A stretch of 64,000 nucleotides of DNA from Collinsella sp. An7 (GTDB lineage Bacteria > Actinomycetota > Coriobacteriia > Coriobacteriales > Coriobacteriaceae): contig NZ_NFHP01000001.1 of NCBI RefSeq assembly GCF_002159335.1, positions 310,001 to 374,000 on the forward strand, read 5' to 3'. The notes under the pieces were generated by a model that made no database searches, had not been told where the DNA came from, and was given only the letters and a program-made list of their open reading frames with translations. Shown here one piece after another: positions 1 to 64,000 of this stretch. How positions within the stretch are numbered: position 1 is the first letter of the stretch; each line of letters begins with the position of its first letter. The translations under genes and the position numbers were made by a program.

Positions 1-561
1 GTCGCGCGCCGGCACAATGTCCCCGTGGTGGTGATGGAGCCGGTTAAGGGCGGGCTCCTTGCCAACCCCGTGCCGCGCGTTGCCGACATCCTGCGCGCCG
101 CCAACCCGGATGCTTCGTACGCCTCGTGGGCCATCCGCTTCGCCGCGTCGCTCGACGGCATCATCACGGTGCTCTCGGGCATGTCGAATCTTGAGCAGGT
201 GGAAGACAACGTCTCGTACATGCGCGACTTCACGCCGCTCAGCACCGACGAGCTCGCAGTGATCGAGCACGCGCGGCAGGAGTTGACCTCTGTTGACTCC
301 ATCCCCTGCACGGTGTGCCACTACTGCACCGACGGCTGCCCGCAGAACATCCCCATTCCCGACATCTTCTCGGCCTACAACCGCCGTCTGGTGTGGGACG
401 ACGACGAGGGCGCGCGCAAGCGCTATGCCGAGGCGGTCTCGGCCGAGGGCGCCGGACGCGCGAGCGACTGTATCGCCTGCGGACAGTGCGAAGGCGCCTG
501 CCCGCAGAGCCTTCCGGTGATCGAGCTGCTCAAGAAGTGCGCCGAGGTGTTTGACGCGTAG
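1..561 (+). CDS. Aldo/keto reductase with C-terminal ferredoxin-type domain (5' partial)
   Basis: The reading frame is open from the first base, so the N-terminal part of the barrel lies outside the window. What remains is the end of an aldo/keto reductase TIM barrel (MEPVKGG, then a SGMSNLEQVEDN segment typical of the NADP-binding end) followed by two Cys clusters, CTVCHYCTDGCPQNIPIP and CIACGQCEGACPQSLPV. These are the classic spacing for two [4Fe-4S] clusters in the predicted Fe-S aldo/keto reductases of anaerobes. The substrate is not known for this group. A strong hairpin terminator follows the stop, so this is the last gene of its unit. Confidence 0.9.
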   Translation, partial: VARRHNVPVVVMEPVKGGLLANPVPRVADILRAANPDASYASWAIRFAASLDGIITVLSGMSNLEQVEDNVSYMRDFTPLSTDELAVIEHARQELTSVDSIPCTVCHYCTDGCPQNIPIPDIFSAYNRRLVWDDDEGARKRYAEAVSAEGAGRASDCIACGQCEGACPQSLPVIELLKKCAEVFDA

Positions 562-576
562 TGTGACGTGGAGCCC

Positions 577-634
577 GTGCCGAGCGGTCGCGTTGTCCCG
601 GGACGTTTTCTCGGGCGAGGCGACCGCTCGGCAC
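577..634. repeat. 15-bp inverted repeat downstream of the reductase
   Basis: Bases 577-591 (GTGCCGAGCGGTCGC) are the exact reverse complement of 620-634, with a 28-base loop. It sits just after the stop codon and just before a second hairpin with a T-run, so it may be part of a tandem terminator or an mRNA 3'-end stabiliser. Confidence 0.6.
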
Positions 635-639
635 GGAGT

Positions 640-706
640 ATTTGATGCAAGAAGCGCCGCGATGGGTCTTGCTCGGACCCTATCGTGGCGCTTTTTTGCA
701 TCAAAT
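640..706 (+). terminator. Intrinsic terminator after the Fe-S aldo/keto reductase
   Basis: A GC stem (654-668 with 676-691; one wobble and one bulge) is followed directly by six T residues at 692-697. An outer stem, TTTGATGCAA at 641-650 pairing with 696-705, makes the structure nearly symmetric, so it could also terminate the converging minus-strand acetyltransferase gene. Confidence 0.8.
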
Positions 707-822
707 ATGCGGGAAGGATGGCATACGCCTCTTCTGAGGGGCGATTGGTCGCGGAGTGAGGTGCTGTGTGGGATGGGCGGCGGACCGAGGGAGAACGCCC
801 CAGCGTGCGCGGGGCACGCCGT

Positions 823-1116
823 TTATGCCACAAGCTCCGCCCACTCGGGGTGGCGCGCAAACCAACCCACGGCGTACGAGCAGGTCGGGTGCGCCTTGCG
901 GTGGGTCTCCTTGAGCTCGCGCGCGGTCTGCTCGAGCAGCATGCCCGCAATGCCCTGGCCGCGGAGCGATTCGTCCACAAAGGTGTGATTGATCTGGACC
1001 GTGCCCTCCGTCTCCTCGGGGAACGTGACCTCGGCGAGCATGGTGCCGTCGGGTGCGACGTAGCGGATAGCGTGGGAATGTACTTCAATCTGGTTGTCTT
1101 GGGGTGTGCGTGTCAT
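823..1116 (-). CDS. Small GNAT-family N-acetyltransferase
   Basis: A 97-residue protein starting at ATG 1116, preceded by GAAAGGCGAG. The motif VDESLRGQGIAGMLLE is the acetyl-CoA-binding loop of the short YjdJ-like GNAT branch, followed by the ending HPTCSYAVGWFARHPEW. These compact proteins lack a separate substrate domain and their acceptor is generally unknown. A much longer in-frame extension upstream was rejected because it has no ribosome binding site and reads as low-complexity Arg/Ala sequence. The gene converges on the 640-706 hairpin. Confidence 0.88.
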   Translation of the reverse strand: MTRTPQDNQIEVHSHAIRYVAPDGTMLAEVTFPEETEGTVQINHTFVDESLRGQGIAGMLLEQTARELKETHRKAHPTCSYAVGWFARHPEWAELVA

Positions 1117-1352
1117 GGCTCGCCTTTCTGCGGGCGCGTTTCGAGGCGCGCGGTACTCGTGTTGTGCACCCATCGTGTACCCGCGCGGCAGCGGCATGTG
1201 CGCACGGCGCCCTTTGCAATGGAACGGAAACACTGCTTGAGGGGGTCCGGGCCGTCTGCCGGGTAAAAGGCCTCGCTCGCCGTCTGGCAGTGCGAGCGCC
1301 TGTCCACAGGCTGATGCTTCACCGCACGGTGGGCGGCGCGTCGGACCCTGCG

Positions 1353-2057
1353 CTAGCCCATGAGCGAGCCGTTGAAGTAGATGATGGCGCCGAACATCCC
1401 GGCGAGCGCGGCGCAGAGGAGCAGGACGGCAAACCCTAGGGTAATCTTGCTCCACAGCGGCGTCGGCCTCTGGCCCGACATCATACCCGCCGAGCCGATC
1501 ATGCCCGCTACGAGGGCTACGCCGAGCGCGATCATGCACGCTCCCTCGGCCGTGGCAAGGCGCGGCAGGTTAGCGGGGGAGACGTTGACGTAATGGTAGC
1601 TGTGGAGCGGGGTAACGTCGCCCGTGGCGATCATCTGCACGCCGGGCACGATGGTAAAGAGCGCGCACACCACCCCGATGAGCGCAAAGACAGCCATGCG
1701 GGCGGGCATGCTCAGGCTGGGCAGAAAGCCGCGGCGCGTGACAGAGTCGCCGGGAAAGGTCATGAGCCCGCCGTTGCAGCGGACGATGGCGAGGAGCATC
1801 TCGGCAATCGACAGCACCAGAAGCACGATCCCTAAGATGGTGAACCAATCGGGCAGGAGGCTGGAGATAAGGAACACGATGCTCGCACCGCAGCCGATGA
1901 GCCCCGCGCCGGTCATTCGCGCGAGCCGGGGCCGGAGCGCCTCGGGCGTGGTGGCGTAATGGTAGCTGTGGAGCAGGCGGACGTCGCCCGTCACGCACAT
2001 GTAGACGCCGAGACCTGCGGTGATAATGCCGAGGGCCAGGGGTAGGATCGTATCCAT
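1353..2057 (-). CDS. Polytopic membrane protein with an internal duplication
   Basis: A 234-residue hydrophobic protein with about six membrane segments and no recognised catalytic motif. It is built from two halves: GDVRLLHSYHY at residues 24-34 is echoed by GDVTPLHSYHY at 146-156. In both halves this motif follows the first hydrophobic helix and precedes a second Gly/Ala-rich helix. The start at 2057 is supported by the upstream GAAAGGAGCCGAG. Minus-strand TATACT lies at 2173-2178. It may belong to one of the small DUF membrane families of Firmicutes and Actinobacteria, but I cannot name one with confidence. The function is unknown. Confidence 0.8.
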   Translation of the reverse strand: MDTILPLALGIITAGLGVYMCVTGDVRLLHSYHYATTPEALRPRLARMTGAGLIGCGASIVFLISSLLPDWFTILGIVLLVLSIAEMLLAIVRCNGGLMTFPGDSVTRRGFLPSLSMPARMAVFALIGVVCALFTIVPGVQMIATGDVTPLHSYHYVNVSPANLPRLATAEGACMIALGVALVAGMIGSAGMMSGQRPTPLWSKITLGFAVLLLCAALAGMFGAIIYFNGSLMG

Positions 2058-2337
2058 CTCGGCTCCTTTCCGAGTGCAGGGCGGGCGGATGTGGGCCGGA
2101 GCTGCGGCTCCGGCGGACTGTCAGCGCGCGTGGACGCGGTTGGACCGCCACCCCAAGCAACGAAACGAGGCAAGTATAGCCTCGCCCCCCCCCTCGCGTG
2201 TGTGTGGCGATCGCGCGCAAAATCTGCACACGGTTTGAGGCCCATCGGCACCGGCCAATGCGAAACAACGTTTCGCGCCGGCGCCGCTTGCGACGTGGTA
2301 CCGTAGGCGTCGAAAACGACATGAGAGAGGGGACGCG

Positions 2338-4932
<2,595 letters not shown>

Positions 4933-5041
4933 CGTTCGCCGACAGGGGGGGTCGGACCCGCTAACAGAAGGAATCAGACGCCCCAGTAGAAACAATCAGA
5001 CACGTCAACCCGCCCGCTCGTCCCTTTGCGGGCAAAACCGT

Positions 5042-5070
5042 TTGCCACTGGCCCGTCTGTCTCGTATCAT
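5042..5070 (+). promoter_or_regulatory. Sigma-70-type promoter upstream of the deformylase-like gene
   Basis: TTGCCA at 5042-5047 and TATCAT at 5065-5070 are separated by exactly 17 bases, about 60 bases upstream of the ATG. This is the best promoter match in the 196-base gap between the UvrA-like gene and the deformylase-like gene. Confidence 0.6.
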
Positions 5071-5128
5071 GCCGGGTGCTATAAGATGCCGTCGCGCGGG
5101 ACGCGGCGGATTCGTGGAGGGTAGTTTC

Positions 5129-5545
5129 ATGATCAAAGAGATCGTCAAGGATCGCGAGTTTCTGAGCAAGCCGGCCGAGGAGGCCACCGTGGCCGACGCC
5201 GAGGTGGTGCAGGACCTGCGCGACACGCTCGAGTCGCTCGACGACGCCGTGTGCCTCGCCGCCAACCAGATCGGCTCCACCAAGGCCGTCATTGCCTACC
5301 GCGACGGCGACCGCGTTGCCGTGATGCTCAACCCCAAGATCAAGCGCGGCGCACAGCCCTACAAGACGCAGGAGAGCTGCCTGTCGCTCGAGGAGCCGAG
5401 CGAGGTGCGCCGCTTCCAGATGGTCACCGTGTCGTACCAGGTGCTCTCGGGCGAGAACCTCGTGAGCCGCACGAAGCGCCTGAACGGGTGGACGGCCGAG
5501 GTCGTGCAGCACGCGATCGACCACTGTGCGGGCAAGCTCGTCTAG
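5129..5545 (+). CDS. Peptide deformylase homologue with altered active site
   Basis: A 138-residue member of the short deformylase branch found in clostridia and coriobacteria. The three family motifs are recognisable: VCLAANQIG (Gln47), ESCLSLE (metal ligand Cys84) and WTAEVVQHAIDHCAG (His128, His132). Canonical deformylase has HExxDH. Here the codon is GCG, so the catalytic Glu becomes Ala129, and motif 2 is ESCLS instead of EGCLS. All three metal ligands remain, so the protein may bind metal without efficient hydrolysis or may use another residue. The start ATG at 5129 follows GTGGAGGG. In-frame sequence upstream is non-coding in character. Confidence 0.85.
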   Translation: MIKEIVKDREFLSKPAEEATVADAEVVQDLRDTLESLDDAVCLAANQIGSTKAVIAYRDGDRVAVMLNPKIKRGAQPYKTQESCLSLEEPSEVRRFQMVTVSYQVLSGENLVSRTKRLNGWTAEVVQHAIDHCAGKLV

Positions 5546-5624
5546 CGCCCGCCTTTTGCGCCCAGGCCGCCCTGTGCTGGCCCGGGTGCGCACAACCGGG
5601 CATCACGCACTGAGGAGGCCATTC

Positions 5625-6962
5625 ATGTCACACGACGAGGTCGCGGCTACCGAGGGGCTGCTCGCGTTTATCGGCGAGAGTCCGAGCATGTTCCATACCT
5701 GCGCGGCGATCCGCCGCCGGCTCGACGCGGCGGGCTTTACCTATCTGCCGGAGGGCGACGCCTGGACGGTCGAGCCGGGCGGGGCGTACTACACGCAGCG
5801 CAACAATTCGAGCGTGATCGCCTTCCGCGTGGGGGAGCGCGCGCTTGCCAAGGACGGGCGCTTTCATTTTCAGCTCACCGCGGCGCACGGCGACTCGCCC
5901 ACCTTTAAGATCAAGGCCGTGCCCGAGCTCGAGGGTCCGGAGGGCACTCGTCGGCTCAACGTCGAGGCCTACGGCGGCATGATTGACTACACGTGGTTTG
6001 ACCGGCCGCTCTCGGTGGCGGGTCGCGTGCTCGTGCGCGAGGGGAGCCGGGTGGAGAGCCGCCTCATCGCGCCCGAGGAGCCCATCGCGCTCATTCCGAG
6101 CCTCGCCGTCCATCTCGACCGCTCGGTCAACGACGGTTTCTCGCCCAACCGCGCGGTCGACCTCTGCCCGCTCATTACCGCGGGCGAGCTGGGCGAGGGC
6201 GCCTTTGACGCTTATGTGGCCAAGGCGGTCGGCGTTGAACCCGAGCAGGTGCTCGCGCGCGACCTCTTTCTCGTCAACCGTCAGCCGGCGTGCGTGTGGG
6301 GCGCGGCGCAGGAGTTTGTCTCGTCGCCCAAGCTCGACGACCTCATGTGCGCCTACGTCTCGCTCGAGGCGTTCCTCGCTGCGCAGAACCCCGCGTGCGT
6401 GACAGTGTACTGCTGCTTTGACAACGAGGAGGTCGGCTCCAACACCAAGCAGGGCGCGATGTCGACGCTTCTGGCCGACACGCTCACCCGGCTCACCGCC
6501 GCGCTCGGCCTCACGCCGGAGGACTACCGCCGCGCGCTTGCCAAGTCGATGCTCGTGAGCTGCGATAACGCGCATGCGGTGCATCCCAACCACCCCGAGA
6601 AGCACGACGCGGGCAACCGTTGCCGGCTGAACGGCGGCTTGGTGATCAAGGAGGCGGCAAACCAGCACTACTGCACCGACGCCTTTAGCCGCGCGGCGTT
6701 TGAGGCCGTGTGCGATCGTGCGGGGGTGCCGTACCAGACCTTTGCGAACCGCAGCGACATGGCGGGCGGTTCAACGCTCGGCAACCTCTCTAACATCCAG
6801 GCGAGCATGCACGCGGTCGACGTCGGTTGTGCGCAGCTGGCGATGCACTCGTCGTACGAGACGGCCGGTGTGCGCGACGTGACGCTTGCCGCGCAGGCAC
6901 TCCAGGCCTTCTTTGAGGCCGATCTTACGATTGACGAGGCGGATGCGATCGAGCTCGGATAG
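5625..6962 (+). CDS. M18-family metalloaminopeptidase (aspartyl aminopeptidase type)
   Basis: A 445-residue cytosolic zinc aminopeptidase that removes N-terminal residues, usually acidic ones, from peptides. Metal and catalytic motifs are complete: AAHGDSPTFKIK (first His/Asp), FDNEEVGSNT (Glu-Glu), SCDNAHAVHPNHPEKHD and RSDMAGGSTLG, with the terminal His in AMHSSYETAG. It resembles the DNPEP/ApeB family in length and motif order. The chosen ATG follows TGAGGAGGCC with ideal spacing. An earlier in-frame extension overlaps the end of the deformylase-like gene and has no ribosome binding site. It is probably cotranscribed with that gene, 79 bases upstream. Confidence 0.92.
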   Translation: MSHDEVAATEGLLAFIGESPSMFHTCAAIRRRLDAAGFTYLPEGDAWTVEPGGAYYTQRNNSSVIAFRVGERALAKDGRFHFQLTAAHGDSPTFKIKAVPELEGPEGTRRLNVEAYGGMIDYTWFDRPLSVAGRVLVREGSRVESRLIAPEEPIALIPSLAVHLDRSVNDGFSPNRAVDLCPLITAGELGEGAFDAYVAKAVGVEPEQVLARDLFLVNRQPACVWGAAQEFVSSPKLDDLMCAYVSLEAFLAAQNPACVTVYCCFDNEEVGSNTKQGAMSTLLADTLTRLTAALGLTPEDYRRALAKSMLVSCDNAHAVHPNHPEKHDAGNRCRLNGGLVIKEAANQHYCTDAFSRAAFEAVCDRAGVPYQTFANRSDMAGGSTLGNLSNIQASMHAVDVGCAQLAMHSSYETAGVRDVTLAAQALQAFFEADLTIDEADAIELG

Positions 6963-7064
6963 GCGAGCGAACGGTCGGAGCAGGCAGAACGAACAGGACG
7001 CGCGAGACGGGCGGAGCGGCATGGGCGCTCCGCCCGCCGTCGTTTGGGTAATGAGGGGGCTATT

Positions 7065-8270
7065 GTGAACCAGCAGCTTCGCCGCGGGGGCGGCTCGGGA
7101 GGATTCGGCATGTGGGCGCCGCTCGTGGGGCTCTCGGTCGCGGCCTTTATCTTTAACACGTCGGAGTTTATCCCCACGGGGCTCCTGAGTGACATCGCAG
7201 CGTCGTTTGCGCTCAACGAGGCGCAGGCCGGCACCATGATTTCGGTCTATGCGCTCGCCGTGCTCGTGCTCTCGGTGCCGCTCATGGTCGTATGCTCGCG
7301 CTTTGACCCCAAGCGGCTGCTCTTGGGAGTCATTGGGCTCTTTCTTGCTGGACAAGTGCTCTCGGCGGTGGCGCCCACGTTTGAGCTGCTAGTGGCCGCG
7401 CGCCTGCTCGTGGCTGCGGCGCATGCGGTCTTTTGGTCGATCGCCTCGCCCTATGCCTCGCGCATTGCCGACGAGAGCCATGCCTCGCTCGCCATGAGCA
7501 TGGTTGTTACGGGCACATCGGTGGCCATGATTCTTGGCATGCCGCTCGGCCGCGTGATCGGGCTTGCCCTCGGCTGGCGTATGACCTTCGTATGCGTTGC
7601 CGTGGTGGCGGGGGCGGTCTTGCTGCTGCTGGCGGCAGTGATGCCCCGGCTCGACCGAGGCGAGCCTTTTAGCGTGCGCGAGCTCCCGTCGCTTATGAAA
7701 AACGGCGGACTCGTGGCCATCTATGTGACGACGGTGCTCGTGGCGACGGGCTACTACACCGGCTACAGCTACATCGAGCCGTTTATGCAGCAGGTTGCGC
7801 ATCTGGCGGCGGGCGAGGTCACCGCTGCGCTCACGGTCTTTGGGTGCGCGGGTATCGTGGGGAGCCTTCTCTTCTCGCGCTGCTTTGACGGGCATCGCGC
7901 GGCCTTTATCCGCATCATGGTGGGCGGCGTTGCCGCGGCCCTCGCGCTCATGCTGCCGGCGAGCGCCTCGTTTGCGAGCGCCTGCGCCGTCTGCGTGCTC
8001 TGGGGTTTGTGCGCCACGGCGTTTAACGTGGCCTTTCAGGCCGAGATCATCCGCCTGGCGCCGCCGGAGGCCGCCGCGGTTGCAGTTTCGATCTTCTCGG
8101 GGCTCTTTAACCTGGGGATCAGCTTGGGTACGTGGCTGGGTGGCACGGTAGTGACGTGCCCGGGCATCGGCCTTGTGGGAGTTGTTGGCGCCGCGGTGGC
8201 GTTTGCGGGTCTTGTGTGCTGCGTGATGCTGATTGGGCGGCCGCGCCGCGGGGTATCTCTCTCCCGATAG
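7065..8270 (+). CDS. MFS efflux transporter, SotB-like
   Basis: A 401-residue, 12-helix major facilitator protein. The first helix region AAFIFNTSEFIPTGLLSDIA closely follows the signature of SotB/YdeA sugar-efflux proteins of the DHA1 drug:proton antiporter group, and GRVIGLALGWRMTF matches the motif C region. It should act in the inner membrane as a proton-driven exporter of sugars, IPTG-like compounds or drugs. GTG at 7065 was chosen because GAGGGGG ends five bases before it. An in-frame TTG 21 bases earlier has no Shine-Dalgarno sequence. It is about 100 bases downstream of the M18 gene, possibly in one transcript. Confidence 0.85.
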   Translation: MNQQLRRGGGSGGFGMWAPLVGLSVAAFIFNTSEFIPTGLLSDIAASFALNEAQAGTMISVYALAVLVLSVPLMVVCSRFDPKRLLLGVIGLFLAGQVLSAVAPTFELLVAARLLVAAAHAVFWSIASPYASRIADESHASLAMSMVVTGTSVAMILGMPLGRVIGLALGWRMTFVCVAVVAGAVLLLLAAVMPRLDRGEPFSVRELPSLMKNGGLVAIYVTTVLVATGYYTGYSYIEPFMQQVAHLAAGEVTAALTVFGCAGIVGSLLFSRCFDGHRAAFIRIMVGGVAAALALMLPASASFASACAVCVLWGLCATAFNVAFQAEIIRLAPPEAAAVAVSIFSGLFNLGISLGTWLGGTVVTCPGIGLVGVVGAAVAFAGLVCCVMLIGRPRRGVSLSR

Positions 8271-8315
8271 CGTGCCGCGCCCCTGCCGGGCGCTCGACAC
8301 CGAAAGGGAACGTGT

Positions 8316-9080
8316 ATGACCGAGAACCTTACTCCCGAGCGCCACGAGGGGATGCATGAGGGTGCTTCCGATGCGGGGGCGACCCGTGTTACCGCGCCTG
8401 CCGATGGCGGCGCGGGAGCGACCCGTGTTGCCGCGCCGGCTGATGACGCCGCGCGGACGACCGTCGTCCCGCCGTGTGCGGAGGCTGCCGCCGCCGTCCC
8501 CGACGCGACCCTGCCCGCTCCCGTTCCGCCCCCAGCTGCGACGCCCTTGCCCGAGGCGGATGAGCTCCGCGAGGAGCTGCGCGGCCTGGGTGCGCGGGTC
8601 AAGCGCCTGCGGACGGCGGTCGTTGTTCTCGCGTGCGTTGCGGTGCTGTTGGCGGGCGCAGTTGGTGCCCTTGCCTGGTCTGTCTGGGGGCCGAGCGACC
8701 CCAGCACGCCTCAGACGGAGGTAGGTGTTGTGGGCGGTAGCTCCGTGGGCTCGAGCGGCTCGGCCGATGCTTCCGGATCACACGATGTGGGCGGCACCTC
8801 GGGCTCGGGTGCGGCTGCGGACGATGCGGATGAGGACGACGCCATCGACCCCGACAATCTCTGCGCCGCCGATCTTCTTGCCATTGTGGGCGAGAACTGG
8901 GCGAATGCGCAGCGCATCCTCGCCTCCTACGGGGTGGACCAGGCCGATCTGGTGCTTATCACCGACGATGGCGGCATGGTGCTCAACCCCTCCAACTGGA
9001 CGGTCACGCTCGTAGCCGACCTCGACGAGCCGGGTACGGTCGCCGTCTATCTGCGCCACGATTCGCACAGCATCTTCTAA
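8316..9080 (+). CDS. Single-pass membrane protein of unknown function
   Basis: A 254-residue protein in four parts. There is a cytoplasmic Ala/Pro/Thr tract with imperfect repeats of GATRVxAPAD (residues about 1-75), a short charged helix LREELRGLGARVKRL, and one membrane helix rich in Val/Leu/Ala (about 105-127). A Ser/Gly/Asp-rich exposed linker then leads to a compact C-terminal domain beginning LLAIVGENWANAQRILASYG. It looks like a type II anchored protein with a small extracytoplasmic domain. I do not recognise the C-terminal domain. The ATG follows GAAAGGGAACGTGT. Confidence 0.7.
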   Translation: MTENLTPERHEGMHEGASDAGATRVTAPADGGAGATRVAAPADDAARTTVVPPCAEAAAAVPDATLPAPVPPPAATPLPEADELREELRGLGARVKRLRTAVVVLACVAVLLAGAVGALAWSVWGPSDPSTPQTEVGVVGGSSVGSSGSADASGSHDVGGTSGSGAAADDADEDDAIDPDNLCAADLLAIVGENWANAQRILASYGVDQADLVLITDDGGMVLNPSNWTVTLVADLDEPGTVAVYLRHDSHSIF

Positions 9081-9125
9081 GGGTCAGTTGGGTCAGTTGG
9101 GGACGTGTTCCAACTGGCCCATGTG
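9081..9125 (+). repeat. Dispersed repeat with GGGGACGTGTTCC core (family C, copy 1)
   Basis: The core GGGGACGTGTTCC lies at 9099-9111, directly after the stop of the preceding gene, in the context GGGTCAGTTGGGGACG...AACTGGCCCAT. The same core recurs at 11525, 16254 (and its complement within that palindrome) and 63754. Confidence 0.75.
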
Positions 9126-9184
9126 CGCCCCGGTACGGTCTGTCAGCTTGGCGGGCTGTGCCGAGGCGCTTTGCATGCTGTGGG

Positions 9185-9505
9185 TTATTTCTTGCCAAAG
9201 AGGCTGCCGATGCCGCCCATGATGCCCCCGAGCGGCGAGCTGCCCGAGCCGCCACCGAGGAGGCTCGTGATGCCGCCGAGCTTGGAGAGGTCGATCTGAG
9301 AAAGGTCGATGGCCGAGAGGTCGATGCCGCCGGAGAGCACACGGTCCTTGACCCCGTCCACAATCTGGGTGAGGTCGCCCTCGCCGAGCGTCTGGCCGGT
9401 GATGTCCTCGATGGCGGCGCGGGGGTCGGCGAGAATGTCGTTGATCTTCTCGGGTGCGTTGGTCACGGTCTGCACGACTTGGTCGATGATGGCCTGGATA
9501 TCCAT
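9185..9505 (-). CDS. Small conserved-looking protein with IDLS repeats
   Basis: A 106-residue protein. The ATG at 9505 is preceded on the minus strand by CTCAGGAGGACCCC, a strong ribosome binding site, which supports this start over an upstream extension. The N-terminal half is predicted helical (MDIQAIIDQVVQTVTNAPEK). It is followed by short tandem units IDLSAIDLSQIDLSKL and a Gly/Ser-rich tail ending GSLFGKK. There is no signal peptide or membrane helix. I cannot assign a family. It converges on the neighbouring plus-strand gene across a family C repeat. Confidence 0.7.
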   Translation of the reverse strand: MDIQAIIDQVVQTVTNAPEKINDILADPRAAIEDITGQTLGEGDLTQIVDGVKDRVLSGGIDLSAIDLSQIDLSKLGGITSLLGGGSGSSPLGGIMGGIGSLFGKK

Positions 9506-9776
9506 GGGGTCCTCCTGAGGGTCGAGTCTTGCCGCCCATTGTACCGTGCCGGTCGCCCTGTCGGTCGGCGGGCTGCTGCACCGCCGAGCCTCGTTCCAGC
9601 TTGCTGCCCCATCATCAGCCTTCTCGCCCCGTCCGCTGCCCGCCCACGTTTGCTTGCCGTCCACCATCCCGCCCCGCCTGTCACCCGTCTATCTAATCGA
9701 CGCCCCACCCTGCCGCTCCGGCACCGCTCAACCCGGTATACTGCTGCCGTAGCAAAACCGGGCGAGAGGGGTGCCA

Positions 9777-11207
9777 ATGGGCGGTTTCTTTGGGGCGACG
9801 TCGCGTCGCGATGTGGTGCTCGACGTGTTTTTTGGGGTCGATTATCACTCGCATCTCGGCACGCGCCGGGCGGGCATGGTCTTCTGCGAGGGTACGGGCG
9901 GTTTTCAGAAGGAGATTCACTCCATCGAGAGTGCGCCCTTCCGTTCGCGCTTTGAGAAGGACCTCGACCGCTTTCATGGTACAAGCGGCATCGGCTGCAT
10001 ATCCGATACCGACCCGCAGCCCCTGCTCGTTCGCGGGCGCCATGGGACCTTTGCCATCACCACGGTCGGCATCATCAACAATGCCGACGAGCTCATCGAG
10101 CGGTACTTTGAGGAGGGCGGCGCCCAGTTTATGGCGATGAGCTCGGGCGAGGTTAACCACACCGAGCTCGTGGCCGCGCTCATCAACCAAAAGGACGACC
10201 TTGTTGAGGGCATCGTCTATGCGCAGCAGGTGATTGAGGGTTCGCTCACCCTGCTCGTTATGACAGAAGATGGCGTTATCTACGCTGCGCGCGACCGCAT
10301 GGGGCGCCTGCCTGTGCTCATCGGGCGCGACGCAGCGGGCGATGGCTACTGCATCTCGTTTGAGTCGTTCGTCTACCACAAGCTGGGCTACGAGGACGCC
10401 TATGAGCTGGGCTCCGGCGAGATCGTGCGCGTTACGGCCGAGGGGTACGAGAGCGTGGTGGCGCCGAGCGGCCAGATGAAGATCTGCGCCTTCTTGTGGG
10501 TGTACTACGGCTATCCCAACTCAAACTACGAGGGCATGAACGTCGAGGTCATGCGCTACCGCAACGGGCGGATTATGGCGCGCGACGAGGCGCTCGCCGG
10601 GACGCTTCCCGAGGTCGACTATGTGGCGGGCGTGCCCGACTCGGGCCTGCCGCACGCCATCGGCTACGCCAACGAGTGCGGCGCCACCTTTGCGCGGCCG
10701 TTCATTAAGTACACGCCCACCTGGTCGCGCTCGTTTATGCCGCAGAACCAGGCCGTGCGCGACCGCATCGCCGAGATGAAGCAGATTCCCGTGCCGGAGC
10801 TCATCCGCGACAAGCGCCTGCTTTTGGTTGACGACTCCATCGTGCGCGGCACGCAGCTCGGCAAGACCGTCGACTTTCTTTACAGAGCCGGCGCGTCTGA
10901 GGTGCATATGCGCTCCGCCTGCCCGCCGATTATGTTCAGCTGCAAGTATCTGAGCTTCTCGCGCGGAAAGTCCGACCAGGACCTCATTGCGCGCCGCGTG
11001 GTGCGCGAGCTCGAGGGGCCCGAGGGCGACGAGCATCTGGACGAGTACGCCGACAGCTCCACCGAGCGCGGCAAGTGCATGCTGAAGAAGATCTGCGAGC
11101 AGCTCGGCTTTGACTCGCTTGGTTATCAGAGCCTGCCGGGCATGCTCGAGGCCATCGGCATCGACCCCACGCAGGTGTGTACGTACTGCTGGAACGGCCG
11201 GGAGTAG
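9777..11207 (+). CDS. PurF-like amidophosphoribosyltransferase paralogue without the nucleophilic Cys
   Basis: A 476-residue protein with the two-domain plan of glutamine PRPP amidotransferase. The C-terminal half has the PRPP motif LLLVDDSIVRGTQ and an FARPFIKYTPTWSRSF region. The N-terminal glutaminase half starts MGGFFGATSRRD where PurF has MCGxxG, so the residue that becomes the catalytic N-terminal Cys is Gly2. The HRGQESAG motif has become HLGTRRAG. Glutamine hydrolysis is therefore unlikely; the enzyme could use free ammonia or make a different product. Similar Cys-less proteins exist in gut anaerobes, as far as I recall uncharacterised. ATG at 9777 follows GAGAGGGG. A TATACT at 9737-9742 is a candidate -10 box. 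Confidence 0.85.
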   Translation: MGGFFGATSRRDVVLDVFFGVDYHSHLGTRRAGMVFCEGTGGFQKEIHSIESAPFRSRFEKDLDRFHGTSGIGCISDTDPQPLLVRGRHGTFAITTVGIINNADELIERYFEEGGAQFMAMSSGEVNHTELVAALINQKDDLVEGIVYAQQVIEGSLTLLVMTEDGVIYAARDRMGRLPVLIGRDAAGDGYCISFESFVYHKLGYEDAYELGSGEIVRVTAEGYESVVAPSGQMKICAFLWVYYGYPNSNYEGMNVEVMRYRNGRIMARDEALAGTLPEVDYVAGVPDSGLPHAIGYANECGATFARPFIKYTPTWSRSFMPQNQAVRDRIAEMKQIPVPELIRDKRLLLVDDSIVRGTQLGKTVDFLYRAGASEVHMRSACPPIMFSCKYLSFSRGKSDQDLIARRVVRELEGPEGDEHLDEYADSSTERGKCMLKKICEQLGFDSLGYQSLPGMLEAIGIDPTQVCTYCWNGRE

Positions 11208-11221
11208 CCTTCTCGACCCGG

Positions 11222-11325
11222 CCGGCCTCCTGTAGCACCTGATCTTGGCCTTCAATCGTCGGTCGGCGCACGCAAGGCGTCCTCCCTCCTCTTTCAGGCC
11301 AATCTCGGGCACTACAGGAGGCCGG
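11222..11325 (+). repeat. Hairpin repeat family A, copy 1
   Basis: Arms 11222-11250 and 11297-11325 pair (CCGGCCTCCTGTAG with CTACAGGAGGCCGG, then inner pairs). A 46-base loop starts TTCAATCGTCGGTCGGCG and ends CCTCCCTCCTCTTTCA. GCAC occurs on the 5' side of both arms and forms a symmetric mismatch. The loop is nearly identical in a second copy at 54389-54487, whose outer stem has a different sequence. It lies immediately 3' of the PurF-like gene. Confidence 0.8.
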
Positions 11326-11445
11326 CTCCGTAGCGGAGGGGCACGCCACCTTGCCCCTCAAGCCTTCGTGCATGGCACGAAGGCCTATGCCGCCTCGCTT
11401 CACGGCAATCTGGCGCACTGCGGCGGGCCGGCTCCGTTGCTGAGA
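11326..11445 (+). repeat. Hairpin repeat family A, degenerate copy
   Basis: This follows copy 1 directly and has the same plan: GCAC and CGCCAccTTGCC on the left, GGCAAtcTGGCGCAC on the right (11404-11418). A pyrimidine-rich CCGCCTCGCTTCAC precedes the right arm. In the loop, 11362-11371 and 11375-11384 form a perfect 10-bp hairpin (GCCTTCGTGC). The outer stem pairs less well than in the other two copies. Confidence 0.55.
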
Positions 11446-11447
11446 CG

Positions 11448-11503
11448 TGACAATGGGGACAGGTTGCTTTGTCACGTGACAAAGCAACCTGTCCCCATTG
11501 TCA
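11448..11503. repeat. Perfect 56-bp palindrome (family C-associated)
   Basis: Bases 11448-11475 are the exact reverse complement of 11476-11503, with no spacer. Each arm reads TGACAATGGGGACAGG followed by TTGCTTTGTCAC. A family C core lies just downstream at 11525-11537, and the TGACAxTGGGG end motif is shared with the palindrome at 16236. Confidence 0.9.
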
Positions 11504-11517
11504 TGTGCGGCGGATGG

Positions 11518-11555
11518 GTCAGTTGGGGACGTGTTCCGTTTGACCCATTTCGTAT
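11518..11555 (+). repeat. Family C repeat, copy 2
   Basis: GGGGACGTGTTCC at 11525-11537 followed by GTTTGACCCATTT, identical to the left arm of the 16236 palindrome over this stretch. The 660 bases between the PurF-like gene and the permease are otherwise non-coding and mostly occupied by these repeats. Confidence 0.75.
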
Positions 11556-11869
11556 GTTTCTCCCCGTTTTCGGGTTCATTTCGGGCTGACAAACAGATAA
11601 CAAGCCGGTTACGAGGCGTTTTCTGCGCGTTTTCGGCGCGGTTGCGCTTCCGTAACCTTGCCGTCGCCCGCCCGGAGCCTCTCCCAGCGCGCCCTAGGAT
11701 GGTCGTGTCGCGCGCCCGCTAACCCCTCGCGCGCGACTCGGGGACACGTCCCGGGCGCTCGGCCCGTTCCCATCCCGGTGCGCCCGAGACGTCTCCCATG
11801 CCCCGTGCGGCCTGCCCGGTACCAGCGGCTGCGCGCCCGCAAACCAACGGAACAGGGGGAGTGATCCAT

Positions 11870-13303
11870 ATGACGACAAACGCACGGAGGGAGGCCGCCC
11901 CAGCGGCCGAGACCTCGGAATACTTTGAGAAGCGCTCGCTTGCGCAGGGCTCGGTGAGCTGGGTGATGCTCATGGGGCTCGGCGTGGCCTACGCGATCTC
12001 GGGAGATTTCTCGGGCTGGAACTACGGCATCGCGCAGGGCGGCTGGGTCGGCATGCTCATCGCGTTTCTGGTAATGGGCGCCATGTACCTCTTCATGTCG
12101 TTCGGCCTCGCCGAGATGTCGTGCGCCATGCCCACGGCGGGTGCGGGCTACGCTTTCGCCCGCCGCGCGATGGGAAAGGTGGGCGGCGCCTTCACCGGGT
12201 TTGCCATCCTGGTTGATTTTGCCATCTGCCCCGCCGCCATCTCGACCTTCATCGCCGACTATGTGCACGCGCTGGGCTGGTTCTCCAACGTGCCCTCGGC
12301 GCTCATCATCGCCGTCTTCTTCGCCGTGTTCGTGGGGCTGCAGATCGTGGGCGTGGGCGAGGCCCTCAAGGTGACCTTTGGCATCACGCTCATCGCGGTC
12401 GCCGCCCTTGTGGTCTTTGCCGTGGGGATCACCCCGTCGTTCTCGGTGGGAAACCTTTTTGATATCGCTCCTGCAGCCTCCGGTGCGAGCGAGGCCCTGC
12501 CGTTTGGCGTGAGCGGCGTGATCGCGGCGCTGCCCTTCGGCATGTGGCTGTTCCTGGGCGTTGAGGGCGTGCCCCTTGCGGCCGAGGAGGCGCGCGACCC
12601 CGAGCGCGACATGCCACGCGGTATCATCGGCGCGATGCTCCTGCTCTTTATCACGGGCTTTGCGGCCGTCATGCTGGTCACGGGTGGTGCGGGGGCGCTC
12701 TTTGCCGGAACCGCCGCGGCCCCGCTCGTCGACGCCCTGAACGAGGTCGGCGCCCCCGGTTTTGCCGCGTTCGTGAACGTGGCCGGCCTCGCCGGACTCG
12801 TGGCATCGTTCTTCTCGTGCATCTACAGCGCCTCGCGCCAGGCGTTCGCCCTCTCGCGCGCCGGCTACCTGCCGAAGTTCCTCTCCTATACCGGTTCGCG
12901 CAAGACGCCCTTCGTCTCGCTCGTGGTGCTCGGCGTGATTGAGGTCGTCCTCGCCGTAGGCATCGGCAACGGCAGCGCCCTGCTCAACATGGCTGTCTTT
13001 GCTGCTTGCGTCTCGTACGCCATGATGAACCTCTCGCACATCCTGCTGCACCTCCACGAGCCCCAGATGGAGCGCGCGTTCGTGGCGCCCGGCGGCATTG
13101 CGCTCACCTCGATCTCGCTGGTGCTCGCGCTGGTGGCCCTGGTCTCGACCTTCTTCGTGGATGTGGTCGCCGCCGGCTGCACGCTCGCCGTGCTCGTGGC
13201 GCTCATGGTCTACTTCTTCGTCTACTCGCGTCACCACCTGGTGGCAAATGCCCCGGACGAGGAGTTCGCGGCCCTCGCCGCGGCCGAGGCGGAGCTCGCC
13301 TAG
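11870..13303 (+). CDS. APC-family amino acid/ethanolamine permease
   Basis: A 477-residue protein with about 12 membrane helices and the amino acid-polyamine-organocation fold. GVAYAISGDFSGWNYGIAQGG in helix 1 and AEMSCAMPTAGAGYAFARRAMG in helix 3 are very close to the substrate-binding helices of ethanolamine permeases (EutP/Eat type). FLGVEGVPLAAEEARDPERD is the conserved helix 6-7 region. It should bring a small amine or amino acid across the cytoplasmic membrane. ATG at 11870 follows AGGGGGA. The next two plus-strand genes encode a PLP enzyme and a small-molecule kinase, which supports ethanolamine or a related amino alcohol as cargo. Confidence 0.85.
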   Translation: MTTNARREAAPAAETSEYFEKRSLAQGSVSWVMLMGLGVAYAISGDFSGWNYGIAQGGWVGMLIAFLVMGAMYLFMSFGLAEMSCAMPTAGAGYAFARRAMGKVGGAFTGFAILVDFAICPAAISTFIADYVHALGWFSNVPSALIIAVFFAVFVGLQIVGVGEALKVTFGITLIAVAALVVFAVGITPSFSVGNLFDIAPAASGASEALPFGVSGVIAALPFGMWLFLGVEGVPLAAEEARDPERDMPRGIIGAMLLLFITGFAAVMLVTGGAGALFAGTAAAPLVDALNEVGAPGFAAFVNVAGLAGLVASFFSCIYSASRQAFALSRAGYLPKFLSYTGSRKTPFVSLVVLGVIEVVLAVGIGNGSALLNMAVFAACVSYAMMNLSHILLHLHEPQMERAFVAPGGIALTSISLVLALVALVSTFFVDVVAAGCTLAVLVALMVYFFVYSRHHLVANAPDEEFAALAAAEAELA

Positions 13304-13381
13304 CACAGTCCCCGTCCCACACCGTCCGGTGTCCGGCTCCTTTGCCCCAGCCCAAACCCCACTCACGAAAAGAGGCCTCCC

Positions 13382-14734
13382 ATGGCTCAACCTTCCGTCC
13401 CCGAGGAGAACGTAGGCATCCTCAATTCCAACAGCTTTGACATGGCCGACCTGCCCACGCTCACCGGCGAGCTCCACGATCTCGTTGCCCGCCGCGAGGT
13501 GCTCGGCCCCTGCTACCGGCTCTTCTACCAGCGACCACTCCACCTGGTGCGCGGCCGGGGGTGCCGGCTCTTTGACGCCGACGGCACCGAGTACCTCGAT
13601 ATGTATAACAACATCCCCTCGATCGGGCATGCCAACCCGGTGGTGACCGAGGCGGTGACGCGCCAGCTCGAGCTTATCAACACGCACACGCGCTACGTGC
13701 ATGAGAATCTGCTCGACTACGCCGACGAGCTCCTCGAGACCCTGCCCGAGCCTATCGACCGCATCATGTTCATGCTCTCGGGCTCCGAGGCCAACGACCT
13801 CGCACTGCGCTGCGCCAAGCTCTACTCGGGCGGCGAGGGCATTATCGTGACCTCCGAGGCGTACCACGGCAACACCGAGCTCGTCTCGGGCGTCTCGCCC
13901 TCCATCGGCAAGGACGTGCCCATGAGCCGGACGATGCGCATGATCGAGAGCCCCGACACCTACCGGCTCGGCACCGACGAGATCGGCCCGTGGATGTGCG
14001 AGCAGATAAGCGCGCAGATTGCCGATATGCGCCGGCACGGGATCGAGTTTGCAGGCGTGATCTTTGACAGCATCTTCTCGTCCGACGGTGTGATTCCCGG
14101 CGCGCCGGGCTTTCTCAAGTCGGTGGTGGACCTTGTGCATGCCGAGGGCGGCGTCTACATTGCCGATGAGGTGCAGCCCGGGTTCTGCCGTACGGGCAAG
14201 GGGTTCTGGGGCTTTGAGCGCCACGGCATCGTGCCCGATATCGTGACGATGGGCAAACCCATGGCAAACGGCATCGCTTGCTCAGGCATGGCGATCAAGC
14301 ACGAGGTGCTCGACGCCTTTGCGCGCACCTATCCCTACTTCAACACCTTTGCGGGAAACCCCGTGGCCATGGCCGCGGCGTTGGCGGTGCTCCACTACCT
14401 CAAGGATGAGCACGTGCTCGAGCATGTGGACGCGATCGGCGACAAGCTGGTGGACGAGCTGCTCGCCATGGCCCTGAAGCACCCCGTGCTCGGCGATGTG
14501 CGCGGGACGGGCCTGTTTGTGGGCGTGGACATCGTGGTTCCGGGCACGACCGAGCCCGACCGCGCGCTCGCGGTGCGGCTTATCGAGCAGCTGCGCGAGG
14601 AGCGCGTGCTCATCTCGCTCTGCGGCCCCTACGGCAGCGTGCTCAAGATTCGCCCGCCGCTCGTGTTTGATGAGGACGACTTGGCGTTCTTTGTGGCCGC
14701 GCTCGAGCGGGCGCTCACGGCGCTGGGGGTGTAG
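13382..14734 (+). CDS. Class III PLP aminotransferase-fold enzyme (phospho-lyase candidate)
   Basis: A 450-residue fold-type I PLP enzyme of class III. GSEAN at 134-138 binds the cofactor phosphate, YIADEVQPG contains the pyridine-nitrogen Asp262, and TMGKPMANG carries the Schiff-base Lys292. Ordinary members are omega-amino acid transaminases. The AGXT2L1/AGXT2L2 subgroup instead eliminates phosphate and ammonia from phosphoethanolamine or 5-phosphohydroxylysine. An APH-fold kinase encoded directly downstream and an ethanolamine-type permease upstream make the phospho-lyase reading attractive here, but sequence alone does not exclude a transaminase. A Shine-Dalgarno AAAAGAGG precedes the ATG. 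Confidence 0.82.
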   Translation: MAQPSVPEENVGILNSNSFDMADLPTLTGELHDLVARREVLGPCYRLFYQRPLHLVRGRGCRLFDADGTEYLDMYNNIPSIGHANPVVTEAVTRQLELINTHTRYVHENLLDYADELLETLPEPIDRIMFMLSGSEANDLALRCAKLYSGGEGIIVTSEAYHGNTELVSGVSPSIGKDVPMSRTMRMIESPDTYRLGTDEIGPWMCEQISAQIADMRRHGIEFAGVIFDSIFSSDGVIPGAPGFLKSVVDLVHAEGGVYIADEVQPGFCRTGKGFWGFERHGIVPDIVTMGKPMANGIACSGMAIKHEVLDAFARTYPYFNTFAGNPVAMAAALAVLHYLKDEHVLEHVDAIGDKLVDELLAMALKHPVLGDVRGTGLFVGVDIVVPGTTEPDRALAVRLIEQLREERVLISLCGPYGSVLKIRPPLVFDEDDLAFFVAALERALTALGV

Positions 14735-14845
14735 CGCCTGCGCGCCGCGTGCGGGGTGCGGAGCGCCCACGCCCCGTCCCGCCTGCGTTCGCACGGCTCC
14801 ACAACCCATCGCCCCGTCCACCCTCGCAGGAAAGGATGATCCCCC

Positions 14846-15850
14846 ATGGCAACCAACTTTGATAACCCCGAGCTCTTTCAATGGGTGGCCGAGCAGGCGG
14901 CCGCGCGCTACCCCTTCGATAACCCGGGCTGCCGTCTGCTGGCCTTCTCCGAGAACGCCACGTACCTCATCTTTGACCCCGTAACCGGTGAGAAGCTCTG
15001 CGTGCTGCGTGTGGGACGCCCCGGCTACCACACCCGCCCGGAGTACGAGAGCGAGATCAGCTGGCTCCGGCAGATCAACGACTACACGCCGCTCACCGTG
15101 GCAAATCCCATTCCCGCGCGCGATGGGTCCTTTATCCAGGAGGTGACCGACCCCGCAACGGGCAACGTCTACTTCTGCATGGCAACGGAATTTCTCTCGG
15201 GCGAGACCCTCGAGCACGAGACCGACCCCGCCGCCGTTCCACGGCACTTTGAGATGCTCGGCGAGATCACGGCCTACCTGCACCGTCAGACCGAGATTTG
15301 GAATGGCACCAAAGAAATCGTCCGCCCCCACTGGGACTGCGACAACATGATCGGGCCGCACGCCATCTGGGGCGACTGGCGGGCCTATCCCGAGCTCACG
15401 CCCGAGACGCAGGGGGCGATCGAGCGCTGCGTGGGCATCATCTACCGCCGGCTCGAGCGGTACGGCAAGACGCCCCAAAACTACGGCGTTATCCATGCCG
15501 ACCTGCGCGACACCAACATCATCGTGGAGGGCGACGCGGTGAAGGTGATCGACTTCGACGACTTCGGCTTTGGCTGGCACCTGCACGACCTCGCCGGTGC
15601 CCTCACCTTTATCGAGGAGCGCGACGACGTGCCCGACCTGGTGAACGCGTGGCTCGACGGTTACCGCAAGGTGCTGCCGTTTACCGATACCGATTTTGTA
15701 GAGATCGACACGTTCATTTTGCAGCGCCGCATCCAGATGCTCGCGTGGCTCGCGAGCCATCAGGACTCAACGCCCGTGCAGGGCTATATGGAGGGGTATC
15801 TGGACGGAACGATGGGGCTCGTCGACCGGTATCTGAAGCTCTTTGGATAA
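14846..15850 (+). CDS. APH/choline-kinase-fold small-molecule kinase
   Basis: A 334-residue protein of the aminoglycoside phosphotransferase superfamily. The catalytic loop VIHADLRDTNI supplies Asp219 and Asn224, and VIDFDDFGFGWHLHDLA supplies the metal-binding Asp236. This fold includes hydroxylysine kinase, homoserine kinase II, ethanolamine/choline kinases and antibiotic kinases. Its place after a class III PLP enzyme mirrors the kinase plus phospho-lyase pair of hydroxylysine and ethanolamine breakdown, where the kinase makes the O-phosphate the lyase consumes. Antibiotic resistance is less likely in this context. ATG at 14846 follows GGAAAGGATGATCCCCC. Confidence 0.8.
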   Translation: MATNFDNPELFQWVAEQAAARYPFDNPGCRLLAFSENATYLIFDPVTGEKLCVLRVGRPGYHTRPEYESEISWLRQINDYTPLTVANPIPARDGSFIQEVTDPATGNVYFCMATEFLSGETLEHETDPAAVPRHFEMLGEITAYLHRQTEIWNGTKEIVRPHWDCDNMIGPHAIWGDWRAYPELTPETQGAIERCVGIIYRRLERYGKTPQNYGVIHADLRDTNIIVEGDAVKVIDFDDFGFGWHLHDLAGALTFIEERDDVPDLVNAWLDGYRKVLPFTDTDFVEIDTFILQRRIQMLAWLASHQDSTPVQGYMEGYLDGTMGLVDRYLKLFG

Positions 15851-15892
15851 GGCGGGGACACGCAGGATAAAACAGCTGAAAGGAAGTGCACG

Positions 15893-16234
15893 ATGAAGGC
15901 GATCGAGCTCATCATCAACGGCGACAAGTTGGACCGCGTCATGCAGCTGCTGTCGACGTTTAGCAAGAGCGGCATCTTTGTGGCGCAGGGGTTTGGCTAT
16001 GGGCATCAGCATGGGTTTAAGCAGGTCTATACGCGTGACGACGACCGCGGCGTAAAGATCCTGCCCAAGGTCTCGGTGCGCACGGTGGTGGAGGACGCGC
16101 TTGCCGAGCAGGTGGTCGATACGCTCGTTGCGGAGCTGGGGAGTGCGTCGTTTGGCGACGGAAAGATCTTCATCACCGACGTGATCGATGCGGTGCGGGT
16201 GCGTACGGGCGAGCACGGCGACGAGGCCCTCTAG
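15893..16234 (+). CDS. P-II-family nitrogen/metabolite sensor with variant T-loop
   Basis: A 113-residue GlnB/GlnK-like trimer subunit. The core is well conserved: MKAIELIINGDKLDRVMQLL, GFGYGHQHGF, LPKVSVRTVV, then GDGKIFITDVIDAVRVRTGE for the B- and C-loops that bind ATP and 2-oxoglutarate. The T-loop reads VYTRDDDRGVKILPK. The uridylylated Tyr51 of the enterobacterial protein is replaced by Asp51, and there is one extra residue. It therefore cannot be uridylylated at the canonical Tyr and probably has a different partner. The gene is 42 bases after the kinase and likely belongs to the same unit. Confidence 0.85.
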   Translation: MKAIELIINGDKLDRVMQLLSTFSKSGIFVAQGFGYGHQHGFKQVYTRDDDRGVKILPKVSVRTVVEDALAEQVVDTLVAELGSASFGDGKIFITDVIDAVRVRTGEHGDEAL

Positions 16235-16235
16235 C

Positions 16236-16323
16236 GTGACAGTGGGGCATTTGGGGACGTGTTCCGTTTGACCCATTTGCAAATGGGTCAAACGGAACAC
16301 GTCCCCAAATGTCCCACTGTCAC
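16236..16323. repeat. 88-bp palindrome built from two family C arms
   Basis: Arms 16236-16278 and 16281-16323 are 43 bases each with a GC spacer. They pair except for one position that would be a G-U wobble in RNA. Each arm carries GTGACAGTGGGG, the core GGGGACGTGTTCC and GTTTGACCCATTT. It begins right after the P-II stop and could double as a strong terminator, although only a short A/T stretch follows. Confidence 0.9.
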
Positions 16324-16325
16324 AA

Positions 16326-16421
16326 AATTGAACTTTGCAGGATGCTCCTGGCGTGGTACACTTGCCTGCAATTGAACGAATTGAACTTCTGACCGTCCGC
16401 TGAGGCGCAGGAGTTCAATTT
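16326..16421. promoter_or_regulatory. Cluster of TTGAAC boxes upstream of the XRE-aminotransferase gene
   Basis: AATTGAACTT occurs at 16326-16335 and 16379-16388, AATTGAAC at 16370-16377, and the inverted form AGTTCAATTT at 16412-16421, just before the ribosome binding site. A weak promoter (TTGCAG 16335-16340, TACACT 16357-16362, 16-base spacing) lies among them. Four copies in one short region suggest an operator, possibly for the XRE domain encoded immediately downstream. Confidence 0.55.
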
Positions 16422-16440
16422 TTCGGTGAGAGGAGGCGCG

Positions 16441-18117
16441 ATGGGGGAGAGCACCGGGAGCACGTTTGCCGAGCGGCTGAACCGCTCGCTCGACGCCGCC
16501 GGCCTCAAGCAAGCAGACCTTATCCGCGCGGCGGGTGCGCGCGGGCAGAAGCTCGGCAAGAGCCAGGTGAGCCAGTACGTGAGCGGCAAGACCCTGCCGC
16601 GCCCGCGCGTGATGCGCCTGTTAGCCGAGCTCCTCAACGTGGACGAGCGCTGGCTTGCCGCAGGGGAGGGCCCAGCGGCCTCCGGAGCCCCTACTGCCAC
16701 TGACGGCAGCGGTCCCGCCGCTCCCAGCTCGGCGGCCGCCACGGCCTCGGCGGCCTCTGCATTCGCCGCGGCCCCGCCCACCCCGGCGCGAGCCGCCGCG
16801 CGGCCTGAGACCGCAGCCCCCTTCCCGTCATCCACCGCGGCGTCCGAGTCCGTCCTCCAAAGTGGCCCCGGCCCGCGTTCCACCCAAAGGAGCACCCCCA
16901 TGCGCGAGTTCAAAAAATCCACCAAGCTCGATAACGTTCTCTACGATGTCCGCGGCCCCGTGGCCGACGAGGCGGCCCGCATGGAGGACGAGGGTCTGCG
17001 CATCCTTAAGCTCAACATCGGCAACCCGGCGCCCTTCGGCTTCCGCACGCCCGACGAGGTCGTGACCGACATGCGTCAGCAGCTCCCCGACTGCGAGGGC
17101 TACTCCGACTCCAAGGGCCTCTTTTCGGCGCGCAAGGCCATCATGCAGTACGCGCAGCTCAAGCATATCCCCAACGTCTCGATGGACGGTATCTACACCG
17201 GCAACGGCGTCTCGGAGCTCATCCAGCTCTGCATGAACGCCCTGCTCGACACCGGCGACGAGATCCTCATTCCGAGCCCCGACTACCCGCTCTGGACGGC
17301 CTGCGCCACGCTTGCCGGCGGCACGCCCGTGCACTACGTCTGTGACGAGGAGGCCGAGTGGAACCCCGACCTCGCCGACCTGGAGTCCAAGATCACGAGC
17401 AATACCAAGGCCATCGTCATCATCAACCCCAACAACCCCACGGGCGCCGTCTACCCGCGCGAGGTGCTCGAGCAGATTGTCGAGATCGCCCGTCGGCACG
17501 GTCTCATGATCTTCTCGGACGAGATCTACGACCGCCTCTGCATGGACGGTGTGGAGCACATCTCGATCGCCTCGCTCGCGCCCGACCTGCCCTGCGTGAC
17601 GTTCTCGGGCCTCTCCAAGAGCCATATGATCGCGGGTTACCGCATCGGCTGGATGGTGCTCTCGGGCAACAAGCGCTGCATGAAGGACTTTATCTACGGC
17701 ATCAACATGCTCTCCAATATGCGCCTGTGCTCCAACGTGCCGGCGCAGTCCGTTGTGCAGACGGCGCTCGGCGGCTACCAGAGCGTAGAGCGCTACGTAG
17801 AGCCGGGCGGGCGCATCTACGAGCAGCGCGAGTATGTCTACAAGGCGCTCAACGAGATTCCGGGCATCAGCGTGGTCAAGCCCAAGGCGGCGTTCTACAT
17901 CTTCCCCAAGATGGACGTCGAGCGGTTCAACATCACCGATGACGAGCAATTCGCCCTCGACCTCCTGCACGAGAAGCGCATCCTCATCACGCGCGGTGGC
18001 GGCTTTAACTGGGGCAAGCCCGACCATTTCCGCATCGTGTACCTGCCGCGCATGGAGGTCCTGCACGAGGCGCTCACCGATCTGGCCGACTTCTTTGCGC
18101 ATTACCGCCAAGGGTAA
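16441..18117 (+). CDS. alaA: XRE helix-turn-helix fused to AlaA-type aminotransferase
   Basis: A 558-residue fusion. Residues 1-70 form an XRE/Cro HTH (FAERLNRSLDAAGLKQADLI, KSQVSQYVSGKTLPRP) with the LLNVDERWLAAGEG ending usual in phage-type regulators. A low-complexity Ala/Pro/Ser linker follows, then from residue 154 a complete class I PLP aminotransferase close to Escherichia coli AlaA: LNIGNPAPFGF, GNGVSELI, PDYPLWTA, INPNNPTGAVY and the PLP lysine in SGLSKSHMIAGYR. It should interconvert pyruvate/glutamate and alanine/2-oxoglutarate. AAAGGAG at 16886-16892 sits seven bases before an in-frame ATG at 16900, so the enzyme alone may also be made. AGGAGG precedes the ATG at 16441. Confidence 0.85.
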   Translation: MGESTGSTFAERLNRSLDAAGLKQADLIRAAGARGQKLGKSQVSQYVSGKTLPRPRVMRLLAELLNVDERWLAAGEGPAASGAPTATDGSGPAAPSSAAATASAASAFAAAPPTPARAAARPETAAPFPSSTAASESVLQSGPGPRSTQRSTPMREFKKSTKLDNVLYDVRGPVADEAARMEDEGLRILKLNIGNPAPFGFRTPDEVVTDMRQQLPDCEGYSDSKGLFSARKAIMQYAQLKHIPNVSMDGIYTGNGVSELIQLCMNALLDTGDEILIPSPDYPLWTACATLAGGTPVHYVCDEEAEWNPDLADLESKITSNTKAIVIINPNNPTGAVYPREVLEQIVEIARRHGLMIFSDEIYDRLCMDGVEHISIASLAPDLPCVTFSGLSKSHMIAGYRIGWMVLSGNKRCMKDFIYGINMLSNMRLCSNVPAQSVVQTALGGYQSVERYVEPGGRIYEQREYVYKALNEIPGISVVKPKAAFYIFPKMDVERFNITDDEQFALDLLHEKRILITRGGGFNWGKPDHFRIVYLPRMEVLHEALTDLADFFAHYRQG

Positions 18118-18189
18118 GGTGCGCAGGCGGGCGGTTTATGTGGCGTAGGGGCATATGGCGCCGCACCTCGCCGTTGAAAGAACGTTGAC

Positions 18190-18231
18190 GGGCGGCTCGC
18201 TTCTTCCAAACAGGGGAGAGGCGAGCCGCCC
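18190..18231 (+). terminator. Hairpin downstream of the XRE-aminotransferase gene
   Basis: GGGCGGCTCGC at 18190-18200 pairs exactly with 18221-18231 across a 20-base loop. The following CCGTTGTTG has only a weak T content, so termination may be inefficient or Rho-assisted. Confidence 0.5.
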
Positions 18232-18286
18232 CGTTGTTGCCGCGGGGCGCCGGGTTGCCTGTGCCGTGCGCGGGGCCGCTGGTACC

Positions 18287-18360
18287 GCCGCGTCGAGCGC
18301 TGAAGGTGCCACGCGATCGATGGCGTGCAGCCCTTCGGTCCTGACTGCCGCGTCGAGCGC
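18287..18360 (+). repeat. Direct 14-bp repeat with internal hairpin in the 18118-18571 gap
   Basis: GCCGCGTCGAGCGC at 18287-18300 recurs at 18347-18360, 60 bases apart. Between them GAAGGTGCCACGC and GGCGTGCAGCCCTTC can pair. A TATAAG at 18491-18496 is a possible -10 box for galU. Nothing else in this 454-base gap looks coding. Confidence 0.5.
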
Positions 18361-18571
18361 GGGACATCCAACCTCACCGCCGACCGCTCGCCCGGCCTAA
18401 GCGACCGCTTGCGGTGCCCGCGCGCCCGGCACTCTGGAGTTTGCTTGAGTTTTGAGGGGGCCCGCGCACCCTGCGCTACGATACCCCGCGTATAAGTCTA
18501 GTCGACGTCCGGGCCCCGGCCCGGTGCCGCGCCCCGCGCGGGCGCGCCCAAGAAAGGACCAGTCACCAGCC

Positions 18572-19477
18572 ATGAAGGCAATCATCCCCGCCGCCGGCCT
18601 CGGCACGCGCTTCCTGCCCTCCACCAAGTGCACCCCCAAGGAGATGCTGCCGGTGCTCGACAAGCCGGTCATCCAGTACGTGGTGGAGGAGGCGCTCGAG
18701 CCCGACGAGGTCGACGGCGCCATCATCGTGACCTCGCCCAACAAGCCCGAGCTCCTCAGCTACTTCCAGCCCGACCTCTCGCTCGAGCAGCTCCTGCGCG
18801 AGCGCGGCAAGGGCGCCTACGCCGACGCCGTGGCCGAGGCCGGCTCCATGCCCGTGGACTTCCGCTTCCAGTACAAGCCCAAGGGCCTGGGCCACGCCAT
18901 CCGCTCCGCCGCCGACGCCGTCGCCGGCGAGAGCTTCCTCGTGCTCCTCGGCGACTACGTGGTTCCCGCGCGCGACATCTGCGACAAGATGCTCGCCGTC
19001 TCGGCCTCCCGCGGCGGCGCCTCGGTGATCGCCGTGGCCGCCTGCGCCCCCGACGAGGTCAGCCGCTACGGCATCGTGGCCGGCGAGCGCGCCGGGTCGC
19101 TGCCGGGCTGCGAGGGCGCGGGCGACTCCGAGCCGGGCGCGGTGTGGCGCGTCTCCGGGCTCGTGGAGAAGCCGGACCCGGCCGAGGCCCCCTCGAACCT
19201 CTACATCGTGGGCCGCTACCTGCTCTCGCCGCTCGTCATGGACCTCCTCGAGGACCAGGCCCCGGGCGCCGGCGGCGAGGTGCAGCTCACCGACGCCATG
19301 GCCCGCTCGCTCGACCGCGAGGCCATGTACGCCGTCGTGATCGACCCGCTCTCGGGCTACGACACGGGCACGCCCTCGGGCTGGATGGCCACCAACGCCC
19401 TCATGGCCGCCTCCGACCCGCGCTTCTCGGGCGCGTTCTGGGAGGCCGTCGACGCCCGCGGCGGACTCAAGCGGTAG
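18572..19477 (+). CDS. galU: UTP-glucose-1-phosphate uridylyltransferase
   Basis: A 301-residue nucleotidyltransferase making UDP-glucose for cell-surface glycans. The N-terminal signature MKAIIPAAGLGTRFLPST and CTPKEMLPVLDKPVIQYVVEE bind UTP. LLGDYVV holds the metal Asp, VEKPDPAEAPSNLYIVGRY is the sugar-binding stretch, and YDTGTPSGWM is the conserved C-terminal motif. The start ATG follows GAAAGGA, with a rather long 13-base spacing. The stop is one base from the next start, so it is translationally linked to the glycosyltransferase, which suggests a shared role in glycolipid or wall polymer synthesis. Confidence 0.93.
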   Translation: MKAIIPAAGLGTRFLPSTKCTPKEMLPVLDKPVIQYVVEEALEPDEVDGAIIVTSPNKPELLSYFQPDLSLEQLLRERGKGAYADAVAEAGSMPVDFRFQYKPKGLGHAIRSAADAVAGESFLVLLGDYVVPARDICDKMLAVSASRGGASVIAVAACAPDEVSRYGIVAGERAGSLPGCEGAGDSEPGAVWRVSGLVEKPDPAEAPSNLYIVGRYLLSPLVMDLLEDQAPGAGGEVQLTDAMARSLDREAMYAVVIDPLSGYDTGTPSGWMATNALMAASDPRFSGAFWEAVDARGGLKR

Positions 19478-19478
19478 C

Positions 19479-20573
19479 GTGCCGCCCGTGGACGTGCTGT
19501 CTGGCGTCGGCGCGGCCGCTGGTGCCGAGTCTGGCCCTGCGTCCTCGGCGCACACGGAGGAGGGCGTCGAGCAGAAGCTCTGCCCCGCCGACCTCCGTCC
19601 GGCTCCCGTGCTCGCGCTCGTCATACCTTGCTTTAATGAGGCGTCCGTGCTCCCGCGCACGGCGCCTCTCTTTCTAGCTGCTCTCTCCGAGCTTGCAGCG
19701 CACGGTGCGGTGGACCCGGCGAGCTATCTCATGGTGGTGGACGACGGCTCCACCGACGACACTTGGGCCGTGGTGCGGGCGCTTGCCACAGCGGACCGTC
19801 GCGTGCGCGGGGTGCGTTTGAGCCGCAACCGCGGGCAGCAGAACGCGCTCGCAGCGGGGCTCGACGAGGTGCGCGGCCACTGCGATGCCGTCATAACGCT
19901 CGATGCCGACGGGCAGGATGACCCGTCGGTGCTCCCCGAGATGGTCGCGCGTTACCGTGCCGGCTACGACGTGGTCTTTGGCGTGCGCTCGCGACGCGAC
20001 TGCGACGGCGCAGTAAAGCGTCTTACGGCTCGTGCCTTCTACCGGCTGCTCGGGCTCCTCGGCGCCGAGGTGGTGCCCGACCACGCCGATTTTCGCCTCA
20101 TGGCAGCCCCCGTGCTCGAGGCCCTTGCCGACTTTACCGAGGTCAACCTCTACCTGCGCGGTCTTGTGCCGCTCGTGGGGTTTAAAAGCTGCGAGGTTGC
20201 CTACGAGCGCGCGCCGCGCGCGGCAGGGTGGAGCCGCTACAGTGTGGGCCGCATGCTCGGCCTTGCCCTCGACGGGGTGACCTCGCTCTCTATCCGGCCG
20301 ATCCGCCTCATCACGGTGCTCGGACTCATCATCGCGCTCGGCAGCGTGGCGGGCATCGTCTGGGCTATCGTCACCGTGGCGACGGGCCACGCGGTCTCGG
20401 GCTGGGCGTCTATGATCTGCGCGATCTTCTTTTTGGGCGGGGTGCAGCTCGTGAGCCTCGGCGTGATCGGTGAGTACGTGGGCAAGACCTACCTTGAGGC
20501 AAAGGCGCGCCCGCGCTACATCGTCGCAGAGCGGGTGGGGAATCAGCTGCGGGCGGACCGAGCGGCTCGATAG
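19479..20573 (+). CDS. GT2 glycosyltransferase, polyprenyl-phosphate sugar type
   Basis: A 364-residue DPMS/GtrB-like enzyme. After a roughly 45-residue unusual N-terminal lead come the GT-A motifs VIPCFNEASVLPRT, VVDDGSTDDTW, RGQQNALAAGLD and LDADGQDDP (DXD metal motif). Two C-terminal membrane helices (about residues 265-285 and 300-325) match the family. It should transfer a sugar, probably glucose from the GalU product, to undecaprenyl phosphate at the inner face of the membrane. The start is GTG at 19479 or 19488, and no clear ribosome binding site is present, consistent with coupling to galU. Confidence 0.87.
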   Translation: MPPVDVLSGVGAAAGAESGPASSAHTEEGVEQKLCPADLRPAPVLALVIPCFNEASVLPRTAPLFLAALSELAAHGAVDPASYLMVVDDGSTDDTWAVVRALATADRRVRGVRLSRNRGQQNALAAGLDEVRGHCDAVITLDADGQDDPSVLPEMVARYRAGYDVVFGVRSRRDCDGAVKRLTARAFYRLLGLLGAEVVPDHADFRLMAAPVLEALADFTEVNLYLRGLVPLVGFKSCEVAYERAPRAAGWSRYSVGRMLGLALDGVTSLSIRPIRLITVLGLIIALGSVAGIVWAIVTVATGHAVSGWASMICAIFFLGGVQLVSLGVIGEYVGKTYLEAKARPRYIVAERVGNQLRADRAAR

Positions 20574-20640
20574 GGCAGTCGGAGGCCCTGCGTGGCACTC
20601 ACCAGCCCGCGTGGGCGATTGCGATGGTGCCCTGATTAAT

Positions 20641-20790
20641 CTCGACCCCCGATGTGAGTGCATCTTTTGGGATGTGCCAGTAGCACGGCGCTTTCGGGCG
20701 ATAAAACACGACAACATCCCAGCTGAGTGCTTTCGTATAATAAAGTGATACAAGACGTTTCCAAAAGATGCACTCACATCGAGGGTTGAG
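20641..20790. mobile_element. MITE-like element with 30-bp terminal inverted repeats
   Basis: CTCGACCCCCGATGTGAGTG at 20641 and its continuation to 20670 pair with 20761-20790 with two mismatches. They enclose a 90-base interior that is AT-richer than its surroundings and contains TATAAT at 20736-20741. There is no coding potential. Size, terminal repeats and position in a 615-base gap suggest a non-autonomous element. A clear target-site duplication was not identified. Confidence 0.55.
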
Positions 20791-21042
20791 TTTTCCGGAC
20801 GCGTGGCCAGCGGGCGCGAAAGGGTGTCGTGGGGTGCCGCCGGGCGAATCTGGGGCATGCGGCTAGGCGTGGCTGCGCGCCACGTGTCGACCCGTTGCAT
20901 TACAACTTGGTGCCGGACGCAGCAAATCCCAAGCCCGCTCACATAAAACGCATGAACACATGTTCGAAACAAGCCAGGTACCAGCGCAAATGCAACTAAG
21001 TATTTTGACTACTCCAAATACGGTCAAACGTCAAGAACAAAC

Positions 21043-21071
21043 TTGCCGAACGGTACCCCGGTGCGTAAACT
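21043..21071 (+). promoter_or_regulatory. Candidate rpoB promoter
   Basis: TTGCCG at 21043-21048 and TAAACT at 21066-21071 with a 17-base spacer, about 118 bases before the rpoB start. The region 20791-21042 holds no gene. Confidence 0.55.
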
Positions 21072-21188
21072 ACTAGGATGCGTTAATTCGGTCGAGAACT
21101 CACCAAGCGTCCCGTCGGCACAGCGCCGAGCGGGGCAGGTGGGCTCCCGATCTTACAAACCGCCTTTGGTAGAAGGAGGAACAAGCTG

Positions 21189-24100
21189 GTGGCAACGTTA
21201 ATCCCGCAAGCAACGCCAACGGAACGCGCCCGCGTCAACTTTGGCAAGATCGCCGACGCGATGGAGCTCCCCAACCTCATCTCGGTGCAGAAGGAGTCCT
21301 TCGAGCGCTTCATGACCGACGGCCTTCGCGAGGCGTTCCGCGAGTCGAGCCCGATCCGCAGCCAGAACCACGTGCTCGAGGTCACCTTTGGCGAGCACCA
21401 GTTTGGCGACCCGGCGCACGACGTCGACGAGTGCCGTGAGAAGGACATGACCTATCAGGCGCCGCTGCTTACCGACGTCCGCCTCACCAACCGCGAGACG
21501 GGCGAGATCAAGGAGCAGCTCGTCTTTATGGGCGACTTCCCCATGATGACCGAGCAGGGCACCTTTGTGATCAACGGCACCGAGCGTGTCGTGGTCTCGC
21601 AGCTCGTGCGCTCGCCGGGCGTCTACTACTCGCAGGAGATGGACGGCGGCAAGCAGGTCTACAAGGCGCAGGTCATCCCGGCCCGCGGCGCCTGGCTCGA
21701 GTTTGAGGTCGACAAGCGCGATCAGCTCGTGGTCTCCATCGACCGCAAGCGCAAGCAGTCCGCCACCATGTTCCTTCGCGCCCTGGGCATTGCCGTCACC
21801 AACGACGAGATCTTTGAGCTCCTCGGCGACTCCGACGTGGTCCGCCGCACCATCGAGCGCGACACGGCCCTCACCCGCGAGGACGCCCTCATCGAGATTT
21901 ACCGTCGCCTGCGCCCGGGCGAGCCGCCCACCGTGGACGCCTCCCGCAGCCTCCTCGAGGGCCTCTTCTTCAACCAGCAGCGCTACGACCTGGCGCGCGT
22001 GGGCCGCTACAAGGTCAACAAGAAGCTCGGCCTTACCACCGAGGAGAACGTGCAGATTCTGACCGACGAGGACATCGTCGCCACCCTGCGCTACCTGCTC
22101 GCGCTTGCCGCCGGCGAGCCCGGCTTTAAGGTCGACGACATCGACCACTTTGGCAACCGCCGCGTCCGCACCGTCGGCGAGCTCGTCGCCAACCAGTTCC
22201 GCATCGGCATGAGCCGTATGGAGCGCGTCGTCCGCGAGCGCATGAGCTCGCAGGATATCGACGAGATCACGCCGCAGTCGCTCATCAACATCCGCCCGAT
22301 CGTGGCGGCCATCAAGGAGTTCTTCGGCTCGTCGCAGCTCTCGCAGTTCATGGACCAGTCCAACCCGCTGACCGGCCTCTCGCATAAGCGCACCCTCTCC
22401 GCGCTCGGCCCTGGCGGCCTTGCCGGTCACAAGTCGGGCTCGAGCCGCCGCACCAACGTGCCGACGGCCGTCCGCGATGTTCACAACTCGCACTACAGCC
22501 GTATGTGCCCGATCGAGACCCCCGAAGGCCCCAACATCGGTCTTATCGGTCGTCTTGCCCTTTACGCCCGCGTAAACGAGTACGGCTTTATCGAGGCTCC
22601 GTACCGTCGCGTGGAGAACGGGCACGTGACCGACCAGATCGACTGGATGACCGCCGATGAGGAGGAGAACCACATCATCGCGCCGGCGTCCACGCCCGTC
22701 GACCCCAAGACCGGCGACTTCGTGACCCTCGACGCCGATGGCAACCTCGTGCGCCCGCACACCATCGTGGCCCGTACGCGCGACTTCGACGGCTCCTTCG
22801 GCGCCCCGGCCGACGTGCCGGTGGACGACGTCGACTACATGGACGTCTCGCCGCGCCAGATGATCTCGGTCGCCGCCACGCTCATTCCCTTCCTCGAGCA
22901 CGACGACGCCAAGCGTACCCTCATGGGTGCCAACATGCAGCGCCAGGCCGTGCCGCTCATCCACCCCGCAGCCCCCTACGTGGGCACGGGCATGGAGCGC
23001 CGCGCCGCCCTCGACTCCGGTGAGGTTACGCTCGCGCGCCACGCCGGCGAGGTCATCTTTGCCGACGCCTCCAAGATCACCATCAAGCACTCCGGCGGTA
23101 TGGACAGCTACGTGCTCCCCAAGTACGAGCGCTCCAACCAGTCGACCTGCATCAACCACCGTCCGCTCGTCAACGTGGGCGACACCGTGACCGAGGGCCA
23201 GCCCATCGCCGACGGCCCGTCGACCGATCATGGCGAGCTCGCGCTCGGCCAGAACCTCACCGTGGCCTACATGAGCTGGGAAGGCTACAACTACGAGGAC
23301 GCTATCGTCGTCTCCGAGCGCGTGGTGGCCGAGGACCTGCTCACCACCATCAACATCTCGCGCCACGAGATCGATGCCCGCGATACCAAGCTCGGCCCCG
23401 AGGAGATCACCCGCGAGGTGCCCAACCTCTCCGAGTCGATGCTCGCCAACCTCGACGAGGACGGCATCATCCGCATCGGCGCCGAGGTCGGCCCCGGCGA
23501 CATCCTGGTCGGCAAGGTCACGCCTAAGGGCGAGAGCACCCAGACCGCCGAGGAGCGCCTGCTCAAGGCCATCTTTGGCGCAAAGGCCCACGATGTGCGC
23601 GACACCTCCCTCAAGATGCCGCACGGCGCTTACGGCCGCGTTATCGACGTGGTGCGCTTTAGCCGCGAGAACGGCGACGACCTCACCCCGGGCGTCAACG
23701 AGCAGGTGCGCGTCTACGTGGCGCAGCGCCGCAAGATCCAGCAGGGCGACAAGATTGCCGGTCGCCACGGCAACAAGGGTGTTATCTCCACCATCCTGCC
23801 CGTCGAGGACATGCCCTACATGGCCGACGGCACCCCGGTGGACATCATCCTTAACCCGCTCGGCGTGCCTTCGCGTATGAACGTCGGCCAGCTGCTGGAG
23901 TGCCACCTCGGCTGGGCCGCTGCCTGCGGTTGGGACCCCGAGAGCGCCGACTCCGACAAGTACGTGCCCGGCCCGTTCTTTGTCTCGACGCCGGTCTTTG
24001 ACGGCGCCACCGAGGACGAGATCGCCGAGGTCATCCGCCGTGCCAACAAGAACATGCTGAACCTCGCTACTGAGCGCTACGGCGAGCACATGGACCCGCG

Positions 24101-24692
24101 CTTTGTGACCCAGCTCGACGAGCGCGGCAAGACCCGCCTCTTTGACGGCCGCTCCGGTGAGGAGTTCCGCGAGCCGATCACCGTGGGTACCTCCTACATC
24201 CTGAAGCTCGGCCACATGGTCGACGACAAGATCCACGCGCGCTCGACGGGCCCCTACAGTCTCGTTACCCAGCAGCCGCTCGGCGGCAAGGCCCAGTTCG
24301 GCGGCCAGCGCTTTGGTGAGATGGAGGTCTGGGCGCTCTACGCGTACGGCGCCGCCAACGTCCTCCAGGAGATCCTCACCGTCAAGTCCGACGACACCGT
24401 GGGCCGTGTCAAGACCTATGAGGCCATCGTCAAGGGCGAGAACATCCCCACGGCCGGTCTCCCCGAGTCGTTCAAGGTGCTCGTGAAGGAGATCCGCTCC
24501 CTCGCGCTCGACATCGAGCCCCTGCACGACGCCGAGCCCGAGCGCGCCGAGAGCGTCGACGAGGCTCCGGCCGAGGCCGAGGGCGAGTCCGACGACCTCG
24601 TCGGCCTCGACAAGATCGACGACCTCGACACCTCCGTCGAGGCGGTCGACGCCCTCATCGACGAGCTCGCCACCACCACCGAGAAGGAGTAG
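21189..24692 (+). CDS. rpoB: DNA-directed RNA polymerase subunit beta
   Basis: A 1167-residue beta subunit, complete from the lobe regions ([12 protein letters not shown]) to [23 protein letters not shown] and an acidic, presumably flexible C-terminal tail. The rifampicin region is atypical. [14 protein letters not shown] is normal, but then [10 protein letters not shown] puts Thr402 at the position of E. coli Arg529. Between GPGGL and VRDVH there are 16 residues ([16 protein letters not shown]) where E. coli has eight (TRERAGFE), which removes Arg540 and lengthens fork loop 2. GTG at 21189 follows AGAAGGAGGAACAAGCTG. rpoC starts seven bases after the stop. Confidence 0.98.
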
Positions 24693-24698
24693 TTGACT

Positions 24699-29183
<4,485 letters not shown>

Positions 29184-29214
29184 GCAAGGACGCTTACCGC
29201 CATAGTCCGCTGAC

Positions 29215-29250
29215 AGCGGCCCGCTTTCCGCAAGGGGAGCGGGCCGCTTT
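29215..29250 (+). terminator. Terminator of the rpoBC unit
   Basis: AGCGGCCCGCT at 29215-29225 pairs perfectly with 29238-29248, followed by TTT. It lies 32 bases after the rpoC stop. Confidence 0.75.
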
Positions 29251-29354
29251 GGTATGTCGTTCGTGCCACGGACGGCGTAGGCGCCGTGCGGGCTGGCTAT
29301 ACTCATGGCGAACGCTCGGCCGGGCGATGTGAAGACGCTCGACAGGGAGGAGCC

Positions 29355-30041
29355 ATGAAGACCTTTACCATCGGAAAGACGCGCTCGCGGGCAACCATCG
29401 TCTTGATCTGCGCACTGACGTGTCTGGCCGCCATCACGGCAGTCACGGGGCAGTGGGCCCTTCTGGGCAACGACGCGGTGGCGCTAGCCTCCCTTCCGCC
29501 TGTTGCGCGCTGCGTTTTGAGCGTGCTTCTAGCGCTGCTCCTCGGAATGCTCGTGCTGTCGGTGGTGATTACCTCAGCTCGCTATTGGCAGCTTACCGAA
29601 GACGAGATCCGTTGCCGCTCGCTGGGCGTGACCTCGGATTGGCCGCGCTATGCCTGGGACGTGCTGCGCGGGCGGAATCCCGAGGTGGACATCCGCATCG
29701 CCACGGCGGCGGTCACGGGCGTGCGCCTCAGTTGGAGCCGGCAGATCGTTACCACACCGTGGACGCGCGGGATCCCGACGCCGATGTATCCCATCACCGT
29801 GGAGATGACGCTGGCGGGCGGGGGCAGCGTCGACTTCTACCATCTCGACTACGATGTGGTGACGCTCGGACGGGCGCTGCGCTACCTCATCGATGAGCGG
29901 GACGTTGCGCTTGAGGATCCTGACCATCTGCTCTCCCAGATGGGGGAGGACGCGCTGTGCGCAGAGCGCATCTACACCTACCTCGAGGGGCTCGACCGAG
30001 AGGGTCGCAAGCGCGACGGCGACCGAGCCGAGGGGCGGTGA
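29355..30041 (+). CDS. Two-helix membrane protein paired with a LytTR regulator
   Basis: A 228-residue protein with two N-terminal membrane helices (about residues 15-35 and 50-75) and a cytoplasmic domain of mixed strands ending in a charged helix. No family is recognised with confidence; the cytoplasmic part could be a PH-like fold. ATG at 29355 follows CAGGGAGGAGCC. Its stop overlaps or nearly touches the start of the LytTR gene, so the two are translationally linked. In LytTR regulatory systems a membrane protein restrains the partner regulator, and this pair has that layout. Confidence 0.72.
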   Translation: MKTFTIGKTRSRATIVLICALTCLAAITAVTGQWALLGNDAVALASLPPVARCVLSVLLALLLGMLVLSVVITSARYWQLTEDEIRCRSLGVTSDWPRYAWDVLRGRNPEVDIRIATAAVTGVRLSWSRQIVTTPWTRGIPTPMYPITVEMTLAGGGSVDFYHLDYDVVTLGRALRYLIDERDVALEDPDHLLSQMGEDALCAERIYTYLEGLDREGRKRDGDRAEGR

Positions 30042-30046
30042 GCGCC

Positions 30047-30355
30047 ATGGCAAGCGCGCACCTGACACTGCAAAGCGGGAATGCCCTTGTGCGCATCCCG
30101 CTCGAGAGCATTCTCTACCTGGAGTCTCGTCGGCACTATCTGATGGTCTACGCCCGCTGCGGAACGTTTCGGATGCGGGGCAAGATCTCGGAATATGCCG
30201 AGCGCCTGCGCGGGGCGGGGTTCGTGCAGATTCACCGCTGCTACGTGGTCAACCGCGCCGAAGTGGCCGCAGCGCGCCACGCAAAGGTCGAGCTCGCGGA
30301 CGGCACCCGCGTGCCGATAGGCCGTCGCTACCACGAGAGCCTCTCATCGAGGTAG
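30047..30355 (+). CDS. Stand-alone LytTR DNA-binding protein
   Basis: About 102 residues consisting of little more than a LytTR domain: VRIPLESILYLESRRHYLMV, then GFVQIHRCYVVNRAEVAAA and the terminal VELADGTRVPIGRRYHESL. It lacks a receiver domain, so it cannot be a phosphorelay response regulator. GTG at 30038, within the upstream stop, is an alternative start; ATG 30047 has better spacing from GAGGGGCG. It probably controls its own unit or nearby genes under the influence of the membrane protein encoded just upstream. Confidence 0.85.
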   Translation: MASAHLTLQSGNALVRIPLESILYLESRRHYLMVYARCGTFRMRGKISEYAERLRGAGFVQIHRCYVVNRAEVAAARHAKVELADGTRVPIGRRYHESLSSR

Positions 30356-30581
30356 GTCGCGCGACGGGCGCGGGCGCGGGGCGAGCCGCAACTCGCCCCG
30401 CAGCGGCCCACCCAGCCGCATGCCACCTCCGCCCTTGACGGCCGCCCTAGCCTCCTCGGCGATCATCCCGCCCCGCCGTCCGCCTCCTCGAAACCCGCAA
30501 CCGAAACCCGCCCCGCAGTCGCCCTAGCCAGGCCCATCGAGCCGGTCGATTACGCCTCTTTTGGACACCGCGCTGAGCTGC

Positions 30582-30676
30582 GGGTTCACTACCGGGTTCA
30601 TTGCCGGGTTCACGGCGCGCGCCAAACAGCGAAAAACCCGGGCAGGACTTGCGGCAATGAACCCGCTCGTGAACCC
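30582..30676. repeat. 12-bp GGGTTCA tandem repeats with inverted partners
   Basis: GGGTTCA occurs at 30582, 30594 and 30606 (period 12), and the complement TGAACCC at 30658 and 30670 (also period 12), so the block can fold back on itself. Two more units of the same 12-mer are at 32161-32179, so the DUF559-like gene is bracketed. The rest of the 604-base gap appears non-coding. Confidence 0.7.
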
Positions 30677-30835
30677 GGCTCTCGGGTGCGCGCGAATCCA
30701 GAGCGCCGGGTGTCTTCAGCGGTGTGGGCACGCAAGCGCGACGGGGCATGGAGGTTGCGTGGCGATTCGCTTCAAGTAAAGTTTCAACCAGCAAACTTAA
30801 ACCGCTTCAGCGAACGTCTAACTAGTTTCTGACCA

Positions 30836-30901
30836 GTTCTTGCACGAATCTAACGGGAATCTAACCGGGCGGTTAGATTCGTGACAGCTTTTGGCAAGAA
30901 C
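30836..30901. promoter_or_regulatory. Compound inverted repeat upstream of the DUF559-like gene
   Basis: GTTCTTGC at 30836-30843 pairs with 30894-30901. Inside, CACGAATCTAAC at 30843-30854 pairs with 30872-30883, and GAATCTAACC is repeated directly at 30858. This could be an operator or a hairpin in the leader of the gene starting at 30960. Confidence 0.45.
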
Positions 30902-30959
30902 GGGACCAGAAAAATGAGATTGTCGTCACCTGCACTCGATCGCGCGCGAACATAAGGGC

Positions 30960-31931
30960 ATGAGTATCGTCCTGTCACATAGCGCCGTTCGTCTGCTGTA
31001 CCGCGCGCCCGCGCGGCCCCGTTACCTGCCGAAGTTTCCTGGGGTGTCGAGTCCCCTCAAAACGGGTGCTCCGCAGGCGGATGAGGTTGCCCGCGCGCGG
31101 GCGCTCCTCATCTCATACGGCATCCCGGCATCGAAGCTCGAAACACTCGAGTTGCTGGTATCTGAGCCCAAAGAGCGCCGACGCATGCCAGGCATCAAAT
31201 GCCACGTTTGCAGGCACGAGCTGCCCGCGCATGCGTTGGTGCGGCTCGATACGGGGATCTTCGCTGTCGATCCGCGCTTCTGTGCGCTCCTTGCGGGGCA
31301 GGACCTTGACTACCTTGAGCTGGTGGAATACTACTACGAGCTCTGCGGGGGCTATGAGCTGCCGATTGAGGAGGGGGAGTCTTACCGGGAGGTCGCGCCG
31401 CTCACCAGCTGCTGCGAGCTCGAGACGTTCTTTCGGTCCATGCGGGGTATGCACGGTGTCCCCCAGGCACTGCGTGCGGTGCGCTACGCTCGCGATGGCT
31501 CCCGCAGCCCTATGGAGACGGCATCAACCATGACACTCGTGCTACCGAGGCGAGACGGAGGGCTCGGCATCCACAGGGTGACCATGAACCATTCCATCGC
31601 GATTACGGGGACCGCGCGTCGCATGACCGGTCGGCGGGAGTTCTTTGCCGACGCGTATATCGCCCCCGCCCGGCTGCTCATCGAGTACATGGGCATGCGT
31701 CATGAGGAAGAGGAGCGCCAGGCGGACGACAGCGAACGCGACAACGCCCTCGACACCATGGGCTACCACGTGGTGCGCATCTGGCGCTGGGCGTTCTTCG
31801 ATACGATGAGGTATCGGCGCATTCTCGCGAAGATCCGAGCGGAGGTTGGGTTGCGGGCAACGCGATTCCCGGCTGATTTCGATGACCGGCAGGAAGCGCT
31901 GCGCAGGTTCGTCCTAAGACACTGGCTGTAG
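30960..31931 (+). CDS. DUF559/Vsr-like PD-(D/E)XK domain protein
   Basis: A 323-residue protein. The C-terminal part FFADAYIAPARLLIEYMGMR followed by SERDNALDTMGYHVVRIW fits the DUF559 branch of PD-(D/E)XK nucleases, with Asp231 and Glu242 as likely metal ligands and a SPMET motif at 183-187. The N-terminal part has CHVCRHELPAHALVRLDTG and ELCGGYELP, a pattern I associate with AbiEi-like, Coriobacteriia-type accessory proteins. A function in defence or mobile-element biology is plausible but unproven. It stands alone between rpoC and rpsL, flanked by GGGTTCA repeats, which suggests insertion. No strong ribosome binding site precedes ATG 30960. Confidence 0.7.
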   Translation: MSIVLSHSAVRLLYRAPARPRYLPKFPGVSSPLKTGAPQADEVARARALLISYGIPASKLETLELLVSEPKERRRMPGIKCHVCRHELPAHALVRLDTGIFAVDPRFCALLAGQDLDYLELVEYYYELCGGYELPIEEGESYREVAPLTSCCELETFFRSMRGMHGVPQALRAVRYARDGSRSPMETASTMTLVLPRRDGGLGIHRVTMNHSIAITGTARRMTGRREFFADAYIAPARLLIEYMGMRHEEEERQADDSERDNALDTMGYHVVRIWRWAFFDTMRYRRILAKIRAEVGLRATRFPADFDDRQEALRRFVLRHWL

Positions 31932-32160
31932 GGGAGTCGTGGGCCCGGCAAATTGGCTGCGGGGGGGCAGGCTCGGCTAGATACAGAGGAATGAACATGA
32001 GCGGTGAGGGTGCTAGGACATCAGACGGCCCAACCTCACTGTGCAAAAAACGCGGTAATGAACCCGAATTCGCGCATTTCGAGGGTTTGTGTCAGCGAGG
32101 GTTCACGAGCGAAAGATATGTACGGTAGCTGACCAGCGGTTTCTCCAAGGATGCATTTGC

Positions 32161-32179
32161 GGGTTCACTGCCGGGTTCA
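32161..32179 (+). repeat. Second GGGTTCA 12-mer block
   Basis: Two units, GGGTTCACTGCC and GGGTTCATTGCA, match the 30582 block. The gap 31932-32629 also has TGAACCC and GGGTTCACGAGCG around 32058-32105, a G-rich stretch near 32205-32310 and the rpsL promoter. No gene is seen there. Confidence 0.6.
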
Positions 32180-32508
32180 TTGCACGCGGTTTTGCACAGC
32201 AGGAGGGCAGGCGGTGGGGGAGCGGAGTTGGTGCGGGTGGCCGCAGCTGGTGGGAAGCGAGGTTTTGCGAGGATGGACGCAGATGGTGGGGAGGAGGATA
32301 GGGTGAAGTTTAGCACTGGTAGTTACAAGGAGAAATCGCTGGGTGCGCCGGTTTGTCTCGACCCTCCGCCGATCCGGTTGCCACGCTCGCCGAAAACCGG
32401 CCCGCCGCGGCCCGGTCCCGCCGAGCGCTCACGCCCCACCCCCCCCGCTGCATGTGGAGATTTCGCGCAATCGAGTCAGAATCAGGATACGCCCGGAGCC
32501 GTGGTCTG

Positions 32509-32536
32509 TTGACACCGAACCTCGCGCGCGTAGAAT
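32509..32536 (+). promoter_or_regulatory. Strong promoter of the rpsL-rpsG-fusA-rpsJ operon
   Basis: TTGACA at 32509-32514 and TAGAAT at 32531-32536 with a 16-base spacer, near-consensus and about 94 bases upstream of rpsL. It shows that rpsL is not expressed only by readthrough from rpoC. Confidence 0.75.
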
Positions 32537-32629
32537 CAAGCATTGCTGTTTCGTGGGTGGATGCTGACGCCCCGGGGCTAGCCGTTGCACCTTTTATTCA
32601 ATAGCTGGAGTATTGAGAAGGAGTTAGCT

Positions 32630-33004
32630 TTGCCTACTATCAACCAGCTGGTCCTCAAGGGCCGCAAGTCCAAGCCCGCGAAGTCCAAGAACGCGGCGCT
32701 GCAGCACAACCCGCAGAAGCGTGGCGTGTGCACCCGCGTGTTCACCACCTCCCCCAAGAAGCCGAACTCGGCCCTTCGTAAGGTCGCCCGTGTGCGCCTC
32801 GTCAACGGCATCGAGGTCACGGCCTACATCCCCGGTGAGGGCCACAACCTGCAGGAGCACTCCATCGTCGCCATCCGCGGCGGCCGTGTGCGCGACCTCC
32901 CTGGTGTCCGTTACAAGATCATCCGCGGTGCCTACGACTGCGCTCCGGTCAACAACCGCAAGCAGTCCCGCTCCCGCTACGGCGCGAAGCGTCCGAAGAA
33001 CTAA
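32630..33004 (+). CDS. rpsL: 30S ribosomal protein S12
   Basis: A 124-residue decoding-centre protein. [32 protein letters not shown] (streptomycin-site lysine in PKKPNSA) and [14 protein letters not shown] are canonical. The start is TTG at 32630, placed by AAGGAG and by homology; the in-frame upstream extension is leader sequence. First gene of the str-type operon. Confidence 0.97.
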
Positions 33005-33086
33005 CACGAGACACCCACGTAACGCCGGGTAGGGCCTAGCGCCCGCCAGAACCATACAGCCCGGCAGATACCGAAGGAGATTATTC

Positions 33087-33560
33087 ATGCCGCGTCGTGC
33101 ATCCAAGACTCATCGTCGCGAGGTCCAGCCTGATGCTGTTTACAACAACCGCCTCGTGACCCAGCTCATCAACAAGGTCCTCCTGGACGGCAAGAAGTCC
33201 ACCGCCGAGCGCATCGTCTACGGCGCCTTCGACATCGTCGCCCAGAAGTCCGACGGCGACGCCCTCGCCGTGTTCAAGAAGGCCATGGAGAACGTCAAGC
33301 CCACGCTCGAGTGCAAGCCCAAGCGTGTCGGTGGCGCCACCTATCAGGTGCCCATGGAGGTCAACTCCCGTCGTTCCACCCAGCTCGCCATCCGCTGGAT
33401 CGTCAACTTCTCGCGTGCCCGCAAGGAGAAGACCATGGCCGAGCGTCTCGCCAACGAGATCCTCGACGCCTCCAACGGCGTGGGCGCTTCGGTGAAGCGC
33501 CGCGAGGACGTCTTCAAGATGGCCGAGGCCAACCGCGCGTTCTCGCACTATCGCTGGTAA
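33087..33560 (+). CDS. rpsG: 30S ribosomal protein S7
   Basis: A 157-residue primary 16S rRNA 3'-domain binder. [20 protein letters not shown] and the conserved [12 protein letters not shown] loop and [10 protein letters not shown]-terminus define it. ATG at 33087 follows GAAGGAG. It lies between rpsL and fusA, as in most bacteria. Confidence 0.98.
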
Positions 33561-33578
33561 GGGAAAGGGTAGACACTC

Positions 33579-35702
33579 ATGGCTAAGGCTAAGTACAAGC
33601 TGTCCGAGACCCGCAACATCGGCATCATGGCCCACATCGATGCCGGTAAGACCACCACGACCGAGCGCATCCTCTACTACACCGGCAAGACCCACAAGAT
33701 TGGTGAGGTGCACGAGGGCGCTGCCACCATGGACTGGATGGTCCAGGAGCAGGAGCGCGGCGTGACCATCACCTCCGCTGCCACCACGTGCTTCTGGCAC
33801 AAGGGCGGCAAGGCGGGCGAGGGTCCGGCCTACCGCATCCAGATCATCGACACCCCGGGCCACGTGGACTTTACGGCCGAGGTCGAGCGTTCGCTTCGCG
33901 TCCTCGACGGCGCTGTGGCCGTGTTTGACGCCGTTGCCGGCGTGCAGCCGCAGTCCGAGACCGTGTGGCGTCAGGCCCGCAACTTCAACGTTCCGCGCAT
34001 CGCCTTCATCAACAAGTACGACCGCGTGGGCGCCGACTTCTGGCACGCCATCGACACCATGAAGGAGCGCCTCCACGCCAACGCCGTGGCCATTCAGGTC
34101 CCGATGGGCGCCGAGGACAACTTCTGGGGCGTCATCGACCTCGTGACCATGACCGCGTGGGACTTCAAGGCCGACGACAAGGGCATGACCTACCCCGAGC
34201 CGATGGACGAGATCCCGGCCGAGTTTGCCGACATCGCCGCCGAGAAGCGCGAGGAGCTGCTCGACGCCGCCGCCAACTACGATGACGAGCTCATGGAGAT
34301 GATTCTCGAGGATCAGGAGATCCCCGTGGAGAAGCTCAAGGCCGCCATCCGTGCCGGCGTGCTCGCCAACGAGCTCAACCCCGTTCTCGTGGGCTCCGCT
34401 TACAAGAACAAGGGCGTTCAGGAGCTGCTCGACGCCGTCGTCGACTATCTGCCGAGCCCGCTCGACGTTCCCCCGGTGGAGGGCACCAACCCCAAGACCG
34501 GCGAGACCGACACCCGCGAGGCCAGCAACGACGCGCCGTTCTCCGCGCTCGCCTTCAAGATCGCCACGGACCCGTTCGTCGGTAAGCTCACGTTCTTCCG
34601 CGTTTACTCCGGCCATATCGACGCCGGCTCCTACGTGGTCAACGCCACCAACGGCCAGCGCGAGCGCTTTGGCCGCATCCTCGAGATGAACGCCAACGAC
34701 CGTATCGACGTCGACGGCGCCTCCACCGGCGACATCCTCGCCGCCGTGGGTCTCAAGAACACCACCACCGGTGACACCCTCTGCGAGGAGGGCCACGAGA
34801 TCATCCTCGAGTCCATGGAGTTCCCCGACCCGGTTATCGACGTTGCCGTTGAGCCCAAGACCAAGGCCGAGCAGGACAAGATGTCTATGGCGCTTGCCAA
34901 GCTCGCCGAGGAGGACCCGACCTTCCAGGTGCGCACCGACCACGAGACCGGCCAGACCATCATCGCCGGCATGGGCGAGCTGCACCTCGAGATCATCGTC
35001 GACCGCCTGCTTCGCGAGTTCAAGGTCGAGGCCAACGTCGGTAAGCCGCAGGTTGCCTACCGTGAGGCTCCGGGCCACGACGTCGACCGCGCCGAGGGCA
35101 AGTTCGTGCGTCAGTCCGGCGGTCGCGGCCAGTACGGCCACGCCGTCATCAAGCTCGAGAAGATGGAGGAGGGCTTCGGCTACGAGTTCGTCAACGCCAT
35201 CGTCGGCGGCGTCGTGCCGAAGGAGTACATCCCTTCGATCGACAAGGGCATTCAGGAGGCGCTCGAGACCGGCGTCATCGCCGGTTACCCGGTGGTCGAC
35301 GTCAAGGTGACCCTCTTCGACGGCTCCTACCACGAGGTCGACTCCTCCGAGGCCGCGTTCAAGATCGCCGGCTCCATGGCCATCAAGGACGCCCTCAAGA
35401 AGTCCGACCCGATTCTGCTCGAGCCGATGATGGCCGTTGAGGTCGAGACCCCCGAGCAGTACATGGGCGACGTCATGGGCAACCTCTCTGGCCGCCGCGG
35501 CAAGATCGAGGGCATGGACGACCGCTCCGGCAACAAGGTCATCCGCGCCAAGGTGCCGCTGGGCGAGATGTTCGGCTACGCGACCGACCTGCGTTCGCAG
35601 ACCCAGGGCCGCGCGAGCTACACCATGCAGTTCGATTCCTACGAGCCCGCGCCCAAGTCGGTCACCGACGAGGTCATCGCCAAGGCCGGCGGCAACGCGT
35701 AA
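33579..35702 (+). CDS. fusA: Elongation factor G
   Basis: A 707-residue translocase GTPase. [15 protein letters not shown] (G1), the [10 protein letters not shown] switch I region, [20 protein letters not shown] (G3) and [10 protein letters not shown] (G4) are complete, as are domain [14 protein letters not shown] and domain V. Length and domains match bacterial EF-G1. The start is 18 bases after rpsG. No tuf gene follows, unlike the usual str operon. Confidence 0.98.
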
Positions 35703-35762
35703 GGCTCCTCGCACTATTGGAACGTCGCGAGGTGTCTCTCGCGCTTAATTTGGAGGTATCAA

Positions 35763-36071
35763 TTGCCTAGCCAGAAGATCAGGATCCGCCTCAAGGGCTA
35801 TGATCACGAGGTCGTGGACCAGTCCGCGAAGCTCATCGTCGACACCGCTCAGAAGACCGGTGCCCGTGTGTCCGGCCCCATCCCGCTGCCGACCGAGCGC
35901 AACCTCTACACGGTCATCCGCTCGCCGCACGTGGACAAGGACTCCCGCGAGCAGTTTGAGATGCGCACCCACAAGCGCCTCATCGACATCCTCGACCCCA
36001 CCTCGGGCACCGTCGACTCGCTCATGCGTCTCGACCTCCCCGCGGGCGTGGACATCGACATCAAGCTCTAA
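35763..36071 (+). CDS. rpsJ: 30S ribosomal protein S10
   Basis: A 102-residue S10/NusE protein: [39 protein letters not shown] and [15 protein letters not shown]. The start is TTG 35763, five bases after GGAGGT. It closes the rpsL operon instead of opening the rplC operon, because a terminator and a minus-strand gene follow. S10 also acts in transcription antitermination with NusB. Confidence 0.97.
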
Positions 36072-36097
36072 GCTGTCGCGCTAGCTACGCTGCGTAA

Positions 36098-36130
36098 AGC
36101 CCTCGGCTCCCTGCGAGCCGGGGGCTTTTT
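36098..36130 (+). terminator. Intrinsic terminator after rpsJ
   Basis: AGCCCTCGGCTC at 36098-36109 pairs with 36115-36126 (one wobble) with a five-base loop, and T residues continue to 36130. It may also stop the converging SDR gene. Confidence 0.85.
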
Positions 36131-36270
36131 GCGTTAGGGGGTGCGGGTGCGGGGCCGGCGTTCTCACTCAGCGTACGCGTTTTTGCCCGGGATTCCGCTC
36201 AAAACACGAGTGAATCGAACCTATGGATAGGGGAGGGGAACGAAAACAACCCCGTCCCAAAATGAATGGG

Positions 36271-37071
36271 TTAGCCGCGCTTGTCCATCATCTGGTAGAG
36301 CGGGTACATGGGCGAGCCGAGGCCGGTGCCGCCCGAGACCTCCATAACACCGCCCGTCACGTACGACGACATGTCGGAGGCGTAGAAGAGCACCGCGTTG
36401 GCGATCTCCTCGGGCTCACCCAGACGGTTCAGCGGGATGGTGGTGAGGAAGGCCTTGATGAACTCCTCGCTCATGTTGTCCATGAGGGCCTCGGTGGCGA
36501 TGCTGCCGGGGCAGACCACGTTGGCGCGCACGCCTTGGCGCGCGTACTGGATGGCGATGTCCTTGGTGAGGCGGATGATGGCCGCCTTGGCAAGGCCGTA
36601 GGCCTCGCGCGAGAGGTCGGGGTAGACGCCGCCGGTGGAGGCGATGTTGACGATGGCGAGGGGCCCGACGTCCTTCATGGCGCGGATGGCCTGCTGCGAG
36701 GTCTCGTAGACGCTGCGGACGTTGTCCATCACGATGTCCTCAAAGTCCTCCACGCGGGTGTTGGCCACATCAAAGTCGCGCTTGACGTCGGTCGACCCGT
36801 AGTTGTTGACAAGGATGTCGAGTCGTCCCTCACGCTCCACCACATCCTTCACGCAGCCAGGGTAGGTGGACTTATCGGAGGCATCAAAGCGCACATAGGC
36901 GGCTTGTCCGCCAGCCTTTTCGATCTCGGCGATGAGCGCGCGCGAACGCTCCTCGTTGCGGGCGGCGATGTAGACCTTAGCGCCCTCGCTCGCAAGCTTC
37001 TGCGCGCAGGCGCGTCCGATTCCGCGGGTAGAGGCGGTAACGAGTGCAATCTTGTTGTCGAGCATGCCCAT
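36271..37071 (-). CDS. SDR oxidoreductase resembling 7-alpha-hydroxysteroid dehydrogenase
   Basis: A 266-residue classical short-chain dehydrogenase. TASTRGIG (residues 13-20) is the cofactor Gly motif, and the catalytic set is Asn117, Ser145, Tyr158 and Lys162 in EAYGLAKAA. Several stretches agree with clostridial NADP-dependent 7-alpha-hydroxysteroid dehydrogenase (C. sardiniense/absonum type, from memory): KIALVTASTRGIG, LDILVNNYGS, PDLSREAYGLAK, IAIQYARQGVRANVVCPGSI, IPLNRLGEPEEIANAVLF and the EVSGG tail. That enzyme oxidises the 7-alpha-hydroxyl of bile acids. Other secondary alcohols remain possible. It is transcribed against the ribosomal genes on either side. Confidence 0.85.
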   Translation of the reverse strand: MGMLDNKIALVTASTRGIGRACAQKLASEGAKVYIAARNEERSRALIAEIEKAGGQAAYVRFDASDKSTYPGCVKDVVEREGRLDILVNNYGSTDVKRDFDVANTRVEDFEDIVMDNVRSVYETSQQAIRAMKDVGPLAIVNIASTGGVYPDLSREAYGLAKAAIIRLTKDIAIQYARQGVRANVVCPGSIATEALMDNMSEEFIKAFLTTIPLNRLGEPEEIANAVLFYASDMSSYVTGGVMEVSGGTGLGSPMYPLYQMMDKRG

Positions 37072-37242
37072 AATGGCTCCCTCCCAAAGTGGACCATATA
37101 TGCGACATCCTAAGTCGCATTACCCCCCTTCATACCCCGAAACCCTTTGCACCATCCCCAGTAAGCCATGCGCTCAGGGCACATATCAGCAAAACGCTCC
37201 CCAGAGTCCTATGACCCCGCGCAGCAAGGGGGCTACGGCGCA

Positions 37243-37360
37243 GGGGGCTTTGGGCGGAGGGGCGGGCCGCGGTGGCCCCGCCGGGCGACTCGCGAAGCGA
37301 GCCCGAAGGGCGCGGAGCCCGGCAGGGCCACCGCGGCCCGCCCCTCCGCCCAAAGCCCCC
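37243..37360. repeat. Hairpin repeat family B, copy 1 (36-bp perfect arms)
   Basis: Arms 37243-37278 and 37325-37360 are exact complements (GGGGGCTTTGGGCGGAGGGG and onward). An inner stem GCCGGGC (37280-37286 with 37317-37323) and a core GACTCGCGAAGCGAGCCCG follow, containing mini-hairpins CTCGC-GAA-GCGAG and CCC-GAA-GGG. A closely related core recurs at 60032-60111 (opposite strand) and 60200-60283. Confidence 0.85.
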
Positions 37361-37424
37361 GGTAGGGGAGCCAAACCCCATTGCGAAGACTTTGTGGAAG
37401 GTAAGGGAAACACCCGGCGGCGTG

Positions 37425-37430
37425 TATACT
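37425..37430 (+). promoter_or_regulatory. Candidate -10 box for the rplC operon
   Basis: TATACT about 190 bases before rplC, in the only AT-richer stretch of the 37361-37616 leader. A convincing -35 box was not found. The remaining leader is non-coding. Confidence 0.4.
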
Positions 37431-37616
37431 AAGCAACGGTGTCTTTATGGGGAGGATTCTGTCTCGACCAAACGGCCTGCTCAAACGGGTTGCAGGGCAT
37501 GTCGGGCGGCAGGGCGGAACGGCAAACCATAGGCGCCGCTCAGAAGGAGTGGTCCGCTGGGGGTGAGCGCAAGGGGTGCTCACACGGTCCCAAGACCACA
37601 GAGGGTTAGGATCAGC

Positions 37617-38237
37617 ATGATCAGCATGATTCTCGGCCGCAAGATCGGGATGACCCAGGTGTGGGACGACGACGACAACGTCGTGCCCGTCACCGTCATC
37701 CAGGCTGGCCCCTGCGCCGTCTCGCAGGTTAAAACTCAGGCGACCGATGGCTACGATGCCGTTCAGATCGGCTTCGGCGACATCAAGGCTAAGCACGTCA
37801 ACAAGCCCATGGCCGGGCACTTCGCCAAGGCCGGCGTGGAGCCCGTGCGGTACCTCCGCGAGGTTCGCGTCGAGAACGGCGAGGAGCACAAGGTCGGCGA
37901 TACCGTCACCGTCGCCGACTTCGAGAACGTCGCCAAGGTCGACGTCATCGGCACCTCCAAGGGTAAGGGCTTCCAGGGCCGCATCAAGCGCTGGGGTCAG
38001 CGCCGCGGTCCGATGACGCACGGCTCTCACTTCAAGCGTCACCCCGGCTCGATCGGTCAGTGCGCCTACCCGGCCCGCGTCCTCAAGGGCGTCAAGATGG
38101 CCGGTCACATGGGTAACGAGCGCGTGACCGTCAAGAACCTCTCCGTTGTCCGCATCGATGCCGAGCAGAACCTCATGCTCGTCAAGGGCGCTGTCCCTGG
38201 CGGCAAGAACGCTCTGGTCGCCATCCGTATGGCGTAA
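37617..38237 (+). CDS. rplC: 50S ribosomal protein L3
   Basis: A 206-residue 23S rRNA binder near the peptidyl-transferase centre. [33 protein letters not shown] and [19 protein letters not shown] are diagnostic. Two in-frame ATGs, 37617 and 37626, are both possible; 37617 is used here. It opens the S10-type operon because rpsJ lies upstream of a terminator. Confidence 0.96.
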
Positions 38238-38288
38238 ACGCTACCGACCACGTACGCAGAGCCACGTCATACCAAGGAGAACACAGAA

Positions 38289-38915
38289 ATGGCTATGTTT
38301 GAAGTCAAGAACAGCGAGGGCAAGAAGGTCTCCGAGACCGAGCTCGCCTCCGCGGTGTACGGCATCGAGCCGAACACCCACATCATGCATCACATCGTGA
38401 AGTGCCAGATGGCGTGCTGGCGCGCGGGCACCCAGTCGGCCAAGGGCCGCTCTGAGGTCTCCGGCGGCGGCAAGAAGCCGTGGCGCCAGAAGGGCACCGG
38501 CCGTGCCCGCCAGGGCTCCATCCGTGCGCCGCAGTGGCGTCACGGTGGCGTCGTGTTTGCCCCCAAGCCCCGTTCGTACGCCAAGCGTATGAACAACAAG
38601 GAGGTCAAGCTCGCCATGCGCTCGGCGCTCTCCGCCAAGGTGCGCGACAACGAGCTCGTCCTCGTTGACGACTACGGCTTTGAGAAGCCGTCCACCAAGG
38701 CCGCCGTCGCCGTGCTCAAGGCGCTCGGTCTTGAGGGCAAGCGCCTCACGATCATCGTCCGCGAGGACGACATCAACGCGTACCTGTCGTTCCGCAACAT
38801 CCCCAAGACGTTCATCATCACGCCGTCCGAGGCCAACACCTACGACCTCATGAACAACGGCGCCCTGCTGATGCCCGCCGATGTTGCCGCTCACTTTGGG
38901 GAGGTGCTTGCTTAA
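38289..38915 (+). CDS. rplD: 50S ribosomal protein L4
   Basis: A 208-residue exit-tunnel protein. The tunnel loop [20 protein letters not shown] and [19 protein letters not shown] are conserved. In many bacteria L4 represses its own operon, but no L4-binding leader hairpin could be recognised here. It is preceded by AAGGAGAACACAGAA. Confidence 0.97.
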
Positions 38916-39203
38916 ATGGACGCCCACAGCATCATCATCCGCCCCATCGTGTCGGAGCGCTCCTATGACCTCATGGAGCAGAACAAGTACACGTTCGAGG
39001 TTGCGCGCGATGCCAACAAGTACCAGATTAAGGACGCCATCGAGGAGCTCTTCTCGGTGAAGGTCGACCGCGTGAACACCATCAACGTGAAGCCCAAGAA
39101 GAAGCGCGTGCGCTACGTCGCGGGCTATACGCGTCAGTGGAAGAAGGCCGTTGTCACCCTCAAGGAGGGCGAGACGATCGAGATCTTTGGCACCCAGGCC
39201 TAA
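38916..39203 (+). CDS. rplW: 50S ribosomal protein L23
   Basis: 95 residues. IIRPIVSERSYDLMEQNKYT is the L23 start and VNTINVKPKKKRVRY the core. It sits at the tunnel exit and docks trigger factor and SRP. Its ATG abuts the L4 stop (TAAATG), so it is translationally coupled. Confidence 0.97.
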   Translation: MDAHSIIIRPIVSERSYDLMEQNKYTFEVARDANKYQIKDAIEELFSVKVDRVNTINVKPKKKRVRYVAGYTRQWKKAVVTLKEGETIEIFGTQA

Positions 39204-39222
39204 AGACCGCCTTCGCTTGATT

Positions 39223-39250
39223 CCGGGCCTCCCTTAAGAGGGAGGCCGGG
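39223..39250 (+). other. Hairpin in the rplW-rplB spacer
   Basis: GGCCTCCCT at 39226-39234 pairs with 39239-39247 around TAAG, with flanking C/G pairs. There is no T-run, so it is more likely an mRNA processing or attenuation element than a full terminator in this 174-base spacer. Confidence 0.45.
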
Positions 39251-39377
39251 AGGTCGAGGTATCGGGCTTAAAGAGTAGATGCGCCCGGTACCGTGGTAAT
39301 CCGGTGTCACCGCACCCCGGGGGAGACCCCGAATCCCTGATGCGGTGGCGAGCGGATAGAGATTGAAAGGGATTGGA

Positions 39378-40208
39378 ATGGCTGTAAAGCACCTTAAGCC
39401 GACCAGCGCGGGCCGCCGCTGGCAGACGATCTCCGACTTTGCCGAGATCACCTGCACCACGCCCGAGAAGTCGCTGCTCGAGCCGCTGCCCAAGAAGGCG
39501 GGCCGCAACAACAACGGTCGCATCACCGTGCGTCACCAGGGTGGCGGCGTTAAGCGTCGTTACCGTCGCATCGATTTCAAGCGCAACAAGGACGGCGTGC
39601 CCGCCAAAGTTGCCACGATCGAGTATGACCCCAACCGCTCCGCACGCATCGCGCTGCTCCACTACGTCGACGGCGAGAAGCGCTACATCCTCGCCCCCAA
39701 GGGGCTCAAGGTTGGCGACATGGTCGTCTCCGGCGAGGGCGCCGACATCAAGCCGGGCAACGCCCTGCCCCTCTCCGAGATCCCCGTGGGTACGCTCATC
39801 CACGCGATCGAGTTCCAGCCCGGCAAGGGCGCTGCCATCGCCCGCTCGGCCGGCACCGCCTGCCAGCTCATGGGCAAGGAGGGCAAGTACGCGATCCTGC
39901 GTATGCCTAGCTCCGAGATGCGCCGCGTGCTCATCACCTGCCGCGCCACGGTGGGCGAGGTCGGCAACGCCGATCACGCCAACATCGTCATCGGCAAGGC
40001 CGGCCGTAAGCGCCACATGAACGTGCGCCCGACCGTCCGTGGTACCGTCATGAACCCGGTCGACCACCCGCACGGCGGTGGCGAGGGCAAGAACCACACC
40101 TCTGGTCGCCCGTCCGTCACTCCGTGGGGCAAGCCGACGAAGGGCTATCGCACGCGCAAGAAGAAGAAGACGTCGAATAGCCTCATCATCCGTCGTCGCA
40201 AGAAGTAG
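39378..40208 (+). CDS. rplB: 50S ribosomal protein L2
   Basis: A 276-residue protein central to subunit joining and peptidyl transfer. It has [27 protein letters not shown] and [14 protein letters not shown] with the essential His. ATG 39378 is set by GAAAGGGATTGGA and homology. Confidence 0.97.
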
Positions 40209-40238
40209 TCGATACCGAGAATTAGGAGATAACGACTT

Positions 40239-40499
40239 ATGAGCAGAAGTCTCAAAAAGGGGCCGTTCGTAGAAGCTCGCCTGCTCTCGCGTATCATCGC
40301 GATGAACGAGGCCGGCAAGAAGGACGTCGTCAAGACCTGGTCGCGCGCCTCCACCATCTTCCCCGAGATGGTTGGTCACACCATCGCCGTCCACGACGGT
40401 CGCAAGCACGTCCCCGTGTACGTCACCGAGTCCATGGTCGGTCACAAGCTCGGTGAGTTCGCGCCCACCCGTACGTTCCGTGGCCACAAGGCCAAGTAG
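40239..40499 (+). CDS. rpsS: 30S ribosomal protein S19
   Basis: An 86-residue head protein of the 30S subunit, [19 protein letters not shown] and [21 protein letters not shown] Shine-Dalgarno TTAGGAG precedes it. Confidence 0.97.
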
Positions 40500-40513
40500 G
40501 GGGTTTCTAGTCT

Positions 40514-40885
40514 ATGGCAACTAAAGCTACCGATACCGAGACCCGCGAGGTCCGCGCCACGGCCAAGTACGTGCGCGTGTCTCCGTCCAAGGCCCGTCTC
40601 GTGGTCGATCTTATCCGCCGCAAGTCCGTGGCCCAGGCCTTTGACATCCTTCACTTCTGCGAGCGCGCCGTCGCCGTGGACGTGGAGAAGGTCCTGCGCT
40701 CCGCTGTGGCCAACGCCGAGCACAACAACGGCATGCGCGCCGACGATCTCGTGATCGCCGCCGCCTATGTCGACGAGGGCCCGACGCTCAAGCGCATCCG
40801 TCCGCGCGCCAAGGGTTCCGCATCGCGCATCCTGAAGCGCATGAGCCACATCACGATCGTCGTCGCTCCTCGAAAGGAGGCGTAA
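40514..40885 (+). CDS. rplV: 50S ribosomal protein L22
   Basis: A 123-residue protein lining the exit tunnel and a site of macrolide resistance changes. [19 protein letters not shown] and the beta-hairpin [19 protein letters not shown] are conserved. It starts 15 bases after rpsS. Confidence 0.96.
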
Positions 40886-40891
40886 CGCGCC

Positions 40892-41605
40892 ATGGGTCAG
40901 AAAGTCTATCCCACCGGCTTCCGTCTTGGCATCACCGAGAACTGGCGCTCCCGCTGGTACGCCGACAAGGACTACGCCAAGACGCTTGGCAACGACCTTG
41001 CCATCCGCAAGTACATTAAGAAGCGCCTCGCCCGCGCCGCCGTCTCCCGCACCGAGATTGAGCGTGCCGGCGACAAGGTGAAGATCATCATCTACACCGC
41101 ACGCCCCGGCATCGTGATCGGCAAGAAGGGCTCCGAGATCGACAGCCTCCGCAACGAGCTCGAGAAGGTCGCCGGCGTCTCCAAGGGTCAGCTCTCCGTT
41201 GACGTTGTGGAGATCAAGCGTCCCGAGCTCGACGCCACGCTCGTGGCCCAGTCCATCGCCGAGCAGCTCGAGGGCCGCGTGGCCTTCCGCCGCGCGATGC
41301 GCAAGGCCGTGCAGTCCGCTTCCAAGGCGGGCGCCAAGGGCATCCGTATCCAGTGCTCCGGTCGTCTCGGCGGCGCCGAGATGGGTCGTCGCGAGTGGTA
41401 CCGCGAGGGTCGCGTGCCGCTGCACACCCTCCGCGCCAAGATCGACTACGGCACCGCCGTCGCGCACACCACCATGGGCGCCTGCGGCGTGAAGGTCTGG
41501 ATCTACCTGGGCGAGAAGCTCCCCGGCCAGCCTGTTCCCAACCCCGCGCTCGAGGGCACCAGCCGCCCCCGTCGCCGTAACAACTCCGAGAGGAGGGGTC
41601 AGTAG
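40892..41605 (+). CDS. rpsC: 30S ribosomal protein S3
   Basis: A 237-residue protein with N-terminal [20 protein letters not shown], a KH domain ([17 protein letters not shown]) and the C-terminal [13 protein letters not shown]. It forms the mRNA entry tunnel and helicase. The tail is short and basic. The stop overlaps the rplP start. Confidence 0.97.
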
Positions 41606-42114
41606 TGCTTGCCCCTAAGCGTGTTCTCCACCGTAAGGTGCAGCGTGGCTCCATGAAGGGCCAGGCCAAGGGTAACACCGAGCTGCATTTCGGTGAGTAC
41701 GGCCTCAAGGCCCTCGAGGCCCACTGGATCACCAACCGCCAGATCGAGGCCGCCCGTGTTGCCATGACCCGTTATATGCGTCGTGGTGGCCGCGTCTACA
41801 TCACCATCTTCCCTGACAAGCCCATCACCAAGAAGCCCGCGGAGACCCGCATGGGCTCCGGTAAGGGCAACCCGGAGGAGTGGGTGGCCGTCGTCAAGCC
41901 GGGCCGCATCATGTTCGAGATTTCCGGCGTTACCGAGCCCATCGCCCGCGAGGCGCTTCGCCTGGCGCAGCACAAGCTCCCCATCAAGACCAAGATCGTC
42001 ATCGCTAAGGACGCCGAGGAGCGCGCCGAGGCCGAGATTGCGGCCGAGGAGGCCAAGGAGGCCGAGTGGGCCGCCAAGGACGCCGCCGCTGCCGCTGCCG
42101 AGGAGGATAAGTAA
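41605..42114 (+). CDS. rplP: 50S ribosomal protein L16 with charged C-terminal extension
   Basis: 169 residues where L16 is usually about 137-140. The conserved part runs from [18 protein letters not shown] through [19 protein letters not shown] to LPIKTKIV. An added tail of about 30 Ala/Glu/Lys residues ([18 protein letters not shown]...) is predicted to be a single helix. The start is GTG in the TAGTG overlap with rpsC. Confidence 0.96.
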
Positions 42115-42329
42115 TGAAGCCCGCAGAGATTCGTGAGCTCTCCGACGATCAGCTCGCTGAGAAGCTGAAGGAAACCCGAGCCGAGCTCTTTAACCTTCGG
42201 TTCCAGATGGCCACCAGCCAGCTGGACAACACCGCCCGCGTTAAGACCGTGAAGAAGGATATCGCCCGTATCCTCACGGAGCAGCGCGCTCGCGAAATCG
42301 CAGCGGAGAAGGCCGCTGCCACCGAGTAG
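42114..42329 (+). CDS. rpmC: 50S ribosomal protein L29
   Basis: 71 residues. [20 protein letters not shown] and the [18 protein letters not shown] helix are typical. The start overlaps the L16 stop (TAATG). It lies near the tunnel exit next to L23. Confidence 0.96.
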
Positions 42330-42345
42330 ATCGCAAGGAGAGAAC

Positions 42346-42609
42346 ATGAGTGACACTACGCGCAACCAGCGCAAGGTCCGTCAGGGCGTCGTCGTCTCCA
42401 TCTCCGGCAACAAGACCATCGTTGTCGAGACCACGGAGCGCAAGCGCCACCCCAAGTACGGCAAGATGATGACCACCACCAAGAAGTTTCACGCGCACGA
42501 CGAGGAGTGCTCCGCCGGTCTCGGCGACAAGGTCCGCATCATGGAGACCCGTCCTCTGTCCCGTATGAAGCGCTGGCGCCTGGTCGAGATCATCGAGCGC
42601 GCCAAGTAA
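42346..42609 (+). CDS. rpsQ: 30S ribosomal protein S17
   Basis: 87 residues, an OB-fold 16S rRNA binder: [39 protein letters not shown] and [29 protein letters not shown] precedes the ATG. Confidence 0.97.
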
Positions 42610-42693
42610 GGTCGCACGCTACGTTCACGCCGGTGACGTGCACCGTGGATGCACGAGCGCACCTCTCACCGGCCCAAGTTCGGAGGAACTACC

Positions 42694-43062
42694 ATGATTC
42701 AAATGCAAACCATGCTGAACGTTGCCGATAACTCCGGTGCGCGCAAGGTTCGCTGCATCAAGGTGCTTGGCGGTTCCAAGCGCCGCTATGCGGGGATCGG
42801 CGACGTGATCGTGGCGGCCGTCCAGGAGGCCACCCCGGGCGCCAACGTCAAGAAGAAGGACGTCGTCAAGTGCGTCGTCGTCCGCACGGTGAAGGAGGTC
42901 CGCCGCAAGGACGGTTCCTACATCCGCTTTGACGATAATGCCGCGGTCGTCATCAACAACGACGGCTCGCCCGTGGGCACCCGTATCTTCGGGCCCGTGG
43001 CGCGCGAGCTCCGCGACAAGAAGTACATGAAGATCGTCTCGCTTGCTCCCGAGACCCTGTAA
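42694..43062 (+). CDS. rplN: 50S ribosomal protein L14
   Basis: 122 residues, starting [35 protein letters not shown] and [13 protein letters not shown] are the family motifs. It contributes to bridges with 16S rRNA and the EF-binding side. The ATG is set by GGAGGAACTACC; an upstream in-frame extension is spacer. Confidence 0.97.
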
Positions 43063-43081
43063 CAGAAAGGAGAGACTTCTC

Positions 43082-43408
43082 ATGGCTAAGATGTCCATCA
43101 AGAAGGGCGATACCGTCAAGATTCTCTCCGGCAAGGATCGCGGCAAGCAGGGCACCGTGCTCCGCGCCTATCCGGCAGAGGGCAAGATCAAGGTCGAGGG
43201 CGTGGCCATCGTCAAGAAGGCCGTCCGTCCCAACCAGCAGAACCAGACCGGCGGCATCGTGCCGCAGGAGGCCAAGATCGACGCCTCCAACGCCATGCTC
43301 GTCTGCCCCAAGTGCGGGCAGGCCACGCGCGTCGGCCACAAGCAGGGCGAGCTCGACGGTCACAAGACTGCCATCCGCGTCTGCAAGAAGTGCGGCGCTG
43401 AGTTCTAA
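43082..43408 (+). CDS. rplX: 50S ribosomal protein L24
   Basis: 108 residues: KKGDTVKILSGKDRGKQGTV (KOW motif) followed by GGIVPQEAKIDASNAMLVC. CPKCG and CKKCG form a zinc-ribbon pair seen in many actinobacterial L24. This assembly initiator is the last gene before a terminator, so the spc-type operon stops here and resumes with rplE 4.7 kb later. Confidence 0.97.
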   Translation: MAKMSIKKGDTVKILSGKDRGKQGTVLRAYPAEGKIKVEGVAIVKKAVRPNQQNQTGGIVPQEAKIDASNAMLVCPKCGQATRVGHKQGELDGHKTAIRVCKKCGAEF

Positions 43409-43440
43409 AAGAACCCGCGCACACCGCATGTGCTAGAAAA

Positions 43441-43475
43441 AGCCCGGTTGCCACACGGTAGCCGGGCTCTTTTTT
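43441..43475 (+). terminator. Terminator after rplX
   Basis: AGCCCGGTTGCC at 43441-43452 pairs (with one wobble and one mismatch) with GGTAGCCGGGCT at 43457-43468, then CTTTTTTG. It is clear evidence that the ribosomal transcript ends here. Confidence 0.88.
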
Positions 43476-43558
43476 GTGGCGGGATGTTGCGGGACGAGGT
43501 GGCCCTGGGGAGACGTGCACCCTTGCCGACGGGGCGAGACGGCGTACGTACTCTGAGG

Positions 43559-44248
43559 TTACCTGCGCGGGACGTTGGGAAAGAGTCGCTCGAAGCGCTG
43601 GGGGACCGGGGCCTCGATGCGGACGCGCTCCCCGGTGACGGGGTCGCCAAAGGCAAGCGAACGGGCGTGAAGCATGAGGCCGCGCGGGTCGGGGCGGCCA
43701 TAGAGGCCGTCGCCGAGGATGGGGAGCCCCGCATGGCTCAGGTGCACGCGGATCTGGTGTTTGCGCCCGGTCTCGATGGTCACGCTCAGCAGTGTGACCG
43801 TGCGCCCGCGGCGGCTAGTCTCAGCAATGCGCTTGGCATGCGTGACCGCCGGCTTGCCGGTACGGCTCACGCGCATGCGGCGCGCGTCGTGCCGGTCGCG
43901 CCCAATCGGTTGAGTAAAGGTGCGATGTCCCCAGGGAACGCGTCCAACCACGATGGCGAGGTAGCGCTTCTCGACGGCGTGCTCGGCGATGAGGCGGTCG
44001 TAGGCAGCCTGTGTTGCCTTGCTGCGCGAGAAGAGTACGACCCCCGAGGTATCGCGGTCGAGCCTGTTGAGCGCTTGCAGCTCAGCGGAACGGCTCGACG
44101 AGGGCTCCGGGGTGTCTTCCGCATCCAGCGCGGCGCGCACAAGGTCGGTGAGCGTCGGCAGGCCCGTGCCGTCGCCATGAACGATGATGCCGGCCGGTTT
44201 GTCGACCGCAACGAGCGTATCGCTCAGGTAGAGGATGGGCGCCTCCAC
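43559..44248 (-). CDS. RluA-family pseudouridine synthase
   Basis: A 229-residue RNA pseudouridine synthase without an S4 domain. LVAVDKPAGIIVHG opens the catalytic domain, LNRLDRDTSGVVLFS holds the catalytic Asp64, and the YLAIVVG, ETGRKHQIRVHL and LGDGLYG motifs follow. The target, rRNA or tRNA, cannot be deduced from sequence. The gene starts two bases after the U32 gene's stop and is cotranscribed with it on the minus strand. Confidence 0.9.
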   Translation of the reverse strand: MEAPILYLSDTLVAVDKPAGIIVHGDGTGLPTLTDLVRAALDAEDTPEPSSSRSAELQALNRLDRDTSGVVLFSRSKATQAAYDRLIAEHAVEKRYLAIVVGRVPWGHRTFTQPIGRDRHDARRMRVSRTGKPAVTHAKRIAETSRRGRTVTLLSVTIETGRKHQIRVHLSHAGLPILGDGLYGRPDPRGLMLHARSLAFGDPVTGERVRIEAPVPQRFERLFPNVPRR

Positions 44249-44250
44249 GG

Positions 44251-46851
44251 TTAATCGACCCCTACAAAGAGGCAGCCGGCAAAGGTGTCTGGCTCGCGCT
44301 CGGCAGGGCGACGGCCCGCTCGGACGGCCTCAAGGGCGCGGCGGACGTGCGCTACCTGCTCGGCCACCTCAGCGGGGCTATCGAGCGTACCGTCAACAAG
44401 CAGTCGCGAAACGCCTGCCTCAAGAAGCTGCGGGAGCTGAGGCGTTAAGTCGAGCGCCCGGTCGGTGTAGAGACGCGAGCGGCCGCGGATGTCGGTCTCG
44501 ACGGGAAAGCGCTTGCCGTCGATGTTCTTGAGCCACAGGCGCTTGGTGCGCAGGCGGCAGCGCGCGCAGTCGTGGATGCAGCGGTCGGCCACCTGTAGGA
44601 TGCAGTGCTCGCTCGTCATAACGCGGGGGCGGCCCGAGACCATAAGGCCAAGGGGGAGCGGGGTAGTGCGGGCGAGCTCGGCAATCTCGTTGAGAGTGAG
44701 CTCAGGCGAGAGCCAGGCTGCCTGCGCCCCGCGGTGTGCCAGGAAGTCGCGGCAGAACGTGTTGTGCACGGGAATGCACGAGCGCAGCTCAGCCAGGGCG
44801 TCCCGCTCTGCAGCAAGGGCAAGTTCGGAGATGTTGCCAACCGCCACGGGCAGCCCCGGCGCGACCCAACGGTCGAGTCGCTCGTGGTCACCCGCACGGC
44901 AGACCTCATCGAGCACGGGGATAATGCCAAGCTCAGAGGCGTGCTCAGGGTCGGTAACGCCGGCCTGCTCTAGCGCATCGGTGGAGACATAGATGCGCTC
45001 CGCTTCGGCCCGACGGGCGGCCTCCGCCGCCTCGAGCGAGGCGACGGAGGCGCAGATGACGGGCGTGAAGCTGCTGTGGCCTTCGGTACTCGTCGTCGTA
45101 TCGACAAGGCCAGCACGTTGGAGCGCGCGGCGGCAGGTGCGCAGGTCGAGCTTGCGGCCCGTCAACGCCTCGGCGCGTGTACGCGCGGGGACGAGGATAG
45201 CCCCCTCCAGCTCCGCGCACGCCTCGGTGCGTACGCGGTGCACGGCTGAGAAGCCCATGCCGCAGTCCTCGTCGAGCTCAATGGCAAACGACGCGGCCTC
45301 AAAGGGCGAGGAGCCCATGCGTCCCACATGTTCGATCAGATCGTCCGCCGTAACGGCGCGGCTGCGCGCCGTCTCGACGGTAAAGCCCTCGGCGCGTGCC
45401 GCCAGCGAAGGGTCTTCGCAGCAGGTGAGCTCCACAACAAAGGGCTCGCCGAGCCGTGCCACGATGCGCACGTCGACCGCTCGCTTGCGGGCAAACGGTC
45501 GGTGCAGGGCGGCGTCGGCCACATCGAGCGCCCGCTGACTACGGATGAGCCGCACCTTGCAGCCGGTGGGCATGGGGCGGGCGACCTCGACCTCAATCTC
45601 GGAGCCAGCGAAGGCATCTGCACGCACAAGGCCCGTCAGGAACTTGTCGGGCTCGCGGTCGTGCCGAAGCTCGAGCAGATCGCCCGCGCCCACCGGCGCA
45701 TCCAGCCGGATGCACGCCATGCCGCGCGCCCCGCGCGCCGCGTCGCGCATCGACTCGCCCTTGGTGCGTGCCCGGCGCGGCGTAAACCCCACAACCTCGC
45801 CCACGAGCTCGCCGCGGTTGTTGGAGCGTTCGTAGCTCATCATCTCGTCGCCCGAGCAACCCTCTTGGTAGGCGCTCGTAAAGTCGCGATTAAAGCACCG
45901 CTTGAGCTGCCGGTTACGTGCAGAGCGCTCAGAGTCGTCGGGCGTGCGTCCCTCCATGGCGGTGTCGAGGGCGCCGCGGTAGGCGTCCGTCACGGCAAAA
46001 ACGTACTCGGGGGCCTTCATGCGGCCCTCGAGCTTGAGCGCGTGCGCTCCGGCGGCGAGCAGCTCGGGAAGGAGCTCGACCGTGTTGTTGTCGCGCGGGC
46101 AGAGCGCACGCTCGCGGCCGGCAGGGGAGAGAACACGCCCCGATTCGTCTACCAGCTCGTAGGGCAGCCGACACGGCTGGGCGCACATGCCGCGGTTGGC
46201 GGACCGCCCGGCGCAGGCAAAGCTCGAGAGCAGACATACGCCCGAATACGAGAAGCAGATCGAGCCGTGGGCAAAGACCTCGAGCTCCACGGTGGGCTCG
46301 GCCTCGTGGATAGCGGCGATCTCAGGCACGGAGAGCTCGCGCGAGAGCGTCACGCGGTCGGCCCCGGCCTCGCGGCACCAGGCAACGCCGCGTGCGTCGT
46401 GGATATTGGCCTGCGTGGAGATGTGCGTCTCGACCTCAGGCATGCAGGCGCGCACGGCGGCAAAGAGTCCCCAGTCTTGGATGATGAAGGCGTCGGCTCC
46501 GAGCACCGCGCAGCGGCGGATGAGCTTGAGCGCGCGTGTGAGTTCGCTCTCCTTGATGACGATGTTCACCGTGACGTAGACGCGCGCACCTGCAAGATGC
46601 GCCGCGCGGCAGGCAGCCTCAAAGGAGTCGTCGGTAAAGTTCTCGGCCTTGCGACGGGCGTTAAAGGAGCCCATGCCGCAGTAGATGGCATCGGCGCCGG
46701 CGGCGAGCGCAGCGGTAAAGGCCTCGGGCCCGCCCGCAGGGGCAAGGAGCTCGGGGCGGGAGGCGCCGGCGCAGGAGGTCATCGCGGCGGGGGATGCCGG
46801 GACAGGGGCGGCGCAGCTGGTGGTGCCGGATGAAGCGAGGCGGTCGGTCAC
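44251..46851 (-). CDS. U32 peptidase-family protein (RlhA/YdcP-like, long form)
   Basis: An 866-residue protein. The N-terminal region has the U32 core: RPELLAPAGGPEAFTAALAA, ISTQANIHDARGVAWCREAG, EVFAHGSICFSYSG and the Cys cluster ANRGMCAQPCRLPYEL (with further Cys, likely an Fe-S site). A DUF3656-like middle and a second C-terminal domain with CIHDCARCRLRTKRLWLKN follow. Long U32 proteins of this plan include E. coli RlhA, which is needed for 23S rRNA C2501 hydroxylation; shorter ones act on tRNA U34. A role in RNA hydroxylation is thus more likely than proteolysis. The start is GTG 46851 after CAAGGAG. Confidence 0.88.
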   Translation of the reverse strand: MTDRLASSGTTSCAAPVPASPAAMTSCAGASRPELLAPAGGPEAFTAALAAGADAIYCGMGSFNARRKAENFTDDSFEAACRAAHLAGARVYVTVNIVIKESELTRALKLIRRCAVLGADAFIIQDWGLFAAVRACMPEVETHISTQANIHDARGVAWCREAGADRVTLSRELSVPEIAAIHEAEPTVELEVFAHGSICFSYSGVCLLSSFACAGRSANRGMCAQPCRLPYELVDESGRVLSPAGRERALCPRDNNTVELLPELLAAGAHALKLEGRMKAPEYVFAVTDAYRGALDTAMEGRTPDDSERSARNRQLKRCFNRDFTSAYQEGCSGDEMMSYERSNNRGELVGEVVGFTPRRARTKGESMRDAARGARGMACIRLDAPVGAGDLLELRHDREPDKFLTGLVRADAFAGSEIEVEVARPMPTGCKVRLIRSQRALDVADAALHRPFARKRAVDVRIVARLGEPFVVELTCCEDPSLAARAEGFTVETARSRAVTADDLIEHVGRMGSSPFEAASFAIELDEDCGMGFSAVHRVRTEACAELEGAILVPARTRAEALTGRKLDLRTCRRALQRAGLVDTTTSTEGHSSFTPVICASVASLEAAEAARRAEAERIYVSTDALEQAGVTDPEHASELGIIPVLDEVCRAGDHERLDRWVAPGLPVAVGNISELALAAERDALAELRSCIPVHNTFCRDFLAHRGAQAAWLSPELTLNEIAELARTTPLPLGLMVSGRPRVMTSEHCILQVADRCIHDCARCRLRTKRLWLKNIDGKRFPVETDIRGRSRLYTDRALDLTPQLPQLLEAGVSRLLVDGTLDSPAEVAEQVAHVRRALEAVRAGRRPAEREPDTFAGCLFVGVD

Positions 46852-47040
46852 GGGTGGAACTCCTTGTGACGATACGGGTGCACAACAGATAAATGCCTGT
46901 TAGGTATAGCAAAAGGAACGGGTGCGGTGGTGGAGGAGTGGTGAGGGCGGCGTGGCGTACGTGCGCCCGTGCGGCGTGGCTGCGCGTTCACGCGCGTTCA
47001 CGCGCCTGCGAGCTGTTCCACGCGGCGGCTCTACTACCAG

Positions 47041-47099
47041 GCTCTCACTTACGACCCGAGGTCGGCCTAAAGGGATGAGTTCGGGCCCTAAGTGAGAGC
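47041..47099. repeat. 11-bp inverted repeat in the 46852-47218 gap
   Basis: GCTCTCACTTA at 47041-47051 is complementary to 47089-47099. The 367-base gap also holds the EIIA terminator below and no gene. Confidence 0.5.
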
Positions 47100-47155
47100 G
47101 TAATTCGCGATTCGGCAAGTAGCCTCCTCATGCGCTGCTGCATGGCGGCAAAGAA

Positions 47156-47186
47156 AAACCTCCCCGGCGCTCTGCCGGGGAGGTTT
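47156..47186 (-). terminator. Terminator of the EIIA gene
   Basis: On the minus strand AAACCTCCCCGGC pairs with GCCGGGGAGGTTT (13 bp each, five-base loop) and is followed by a T-run. It is 33 bases past the EIIA stop. Confidence 0.88.
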
Positions 47187-47218
47187 CTGTGCACGTGGAG
47201 AACTGTGACGCGTTTAGC

Positions 47219-47755
47219 CTACTTGCGCACGACCTTGACCACAGGGGTGCCGGCGGTAACGGCGGACTCGGGCTCAACCATAAGCTCCACGTCGGCAAAC
47301 TCGGCGGTGTTGGAGACGGCGACCACAACGCAGTCGGGGTAGCCGGCAGCCTTGATCTTGGCGCGGTCCATCTTGATGATGGGCTGGCCCGCCTTGACGT
47401 AGTCGCCCTGCGTGACGTAGCCCGTAAAGCCATCGCCCTGCATGTTCACGGTGTCAACGCCAATGTGCACGAGCACCTCGACGCCGTCGGAGGTGGCAAG
47501 ACCCACGGCATGACCCATGGTAACGGTCACGGCGCCAGAGACGGGCGCGTAGACAATCTCGTCATCGGGCCATACGGCGCAGCCCTTGCCGAGCACCTCG
47601 CCGGAGAAGACCGGATCGGGTACGTCCTTCATGGCAATGACGCGGCCGTTAGCGGGAGCGCAAAGCGTGTCGGCAGCCTCGGTGGCGGCAACGGCGGCGG
47701 GCTTGGCCGGAGCGGCGGGCTCGGCCTTCTTCTTGAACATGTCGAACAGACCCAT
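47219..47755 (-). CDS. PTS glucose-type EIIA component (stand-alone)
   Basis: A 178-residue EIIA of the glucose superfamily. An Ala/Pro-rich N-terminal arm (FKKKAEPAAPAKPAAVAA) precedes the domain. GRVIAMKDVPDPVFSG, the phosphate-stabilising His82 in MGHAVGL and the phospho-acceptor His97 in VEVLVHIGVDTV are intact. It relays phosphate from HPr to an EIIBC encoded elsewhere and may regulate non-PTS uptake. The ATG follows GAAGGAGTTACCC; TATACT on the minus strand at 47792-47797 is a likely -10. Confidence 0.93.
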   Translation of the reverse strand: MGLFDMFKKKAEPAAPAKPAAVAATEAADTLCAPANGRVIAMKDVPDPVFSGEVLGKGCAVWPDDEIVYAPVSGAVTVTMGHAVGLATSDGVEVLVHIGVDTVNMQGDGFTGYVTQGDYVKAGQPIIKMDRAKIKAAGYPDCVVVAVSNTAEFADVELMVEPESAVTAGTPVVKVVRK

Positions 47756-48133
47756 GGGTAACTCCTTCTGCGGAATCGATAGATAGAACTTAGTATAGAC
47801 CCCAAAGCTAGCAGCGGGTGTGGTGACGGGTGCGTTTTTCTCCCGCCCGCGCGCCGTCGGGCGCATCGGCCCCAATCGCCCTGCATGCAGGCAATTGTGG
47901 AAATCCGCAGCTTCGCGACTTTTTCTGGCATTTGCCGTCCAAGACGCGTATCATACCGACTCGTATTGCCCGGCTCCTGCCGGCCATTCGCCGTGTCGCG
48001 ACAGACTCTTCGCAGCACGGTGCGGCAGGAGGCACGAGGACAACCCGAGCGCCTGCGCGCCCGCTCGCACGCCGAGAAACCGCGCTCGCCAAGAGGCCAC
48101 GCCCCGTGCTTAAAACCCCAGAAGGAGTTCAAG

Positions 48134-48691
48134 ATGGCAGAAGAGAAGTACGTTCCGCGCCTCAAGGCCAAGTACCTCAACGAGGTCAAGGCCGAGATGC
48201 AGGAGAAGTTCCACTACAAGAACGTCATGGAGATCCCCAAGTTCGAGAAGATCGTCGTGAACATGGGCGTTGGCGAGGCTGCCACCGACTCCAAGGCTAT
48301 CGACGGCGCCGTGCGCGATCTGCGCGCCATCACCGGCCAGCAGCCGATGATCACCCGCGCCCGCAAGTCCATCGCCTCGTTCCGCCTGCGTGCCGGCATG
48401 CCGATCGGCGCCAAGGTGACCCTGCGCGGCGACCGCATGTGGGAGTTCTTCGACCGCCTCACCGCGGTGGCCATCCCCCGTATCCGCGACTTCCGCGGTA
48501 TCTCCCCCAAGAGCTTCGACGGCCGTGGTAACTTCTCCATGGGCGTGACCGAGCAGCTCATCTTCCCCGAGATCGACTTCGATTCCGTCGACCGCACCCG
48601 CGGCATGGACATCACCATCGTCACCACCGCGAAGACGGACGAGGAGGCCAAGGCCCTTCTCGACTTCTTCGGTTTCCCGTTCAAGAAGTAG
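48134..48691 (+). CDS. rplE: 50S ribosomal protein L5
   Basis: A 185-residue 5S rRNA binder. [49 protein letters not shown] and [11 protein letters not shown] are diagnostic. AGAAGGAGTTCAAG precedes the ATG. It opens the second part of the spc operon, and a promoter must lie in the 378-base gap upstream (a TATCAT at 47949-47954 is a weak candidate). No other gene is in that gap. Confidence 0.97.
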
Positions 48692-48764
48692 TCGAGCTTG
48701 TCGCCGGCCGGGGTGCCACGCCCCGGCCGGCGGCGGCATGAGAAAACGTGTTAGGAGGTAATCA

Positions 48765-48950
48765 GTGGCTAAGACATCGATGATCGTCAAGCAGCAGCGC
48801 AAGCAGAAGTTCTCGACGCGCGAGTACACGCGTTGCCAGCGTTGCGGCCGTCCGCACTCGGTCTACCGCAAGTTCGGCCTGTGCCGTGTCTGCTTCCGCG
48901 AGCTTGCGCTCAAGGGCGAGCTTCCCGGCATCAAGAAGGCCAGCTGGTAA
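48765..48950 (+). CDS. rpsZ: 30S ribosomal protein S14 type Z
   Basis: 61 residues. [20 protein letters not shown] is the zinc-ribbon form of S14, and [16 protein letters not shown] is the short N-terminus. GTG start at 48765 after TTAGGAGGTAATCA. Confidence 0.96.
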
Positions 48951-49086
48951 GTCACTGCCAGCGCCTGTCCCGTCCGGAGCACCTGCGGGCGGCAGGCAGG
49001 GAAGAGCGCGCGTAGCCGAAGGCTCAGCCGTTATGGGCGGCTGAGAACCGTACGCGCGAGTTCATCAAGAACGAAGGAGAATCTGC

Positions 49087-49485
49087 ATGAACCTCACTGA
49101 CCCGATCGCAGACATGCTCACGCGTATCCGCAACGCGAATGCTGCGAACAAGGCCACGGTCTCGATGCCGAGCAGCAAGAAGCTCGTCGAGATCGCCCGC
49201 GTTATCTACGAGGAGGGCTACATCGAGGGGTACACCGTCGAGGACACCACCCCCGCCAAGACCCTCACAATCACCCTCAAGTACGGTCCCAAGAAGCAGA
49301 AGGTCATCACCGGCATCCGCCGTATCTCCAAGCCGGGCCTGCGCAAGTACGCCGGCGTGGCCGACCTTCCCCGCGTCCGCGGCGGTCTGGGCACTGCCAT
49401 CGTTTCCACCTCGAGCGGCGTCATGTGCGATCGCGACTGCCGTAAGAAGGGCGTGGGCGGCGAGATCGTCGCTTACGTCTGGTAA
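49087..49485 (+). CDS. rpsH: 30S ribosomal protein S8
   Basis: 132 residues: [33 protein letters not shown] and [20 protein letters not shown]. It is a primary 16S binder and, in E. coli, the repressor of the spc operon. GAAGGAGAATCTGC precedes the ATG. Confidence 0.97.
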
Positions 49486-49517
49486 ACGGTTCGGCGCGTA
49501 GAAGGAAAGGAGACACC

Positions 49518-50054
49518 GTGTCCCGTATCGGTAAGAAGCCTGTCCAGATTCCCGCCGGAGTCGAAGTGGCAGTCGACGGTTCGCTCATCACCGTCAAGGG
49601 CCCCAAGGGCCAGCTCGAGCTCGAGATGTACGATCGTCTGAGCATCGAGATCGAGGATAACGTCCTCACCGTCGTTCGTCCCGACGACGAGCGCGACACC
49701 CGCGCCCGCCATGGTCTCACCCGCGCCCTCATCCAGAACATGGTCGTGGGCGTGTCCGAGGGTTACACCAAGGCGCTCGAGCTCGCGGGCGTTGGCTACC
49801 GTGTGCAGCTCAAGGGCAAGGACCTCGAGCTCTCGCTCGGCTACTCGCACCCTGTGATCTACACCGCCCCCGAGGGCATCACCTTCGAGGTGCCCGACAA
49901 CACGCACATCAACGTGAAGGGCATCGATAAGCAGCAGGTTGGCCAGGTTGCCGCCGAGATCCGCGGCAAGCGTCCCCCCGAGCCCTACAAGGGCAAGGGC
50001 ATCCACTACGTGGGTGAGCACATCCGCCGCAAGCTCGGTAAGGCCGCCAAGTAG
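49518..50054 (+). CDS. rplF: 50S ribosomal protein L6
   Basis: 178 residues with two RNA-binding repeats. [20 protein letters not shown] and the [21 protein letters not shown]-terminal signature identify it. GTG start after GGAAAGGAGACACC. Confidence 0.97.
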
Positions 50055-50126
50055 CCTCCGCGCGCCAACAACTAAGTCCCGCACCCCGTCAGGTGCTGGC
50101 ACGATCCTTTTGAAGGAGATAGAACG

Positions 50127-50489
50127 ATGGATAAGAACAAAGCGAAGCTCGCGGGCCTCAAGCGCCGTCAGCGTCGCGTGCGCGGCAAGATCTTCGGCAC
50201 GCCCGAGCGTCCGCGTCTGCGCGTGGTGCGCACCAACGCCAACATCTACGCCATGATCGTCGACGACACCAAGGGTCACACCCTCGTCTCCGCCTCCACG
50301 CTCGAGGCTGAGTTCAAGGGCGGCCACAACTCCAACAAGGAGGCTGCTGAGAAGATCGGCGAGCTCGTTGGCAAGCGCGCCATCGAGGCCGGGATCAAGC
50401 AGGTGACGTTCGACCGTGGTGGCCGTATCTACCACGGCCGCGTGAAGGCCCTCGCCGACGGCGCCCGTGCCGCCGGCCTCGAGTTCTAG
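50127..50489 (+). CDS. rplR: 50S ribosomal protein L18
   Basis: A 120-residue 5S rRNA binder. [30 protein letters not shown] and the ending [20 protein letters not shown] are conserved. GAAGGAGATAGAACG precedes the ATG. Confidence 0.97.
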
Positions 50490-50503
50490 GAGGTAGTGAG
50501 CAC

Positions 50504-51031
50504 ATGGCTCGTAATCGAGATAACAAGCAGCGCGAGGCCTCCGAGTTCGAGGAGCGCGTCGTCTTCATCAACCGTGTTTCCAAGACCGTCAAGGGCGGCC
50601 GCCGCATGAGCCTCGTGGCGCTCGTCGTCGTGGGTGACGGCAAGGGCAACGTGGGTCTGGGCATGGGCAAGTCGGCCGAGGTGCCGCTGGCCATCTCCAA
50701 GGCCTCGCTCGACGCCAAGAAGAACATGTTCCACGTGCCCGTGACCGAGACCGGCACCATCCCGCACGAGGTCGAGGGTCACTTTGGCGCTGGCAAGATC
50801 ATCATCAAGCCCGCTATCGAGGGTACCGGCGTTATCGCCGGTGGCGCCGTGCGCCCCCTCTTCGAGCTGGCCGGCATCAAGAACGTCCTCTCCAAGTCGC
50901 TCGGTACCGACAACGGCCTCAACATCATCAAGGCCGCTGCCGAGGGCCTCAAGGAGCTCTCGAGCCCCGAGGAGGTTGCGGAGCGCCGCGGCCTCACCGT
51001 CGCTCAGATGTTCGTCGGTAAGGAGCAGTAA
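50504..51031 (+). CDS. rpsE: 30S ribosomal protein S5
   Basis: 175 residues: [39 protein letters not shown] and [20 protein letters not shown]. It is involved in decoding accuracy and mRNA unwinding, and in spectinomycin binding. Starts 14 bases after rplR. Confidence 0.97.
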
Positions 51032-51033
51032 CG

Positions 51034-51216
51034 ATGGCTGACACCATTACGATCAAGCAGGTCCGCAGCACCAACGGCTGCAAGCAGGACCAGGTGCGCA
51101 CGGTCAAGGCCCTCGGCCTGCGTCGCATCAACGACACGCACACGATCACCGACAACGAGTCGGTTCGTGGGATGATCTTCAAGGTCAAGCACCTTGTTGA
51201 GATTGTAGAGGAGTAA
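51034..51216 (+). CDS. rpmD: 50S ribosomal protein L30
   Basis: 60 residues: [37 protein letters not shown]. Two bases separate it from rpsE and three from rplO, showing tight coupling. Confidence 0.95.
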
Positions 51217-51219
51217 CCC

Positions 51220-51669
51220 ATGCAGCTTCACGATCTTACTCCGGCGCCGGGTTCGACGCACCGCCGCAAGCGCATCGGCCGCGGCAACTCCTCTGGTCAC
51301 GGCACCACTGCGGGCCGCGGCCAGAAGGGCCAGCTCTCCCGCTCCGGTGGCGGCAAGGGCGCCGGTTTTGAGGGTGGCCAGACCCCGCTCGCGATGCGTC
51401 TGCCCAAGCTCCCGGGCTTCCGCAACCCGCGTCGCATCGAGTACAAGGCCATCAACATTGCCCGTCTCGACGAGAAGTTCGAGGACGGTGCGGTGATCGA
51501 CGGCGCCGCGCTCGTGGCCGCCGGCATCACCAAGAAGGAGTTCGAGCCCGTCAAGATTCTTGGTGAGGGCGAGACCACCAAGAAGTTCACCGTCAAGGTC
51601 GATAAGGTCTCGGCTTCTGCCAAGGCCAAGATCGAGGCGGCTGGAGGGTCGGTCGAGCTCCCGTGCTAA
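51220..51669 (+). CDS. rplO: 50S ribosomal protein L15
   Basis: 149 residues with the Gly/Arg-rich N-terminal extension HRRKRIGRGNSSGHGTTAGR and RLPKLPGFRNPRR. Its last seven bases overlap the secY start. Confidence 0.96.
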   Translation: MQLHDLTPAPGSTHRRKRIGRGNSSGHGTTAGRGQKGQLSRSGGGKGAGFEGGQTPLAMRLPKLPGFRNPRRIEYKAINIARLDEKFEDGAVIDGAALVAAGITKKEFEPVKILGEGETTKKFTVKVDKVSASAKAKIEAAGGSVELPC

Positions 51670-52946
51670 CTGGCCTGAAGAACGCTTTCCGCATCAAGGA
51701 CCTTCGCGAAAAGATTCTCTTCACCATAGCGATGCTCGTGCTGTACCGTCTCGGTGCGCACGTGCCCGTGCCCGGTATCCCCTTCGGGGAGATGGTGGAC
51801 CTGTTCAGCGGCGACAACTCTGTCGCCGCTGGCGCTATGTCGCTGCTGAATCTTTTCTCCGGCGGAGCGCTCTCCTATGTTTCGGTCTTTTCCCTCGGCA
51901 TCATGCCCTACATCACGAGCTCGATCATCCTTCAGATGCTCCAGAGCGTGGTGCCGAGCCTTCACGAGCTTGCTCGTGAGGGCGAGGTCGGCCAGACCAA
52001 GATCACTCAGTATTCTCGCTATCTGACGCTGGCCCTGGCCCTCCTCAACTCGATCGGCTACCTGTTCCTCTTTAAGAGCTACGGCATCAACTTCAACGGT
52101 GCCGGCGCGCCCGAGATCATCTTCGACATCATGATCGTGGGCACGCTCACCGCCGGTGCCATGCTCATCATGTGGATCGGCGAGCTCATCACGCAGCGCG
52201 GCATCGGCAACGGCATGTCGCTCATCATCTTCGCCAACATCATGGCGGGGCTTCCGCAGGCCGTCATCTCGTCGGCCTCCGAGGGCACGATGGGCATCGT
52301 CGTCACCGTGGTGATCTTTGCGGTCATCCTCTGCGTGATCCCGCTTATCGTCTTCCTCGAGCGCGGCCAGCGTCGTATCCCGGTGCAGTACGCCAAGCGC
52401 GTGGTGGGGCGCCGCATGATGGGTGGTCAGTCGACCTACCTCCCCATCAAGGTCAACACCGCGGGCGTGGTGCCGATCATCTTCGCAAGCGCGTTGCTCT
52501 ACTTCCCGGCGCAGCTGGCCGTGTTCTTCCCGGGCGTCGGCTGGGTGCAGGCCGTGGCCGGTGCGCTCGCGAGCGGCTGGATCAACTGGATCCTCAACGT
52601 GGTGCTCATCGTCTTCTTTGCGTACTTCTACACTTCTATGGTGTTCAACCCCGAGGAGACGGCTGATAACCTCAAGAAGCAGGGTGGCTTCATTCCGGGC
52701 GTGCGCCCGGGCAAGGCCACGGCGGCCTACATCAAGAACGCCCTCAACAAGATCACGCTCCCGAGCGCGATCTTCCTGGCGCTCGTGGCCATCGTGCCGT
52801 CCATCATCTTCTCGTTCACGGGCAACCAGCTCATCCAGTCCTTTGGCGGCACCTCGGTGCTCATCATGGTGGGCGTCGTGCTCGACACCCTCGCCAAGGT
52901 GGAGAGCCAGCTCAAGATGTATGATTATGACGGTTTCTTCAAGTAG
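51663..52946 (+). CDS. secY: Preprotein translocase subunit SecY
   Basis: A 427-residue, ten-helix protein-conducting channel. FRIKDLREKILFTIAMLVLY begins helix 1, GIMPYITSSIILQML is in TM2, and QRRIPVQYAKR and NPEETADNLKKQGGFIPGVR are the cytoplasmic loops that contact SecA and the ribosome. GTG start at 51663 inside rplO, so translation is coupled. Confidence 0.97.
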   Translation: MLTGLKNAFRIKDLREKILFTIAMLVLYRLGAHVPVPGIPFGEMVDLFSGDNSVAAGAMSLLNLFSGGALSYVSVFSLGIMPYITSSIILQMLQSVVPSLHELAREGEVGQTKITQYSRYLTLALALLNSIGYLFLFKSYGINFNGAGAPEIIFDIMIVGTLTAGAMLIMWIGELITQRGIGNGMSLIIFANIMAGLPQAVISSASEGTMGIVVTVVIFAVILCVIPLIVFLERGQRRIPVQYAKRVVGRRMMGGQSTYLPIKVNTAGVVPIIFASALLYFPAQLAVFFPGVGWVQAVAGALASGWINWILNVVLIVFFAYFYTSMVFNPEETADNLKKQGGFIPGVRPGKATAAYIKNALNKITLPSAIFLALVAIVPSIIFSFTGNQLIQSFGGTSVLIMVGVVLDTLAKVESQLKMYDYDGFFK

Positions 52947-52971
52947 TAAAGAGGCTTGAGAGGAGTCTGCC

Positions 52972-53598
52972 ATGAACATCGTTCTGTTGGGGGCCCCGGG
53001 TGCCGGCAAAGGTACCGTTGCCCAGGAGCTTGTCGCCGACTTTGGGTTTGCCCACATCTCGACGGGCGACCTGCTGCGTGCTGCCGTTAAGAGCGGCTCG
53101 GAGCTCGGCGTCAAGGCCAAAAGCTACATGGACGCCGGTGAGCTCGTCCCCGACCAGCTCGTGATCGACCTCGTTAAGGAGCGTCTCCAGGCCGATGACG
53201 CCCAGAAGGGCTTTATCCTGGACGGCTTCCCGCGCAACACGGTTCAGGCCGTGACGCTCGACTCTGAGCTGGGCGCGATGGGGAACCCCCTCGATGCGGC
53301 GCTCCTCATCGACGTGGAGCCCAAAGTCATCATCGAGCGCCTTTCCAACCGCCGCACCTGCCGCGCCTGCGGCTTTACCGGCAACGCCTCGCATGAGGTC
53401 TGCCCCAACTGCGGCGGCGAAATGTACCAGCGCGATGACGACAAGCCCGAGACCATCGCCAACCGCCTCGATGTGTACGAGAAGAACACGAGCCCGCTCG
53501 TGGAGTACTATCGCGGCCAGGGGCGTCTCGACGTCGTCAACGGCGTTGGCACCATCGACGAGGTTCACGACCGTGTGAAGGAAGCGCTCGGTCTATGA
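52972..53598 (+). CDS. adk: Adenylate kinase (zinc-lid type)
   Basis: A 208-residue kinase interconverting ATP+AMP and 2 ADP. The P-loop GAPGAGKGTVAQEL, the AMP-site FAHISTGDLLRAA and DGFPRN are present. The lid carries CRACG and CPNCG, a four-Cys zinc site typical of Gram-positive and many other bacteria. AGAGGAGTCTGCC precedes the ATG. Confidence 0.97.
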   Translation: MNIVLLGAPGAGKGTVAQELVADFGFAHISTGDLLRAAVKSGSELGVKAKSYMDAGELVPDQLVIDLVKERLQADDAQKGFILDGFPRNTVQAVTLDSELGAMGNPLDAALLIDVEPKVIIERLSNRRTCRACGFTGNASHEVCPNCGGEMYQRDDDKPETIANRLDVYEKNTSPLVEYYRGQGRLDVVNGVGTIDEVHDRVKEALGL

Positions 53599-54383
53599 TC
53601 AAGATCAAGTCTGCAGAAGAGATCGAGCAGATGAAGAAGGCCGGAGCGCTGTCCAAGATGGCGCTCCGGCACGTTGGTGCGATGGTTCGTCCCGGCGTGT
53701 CGACCTTTGAGCTCGATCAGCTTGCGGAGCAGATCATCCGCATGCACGGGGGCGTGCCGACCTTTAAGGGGTACGGCGGCTTCCCAGGGTCCATCTGCGC
53801 CTCGCTCAACGAGGCCGTGGTGCACGGCATCCCCAACCCGGATATCATCCTGCGCGATGGTGACATCATCTCCATCGACACGGGTGCTACGGTTGACGGT
53901 TGGGTGGGCGATAACGCCTGGACTTTCTACGTGGGTAACCCCTCCCAGGAGGTCAAGGCCCTCTGCGAGGTCACGCTCGACTGCCTTAAGGCGGGTATCG
54001 AGCAGGCTGTGCCCGGTAACTCGGTGGGCGACATCGGCCACGCCATTCAGACCCTGGCCGAGCACCATGGCTATGGCGTGCTCCGTGAGTACGTGGGCCA
54101 TGGCGTGGGCCACGTGATGCACGAGGACCCCAATGTCCCCAACTGGGGTCGAAAGGGGAGGGGGCCGCGTCTTGCCGCCGGCATGGTCATTGCCATCGAG
54201 CCCATGATTACGCTCGGTACGCACCACGTGAGCGTGGGTCCGGACGGCTGGCTCGTTACCACCGATGACGGTCTGCCTGCCGCGCACTACGAGAACACCA
54301 TCGCGATTACCAACGATGGCCCGGTCATCCTCACACAGGATGCGCAGGGGCCGTGGTGTTCGCTCCAAGGCGGCGTCATGTAA
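53595..54383 (+). CDS. map: Methionine aminopeptidase type I
   Basis: A 262-residue metalloenzyme removing the initiator Met. The metal ligands are visible in SIDTGATVDGWVGDNAWTF (two Asp), GHGVGHVMHEDP (His), IAIEPM (Glu) and HYENTIAI (Glu). The start overlaps the adk stop by four bases (ATGA). There is no N-terminal SH3/zinc-finger extension. infA, the usual next gene, is displaced by the AT-rich island. Confidence 0.97.
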   Translation: MIKIKSAEEIEQMKKAGALSKMALRHVGAMVRPGVSTFELDQLAEQIIRMHGGVPTFKGYGGFPGSICASLNEAVVHGIPNPDIILRDGDIISIDTGATVDGWVGDNAWTFYVGNPSQEVKALCEVTLDCLKAGIEQAVPGNSVGDIGHAIQTLAEHHGYGVLREYVGHGVGHVMHEDPNVPNWGRKGRGPRLAAGMVIAIEPMITLGTHHVSVGPDGWLVTTDDGLPAAHYENTIAITNDGPVILTQDAQGPWCSLQGGVM

Positions 54384-54388
54384 GCTGC

Positions 54389-54487
54389 GCGGGCCCCAGG
54401 CACCGCATCTTCGCCTTCAATCGTCGGTCGGCGCCCTAAGGCGCCCTCCCTCCTCTTTCAGGCGAATCTGCGGCACCTGGGGCCCGC
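54389..54487 (+). repeat. Hairpin repeat family A, copy 2
   Basis: Outer arms GCGGGCCCCAGG (from 54389) and CCTGGGGCCCGC (to 54487) pair. Inner pairs CCGCA and TTCGCC pair with TGCGG and GGCGAA. GCAC lies on both arms. The 45-base loop (54416-54460) is almost identical to that of copy 1 at 11251, while the outer stem is unrelated in sequence. It starts six bases after the map stop. Confidence 0.82.
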
Positions 54488-54838
54488 TCATTTCGCGTGA
54501 TTGCATTTTGGAACACTGTTGTTATGTGTCATACAGAAGGTGCGAAAGCCCATCGGTGAGTGAAAACGCTACTATCTAGGATTGAGGAAAGGTTGCCGGT
54601 TATTGCGGACTAGGGTTGACAAATAATAGTAGCATCGAGGAAAGGGTGACGACGAAGACGCATTTTGTCCGGTGTGTTATATTGGTTGAAAGAGAGACAT
54701 CAACCTGAGTCGGCATACCTTACCGAACAGATTCCCAGTCCATTAATATCCATATTATATCTTTGACCCACTGAGCTAACTATAAATTAATATTTAGTCA
54801 AAAATCATGATGAATACTTATAAAATATAAGACTAACT

Positions 54839-55255
54839 TCAGTTAATGAATTCTGTAACATATCTAGATAAACAAATTAGATAATCCCTAAATAATAAGT
54901 TCTTTTCTATCAAGTCTGAGTAATTTAAACCTGCCAGAAGCCTTGCTTCGAGATAAAGTCGATTACTATTCGAACAGAGGTAAAGCGATTTAGTCTCTAC
55001 TACGAGATATACTTCCTCTTCGGCAGGAGCCGAAGCGTAAAGAGGTACATTTTGGGAGCAACGTGGAAACTCCAGATATGTAAAACACATATCACGCGGA
55101 TGCAAGTGAAGCTTCTCATTTAGCAGAGAGTGCGCTACGTTATATTCCAACATAGACTGCCAAGGCTCGTTGAACTTCTTATCAAAACTTGAAAAGAATC
55201 TGTATCTGCTCTCTAGGAGTTTCATTATGATATTTAATGAATTCATGTGATACAC
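54839..55255 (-). CDS. Hypothetical protein of the AT-rich island
   Basis: Up to 138 residues, codon use AT-rich and unlike its neighbours. No signal peptide or membrane segment. The sequence is moderately charged, with a helical C-terminus (LYLEARLLAGLNYSDLIEKN). I do not recognise a family. The start is uncertain: GTG 55255, ATG 55246 and a further ATG inside (MKLLESRYRFF) are in frame and none has a clear ribosome binding site. It could be a fragment of a longer protein. Confidence 0.45.
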   Translation of the reverse strand: MYHMNSLNIIMKLLESRYRFFSSFDKKFNEPWQSMLEYNVAHSLLNEKLHLHPRDMCFTYLEFPRCSQNVPLYASAPAEEEVYLVVETKSLYLCSNSNRLYLEARLLAGLNYSDLIEKNLLFRDYLICLSRYVTEFIN

Positions 55256-55287
55256 CGCATTTGGTTCTTAAATTGATTTATCAAAAA

Positions 55288-55327
55288 ACTCCTGACAACC
55301 CAAAAATATAAACGAGTTGTCAGGAGT
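55288..55327 (-). terminator. Intrinsic terminator of the secreted-protein gene
   Basis: On the minus strand ACTCCTGACAAC pairs perfectly with GTTGTCAGGAGT (12 bp) and is followed by TTTTTT. It lies 34 bases after the stop of the gene ending at 55362. Confidence 0.88.
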
Positions 55328-55361
55328 CAGACCCTTGATTAAAAGAATGCAAAATTAAAAA

Positions 55362-55952
55362 TTAACCTAGAACATGGATAATCCCATGGTCATTTATGAA
55401 TGATAGCCAACCATTTAATAAGTCATATCCTTTCAAGTTCTCTGTTCGTAGATAAACTTGGTCAATATTGTCAGGCATTGAGAATCTAGTGACTTCAAAA
55501 TAGCCACTCGTTGCTGCACTGACGGGATAATAATAGGGAGAACCGCCCTTGTATAGATCACAATATGTCGTTGTGTCGATTAAGGAGGGCGATTTAACGA
55601 TAGCTCTGGTTAGTGAAAATTGATTAAAATAGAGTGATCCTTGCCAGGTTAGTTGTAAACTATAGTTACCAATGGGGCCACTTCTAAATACCGCACCATG
55701 AACACTAGCTACGCCACTTCTGGGTTCGATGGAAGTCCTATTAAGTAAAGAGCTGGCTTCTTGCGAGTTGATGAACTCTTCAAATGAAAGGTCAGATTCA
55801 ATTACGGGAATTAGTACCTCAATGGTTGAATAATCGTTTGAGTCATTGAGGCGGCTTTGTAATGTCTCATTTTGTGCGTATGCAACAGTAGGTAAGAGCA
55901 TGAGAAGGATAGAAAGGATGCCTGCTAGTAACCAAGTAGGTTTACGAGTCAT
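55362..55952 (-). CDS. Secreted protein with Sec signal peptide, unknown function
   Basis: A 196-residue protein. MTRKPTWLLAGILSILLMLL, ending PTVAYA before Gln27, is a textbook signal peptide with cleavage after Ala26. The mature part has an acidic first section and a beta-rich, Tyr/Phe-rich second half (SYSLQLTW-like and YFNQFSLT segments), with one Cys. The start ATG 55952 follows GCTAGGGAGGTTGAC. It has its own terminator. I cannot name the family. Its AT-rich codon use marks it as foreign to the surrounding genome. Confidence 0.72.
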   Translation of the reverse strand: MTRKPTWLLAGILSILLMLLPTVAYAQNETLQSRLNDSNDYSTIEVLIPVIESDLSFEEFINSQEASSLLNRTSIEPRSGVASVHGAVFRSGPIGNYSLQLTWQGSLYFNQFSLTRAIVKSPSLIDTTTYCDLYKGGSPYYYPVSAATSGYFEVTRFSMPDNIDQVYLRTENLKGYDLLNGWLSFINDHGIIHVLG

Positions 55953-56203
55953 GTCAACCTCCCTAGCTTTGAACCTGACACAATTATACTGGTGAGTAGC
56001 AAAGCAAAGCCGTTTGAAATAACTTGAATGGATAATTCTCCTAGCTATTAACCAGTTACTATCAAATTGAGGACCAGAGACAAAGAAAAGGTCTAAAGCT
56101 TTTAAAATGCGCGATTTTGCCACATGTATTTGTAAAGTGGATACGATATTTCCGCGCTCAATCAGGCCGCTCTAAGGGAAAAGACTTCGTGTATTACCAT
56201 GTT

Positions 56204-56410
56204 ATGCGTGTGAAACCGCTCAATGGATATAAGCTGTCGTTGTGGTTTGAGGACGGATTGAGTGACGTCTACGATCTCTCACCCTTGATCGGAAAGGGTG
56301 TATTCCAAAAGCTTGCGGACAAGATAGAGTTCAACAAGGTCTCAACGGACGGATTTACTGCGGTATGGTCCTGCGGTGTGGATATCGCTCCCGAGAGCTG
56401 TACGAGGGAA
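56204..56410 (+). pseudogene. DUF2442-like protein, frameshifted
   Basis: [34 protein letters not shown] and [12 protein letters not shown] follow the small DUF2442 fold. After VDIAPE the frame runs on as SCTREVW, which does not fit. In the next frame the bases read [12 protein letters not shown], the expected DUF2442 ending, so one base appears lost near 56395-56400 (GAGAGCTG for GAGGAGCTG). DUF2442 proteins often accompany DUF4160 partners, but none is seen here. The open frame continues in phase into infA, which is probably accidental. Confidence 0.5.
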
Positions 56411-56563
56411 GTCTGGCCGCTCTGCTTGGGTGCGTTTCGGCGGCCGACCCTCCGACAGATACACGCTGTCCATTTATGGAGTCGATACGAAAAATCCACG
56501 ATAGCGCGCCTTGGTGCGCTATCATATGCTGCTGCTGTAAGTTGGCGAGAGAAAGATGTGCCT

Positions 56564-56782
56564 GTGAAGAAGGAAGATGCCATCGAGCTTGAGGGCAAGG
56601 TAACCGAGCCGCTGCCCAACGCCATGTTCCGTGTCGAGCTGGAGAACGGCGCGTCCGTGCTCTGCTCCATCTCGGGCAAGATTCGCATGAACTACATTCG
56701 CATCCTTCCGGGCGACCGCGTGGTGGTGGAGATTTCTCCCTACGACCTCACCCGTGGGCGCATCACCTATCGCTACAAGTAA
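56564..56782 (+). CDS. infA: Translation initiation factor IF-1
   Basis: A 72-residue OB-fold protein: [63 protein letters not shown] 56564 gives the standard length and lies eight bases after GAGAGAAAG; GTG 56558 is an alternative. An upstream 8-bp inverted repeat GATAGCGC (56500-56507 with 56516-56523) precedes TATCAT-like sequence and may mark its promoter, needed because map is cut off by the island. Confidence 0.95.
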
Positions 56783-56912
56783 GCGGCGCCGCGCCGTGCT
56801 CCCGGTCGCTCAAGCCGGGGGAGGGGCGTGTCGTATCAGCCGGTTATTCACGTCTGCGGCTGGACGAGTAGATAGTAGGTATACGTTTGAGCACAACTGA
56901 GAGGATCGCATC

Positions 56913-57026
56913 ATGAAGGTACGTCCTTCCGTCAAGAAGATGTGCGACAAGTGCAAGATCATTAGGCGCCATGGCAAGGTGCTCGTAATCTGCGAGAACC
57001 CGCGCCACAAGCAGCGTCAGGGTTAA
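56913..57026 (+). CDS. rpmJ: 50S ribosomal protein L36
   Basis: 37 residues, [20 protein letters not shown] and [11 protein letters not shown], with the CxxC...C..H zinc site of the standard L36. GAGAGGATCGC precedes the ATG. Confidence 0.96.
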
Positions 57027-57041
57027 AGAGAGGAGACTACG

Positions 57042-57416
57042 TTGGCCCGTATTAGCGGTGTCGACCTTCCGCGCGAGAAGCGCGTCGAGATCGGTCTGAC
57101 CTACATTTACGGCATCGGCCGCACCACCGCCAGCAAGATCTGCGCGGAGACGAACATCAACCCGGACACCCGTGTCAAGGACCTCACCGAGGAGGAAGTT
57201 GACACCATCCGCAAGTACATCGATGAGGCCCACCTCATGATCGAGGGCGACCTCCGTCGTGAGCAGAGCCAGAACATCAAGCGCCTCATGGACATCGGCT
57301 GCAACCGTGGCCTGCGTCACCGCAAGGGCCTGCCGGTCCGCGGTCAGCGCACCCACACCAACGCTCGTACCCGCAAGGGTCCGAAGCGTCAGATCGGTGC
57401 CAAGAAGAAGAAGTAA
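57042..57416 (+). CDS. rpsM: 30S ribosomal protein S13
   Basis: 124 residues: [32 protein letters not shown] and [15 protein letters not shown]. It contacts the P-site tRNA and L5. TTG start at 57042 after GAGAGGAGACTACG. Confidence 0.97.
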
Positions 57417-57429
57417 GGAGAGCGCTTAG

Positions 57430-57837
57430 ATGGCTACCGCAAAGAACAAGCGCGCCGCGCAGACCCGCATCAAGCGCGCCGACCGCAAGAACATCTCGGT
57501 GGGGCAGGCTCACATCCGCTCTACCTTTAACAACACGATCGTTTCGATCACCGATCCGCAGGGCAATGTCATCGCCTGGAAGTCCGCCGGTCAGGTCGGC
57601 TTTAAGGGTTCGCGTAAGTCGACCCCGTTTGCCGCCCAGATGGCCGCGGAGGCCTGCGCCAAGGCCGCCATGGAGCACGGTATGCACAAGGTCGCCGTGT
57701 TCGTGAAGGGCCCGGGCTCCGGTCGCGAGACCGCCATCCGCTCGCTCCAGGCCGCCGGCCTCGAGGTGTCGAGCATCCAGGACAAGACCCCCATCCCGCA
57801 CAACGGCTGCCGCCCCAAGAAGCGTCGCCGCGTGTAA
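57430..57837 (+). CDS. rpsK: 30S ribosomal protein S11
   Basis: 135 residues: [39 protein letters not shown] and [20 protein letters not shown]. It belongs to the 30S platform. Starts 14 bases after rpsM. Confidence 0.97.
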
Positions 57838-57858
57838 CTCTGAAAGGATCGCTTTACC

Positions 57859-58455
57859 ATGGCAATTGACAGGACTCCTGTTATCAAGCGCTGCCGCCAG
57901 CTCGGGATCGATCCCGTGGAGCTCGGCTACAGCAGCAAGAAGGAATCGATTCGTCAGCCCAAGCGCCGTCGCAAGGAATCCGAGTACGGCATGCAGCTGC
58001 GCGAGAAGCAGAAGGCTAAGTTCATCTACGGCGTGCTCGAGAAGCAGTTCCATCACTACTACGAGCGCGCACTCCGCATGGAGGGCGTCACCGGTGAGAA
58101 CCTCATGACGCTGCTCGAGCGTCGTCTCGACAACGTTGTGTTCCGCCTTGGCTTTGCCCGCACCCGCAAGGAGGCCCGCCAGACCGTCCGCCACGGTCAC
58201 TTCACCGTGAACGGCCGCCGCGTGGACATCCCCTCCTTCCTCGTCAAGCCCGGTGACGTTGTCGCCGTGGGCGAGAAGTACCGCGATCTCCTCCCCATCA
58301 AGGAGGCCCTCATCCAGTCCGAGCGCTTTGAGGTTCCCGGCTGGCTCGAGGTCGATATCGAGAAGCTCTCCGGCAACGTGCTCTCCCTGCCCACCCGTGA
58401 GCAGATCAGCACCGACATCAAAGAGCAGCTTATCGTCGAGCTCTACTCTAAGTAG
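57859..58455 (+). CDS. rpsD: 30S ribosomal protein S4
   Basis: 198 residues: a zinc-free form with [20 protein letters not shown] at the N-terminus, [20 protein letters not shown] and the S4 RNA-binding domain ([20 protein letters not shown]). It is an assembly initiator and, in many bacteria, represses the alpha operon. Confidence 0.97.
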
Positions 58456-58488
58456 TCCCACAGGGCTGCTGAGGCTGGAGGTTACTAC

Positions 58489-59430
58489 ATGTCAGAATTC
58501 ATTAGGCCTCAGGTTCAGGTCGAGGAGATCAACGAGACCTCCGCGCGCGTTTCCGTCGAGCCGCTCGAGCGCGGCTACGGCGACACGCTCGGTAACTCGC
58601 TGCGCCGCGTGCTGCTGTCCTCTCTCGAGGGCGCTGCCGTTGAGGCGATTCAGATCGATGGCGCCCAGCATGAGTTCACCACCATCCCCAACATGGTCGA
58701 GGATGTCACCGACATCGTCCTGAACGTGAAGGGCCTGGTGTTCAAGGCTCAGGATACCGTCGAGGAGGGCGAGGCGACCATCTCGGTCGACGGACCCTGC
58801 GAGGTGACGGGCGCGGACTTCTTCGTCCCGGCCGGCTTTGAGCTCGTGAACCCCGACCACCACATCGCCACCCTCACCGAGGGCGGTCACCTCACCATGA
58901 GCATGCGCATCGGCTACGGCCGCGGCTACGTCTCCTACGAGAACAACAAGCGCGATAACGACCCGATCGGCGTCATCCATGTTGACTCGCTCTTCTCGCC
59001 CGTGCGTCGCTGCGCCAAGTTGGTTGAGGCGTGCCGCGTGGGCCAGCACACCGACTACGATCGCCTCGTGCTCGAGATCGAGACCAACGGCGCGATCACG
59101 CCGCGTGACGCCGTGGTGCAGGCTGCGAACATCATCAACCAGCACATGACCGCCTTTATGAACCTTGCCGAGACCCCCGAGGTCGAGGAGGAGGTTTCGA
59201 TCTTCGCCCCCGAGGTCACCAGCGATAACGCCGAGCTTGACAAGCAGATTGAGGACCTGGACCTTTCCGTCCGCTCCTACAACTGCCTCAAGCGCGCGAG
59301 CATCCATTCGGTGCGCCAGCTCGTCGAGTTCTCCGAGAACGACCTGCTGAACATCCGCAACTTCGGTGTGAAGTCGATCGAGGAAGTCAAGGACAAGCTT
59401 CAGTCCATGGGGCTCAGCCTCAAGGACTAA
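58489..59430 (+). CDS. rpoA: DNA-directed RNA polymerase subunit alpha
   Basis: A 313-residue subunit with NTD motifs EPLERGYGDTLGNSLRRVLL and GYGRGYVSYENNKRD, and a CTD LKRASIHSVRQLVEFSENDL, LNIRNFGVKSIEEVKDKL that binds UP elements and activators. The standard position is between rpsD and rplQ. Confidence 0.98.
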   Translation: MSEFIRPQVQVEEINETSARVSVEPLERGYGDTLGNSLRRVLLSSLEGAAVEAIQIDGAQHEFTTIPNMVEDVTDIVLNVKGLVFKAQDTVEEGEATISVDGPCEVTGADFFVPAGFELVNPDHHIATLTEGGHLTMSMRIGYGRGYVSYENNKRDNDPIGVIHVDSLFSPVRRCAKLVEACRVGQHTDYDRLVLEIETNGAITPRDAVVQAANIINQHMTAFMNLAETPEVEEEVSIFAPEVTSDNAELDKQIEDLDLSVRSYNCLKRASIHSVRQLVEFSENDLLNIRNFGVKSIEEVKDKLQSMGLSLKD

Positions 59431-59460
59431 CGCTATCGCGTATCAGAGGAGAAACCGACC

Positions 59461-59955
59461 ATGCGTCACAACAAGAAGAAGGGTCTGAAGCTCGGCACCG
59501 ATGCCGCTCATTCCCGTGCGATGAAGAAGAGCCTGGCCAAGGCGCTCTTCGAGAACGATCGCATCAAGACCACCGAGACGCGCGCCAAGGCGCTGCGCAG
59601 CTACGTTGAGCCGATCATCACCTGGGCGAAGAAGGGCGACCTGCACTCCCGTCGTCTCGCCATCGCCAAGCTCGGCGACAAGAACCTCGTGGCTGAGCTC
59701 TTTGACAAGGCCGCGCAGGGCATGTGGGCCGACCGCAACGGCGGTTACACCCGCATCATGAAGCTCGGTCCGCGCAAGGGTGACAACGCCCCCATGGTCA
59801 TCATGGAGATCGTCTCCGAGCCCGTGGTGAAGAAGGCCCCCAAGGCCGCTCCCGCCAAGAAGGCTGCGCCGGCCAAGGTCGAGAAGGTCGAGGAGGCTCC
59901 GGTTGAGGAGCCGGCGACCGAGGAGGCCACCGAGACCGAGGCTACCGCCGAGTAG
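59461..59955 (+). CDS. rplQ: 50S ribosomal protein L17 with Ala/Glu-rich tail
   Basis: 164 residues where about 120-130 is usual. MRHNKKKGLKLGTDAAHSRA and RNGGYTRIMKLGPRKGDNAP are the conserved L17 parts. From about residue 122 a lysine/alanine stretch (KKAPKAAPAKKAAPAK) turns into an acidic tail (EEPATEEATETEATAE). Such tails occur on several actinobacterial ribosomal proteins. A terminator follows. Confidence 0.96.
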   Translation: MRHNKKKGLKLGTDAAHSRAMKKSLAKALFENDRIKTTETRAKALRSYVEPIITWAKKGDLHSRRLAIAKLGDKNLVAELFDKAAQGMWADRNGGYTRIMKLGPRKGDNAPMVIMEIVSEPVVKKAPKAAPAKKAAPAKVEKVEEAPVEEPATEEATETEATAE

Positions 59956-59977
59956 CGCTCGCTCGCACGTATTGTCG

Positions 59978-60008
59978 AGAGGGGTACCGGATGGTGCCCC
60001 TCTTTTTT
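59978..60008 (+). terminator. Terminator after rplQ
   Basis: AGAGGGGTACC at 59978-59988 pairs with GGTGCCCCTCT at 59993-60003 (one mismatch), followed by T residues to 60008. It ends the alpha-operon transcript. Confidence 0.88.
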
Positions 60009-60031
60009 GTTGCCGCTACGTGGCCGATCGC

Positions 60032-60111
60032 CCGGGCTAGGCGCTTCGTTCTGGCGTTCGGCGCCTTCGGCTCGCTTCGCGACTCACGCCAGAGCGAGGC
60101 GCCTAGCCCGG
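60032..60111 (-). repeat. Hairpin repeat family B, copy 2
   Basis: Arms 60032-60057 and 60086-60111 (26 bases) pair with two positions that are G-U wobbles in RNA. The minus-strand loop core GAGTCGCGAAGCGAGCCG matches that of the 37243 element. On the plus strand the core gives CTTCGG and GCTTCGC, both UUCG-type tetraloop hairpins. Confidence 0.82.
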
Positions 60112-60199
60112 AGCTGGGGTGTTGCGGACAGCAAAGGTGGACAGACCCGCTCTCTTAAATACGTGGCTCGCTTAGGTCAAAGGATGCAGGGGGCGGTTG

Positions 60200-60283
60200 G
60201 GCTGAGACGGGCCTTTTTCTGTGGGCGAGTTGCGAAGCGAGGCCGCGGGCCGACCGAGTGCAGAGGAAAGACCCGCCTCAGCC
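60200..60283 (+). repeat. Hairpin repeat family B, copy 3
   Basis: GGCTGAGACGGG (from 60200) to TTT at 60216 pairs with 60267-60283 with two mismatches. The loop holds GGGCGAGTTGCGAAGCGAGG, closely similar to GGGCGACTCGCGAAGCGAGC at 37283. It lies 60 bases before the ECF transporter gene, in the opposite orientation to copy 2. Confidence 0.65.
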
Positions 60284-60344
60284 TGGCCGAGACGGGCCGG
60301 AATGCTGGTAGGATGAACTGGTTGCTTGCAGGGAGGTGCGCGCG

Positions 60345-62882
60345 GTGCTTGAGGCTTGCGACGTTTCGTTCTCATATGGTGAGGAGCCGGTGCTCCAAGG
60401 TGTGTCGTTCTCGGTGACGCCTGGAGAGCTTGTGGCACTCGTGGGCGGCAATGGGTCGGGTAAGTCTACGCTCGGCCGCTTGCTTGCTGGCGCGCTTCTG
60501 CCTGAGGCGGGGTCGGTAGTCTGCGAGGGGTTTGATAGCTCGGAGCCGGACTCGCGCCCTGAGGTCCGCCGTATGGTGGGGCTTGTGGTGCAGAACCCCG
60601 CAGATCAGCTGGTGTCCACTGTAGTTGCGGACGAGGTGGGTTTTGGTCCGCAGAACCTTGGGCTCTCTGCCTTTGAGGTGGGCGTGCGAGTCGATGCGGC
60701 TCTTGAGGCCGTGGGACTTGCAGGGTACGGCGCGCGCGAGGTCAACGCCCTTTCTGGCGGGGAGCAGCAGCGCTTGGCGCTTGCCGGCGTGCTTGCCATG
60801 GAGCCCGCCTACCTCGTGCTCGATGAGGCGCTCTCTATGGTCGATAGCGCCGAGCGTCCGCAGTTGCGCGCGCTGGTCCGCCGTCTGGCACGGGAGCGGG
60901 GTATCGGCGTCGTCATGGTGACGCACGACCCCATCGAGGCGCTGGGCGCCGACCGGGTAGTTGTGCTCAAAGAGGGTCGTGTCTCGTGGTCGGGGGAGCC
61001 GGATACGCTCGTTCGCAACGAGCGGGAGCTTCTTGAGCGCGTGCTCATGACGGGGCCGTACGAGCGGGCGTTTTGTACGGCGGTCGATGAGGGCTATAGG
61101 CTTGCCTCTGGCGTAGAGCCGGCGGATTTTGCGGCTTGGCTGGCGGGCGAGGGCCGCGGTGCCTGCGATGCGGTGCGCTCGTGCCTGAGAGGCGTTGAGA
61201 AGGGCGATGCACGCGATCGCCGTGCGGCCGATGGGGTCCAAACCGCGGCGGCGCCGCTATTGAGCGCGAACGGGCTCTCGGTAGGTTACGGCGGACGTGC
61301 CGTGCTCCGCGATGTTTCGCTTGCGCTTGAGGCGGGGACGGTCACGCTTATGGCGGGTGAGTCCGGCGCGGGCAAGTCGACGCTCGCTACGGTCCTTGCC
61401 GGGCTTGCGGAGCCGCTGGCGGGGAGCGTTGCCTACGCGGGGGAGGGGCGTCCTGCCCTTGCCTTCCAGCAGCCAGAGAACCAGCTCTTCTTGGAATCGG
61501 TTGAGGCGGAGCTCGCCTTTGGTCCCCGTCAGCTCGGCTGCGACGAGGCGGAGGTTCGCCGCCGTGTGGGCGAGGCCGCCGAGGCGCTCGGGCTCGATGG
61601 AGAGCTGCTTGCGCGCGACCCGTTCTCGCTCTCGGGCGGACAGTCGCGGCGTGTGGCGCTTGGCTGCGTGCTCACGCTCGACGCATCGGCCGTGATTCTC
61701 GACGAGCCCACCTCAGGGCTCGACGCCGCATCGCGCCGGAGCCTGCACAAGGTGGTGCGCGACCTTGCCCATGCGGGGCGCGCCGTGCTCGTGATCAGCC
61801 ACGATCTCGAGGAATGGCTCGGCGTGGCGGACCGCGTGGTGCTCGTTGCGGGCGGTACGCTCGCGTGGCAGGGGAGCGTGGCCGAGCTGGCGGGCGACCC
61901 GGGGGCGTTCGGGCGCGCCGGGCTTGTCGCGCCGGAGGCTTGGGAGCTTGCACGCCGTCTTGCCGCTACGGCTGGGTGCCCCACGTCGGACGGCAGGGCT
62001 GAACCAACGGCGGCCGATGTCCCTTCACGGGCTGCCGCATCCATCGCCGCCTCGGAGGCGCAACGTGCGCGGGCGGCGTCGGGCGCCGCGTCTGCTCAGA
62101 AGCCCTCAGAGGGCGCAGAATCGGCTTCGTCGCCTCTGGCGGGTGTCGACGCCCGGGTTAAGCTCGTGCTCCTCTTCTGTGCGATTCTGGCGCTCTTTAT
62201 AACGCAGAAGCCCCTCGCCTTTGTCGTGTGGGTGGTCATCGCGCTGGCGCTCGGGCGGCTTGGGGGTATGGGGGTCGGCCGTCTGGTGCGCGCCCTCAGG
62301 CCCGCGGCGGTGCTTCTCTGCTTCATCGTGGCAGCCAATCTTATCTCGTGCGACGGCTCGGCGGCCATTGAGCTGGCGGGGCCGGTGGGCATCAACACGG
62401 CCGGCGCGGCCCGTGCGGCGGCGGCCGTGGCGCGCATCGCGCTCATGGTGGTGTTTTCGGTCGTCGTTACGGCCACCACCACGCCCGTCGCCGTGGCAGA
62501 TGCGTTTGTGCGCCTGGCGCGCCCCCTCGCGCGGCTCCGCGTGCCCGTGGACGAAATCGGCCTGGTACTCTCGCTCGCCCTGCGCTTTATCCCACTCGTC
62601 ATGGACGAGCTCAACCGTGTGCGCCTGGCACAGCGTTCGCGCGGCGTGCGTTTTGACGAGGGCGGCATCGCCGTGCGCATCCGCGTGTGGGGGACGGTGC
62701 TCGTTCCGGTGATGGTGGGGCTCTTCCGCCGGGCCGATCGTCTCGGCGCCGCCATGGACGCGCGCTGCTACCATGAGGGGACGCGCCGGCCGCACGAGCC
62801 GCATCCGCTCACCGACCGGGACCGCGTGCTGCTCATCATGGGGCTCATCATCATCGTCGACCTCGCGCTTGCCGGGCGCTAA
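60345..62882 (+). CDS. ECF transporter: fused EcfA-EcfA'-EcfT polypeptide
   Basis: An 845-residue protein combining three usually separate subunits of the energy-coupling factor module. The first ATPase (residues about 1-240) has GGNGSGKSTLGRLLAG, VVQNPADQLVS, LSGGEQQRLALAGVL and VLDEALSMVD. The second (about 300-530) has GESGAGKSTLATVLAG, AFQQPENQLF, SLSGGQSRRVALG and ILDEPTSGLD. A Ala/Ser-rich linker leads to a CbiQ-like membrane part with RVRLAQRSRGVRFDEGG and AAMDARCYHEG coupling motifs. It energises vitamin or metal uptake with S-components encoded elsewhere. GTG 60345 lies eight bases after GGGAGG. The location between rplQ and truA is typical for ecf genes. Confidence 0.92.
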   Translation: MLEACDVSFSYGEEPVLQGVSFSVTPGELVALVGGNGSGKSTLGRLLAGALLPEAGSVVCEGFDSSEPDSRPEVRRMVGLVVQNPADQLVSTVVADEVGFGPQNLGLSAFEVGVRVDAALEAVGLAGYGAREVNALSGGEQQRLALAGVLAMEPAYLVLDEALSMVDSAERPQLRALVRRLARERGIGVVMVTHDPIEALGADRVVVLKEGRVSWSGEPDTLVRNERELLERVLMTGPYERAFCTAVDEGYRLASGVEPADFAAWLAGEGRGACDAVRSCLRGVEKGDARDRRAADGVQTAAAPLLSANGLSVGYGGRAVLRDVSLALEAGTVTLMAGESGAGKSTLATVLAGLAEPLAGSVAYAGEGRPALAFQQPENQLFLESVEAELAFGPRQLGCDEAEVRRRVGEAAEALGLDGELLARDPFSLSGGQSRRVALGCVLTLDASAVILDEPTSGLDAASRRSLHKVVRDLAHAGRAVLVISHDLEEWLGVADRVVLVAGGTLAWQGSVAELAGDPGAFGRAGLVAPEAWELARRLAATAGCPTSDGRAEPTAADVPSRAAASIAASEAQRARAASGAASAQKPSEGAESASSPLAGVDARVKLVLLFCAILALFITQKPLAFVVWVVIALALGRLGGMGVGRLVRALRPAAVLLCFIVAANLISCDGSAAIELAGPVGINTAGAARAAAAVARIALMVVFSVVVTATTTPVAVADAFVRLARPLARLRVPVDEIGLVLSLALRFIPLVMDELNRVRLAQRSRGVRFDEGGIAVRIRVWGTVLVPVMVGLFRRADRLGAAMDARCYHEGTRRPHEPHPLTDRDRVLLIMGLIIIVDLALAGR

Positions 62883-62917
62883 CCGCTCCGGGCAGGCCGT
62901 GCAAGAAAGGACTCGTC

Positions 62918-63736
62918 ATGCCCACGACCGAAACCACCGCGCCCGCTGCGGGGACGCTCGTCTTTCGCCTGGGGTACGACGGGGCCGCCTATGCGGGTTT
63001 TGCCGAGCAACGCGGCCAGACGACCGTTGCGGGCGAGCTCAGGCGCGCCCTCGAGACCTTTCTGAGGCGCGAGATCGAGCTTACCTGCGCGGGTCGCACC
63101 GATGCGGGTGTTCATGCGCTCAGCCAGTACGTGAGCGTGCCCGCGGTGGACGAGGAGGAGCTTGCCATCACACAGCGCAGGTGGCTCCGCGCCATGGATG
63201 CGCTGCTGCCACGCGACATCGCGGTGAGCGCCGTCTACCATGCCTCACCCGGTTTCTCGGCGCGCTTTGACGCGCAGGCGCGCACCTACATCTATCGCAT
63301 GGCCGACCGTCCGGCGCGCCCGGTGCTCACCCGTCCGCACGTTTGGTGGCTCCGCCAGCCGCTCGACGATGCCGCCATGGCCGAGGGCGCGGCGCATCTG
63401 GTCGGAGAGCACGACTTCAAGAGCTTCTGCAAGGTGGCTTCCGCCATTGGCAAACCCACCTGCCGCAACGTCATGGAGGTCGGCCTTACGCGCGAGGTGG
63501 AGATGGGCGAGGAAGTGCTCGCGCTGCGCATAACGGGAAACGCCTTTTTGCACTCGATGGTCCGCACGATCGTGGGCACACTCGTTGAGGTGGGCATGCA
63601 CCGGCGCGAGCCGGACTGGGTGGCAGAGGTACTCGCCGCGTGCGACCGCCAGGCTGCAGGCCCCACCGCGCCTGCAGACGGCTTGGTGTTCTCGTACGTG
63701 CGCTACCCCGAAGGAAGCCTCACCCTCGCCCCGTAG
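62918..63736 (+). CDS. truA: tRNA pseudouridine(38-40) synthase
   Basis: A 272-residue enzyme modifying positions 38-40 of the anticodon arm. VFRLGYDGAAYAGFAEQRGQ, the catalytic Asp62 in GRTDAGVHALSQ, YIYRM and RNVMEVGL are present, as is NAFLHSMVRTIVGTLVEVG. It starts 35 bases after the ECF gene, probably in the same transcript. rplM-rpsI, which commonly follow, are not within the window. Confidence 0.95.
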   Translation: MPTTETTAPAAGTLVFRLGYDGAAYAGFAEQRGQTTVAGELRRALETFLRREIELTCAGRTDAGVHALSQYVSVPAVDEEELAITQRRWLRAMDALLPRDIAVSAVYHASPGFSARFDAQARTYIYRMADRPARPVLTRPHVWWLRQPLDDAAMAEGAAHLVGEHDFKSFCKVASAIGKPTCRNVMEVGLTREVEMGEEVLALRITGNAFLHSMVRTIVGTLVEVGMHRREPDWVAEVLAACDRQAAGPTAPADGLVFSYVRYPEGSLTLAP

Positions 63737-63739
63737 GCG

Positions 63740-63785
63740 CGCGTGGTGCATTTGGGGACGTGTTCCGTTTGCGCCATTTTCGGGC
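63740..63785 (+). repeat. Family C repeat, copy 4
   Basis: GGGGACGTGTTCC at 63754-63766 followed by GTTTGCGCCATTTT, again directly after a stop codon (truA). It is a single arm without an inverted partner nearby. Confidence 0.75.
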
Positions 63786-63874
63786 CGCTTCGGCTGAATC
63801 TTCATGACAGTCTTCCTCCTTTCGTGAGGCCGGACACTCCTTCACGGAGCCGGCTCCGGTGCAGTTCGCCTGCC

Positions 63875-63940
63875 GGGCGGGGCGGTGATGGGTCGGGCGA
63901 TTTCGCGAAGTGCTGAGCCCGACCCTTCACCGCCCCGCCC
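63875..63940 (+). repeat. Hairpin repeat, family B-like, copy 4
   Basis: Arms 63875-63898 and 63917-63940 (24 bases, one mismatch) enclose an 18-base loop GATTTCGCGAAGTGCTGA that shares CGCGAAG with the other family B cores. A further outer stem TTCGCCTGC / GCAGGCGAA extends it. The final 60 bases of the window show nothing else. Confidence 0.65.
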
Positions 63941-64000
63941 AACCAGCGGGCCCACCGCCGCAGGCGAAGTGTGGTGTAGCCGTGGTGAACATCTGTACTC

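Follow-up and report, generated by a model that had tools for sequence, protein, structure and literature searches.

Just behind a purF-like gene of Collinsella sp. An7 lies an imperfect palindrome whose stems differ in sequence from those of a second copy at 54.4 kb of the same window (the whole stretch of 64,000 nucleotides that was analysed) and still pair. The question raised by this locus is what such a repeat is, and whether its paired stems reflect selection on an RNA structure or the habits of a mobile element. The sequence-only reading of this DNA had listed a non-autonomous mobile element, a REP-like structure and a small RNA as candidates. Our analysis addressed the anatomy of the repeat, its placement and distribution, and its presence or absence at corresponding sites of related genomes.

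Anatomy of the hairpin family

The sequence and the order of parts given by the sequence-only reading for 11222-11445 and for 54.4 kb were found as described. A 16-base piece of the core, TTCAATCGTCGGTCGG, occurs with up to two mismatches at 21 places of the genome, compared with one for the reversed control. A covariance model built from twenty aligned copies of the Collinsella sp. An7 genome returned 59 matches there at E <= 0.1, several of them in tandem, and placed both window copies and the degenerate neighbour of copy 1 in one family (Table 1). None of 200 dinucleotide shuffles folded as well as copy 1 or copy 2. The degenerate neighbour has a weak fold of its own (z = -2.5) and is a weak but real match in the own-genome search, while it was absent from the listing of a smaller mixed search with the same model. 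The window repeat is thus a genuine member of an apparently undescribed family of hairpin repeats of about 110 bases.

Table 1. Copies of the hairpin, their parts and the genes preceding them (window coordinates)
Feature	Position	Strand	Remarks
Copy 1, whole model match	11214..11326	+	123.8 bits; 3' of purF
Copy 1, outer rod hairpin	11220-11327	+	z -7.5 as RNA
Copy 1, outer stem, 5' arm	11220..11235	+	pairs with 11312-11327; from the fold
Copy 1, outer stem, 3' arm	11312..11327	+	from the fold
Copy 1, CA of the symmetric CA/CA internal loop	11236..11237	+	partner 11310-11311; tandem U-G wobbles on the other strand
Copy 1, middle stem, 5' arm	11238..11242	+	partner 11305-11309
Copy 1, lower tandem mismatch TC	11243..11244	+	partner TC 11303-11304
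Copy 1, inner stem, 5' arm	11245..11251	+	partner 11296-11302
Copy 1, mismatch ladder, conserved left arm TC-AA-TC-G-TC-GG-TC	11252..11264	+	
Copy 1, apical hairpin	11265..11282	+	differs from copy to copy
Copy 1, mismatch ladder, conserved right arm TC-CC-TC-C-TC-TT-TC	11283..11295	+	
Degenerate second copy, tandem to copy 1	11320..11427	+	39.5 bits, E 3.5e-5; G000:C1:321320-321427
Copy 2	54379..54490	+	120.4 bits, z -9.1; 3' of map; stop TAA 54381-54383 inside the model start
purF-like gene (amidophosphoribosyltransferase)	9771..11207	+	ORF; ends 12 nt before the copy 1 outer stem
map (methionyl aminopeptidase)	53595..54383	+	ORF; ends just before copy 2

From the outside inward, each copy consists of an outer stem, a CA/CA internal loop, five base pairs, a TC/TC (or TC/CC) mismatch, seven base pairs, the two arms of a ladder and an apical hairpin. 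The conserved core of about 80 nt starts with GCAC and is enclosed by an outer stem that varies between copies; the GCAC on each side forms the symmetric CA/CA loop. The ladder arms, TCAATCGTCGGTC and TCCCTCCTCTTTC, face each other, and their pairs are interrupted by tandem TC/TC mismatches. This region had been described as a loop with an inner hairpin. The apical hairpin is indeed present, but the supposed loop is a paired region broken by symmetric mismatches. The ladder pairs AA/TT, G/C and GG/CC are formed in 102-106 of 106 copies, and the fourth TC/TC changes jointly to GC/GC (44 versus 45 copies, few of them mixed), indicating that the ladder positions oppose each other. These counts make the first three mismatches look more constant than they are, because most of the 106 copies were selected with a pattern, or with a model derived from copies so selected; C. 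aerofaciens copies with largely paired ladder arms occur.

The covariation between paired positions, which the sequence-only reading had deduced from two loci, is strong across the family. The consensus structure of the twenty aligned copies has 30 pairs, 23 of which show compensatory change, a result that none of 500 shuffles reached. The covariation score is 0.539, against 0.188 for shuffled alignments and about 0.1 when the partner columns were slid. Since the family is not confined to the copies first noticed and its stems do change in a compensatory manner, neither of the two outcomes named beforehand as telling against that reading, a search returning those copies only or a lack of compensatory stem changes elsewhere, occurred.

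Placement and distribution

The remark that both window loci lie just 3' of a plus-strand gene, purF and map, proved to hold for the family in general. Among 65 copies outside the annotated C. aerofaciens record, 50 start no more than 14 nt from a sense stop codon and 52 within 45 nt, the two additional ones at 32-34 nt, whereas only 2-6 of 65 shifted control positions follow a sense stop. This stop-codon test replaced an earlier orientation count based on ORFs, whose outcome was distorted by the antisense ORFs of G+C-rich DNA. Of the 12 matches in the annotated C. aerofaciens record of 900 kb, 11 lie behind a gene and in its orientation, some immediately and others at a distance of about 31-37 nt, and the preceding genes include amtB, cysS, hisF, lacB, proB, map and rpoC; the sole exception is an antisense copy between copA and the next gene. 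The map orthologue is annotated as such in this record and has an element copy there too. The name purF comes from our recognition of the translation, and the genes at the other Collinsella sp. An7 comparison sites are likewise what we take them to be from their translations, except those annotated in C. aerofaciens.

In the copies with a spacing of about 34 nt, a small hairpin fills the gap, and the flanks read CGACGCTGCG and CTCGCTGA. The copies of Eggerthellaceae type that were examined have much the same composite of hairpin and rod as these C. aerofaciens copies. At four loci from another family of the order (L206, L208-L210), the rod is preceded by a hairpin whose foot is GTTCCG / CGGAAC and by the CGACGCTGCG spacer.

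Several observations concern the surroundings of the copies. Along the single contig of one genome (G052), the element is mostly in plus orientation below 1.18 Mb and above 2.0 Mb and in minus orientation from 1.2 to 1.95 Mb, the pattern to be expected of an element aligned with the direction of genes and replication. Second kinds of repeat, TGGGTCA-TTGGGGACGTGTTCC-TGACCCA and GTGACAATGGGGACAGGTTGC palindromes, lie at window positions 9099, 11525, 16253, 16294 and 63754, with a further palindrome of these kinds at 11446-11505; such a repeat occurs within 250 nt on the 3' side of 14 of 30 family copies, and on the 5' side of none. The interval between map and rpsM (54493-57041) comprises about 2.5 kb of partly A+T-rich DNA, where C. 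aerofaciens has only infA and rpmJ.

Matches were found in 56 of 67 Coriobacteriaceae genomes, with up to 34 per genome apart from Collinsella sp. An7, which has 55 (E <= 1e-4) against 0-5 in eight congeners. In 396 genomes sampled evenly over the phylum, for which few candidates per genome were scored and counts are consequently low, matches were confined to the order and included two other families; the third family of this sample is presumably Eggerthellaceae, judging from general knowledge of the order. The matches listed in the named scan came from Collinsella, Enorma, an Atopobiaceae MAG, an unclassified Coriobacteriaceae MAG and at least three Sphingomonadales.

The Sphingomonadales core copies score 38-40 bits, occur once per genome and are rare in their order (2/199). 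They are probably akin to the Coriobacteriales family, a kinship that is only probable because these copies were picked by an exact pattern. In two Novosphingobium genomes the core is part of an element of 272 bp whose terminal inverted repeats measure about 35 bp. The inverted ends are CTAGAGCCAGATGACATCAGATTGCACCGCCG (L114 5752-6024 and L151 2165-2439), and an Erythrobacter locus (L144) holds a related stretch of 216 bp. Conserved terminal inverted repeats, as expected of a MITE, were found only in this 272-bp element; in the family at large the outer stems differ between copies, so that its terminal inverted repeats are unlike conserved MITE ends. A comparison of the Novosphingobium terminal repeats with plasmids gave no informative match.

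Carriage by phages or plasmids was also considered. The exact pattern is absent from viral contigs, no phage record with the element was found, and four matches of a relaxed pattern in viral contigs had neither the structure nor a model score and are attributed to chance. The sole plasmid match was the 900-kb Collinsella record.

Gains, shared sites and the cysS-rlmB locus

Thirteen element sites of Collinsella sp. An7 were compared with the corresponding sites of its congeners. None of the sampled congeners has the element at map, gyrB-gyrA, pheS-pheT, ftsZ, purF or certain other sites. At gyrB-gyrA and pheS-pheT it is missing from all eight congeners, whose junctions measure from a few to some tens of bases; these short, element-free junctions indicate that the element was gained in Collinsella sp. 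An7. The purF gene gave a single match in 28 of 67 relatives (E <= 1e-100), and the element follows it in 2 of these 28 genomes, an ordinary terminator hairpin taking that place in several others. In two relatives (L244, L251), a different large imperfect palindrome, GGGCTCACCGGGCATCTCGGTG ... CACCGAGATGCCCGGTGAGCC, lies just 3' of purF. No target-site duplication was seen at the filled and empty pairs, many of which are adjoined by other repeats.

Other sites are held in common with congeners, namely those at asnS (four), a permease-like gene (three) and an ABC-type gene (two). At asnS, two congeners carry a quite different copy at the same position together with the 3' remnant of an older copy, and in one of the two (G006) a closely similar outer stem occurs both there and at the ABC-type gene. 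The map, hisF, gyrB and pheS sites are also occupied in different genera, and those at map, hisF and the copA side are common to genera in the same orientation. Such cross-genus sites may reflect either old retention or repeated gain.

At cysS-rlmB, two genomes of the C. aerofaciens group have one element followed by a plain terminator, GACCGCCCGA-ATTAATATTCAT-GGGCGGTC. A relative shares the first element, but in its terminator an 81-nt segment consisting of exactly the core takes the place of the 12-nt loop ATTAATATTCAT, with the stem and most of the downstream flank retained. In two other genomes this core lies in the reverse orientation inside a nearly identical stem, and two further genomes are without the stretch between the two CCGACC repeats. 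At cysS-rlmB the terminator stem of the host thus serves as the outer stem, and loop replacement is one way in which unrelated outer stems can still pair. The sequence-only reading had regarded differing but pairing stems as the mark of selection on structure; this stands as far as the covariation goes, but not for the outer stem, which at this locus is a pre-existing terminator stem round an inserted core. Stems that differ and yet pair are the usual sign of a selected RNA structure, and our comparison advises caution, as they can also arise when an element enters an existing hairpin.

One may go further and regard the core as a parasite of hairpin loops, which takes the place of loops in hairpins already present, mainly those of intrinsic terminators, and spreads in this way. 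In that case the host's terminator stem would become the outer stem of the element, and three features would be explained at once without compensatory mutation: the location 3' of genes, the preference for the sense orientation, and outer stems that are unrelated yet always paired. We put this proposal forward tentatively. The replaced terminator loop is documented at one locus only, and in many copies the outer stems have a family resemblance of their own (CGGCTTTCCCAGG and the like), suggesting that the outer stem often travels with the core.

Interpretation and comparison with known systems

Given the family, its structure, its position, its gains and one replaced terminator loop, we consider that the repeats are non-autonomous, REP-like mobile hairpin elements of Coriobacteriales, with a probability of roughly 60%. 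The lineage-specific gains fit this candidate of the sequence-only reading. The element is gained behind stop codons, mostly in sense; the places it enters include junctions within operons and, clearly at one locus, the loop of an intrinsic terminator that was already there. It may move as single-stranded DNA, through a single-strand enzyme acting in trans, or by template switching between palindromes. Transcribed with the upstream gene, it would form a rigid rod hairpin beside the terminating ribosome and, by analogy with REP and BIME sequences, would likely shield the upstream message from 3' exonucleases and alter expression across the junction. Points against this reading are that neither a transposase tied to the family nor a target-site duplication was found in the comparisons made, that the terminator-loop case is a single one, and that the sites common to genera in the same orientation also fit old, retained, functional copies.

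Such copies would be expected of a cis-acting RNA element of 3' untranslated regions, vertically inherited and kept by selection on the sense RNA rather than primarily mobile. The strong covariation, the conserved ladder letters, the map and hisF sites and the tight placement after stop codons agree with this explanation, which we nevertheless regard as unlikely. Selection on the sense RNA should favour G-U pairs, but an excess of G-U over A-C, sought in the sense-strand stems, was not found (40 versus 60 cells). On the complementary strand, the mismatch positions become tandem GA/GA and UG/UG, and this strand folds better by about 12 kcal/mol on average, and in 104 of 105 copies; DNA parameters gave a similar result. 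The inverted core at cysS, the antisense copy beside copA and the recent gains within operons also speak against the explanation. Selection on the sense RNA alone is therefore not supported by the sequences, and the element may act as DNA, on either strand, or as the complementary RNA.

The mismatched hairpin, its place 3' of genes and its lack of autonomy would also suit a classical REP moved in trans by a RAYT (Y1 HUH transposase), and Y1_Tnp is present in 55 of the 67 family genomes. The suggested link with REP-type transposases was not borne out, however, as two genomes (G010, G012) hold 18-21 copies without a Y1_Tnp match and four (G001, G005, G041, G061) hold Y1_Tnp without copies. Across the 67 genomes and the flanks of the own Y1_Tnp gene, no transposase tied to the family was found; co-occurrence in Coriobacteriaceae is only loose, and no RAYT gene flanked by the family repeat was found in the Collinsella sp. 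An7 genome. On the flanks of its only Y1_Tnp (RAYT-like) gene (L064 1420-2235; G000:C12:176535-176864) lies an imperfect TTTGGGGACGGGTACAAATTG / CCCGTCCCC repeat, similar to the second repeat kind and not to the hairpin family. A conserved tetranucleotide tag of the GTAG or CGTC type was not found in the 25 nt 5' or the 40 nt 3' of 80 copies. A dedicated RAYT as the putative mover is not supported by these patterns, and we rate this explanation as distinctly improbable.

Least probable of all is an ordinary family of intrinsic terminators with an elaborate loop, since, although the element occupies the places of relatives' terminator hairpins (purF, ftsZ, asnS), has a T-rich tail behind the outer stem in some copies and uses a terminator stem at cysS, most copies have no T-run directly after the stem, and a plain terminator role fits badly with the copies within the gyrB-gyrA, pheS-pheT and hisF-hisI junctions, where full termination would be costly.

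If the repeats are indeed mobile hairpins, a large family of them is added to the few non-coding elements described from Collinsella and its relatives, which are common in the gut. Core genes, among them gyrB, rpoC, ftsZ, map and pheS, have the elements at their 3' ends, and the filled and empty sites provide natural before-and-after pairs for testing the effect of a post-stop hairpin on an operon.

Rfam searches gave no match in the window and nothing near a gathering score in four loci at E <= 1. A literature search on the sequence and on Collinsella or Coriobacteriia repeats and motifs, covering the main texts of the motif scans, found no description of the family. ERIC, RIME, Correia/NEMIS and other palindromic repeats of 100-150 bp are intergenic, transcribed and gene-less, with conserved terminal arms. 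Our family shares their size class and their nature as intergenic palindromes without a gene; unlike theirs, its arms vary and pair anew around a conserved inner core. IS1397 and ISKpn1 are insertion sequences that enter the loops of palindromic units, which recalls the insertion into a pre-existing hairpin loop at cysS-rlmB, although the 81-nt core is gene-less and replaces the loop. The evidence for the family is of the same kind as that for the candidate structured RNAs described in the main texts of a human-microbiome scan (PMC8040213) and of a set of 104 motifs (PMC2864571). The one Collinsella motif named in the main text of the former, of 51 bp, lies upstream of the L7/L12 gene, whereas our family lies behind genes; as the comparison covers main texts, overlap with an unnamed entry in the supplementary alignments of either scan is possible.

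The closest parallel is offered by the REP, PU and BIME sequences of enterobacteria and pseudomonads, with their RAYT transposases; in the GTAG and CGTC super-families, a palindrome of 20-40 bp has an unpaired GTAG or CGTC tag at one end (PMC3733652, PMC2817692, PMC3116915). Like these, our elements are dispersed non-coding palindromes in tens of copies and mosaic arrays, situated mainly downstream of coding regions, probably transcribed and suspected to be non-autonomous mobile DNA. They differ in length (about 108 nt for the whole hairpin, against a short-stemmed palindrome of 20-40 bp), in their rod shape with tandem mismatches arranged as an ordered ladder, in that no GTAG or CGTC tag and no tied RAYT were found, and in an outer stem whose sequence is not conserved; one subfamily has the CGACGCTGCG / CTCGCTGA flanks. 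REP/BIME is thus the nearest known kind, although length, tag, mismatch ladder and stem behaviour set the family apart from it.

What the first reader, a model, noticed from the sequence alone, without database searches (positions are those of the whole stretch)
11870..16234. Candidate kinase plus phospho-lyase pathway for ethanolamine or a related amino alcohol
An ethanolamine-type APC permease, a class III PLP enzyme, an APH-fold kinase and a P-II protein lie in order on one strand. Seen: intact Lys292 in the PLP enzyme, Asp219/Asn224/Asp236 in the kinase. Known: AGXT2L1/AGXT2L2 eliminate phosphate and ammonia from phosphoethanolamine or phosphohydroxylysine, and AGPHD1-type APH kinases make the phosphorylated substrate. 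Inference: import, phosphorylation and elimination would give an aldehyde, ammonia and phosphate without the B12 lyase and microcompartment, with P-II sensing the nitrogen released.
Basis: partly seen in the sequence, partly recalled or inferred. Interest (0 to 1): 0.75.

Follow-up and report, generated by a model that had tools for sequence, protein, structure and literature searches.

The report
Amino-alcohol kinase/phospho-lyase operon with PII
A Collinsella-like bacterium carries a four-gene operon that looks able to import ethanolamine or a similar amino alcohol, tag it with phosphate and split it into aldehyde, ammonia and phosphate, together with a private copy of a nitrogen-sensing switch that accompanies the same kinase in distantly related bacteria.

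Summary
Permease, class III PLP enzyme, APH-fold kinase and P-II lie in that order on + at 11870-16234. The PLP enzyme groups with the bacterial phospho-lyase 5g4i and human ETNPPL, away from the three transaminases and one racemase tested (SH-aLRT 99, 44 chosen rows). The kinase's best solved relative is 6ef6, which I recall as the Mycobacterium smegmatis 1-amino-2-propanol kinase. No microcompartment shell protein or EutB was found in the own genome. So the kinase/phospho-lyase reading is supported by sequence. The chemistry itself is known; ethanolamine versus 1-amino-2-propanol is unresolved. The new part is the P-II: the only one found in the genome, with no AmtB. It belongs to one clade (100/99) with an altered T-loop (24 of 24 against 0 of 57 other P-IIs compared). 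It lies near the kinase in 21 of 24 loci of one kinase clade (Coriobacteriia, Bacillota, one Treponema) and in 0 of 55 more distant ones, while lyase and permease types change. I propose a dedicated P-II controlling this pathway, probably at the kinase. There is no binding evidence.

The parts
11445..11506 (.). near-perfect palindrome upstream of the cassette (boundary mark, function unknown)
   Evidence: 31-nt arms, 97% complementary, no spacer
11870..13303 (+). APC-type ethanolamine/amino-alcohol permease
   Evidence: TIGR00908 412.2 bits against cut-off 381.75
13382..14734 (+). class III PLP enzyme of the phospho-lyase group (ETNPPL/A1RDF1-like), Lys292
   Evidence: PDB 5g4i E 5.1e-101, 6tor E 4.7e-95, next 2.1e-55; motifs; tree
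14846..15850 (+). APH-fold amino-alcohol kinase
   Evidence: PF01636; PDB 6ef6 E 1.7e-54, next 7.6e-11; HADLR, N224 and IDFDD invariant in 13 sequences
15893..16234 (+). P-II protein of the cassette-type clade; only P-II found in the genome
   Evidence: PF00543; clade 100/99
16028..16045 (+). altered T-loop YTRDDD of the P-II (coordinates worked out from residues 46-51)
   Evidence: motif Y[TV]R[DEN][DEN] in 24 of 24 cassette-type and 0 of 57 other P-IIs compared
16236..16323 (.). near-perfect palindrome downstream of the cassette (boundary mark, function unknown)
   Evidence: 44-nt arms, 98% complementary, no spacer; shares a 21-mer with 11525-11545

Best explanation
The four genes form a microcompartment-free and B12-free catabolic module for a short amino alcohol. 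The permease imports it (inferred from family). The kinase phosphorylates its hydroxyl group with ATP (inferred from the closest solved relative). The PLP enzyme eliminates phosphate and ammonia, leaving acetaldehyde if the substrate is ethanolamine or propanal if it is 1-amino-2-propanol (inferred from motifs and tree). In this genome AdhE is the obvious acceptor of the aldehyde (gene shown, use inferred). The P-II is dedicated to this module, as GlnK is to AmtB: it keeps the residues expected to contact ATP and 2-oxoglutarate but has a rebuilt T-loop, so it probably reads energy and nitrogen status and adjusts the module. Because it follows the kinase while lyase and permease types change, the kinase is the most likely target.
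For: Lyase: solved relatives 5g4i and 6tor far ahead of any other class III enzyme; motifs shared with both and not present in that form in GabT, PuuE, PatA and the racemase; clade 99. Kinase: 6ef6 at E 1.7e-54; the lyase matches the C-terminal part and the kinase, weakly (28.8 bits, below cut-off), the N-terminal part of one long protein model, PRK06149. Permease: TIGR00908 over cut-off. No shell protein and no EutB found in the own genome; AdhE 1352 bits. P-II: only one found, no AmtB. In the 65 genomes held for the family there are 43 P-II places: 37 beside amtB, 4 beside the kinase, 2 a pair in G018 that I read as NifI-like (adjacency read from coordinates); among the 27 AmtB-less genomes P-II occurs in 3, exactly the 3 with the kinase. 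Cassette-type P-IIs are one clade, 100/99; P-II in 21 of 24 close-kinase loci against 0 of 55; close kinases are one clade, SH-aLRT 100; in L057 kinase and P-II are adjacent and no APC permease was found within 10 kb.
Against: No enzyme assay, expression or binding data. Substrate not fixed: permease family says ethanolamine, kinase relative says 1-amino-2-propanol, and 13 of 24 related loci carry an SDR that could make or oxidise the latter. L064 has a close kinase with 10 kb of downstream DNA and no P-II there, and the five P-IIs of its genome are not of this type. G039 and G222 hold a related P-II (54-55%) without the kinase and without the T-loop motif, in one of them beside an AgcS symporter. 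The 21/24 against 0/55 contrast is not corrected for kinship: it amounts to about one clade; 17 of the 55 and 8 of the 24 loci have less than 10 kb on a side. No aldehyde dehydrogenase lies in the operon.
Confidence: 0.72

Rival explanations
1. The P-II is dedicated to the permease, not the kinase: it blocks amino-alcohol uptake when nitrogen is plentiful, as GlnK blocks AmtB.
For: In this bacterial family 37 of 43 P-II places lie beside the AmtB transporter; in 11 of 24 related loci another APC permease lies near the kinase, and in 9 of those 11 the P-II follows the permease directly; in L183 a related P-II lies beside an AgcS symporter.
Against: The permease changes type between loci (9 TIGR00908-like, 11 of another type, 4 none seen) while kinase and P-II stay; L057 shows none within 10 kb.
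Confidence: 0.3
2. The P-II is a general nitrogen regulator that merely sits here; with no other P-II in the genome it does the ordinary GlnB job and has no special tie to the kinase.
For: It is the only P-II found in the genome and keeps the expected effector residues.
Against: Genomes of the same family without AmtB and without the kinase show no P-II at all, 24 of 24; G323 has an AmtB-linked P-II as well as this one; the T-loop motif is in none of the 57 other P-IIs compared.
Confidence: 0.12
3. The substrate is 1-amino-2-propanol (from aminoacetone), giving propanal, and not ethanolamine.
For: Closest solved kinase is 6ef6, by recall the mycobacterial 1-amino-2-propanol kinase (paper title); 13 of 24 related loci have an SDR within 4 kb upstream of the kinase, of the UcpA model in the three that were scanned.
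Against: No SDR in the window's cassette; the permease scores as ethanolamine permease; A1RDF1 acts on phosphoethanolamine (recalled).
Confidence: 0.35
4. The PLP enzyme is an ordinary omega-transaminase and the kinase an antibiotic-type phosphotransferase.
For: Pfam names alone allow it; the kinase has weak matches to amicoumacin kinases.
Against: Motifs and tree; solved-structure ranking; conserved operon.
Confidence: 0.05

Closest known systems
O-phosphoethanolamine phospho-lyase A1RDF1 (PDB 5g4i, 5g4j) and human ETNPPL/AGXT2L1 (6tor)
   Same: Best solved relatives of the PLP enzyme; 41% identity to the 5g4i stretch over 423 residues; shared motifs and clade
   Different: The window's enzyme sits in an operon with kinase, permease and P-II; its substrate is not assayed
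Aminoacetone/1-amino-2-propanol utilisation (RMM, Aut) microcompartment of Mycobacterium and Rhodococcus
   Same: Amino acid/GabP-type permease, aminotransferase homologue and APH phosphotransferase in one cluster (PMC6620236 and PMC4207490, passages); kinase related to 6ef6
   Different: No shell protein found in the own genome, no SDR or aldehyde dehydrogenase in the cassette; P-II added
GlnK-AmtB pair
   Same: A P-II dedicated to one nitrogen-acquisition module and encoded beside it
   Different: AmtB not found in the own genome; the partner module is an amino-alcohol kinase pathway; T-loop rebuilt
PII-NAGK (P-II with N-acetylglutamate kinase in phototrophs; recalled, a paper on an algal pair seen in the listing)
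   Same: Precedent for P-II controlling a small-molecule kinase
   Different: NAGK is of another fold (recalled); no binding is shown here
B12-dependent ethanolamine ammonia-lyase EutBC with its microcompartment
   Same: Same likely substrate and products (aldehyde, ammonia)
   Different: EutB and shell proteins not found in the own genome; ATP spent, phosphate released

Membership tests
PLP-dependent amino-alcohol-phosphate phospho-lyase (ETNPPL/A1RDF1 group) | Sequence clade with ETNPPL/A1RDF1, apart from transaminases | tested here: met
   SH-aLRT 99, quick method, 44 of 85 collected rows, 3 transaminases and 1 racemase as contrast
PLP-dependent amino-alcohol-phosphate phospho-lyase (ETNPPL/A1RDF1 group) | Catalytic lysine and motifs that 5g4i and 6tor share: NN...GH, N..[TS]R[YF], VTMGKPM, FNT[FY].GNPV, GP...VLK.[RK]PP | tested here: met
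   Lys292 and all five present; patterns drawn by me from these aligned sequences, not taken from a paper
PLP-dependent amino-alcohol-phosphate phospho-lyase (ETNPPL/A1RDF1 group) | Releases phosphate and ammonia from a phosphorylated amino alcohol; no transaminase activity | not testable with these tools
   needs enzyme assay
Amino-alcohol kinase (6ef6-like APH) | APH family with catalytic Asp, Asn and metal-binding Asp | tested here: met
   D219, N224, D236 invariant in 13 sequences; PF01636 over cut-off
Amino-alcohol kinase (6ef6-like APH) | Phosphorylates ethanolamine or 1-amino-2-propanol | not testable with these tools
   needs enzyme assay; homology only
Ethanolamine permease TIGR00908 | Score over the curated cut-off | tested here: met
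   412.2 against 381.75 bits
RMM/Aut microcompartment | Shell proteins (PF00936) | tested here: not met
   0 matches in the own genome; of 30 genomes with relatives 5 match and 4 are over cut-off, none on the kinase's contig as read from coordinates and contig lengths
Eut ethanolamine ammonia-lyase pathway | EutB | tested here: not met
   no match in the own genome; 2 of 65 family genomes have one
Canonical P-II (GlnB/GlnK) | PF00543 domain with ATP/2-oxoglutarate residues (positions recalled) | tested here: met
   67.3 bits; loose patterns for Q39 (E in one), K59, GDGK and [RK][IV]RT found in 24 of 24 cassette-type P-IIs
Canonical P-II (GlnB/GlnK) | T-loop uridylylation motif around Tyr51 (recalled) | tested here: not met
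   YTRDDD in its place; the pattern RG[TASV][EDP] is in 0 of 24 cassette-type against 34 of 57 other P-IIs
GlnK paired with AmtB | AmtB in the genome | tested here: not met
   no PF00909 match in the own genome

The most novel reading that the evidence does not exclude
A P-II subfamily that my paper searches did not find named binds and gates the amino-alcohol kinase directly, in response to ATP/ADP and 2-oxoglutarate: a second P-II/small-molecule-kinase pair beside PII-NAGK. Kinase plus P-II travel between Coriobacteriia, Bacillota and Treponema as a unit that is plugged into different lyases and permeases.
Probability: 0.35. Interest if true: 0.8.

Novelty: new variant of a known kind. Interest (0 to 1): 0.6.

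Why it matters
Ethanolamine from membranes is a notable gut nutrient (general knowledge), and its use is usually looked for through EutBC and microcompartment genes; genomes such as this one would be missed. The dedicated P-II poses a sharp question for P-II biology: a sensor whose expected effector residues are kept, whose output loop is rebuilt, and whose candidate partner is encoded 42 bases upstream, in a genome where no AmtB and no other P-II was found to confuse the test.

Tried and rejected
Rejected: ordinary transaminase; antibiotic phosphotransferase (amicoumacin kinases score 7.6e-11 and worse against 1.7e-54); microcompartment or Eut pathway in this genome. Led nowhere: Rfam search of the window (no gathering-level match); tRNA search (0); promoter and terminator scan (0 promoter-like sites, 3 terminator-like sites against 3.9 in shuffles). 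Left open: ethanolamine against 1-amino-2-propanol.

Literature on P-II tied to amino-alcohol kinases: by titles and abstract starts, the listings show no paper that describes it; two searches listed none; PMC9397018 was checked by passages. The library holds open-licence papers only, so this does not prove absence. Listings showed no paper on a bacterial amino-alcohol kinase outside microcompartments.

Limits of the counts. P-II: 12 of 81 rows (divergent, read by me as NifI-like) were left out of the tree but kept; row L158 (genome G417), labelled 'other', was counted as cassette-type because it falls in that clade (with the label as given the group needed two changes, not one). The 57 other P-IIs come from genomes that hold a close kinase and from eight further places in seven genomes of the family; 7 weak P-II places were not fetched; G039, G222 and G097 were found later and are not among the 57. 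Lyase tree: 44 of 85 rows, picked by me. The genome-contig scan kept the best 80 of 118 relatives (79 loci), so the 79-locus table is a top slice. Kinase and lyase trees used the quick method and carry long-branch warnings. L057: 10 of its ORFs were scanned with Pfam, not all.
Full report
What is there. The window lies in a 2.37 Mb genome whose nearest named relatives in the kinase tree are Collinsella and Candidatus Coprousia (Coriobacteriaceae). Four genes lie head to tail on + at 11870-16234: permease, class III PLP enzyme, APH kinase, P-II, between two near-perfect palindromes at 11445-11506 and 16236-16323. No Rfam family reached its threshold in the window.

The PLP enzyme. Against all solved structures it ranks phospho-lyase 5g4i (5.1e-101) and human ETNPPL 6tor (4.7e-95) far above the next, an amino-acid racemase (2.1e-55). 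Five motifs that those two share are kept: NN...GH (YNNIPSIGH here, YNNVPHVGH in 5g4i, INNVAHVGH in 6tor), N..[TS]R[YF] (NTHTRY, NLHTRY, NTNSRF), VTMGKPM with Lys292, FNT[FY].GNPV, and GP...VLK.[RK]PP. GabT, PuuE, PatA and the racemase do not have them in these forms. In a tree of 44 chosen rows the 28 members of this group fall together (SH-aLRT 99). The activity of A1RDF1 on phosphoethanolamine is recalled; that paper was not held.

The kinase. Best solved relative 6ef6 (1.7e-54), next an amicoumacin kinase (7.6e-11). That 6ef6 is the (S)-1-amino-2-propanol kinase of Mycobacterium smegmatis is recalled; the title of such a paper stands in the reference list of PMC6787980 (passages), the paper itself was not held. 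Catalytic residues are invariant in 13 sequences.

Genome context. Own genome: no match for shell protein PF00936, EutB or AmtB; three PF00171 matches, namely a full-length AdhE (1352 bits) as a possible aldehyde sink, an aldehyde dehydrogenase of unclear specificity, and ProA. RMM/Aut loci with GntR regulator, permease, aminotransferase, aldehyde dehydrogenase, phosphotransferase and amino-propanol dehydrogenase are described in PMC4207490 and PMC6620236 (passages). In PMC6620236 the aminotransferase is proposed to make lactaldehyde and the phosphotransferase to act on lactyl-CoA; the phospho-lyase motifs found here argue for kinase first and lyase second in the present cassette.

How widespread. 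In 396 genomes of the class, 15 match the kinase at E 1e-20, 9 of them (own included) at 62-100% identity. Each of these 9 has the lyase, an APC permease and a P-II of the same kind; in G354 the P-II is at another contig's end. The permease matches the window's at 57-100% in 8 and is another APC type in L030. A HAD phosphatase gene lies between permease and lyase in L028 and L029 and is fused to the lyase in L026 and L027.

The P-II. It is the only P-II found in the genome. In the 65 genomes held for the family P-II occurs in 40, AmtB in 38, the kinase in 4. Of 43 P-II places 37 lie beside amtB, 4 beside the kinase, and 2 are a pair in G018 that I read as NifI-like. Of 27 genomes without AmtB, P-II is found in 3, the 3 that have the kinase, and in 0 of the other 24 (Fisher 3.4e-4, not corrected for kinship). 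G323 has AmtB with its own P-II and the cassette with a second one. One genome (G426, 72% complete) has AmtB and no P-II.

A named scan gave 79 loci, the best of 118 relatives. P-II lies near the kinase in 21 of 24 loci with kinase identity of 53% or more and in 0 of 55 with 43% or less (Fisher 2.7e-16; the close kinases are one clade, so this number overstates the evidence; 38 of the 55 and 16 of the 24 have 10 kb on both sides). Of the three misses, L048 and L063 are cut by contig ends and their genomes hold a cassette-type P-II elsewhere; L064 is a real miss. The 24 are ten Coriobacteriia, thirteen Lachnospiraceae, Eubacterium or other Bacillota, and one Treponema. Their kinases with the window's form one clade of 25 (SH-aLRT 100) and the cassette-type P-IIs one of 24 (100/99, branch 0.53). 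The T-loop motif Y[TV]R[DEN][DEN] is in 24 of 24 of these P-IIs and 0 of 57 others compared, while the residues expected to bind ATP and 2-oxoglutarate are kept, with small changes (E for Q39 in L062; K for the first Arg of RxRT in many Bacillota).

What changes and what stays. Among the 24 loci the lyase is of the ETNPPL type in 12, of a second class III type (nearest solved relative putrescine aminotransferase) in 9, and not seen in 3. The permease is TIGR00908-like in 9, another APC type in 11, not seen in 4. L057, with 10 kb on both sides, has kinase and P-II next to each other; no permease query matched it and none of 10 neighbouring ORFs scanned is an APC permease. The Coriobacteriia lyases, from loci with either kinase type, group together with a Bifidobacterium lyase next to them, and apart from the Treponema and Lachnospiraceae lyases L061 and L062, whereas the kinases and P-IIs of the cassette group with those of Bacillota and Treponema. 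Kinase and P-II thus behave as the stable unit. From this I infer that the kinase is the likeliest partner.

Results against. In the class sample 12 of 396 genomes match the cassette P-II at E 1e-22: the 9 with the close kinase, G039 and G222 (54-55%, no kinase match, T-loop motif gone; beside an AgcS symporter in G222, about 6 kb from a like gene in G039), and G097 (44%, an ordinary P-II T-loop). L064 lacks the P-II. In 9 loci the P-II follows a permease and not the kinase directly, which fits the permease rival as well. No binding, expression or activity data exist. The substrate is open.

Verdict. The chemistry is a new member of a known pathway kind. The dedicated P-II clade makes it a new variant and is the part worth testing.

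Noticed in passing
11445-11506, 11525-11545, 16236-16323, 63754-63774: Near-perfect palindromes flank the cassette; the 21-mer GGGGACGTGTTCCGTTTGACC has 4 matches in the window with up to 3 mismatches (0.01 expected). They may be REP-like elements or mark an insertion.
   Followed up: partly
16426-18117: Class I/II aminotransferase (best model alanine aminotransferase, below its cut-off) with an N-terminal helix-turn-helix domain (HTH_3), directly downstream.
   Followed up: partly
L026:7395-9431, L027:10110-12146; separate gene in L028:7312-7995 and L029:2729-3421: HAD phosphatase gene in the cassette of Eggerthellaceae relatives, fused to the N-terminus of the phospho-lyase in two genomes. 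A phosphatase beside a kinase pathway is unexplained.
   Followed up: no
L056:8700-9983 and like genes in L055, L057-L060, L063-L067, L069, L078, L079: A second class III PLP family, without the phospho-lyase motifs, is encoded next to relatives of the same kinase. It may be an unrelated phospho-lyase for another amino alcohol.
   Followed up: partly
L027:7947-8555; L046:11454; L047:11454; partial matches at L042:5661 and L044:11506: ANTAR-domain response regulator gene downstream of the cassette on the opposite strand (Pfam in L027; tblastn matches); ANTAR proteins such as EutV act on ethanolamine genes elsewhere (recalled).
   Followed up: no
L069:7861-8634: Ethanolamine ammonia-lyase subunit EutC right before the second-type lyase and the kinase in Aquibacillus.
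   Followed up: no
L182:9933-10400 and L183:6161-6664: Cassette-like P-II without the kinase and without the T-loop motif; in L183 beside an AgcS sodium:alanine symporter.
   Followed up: partly
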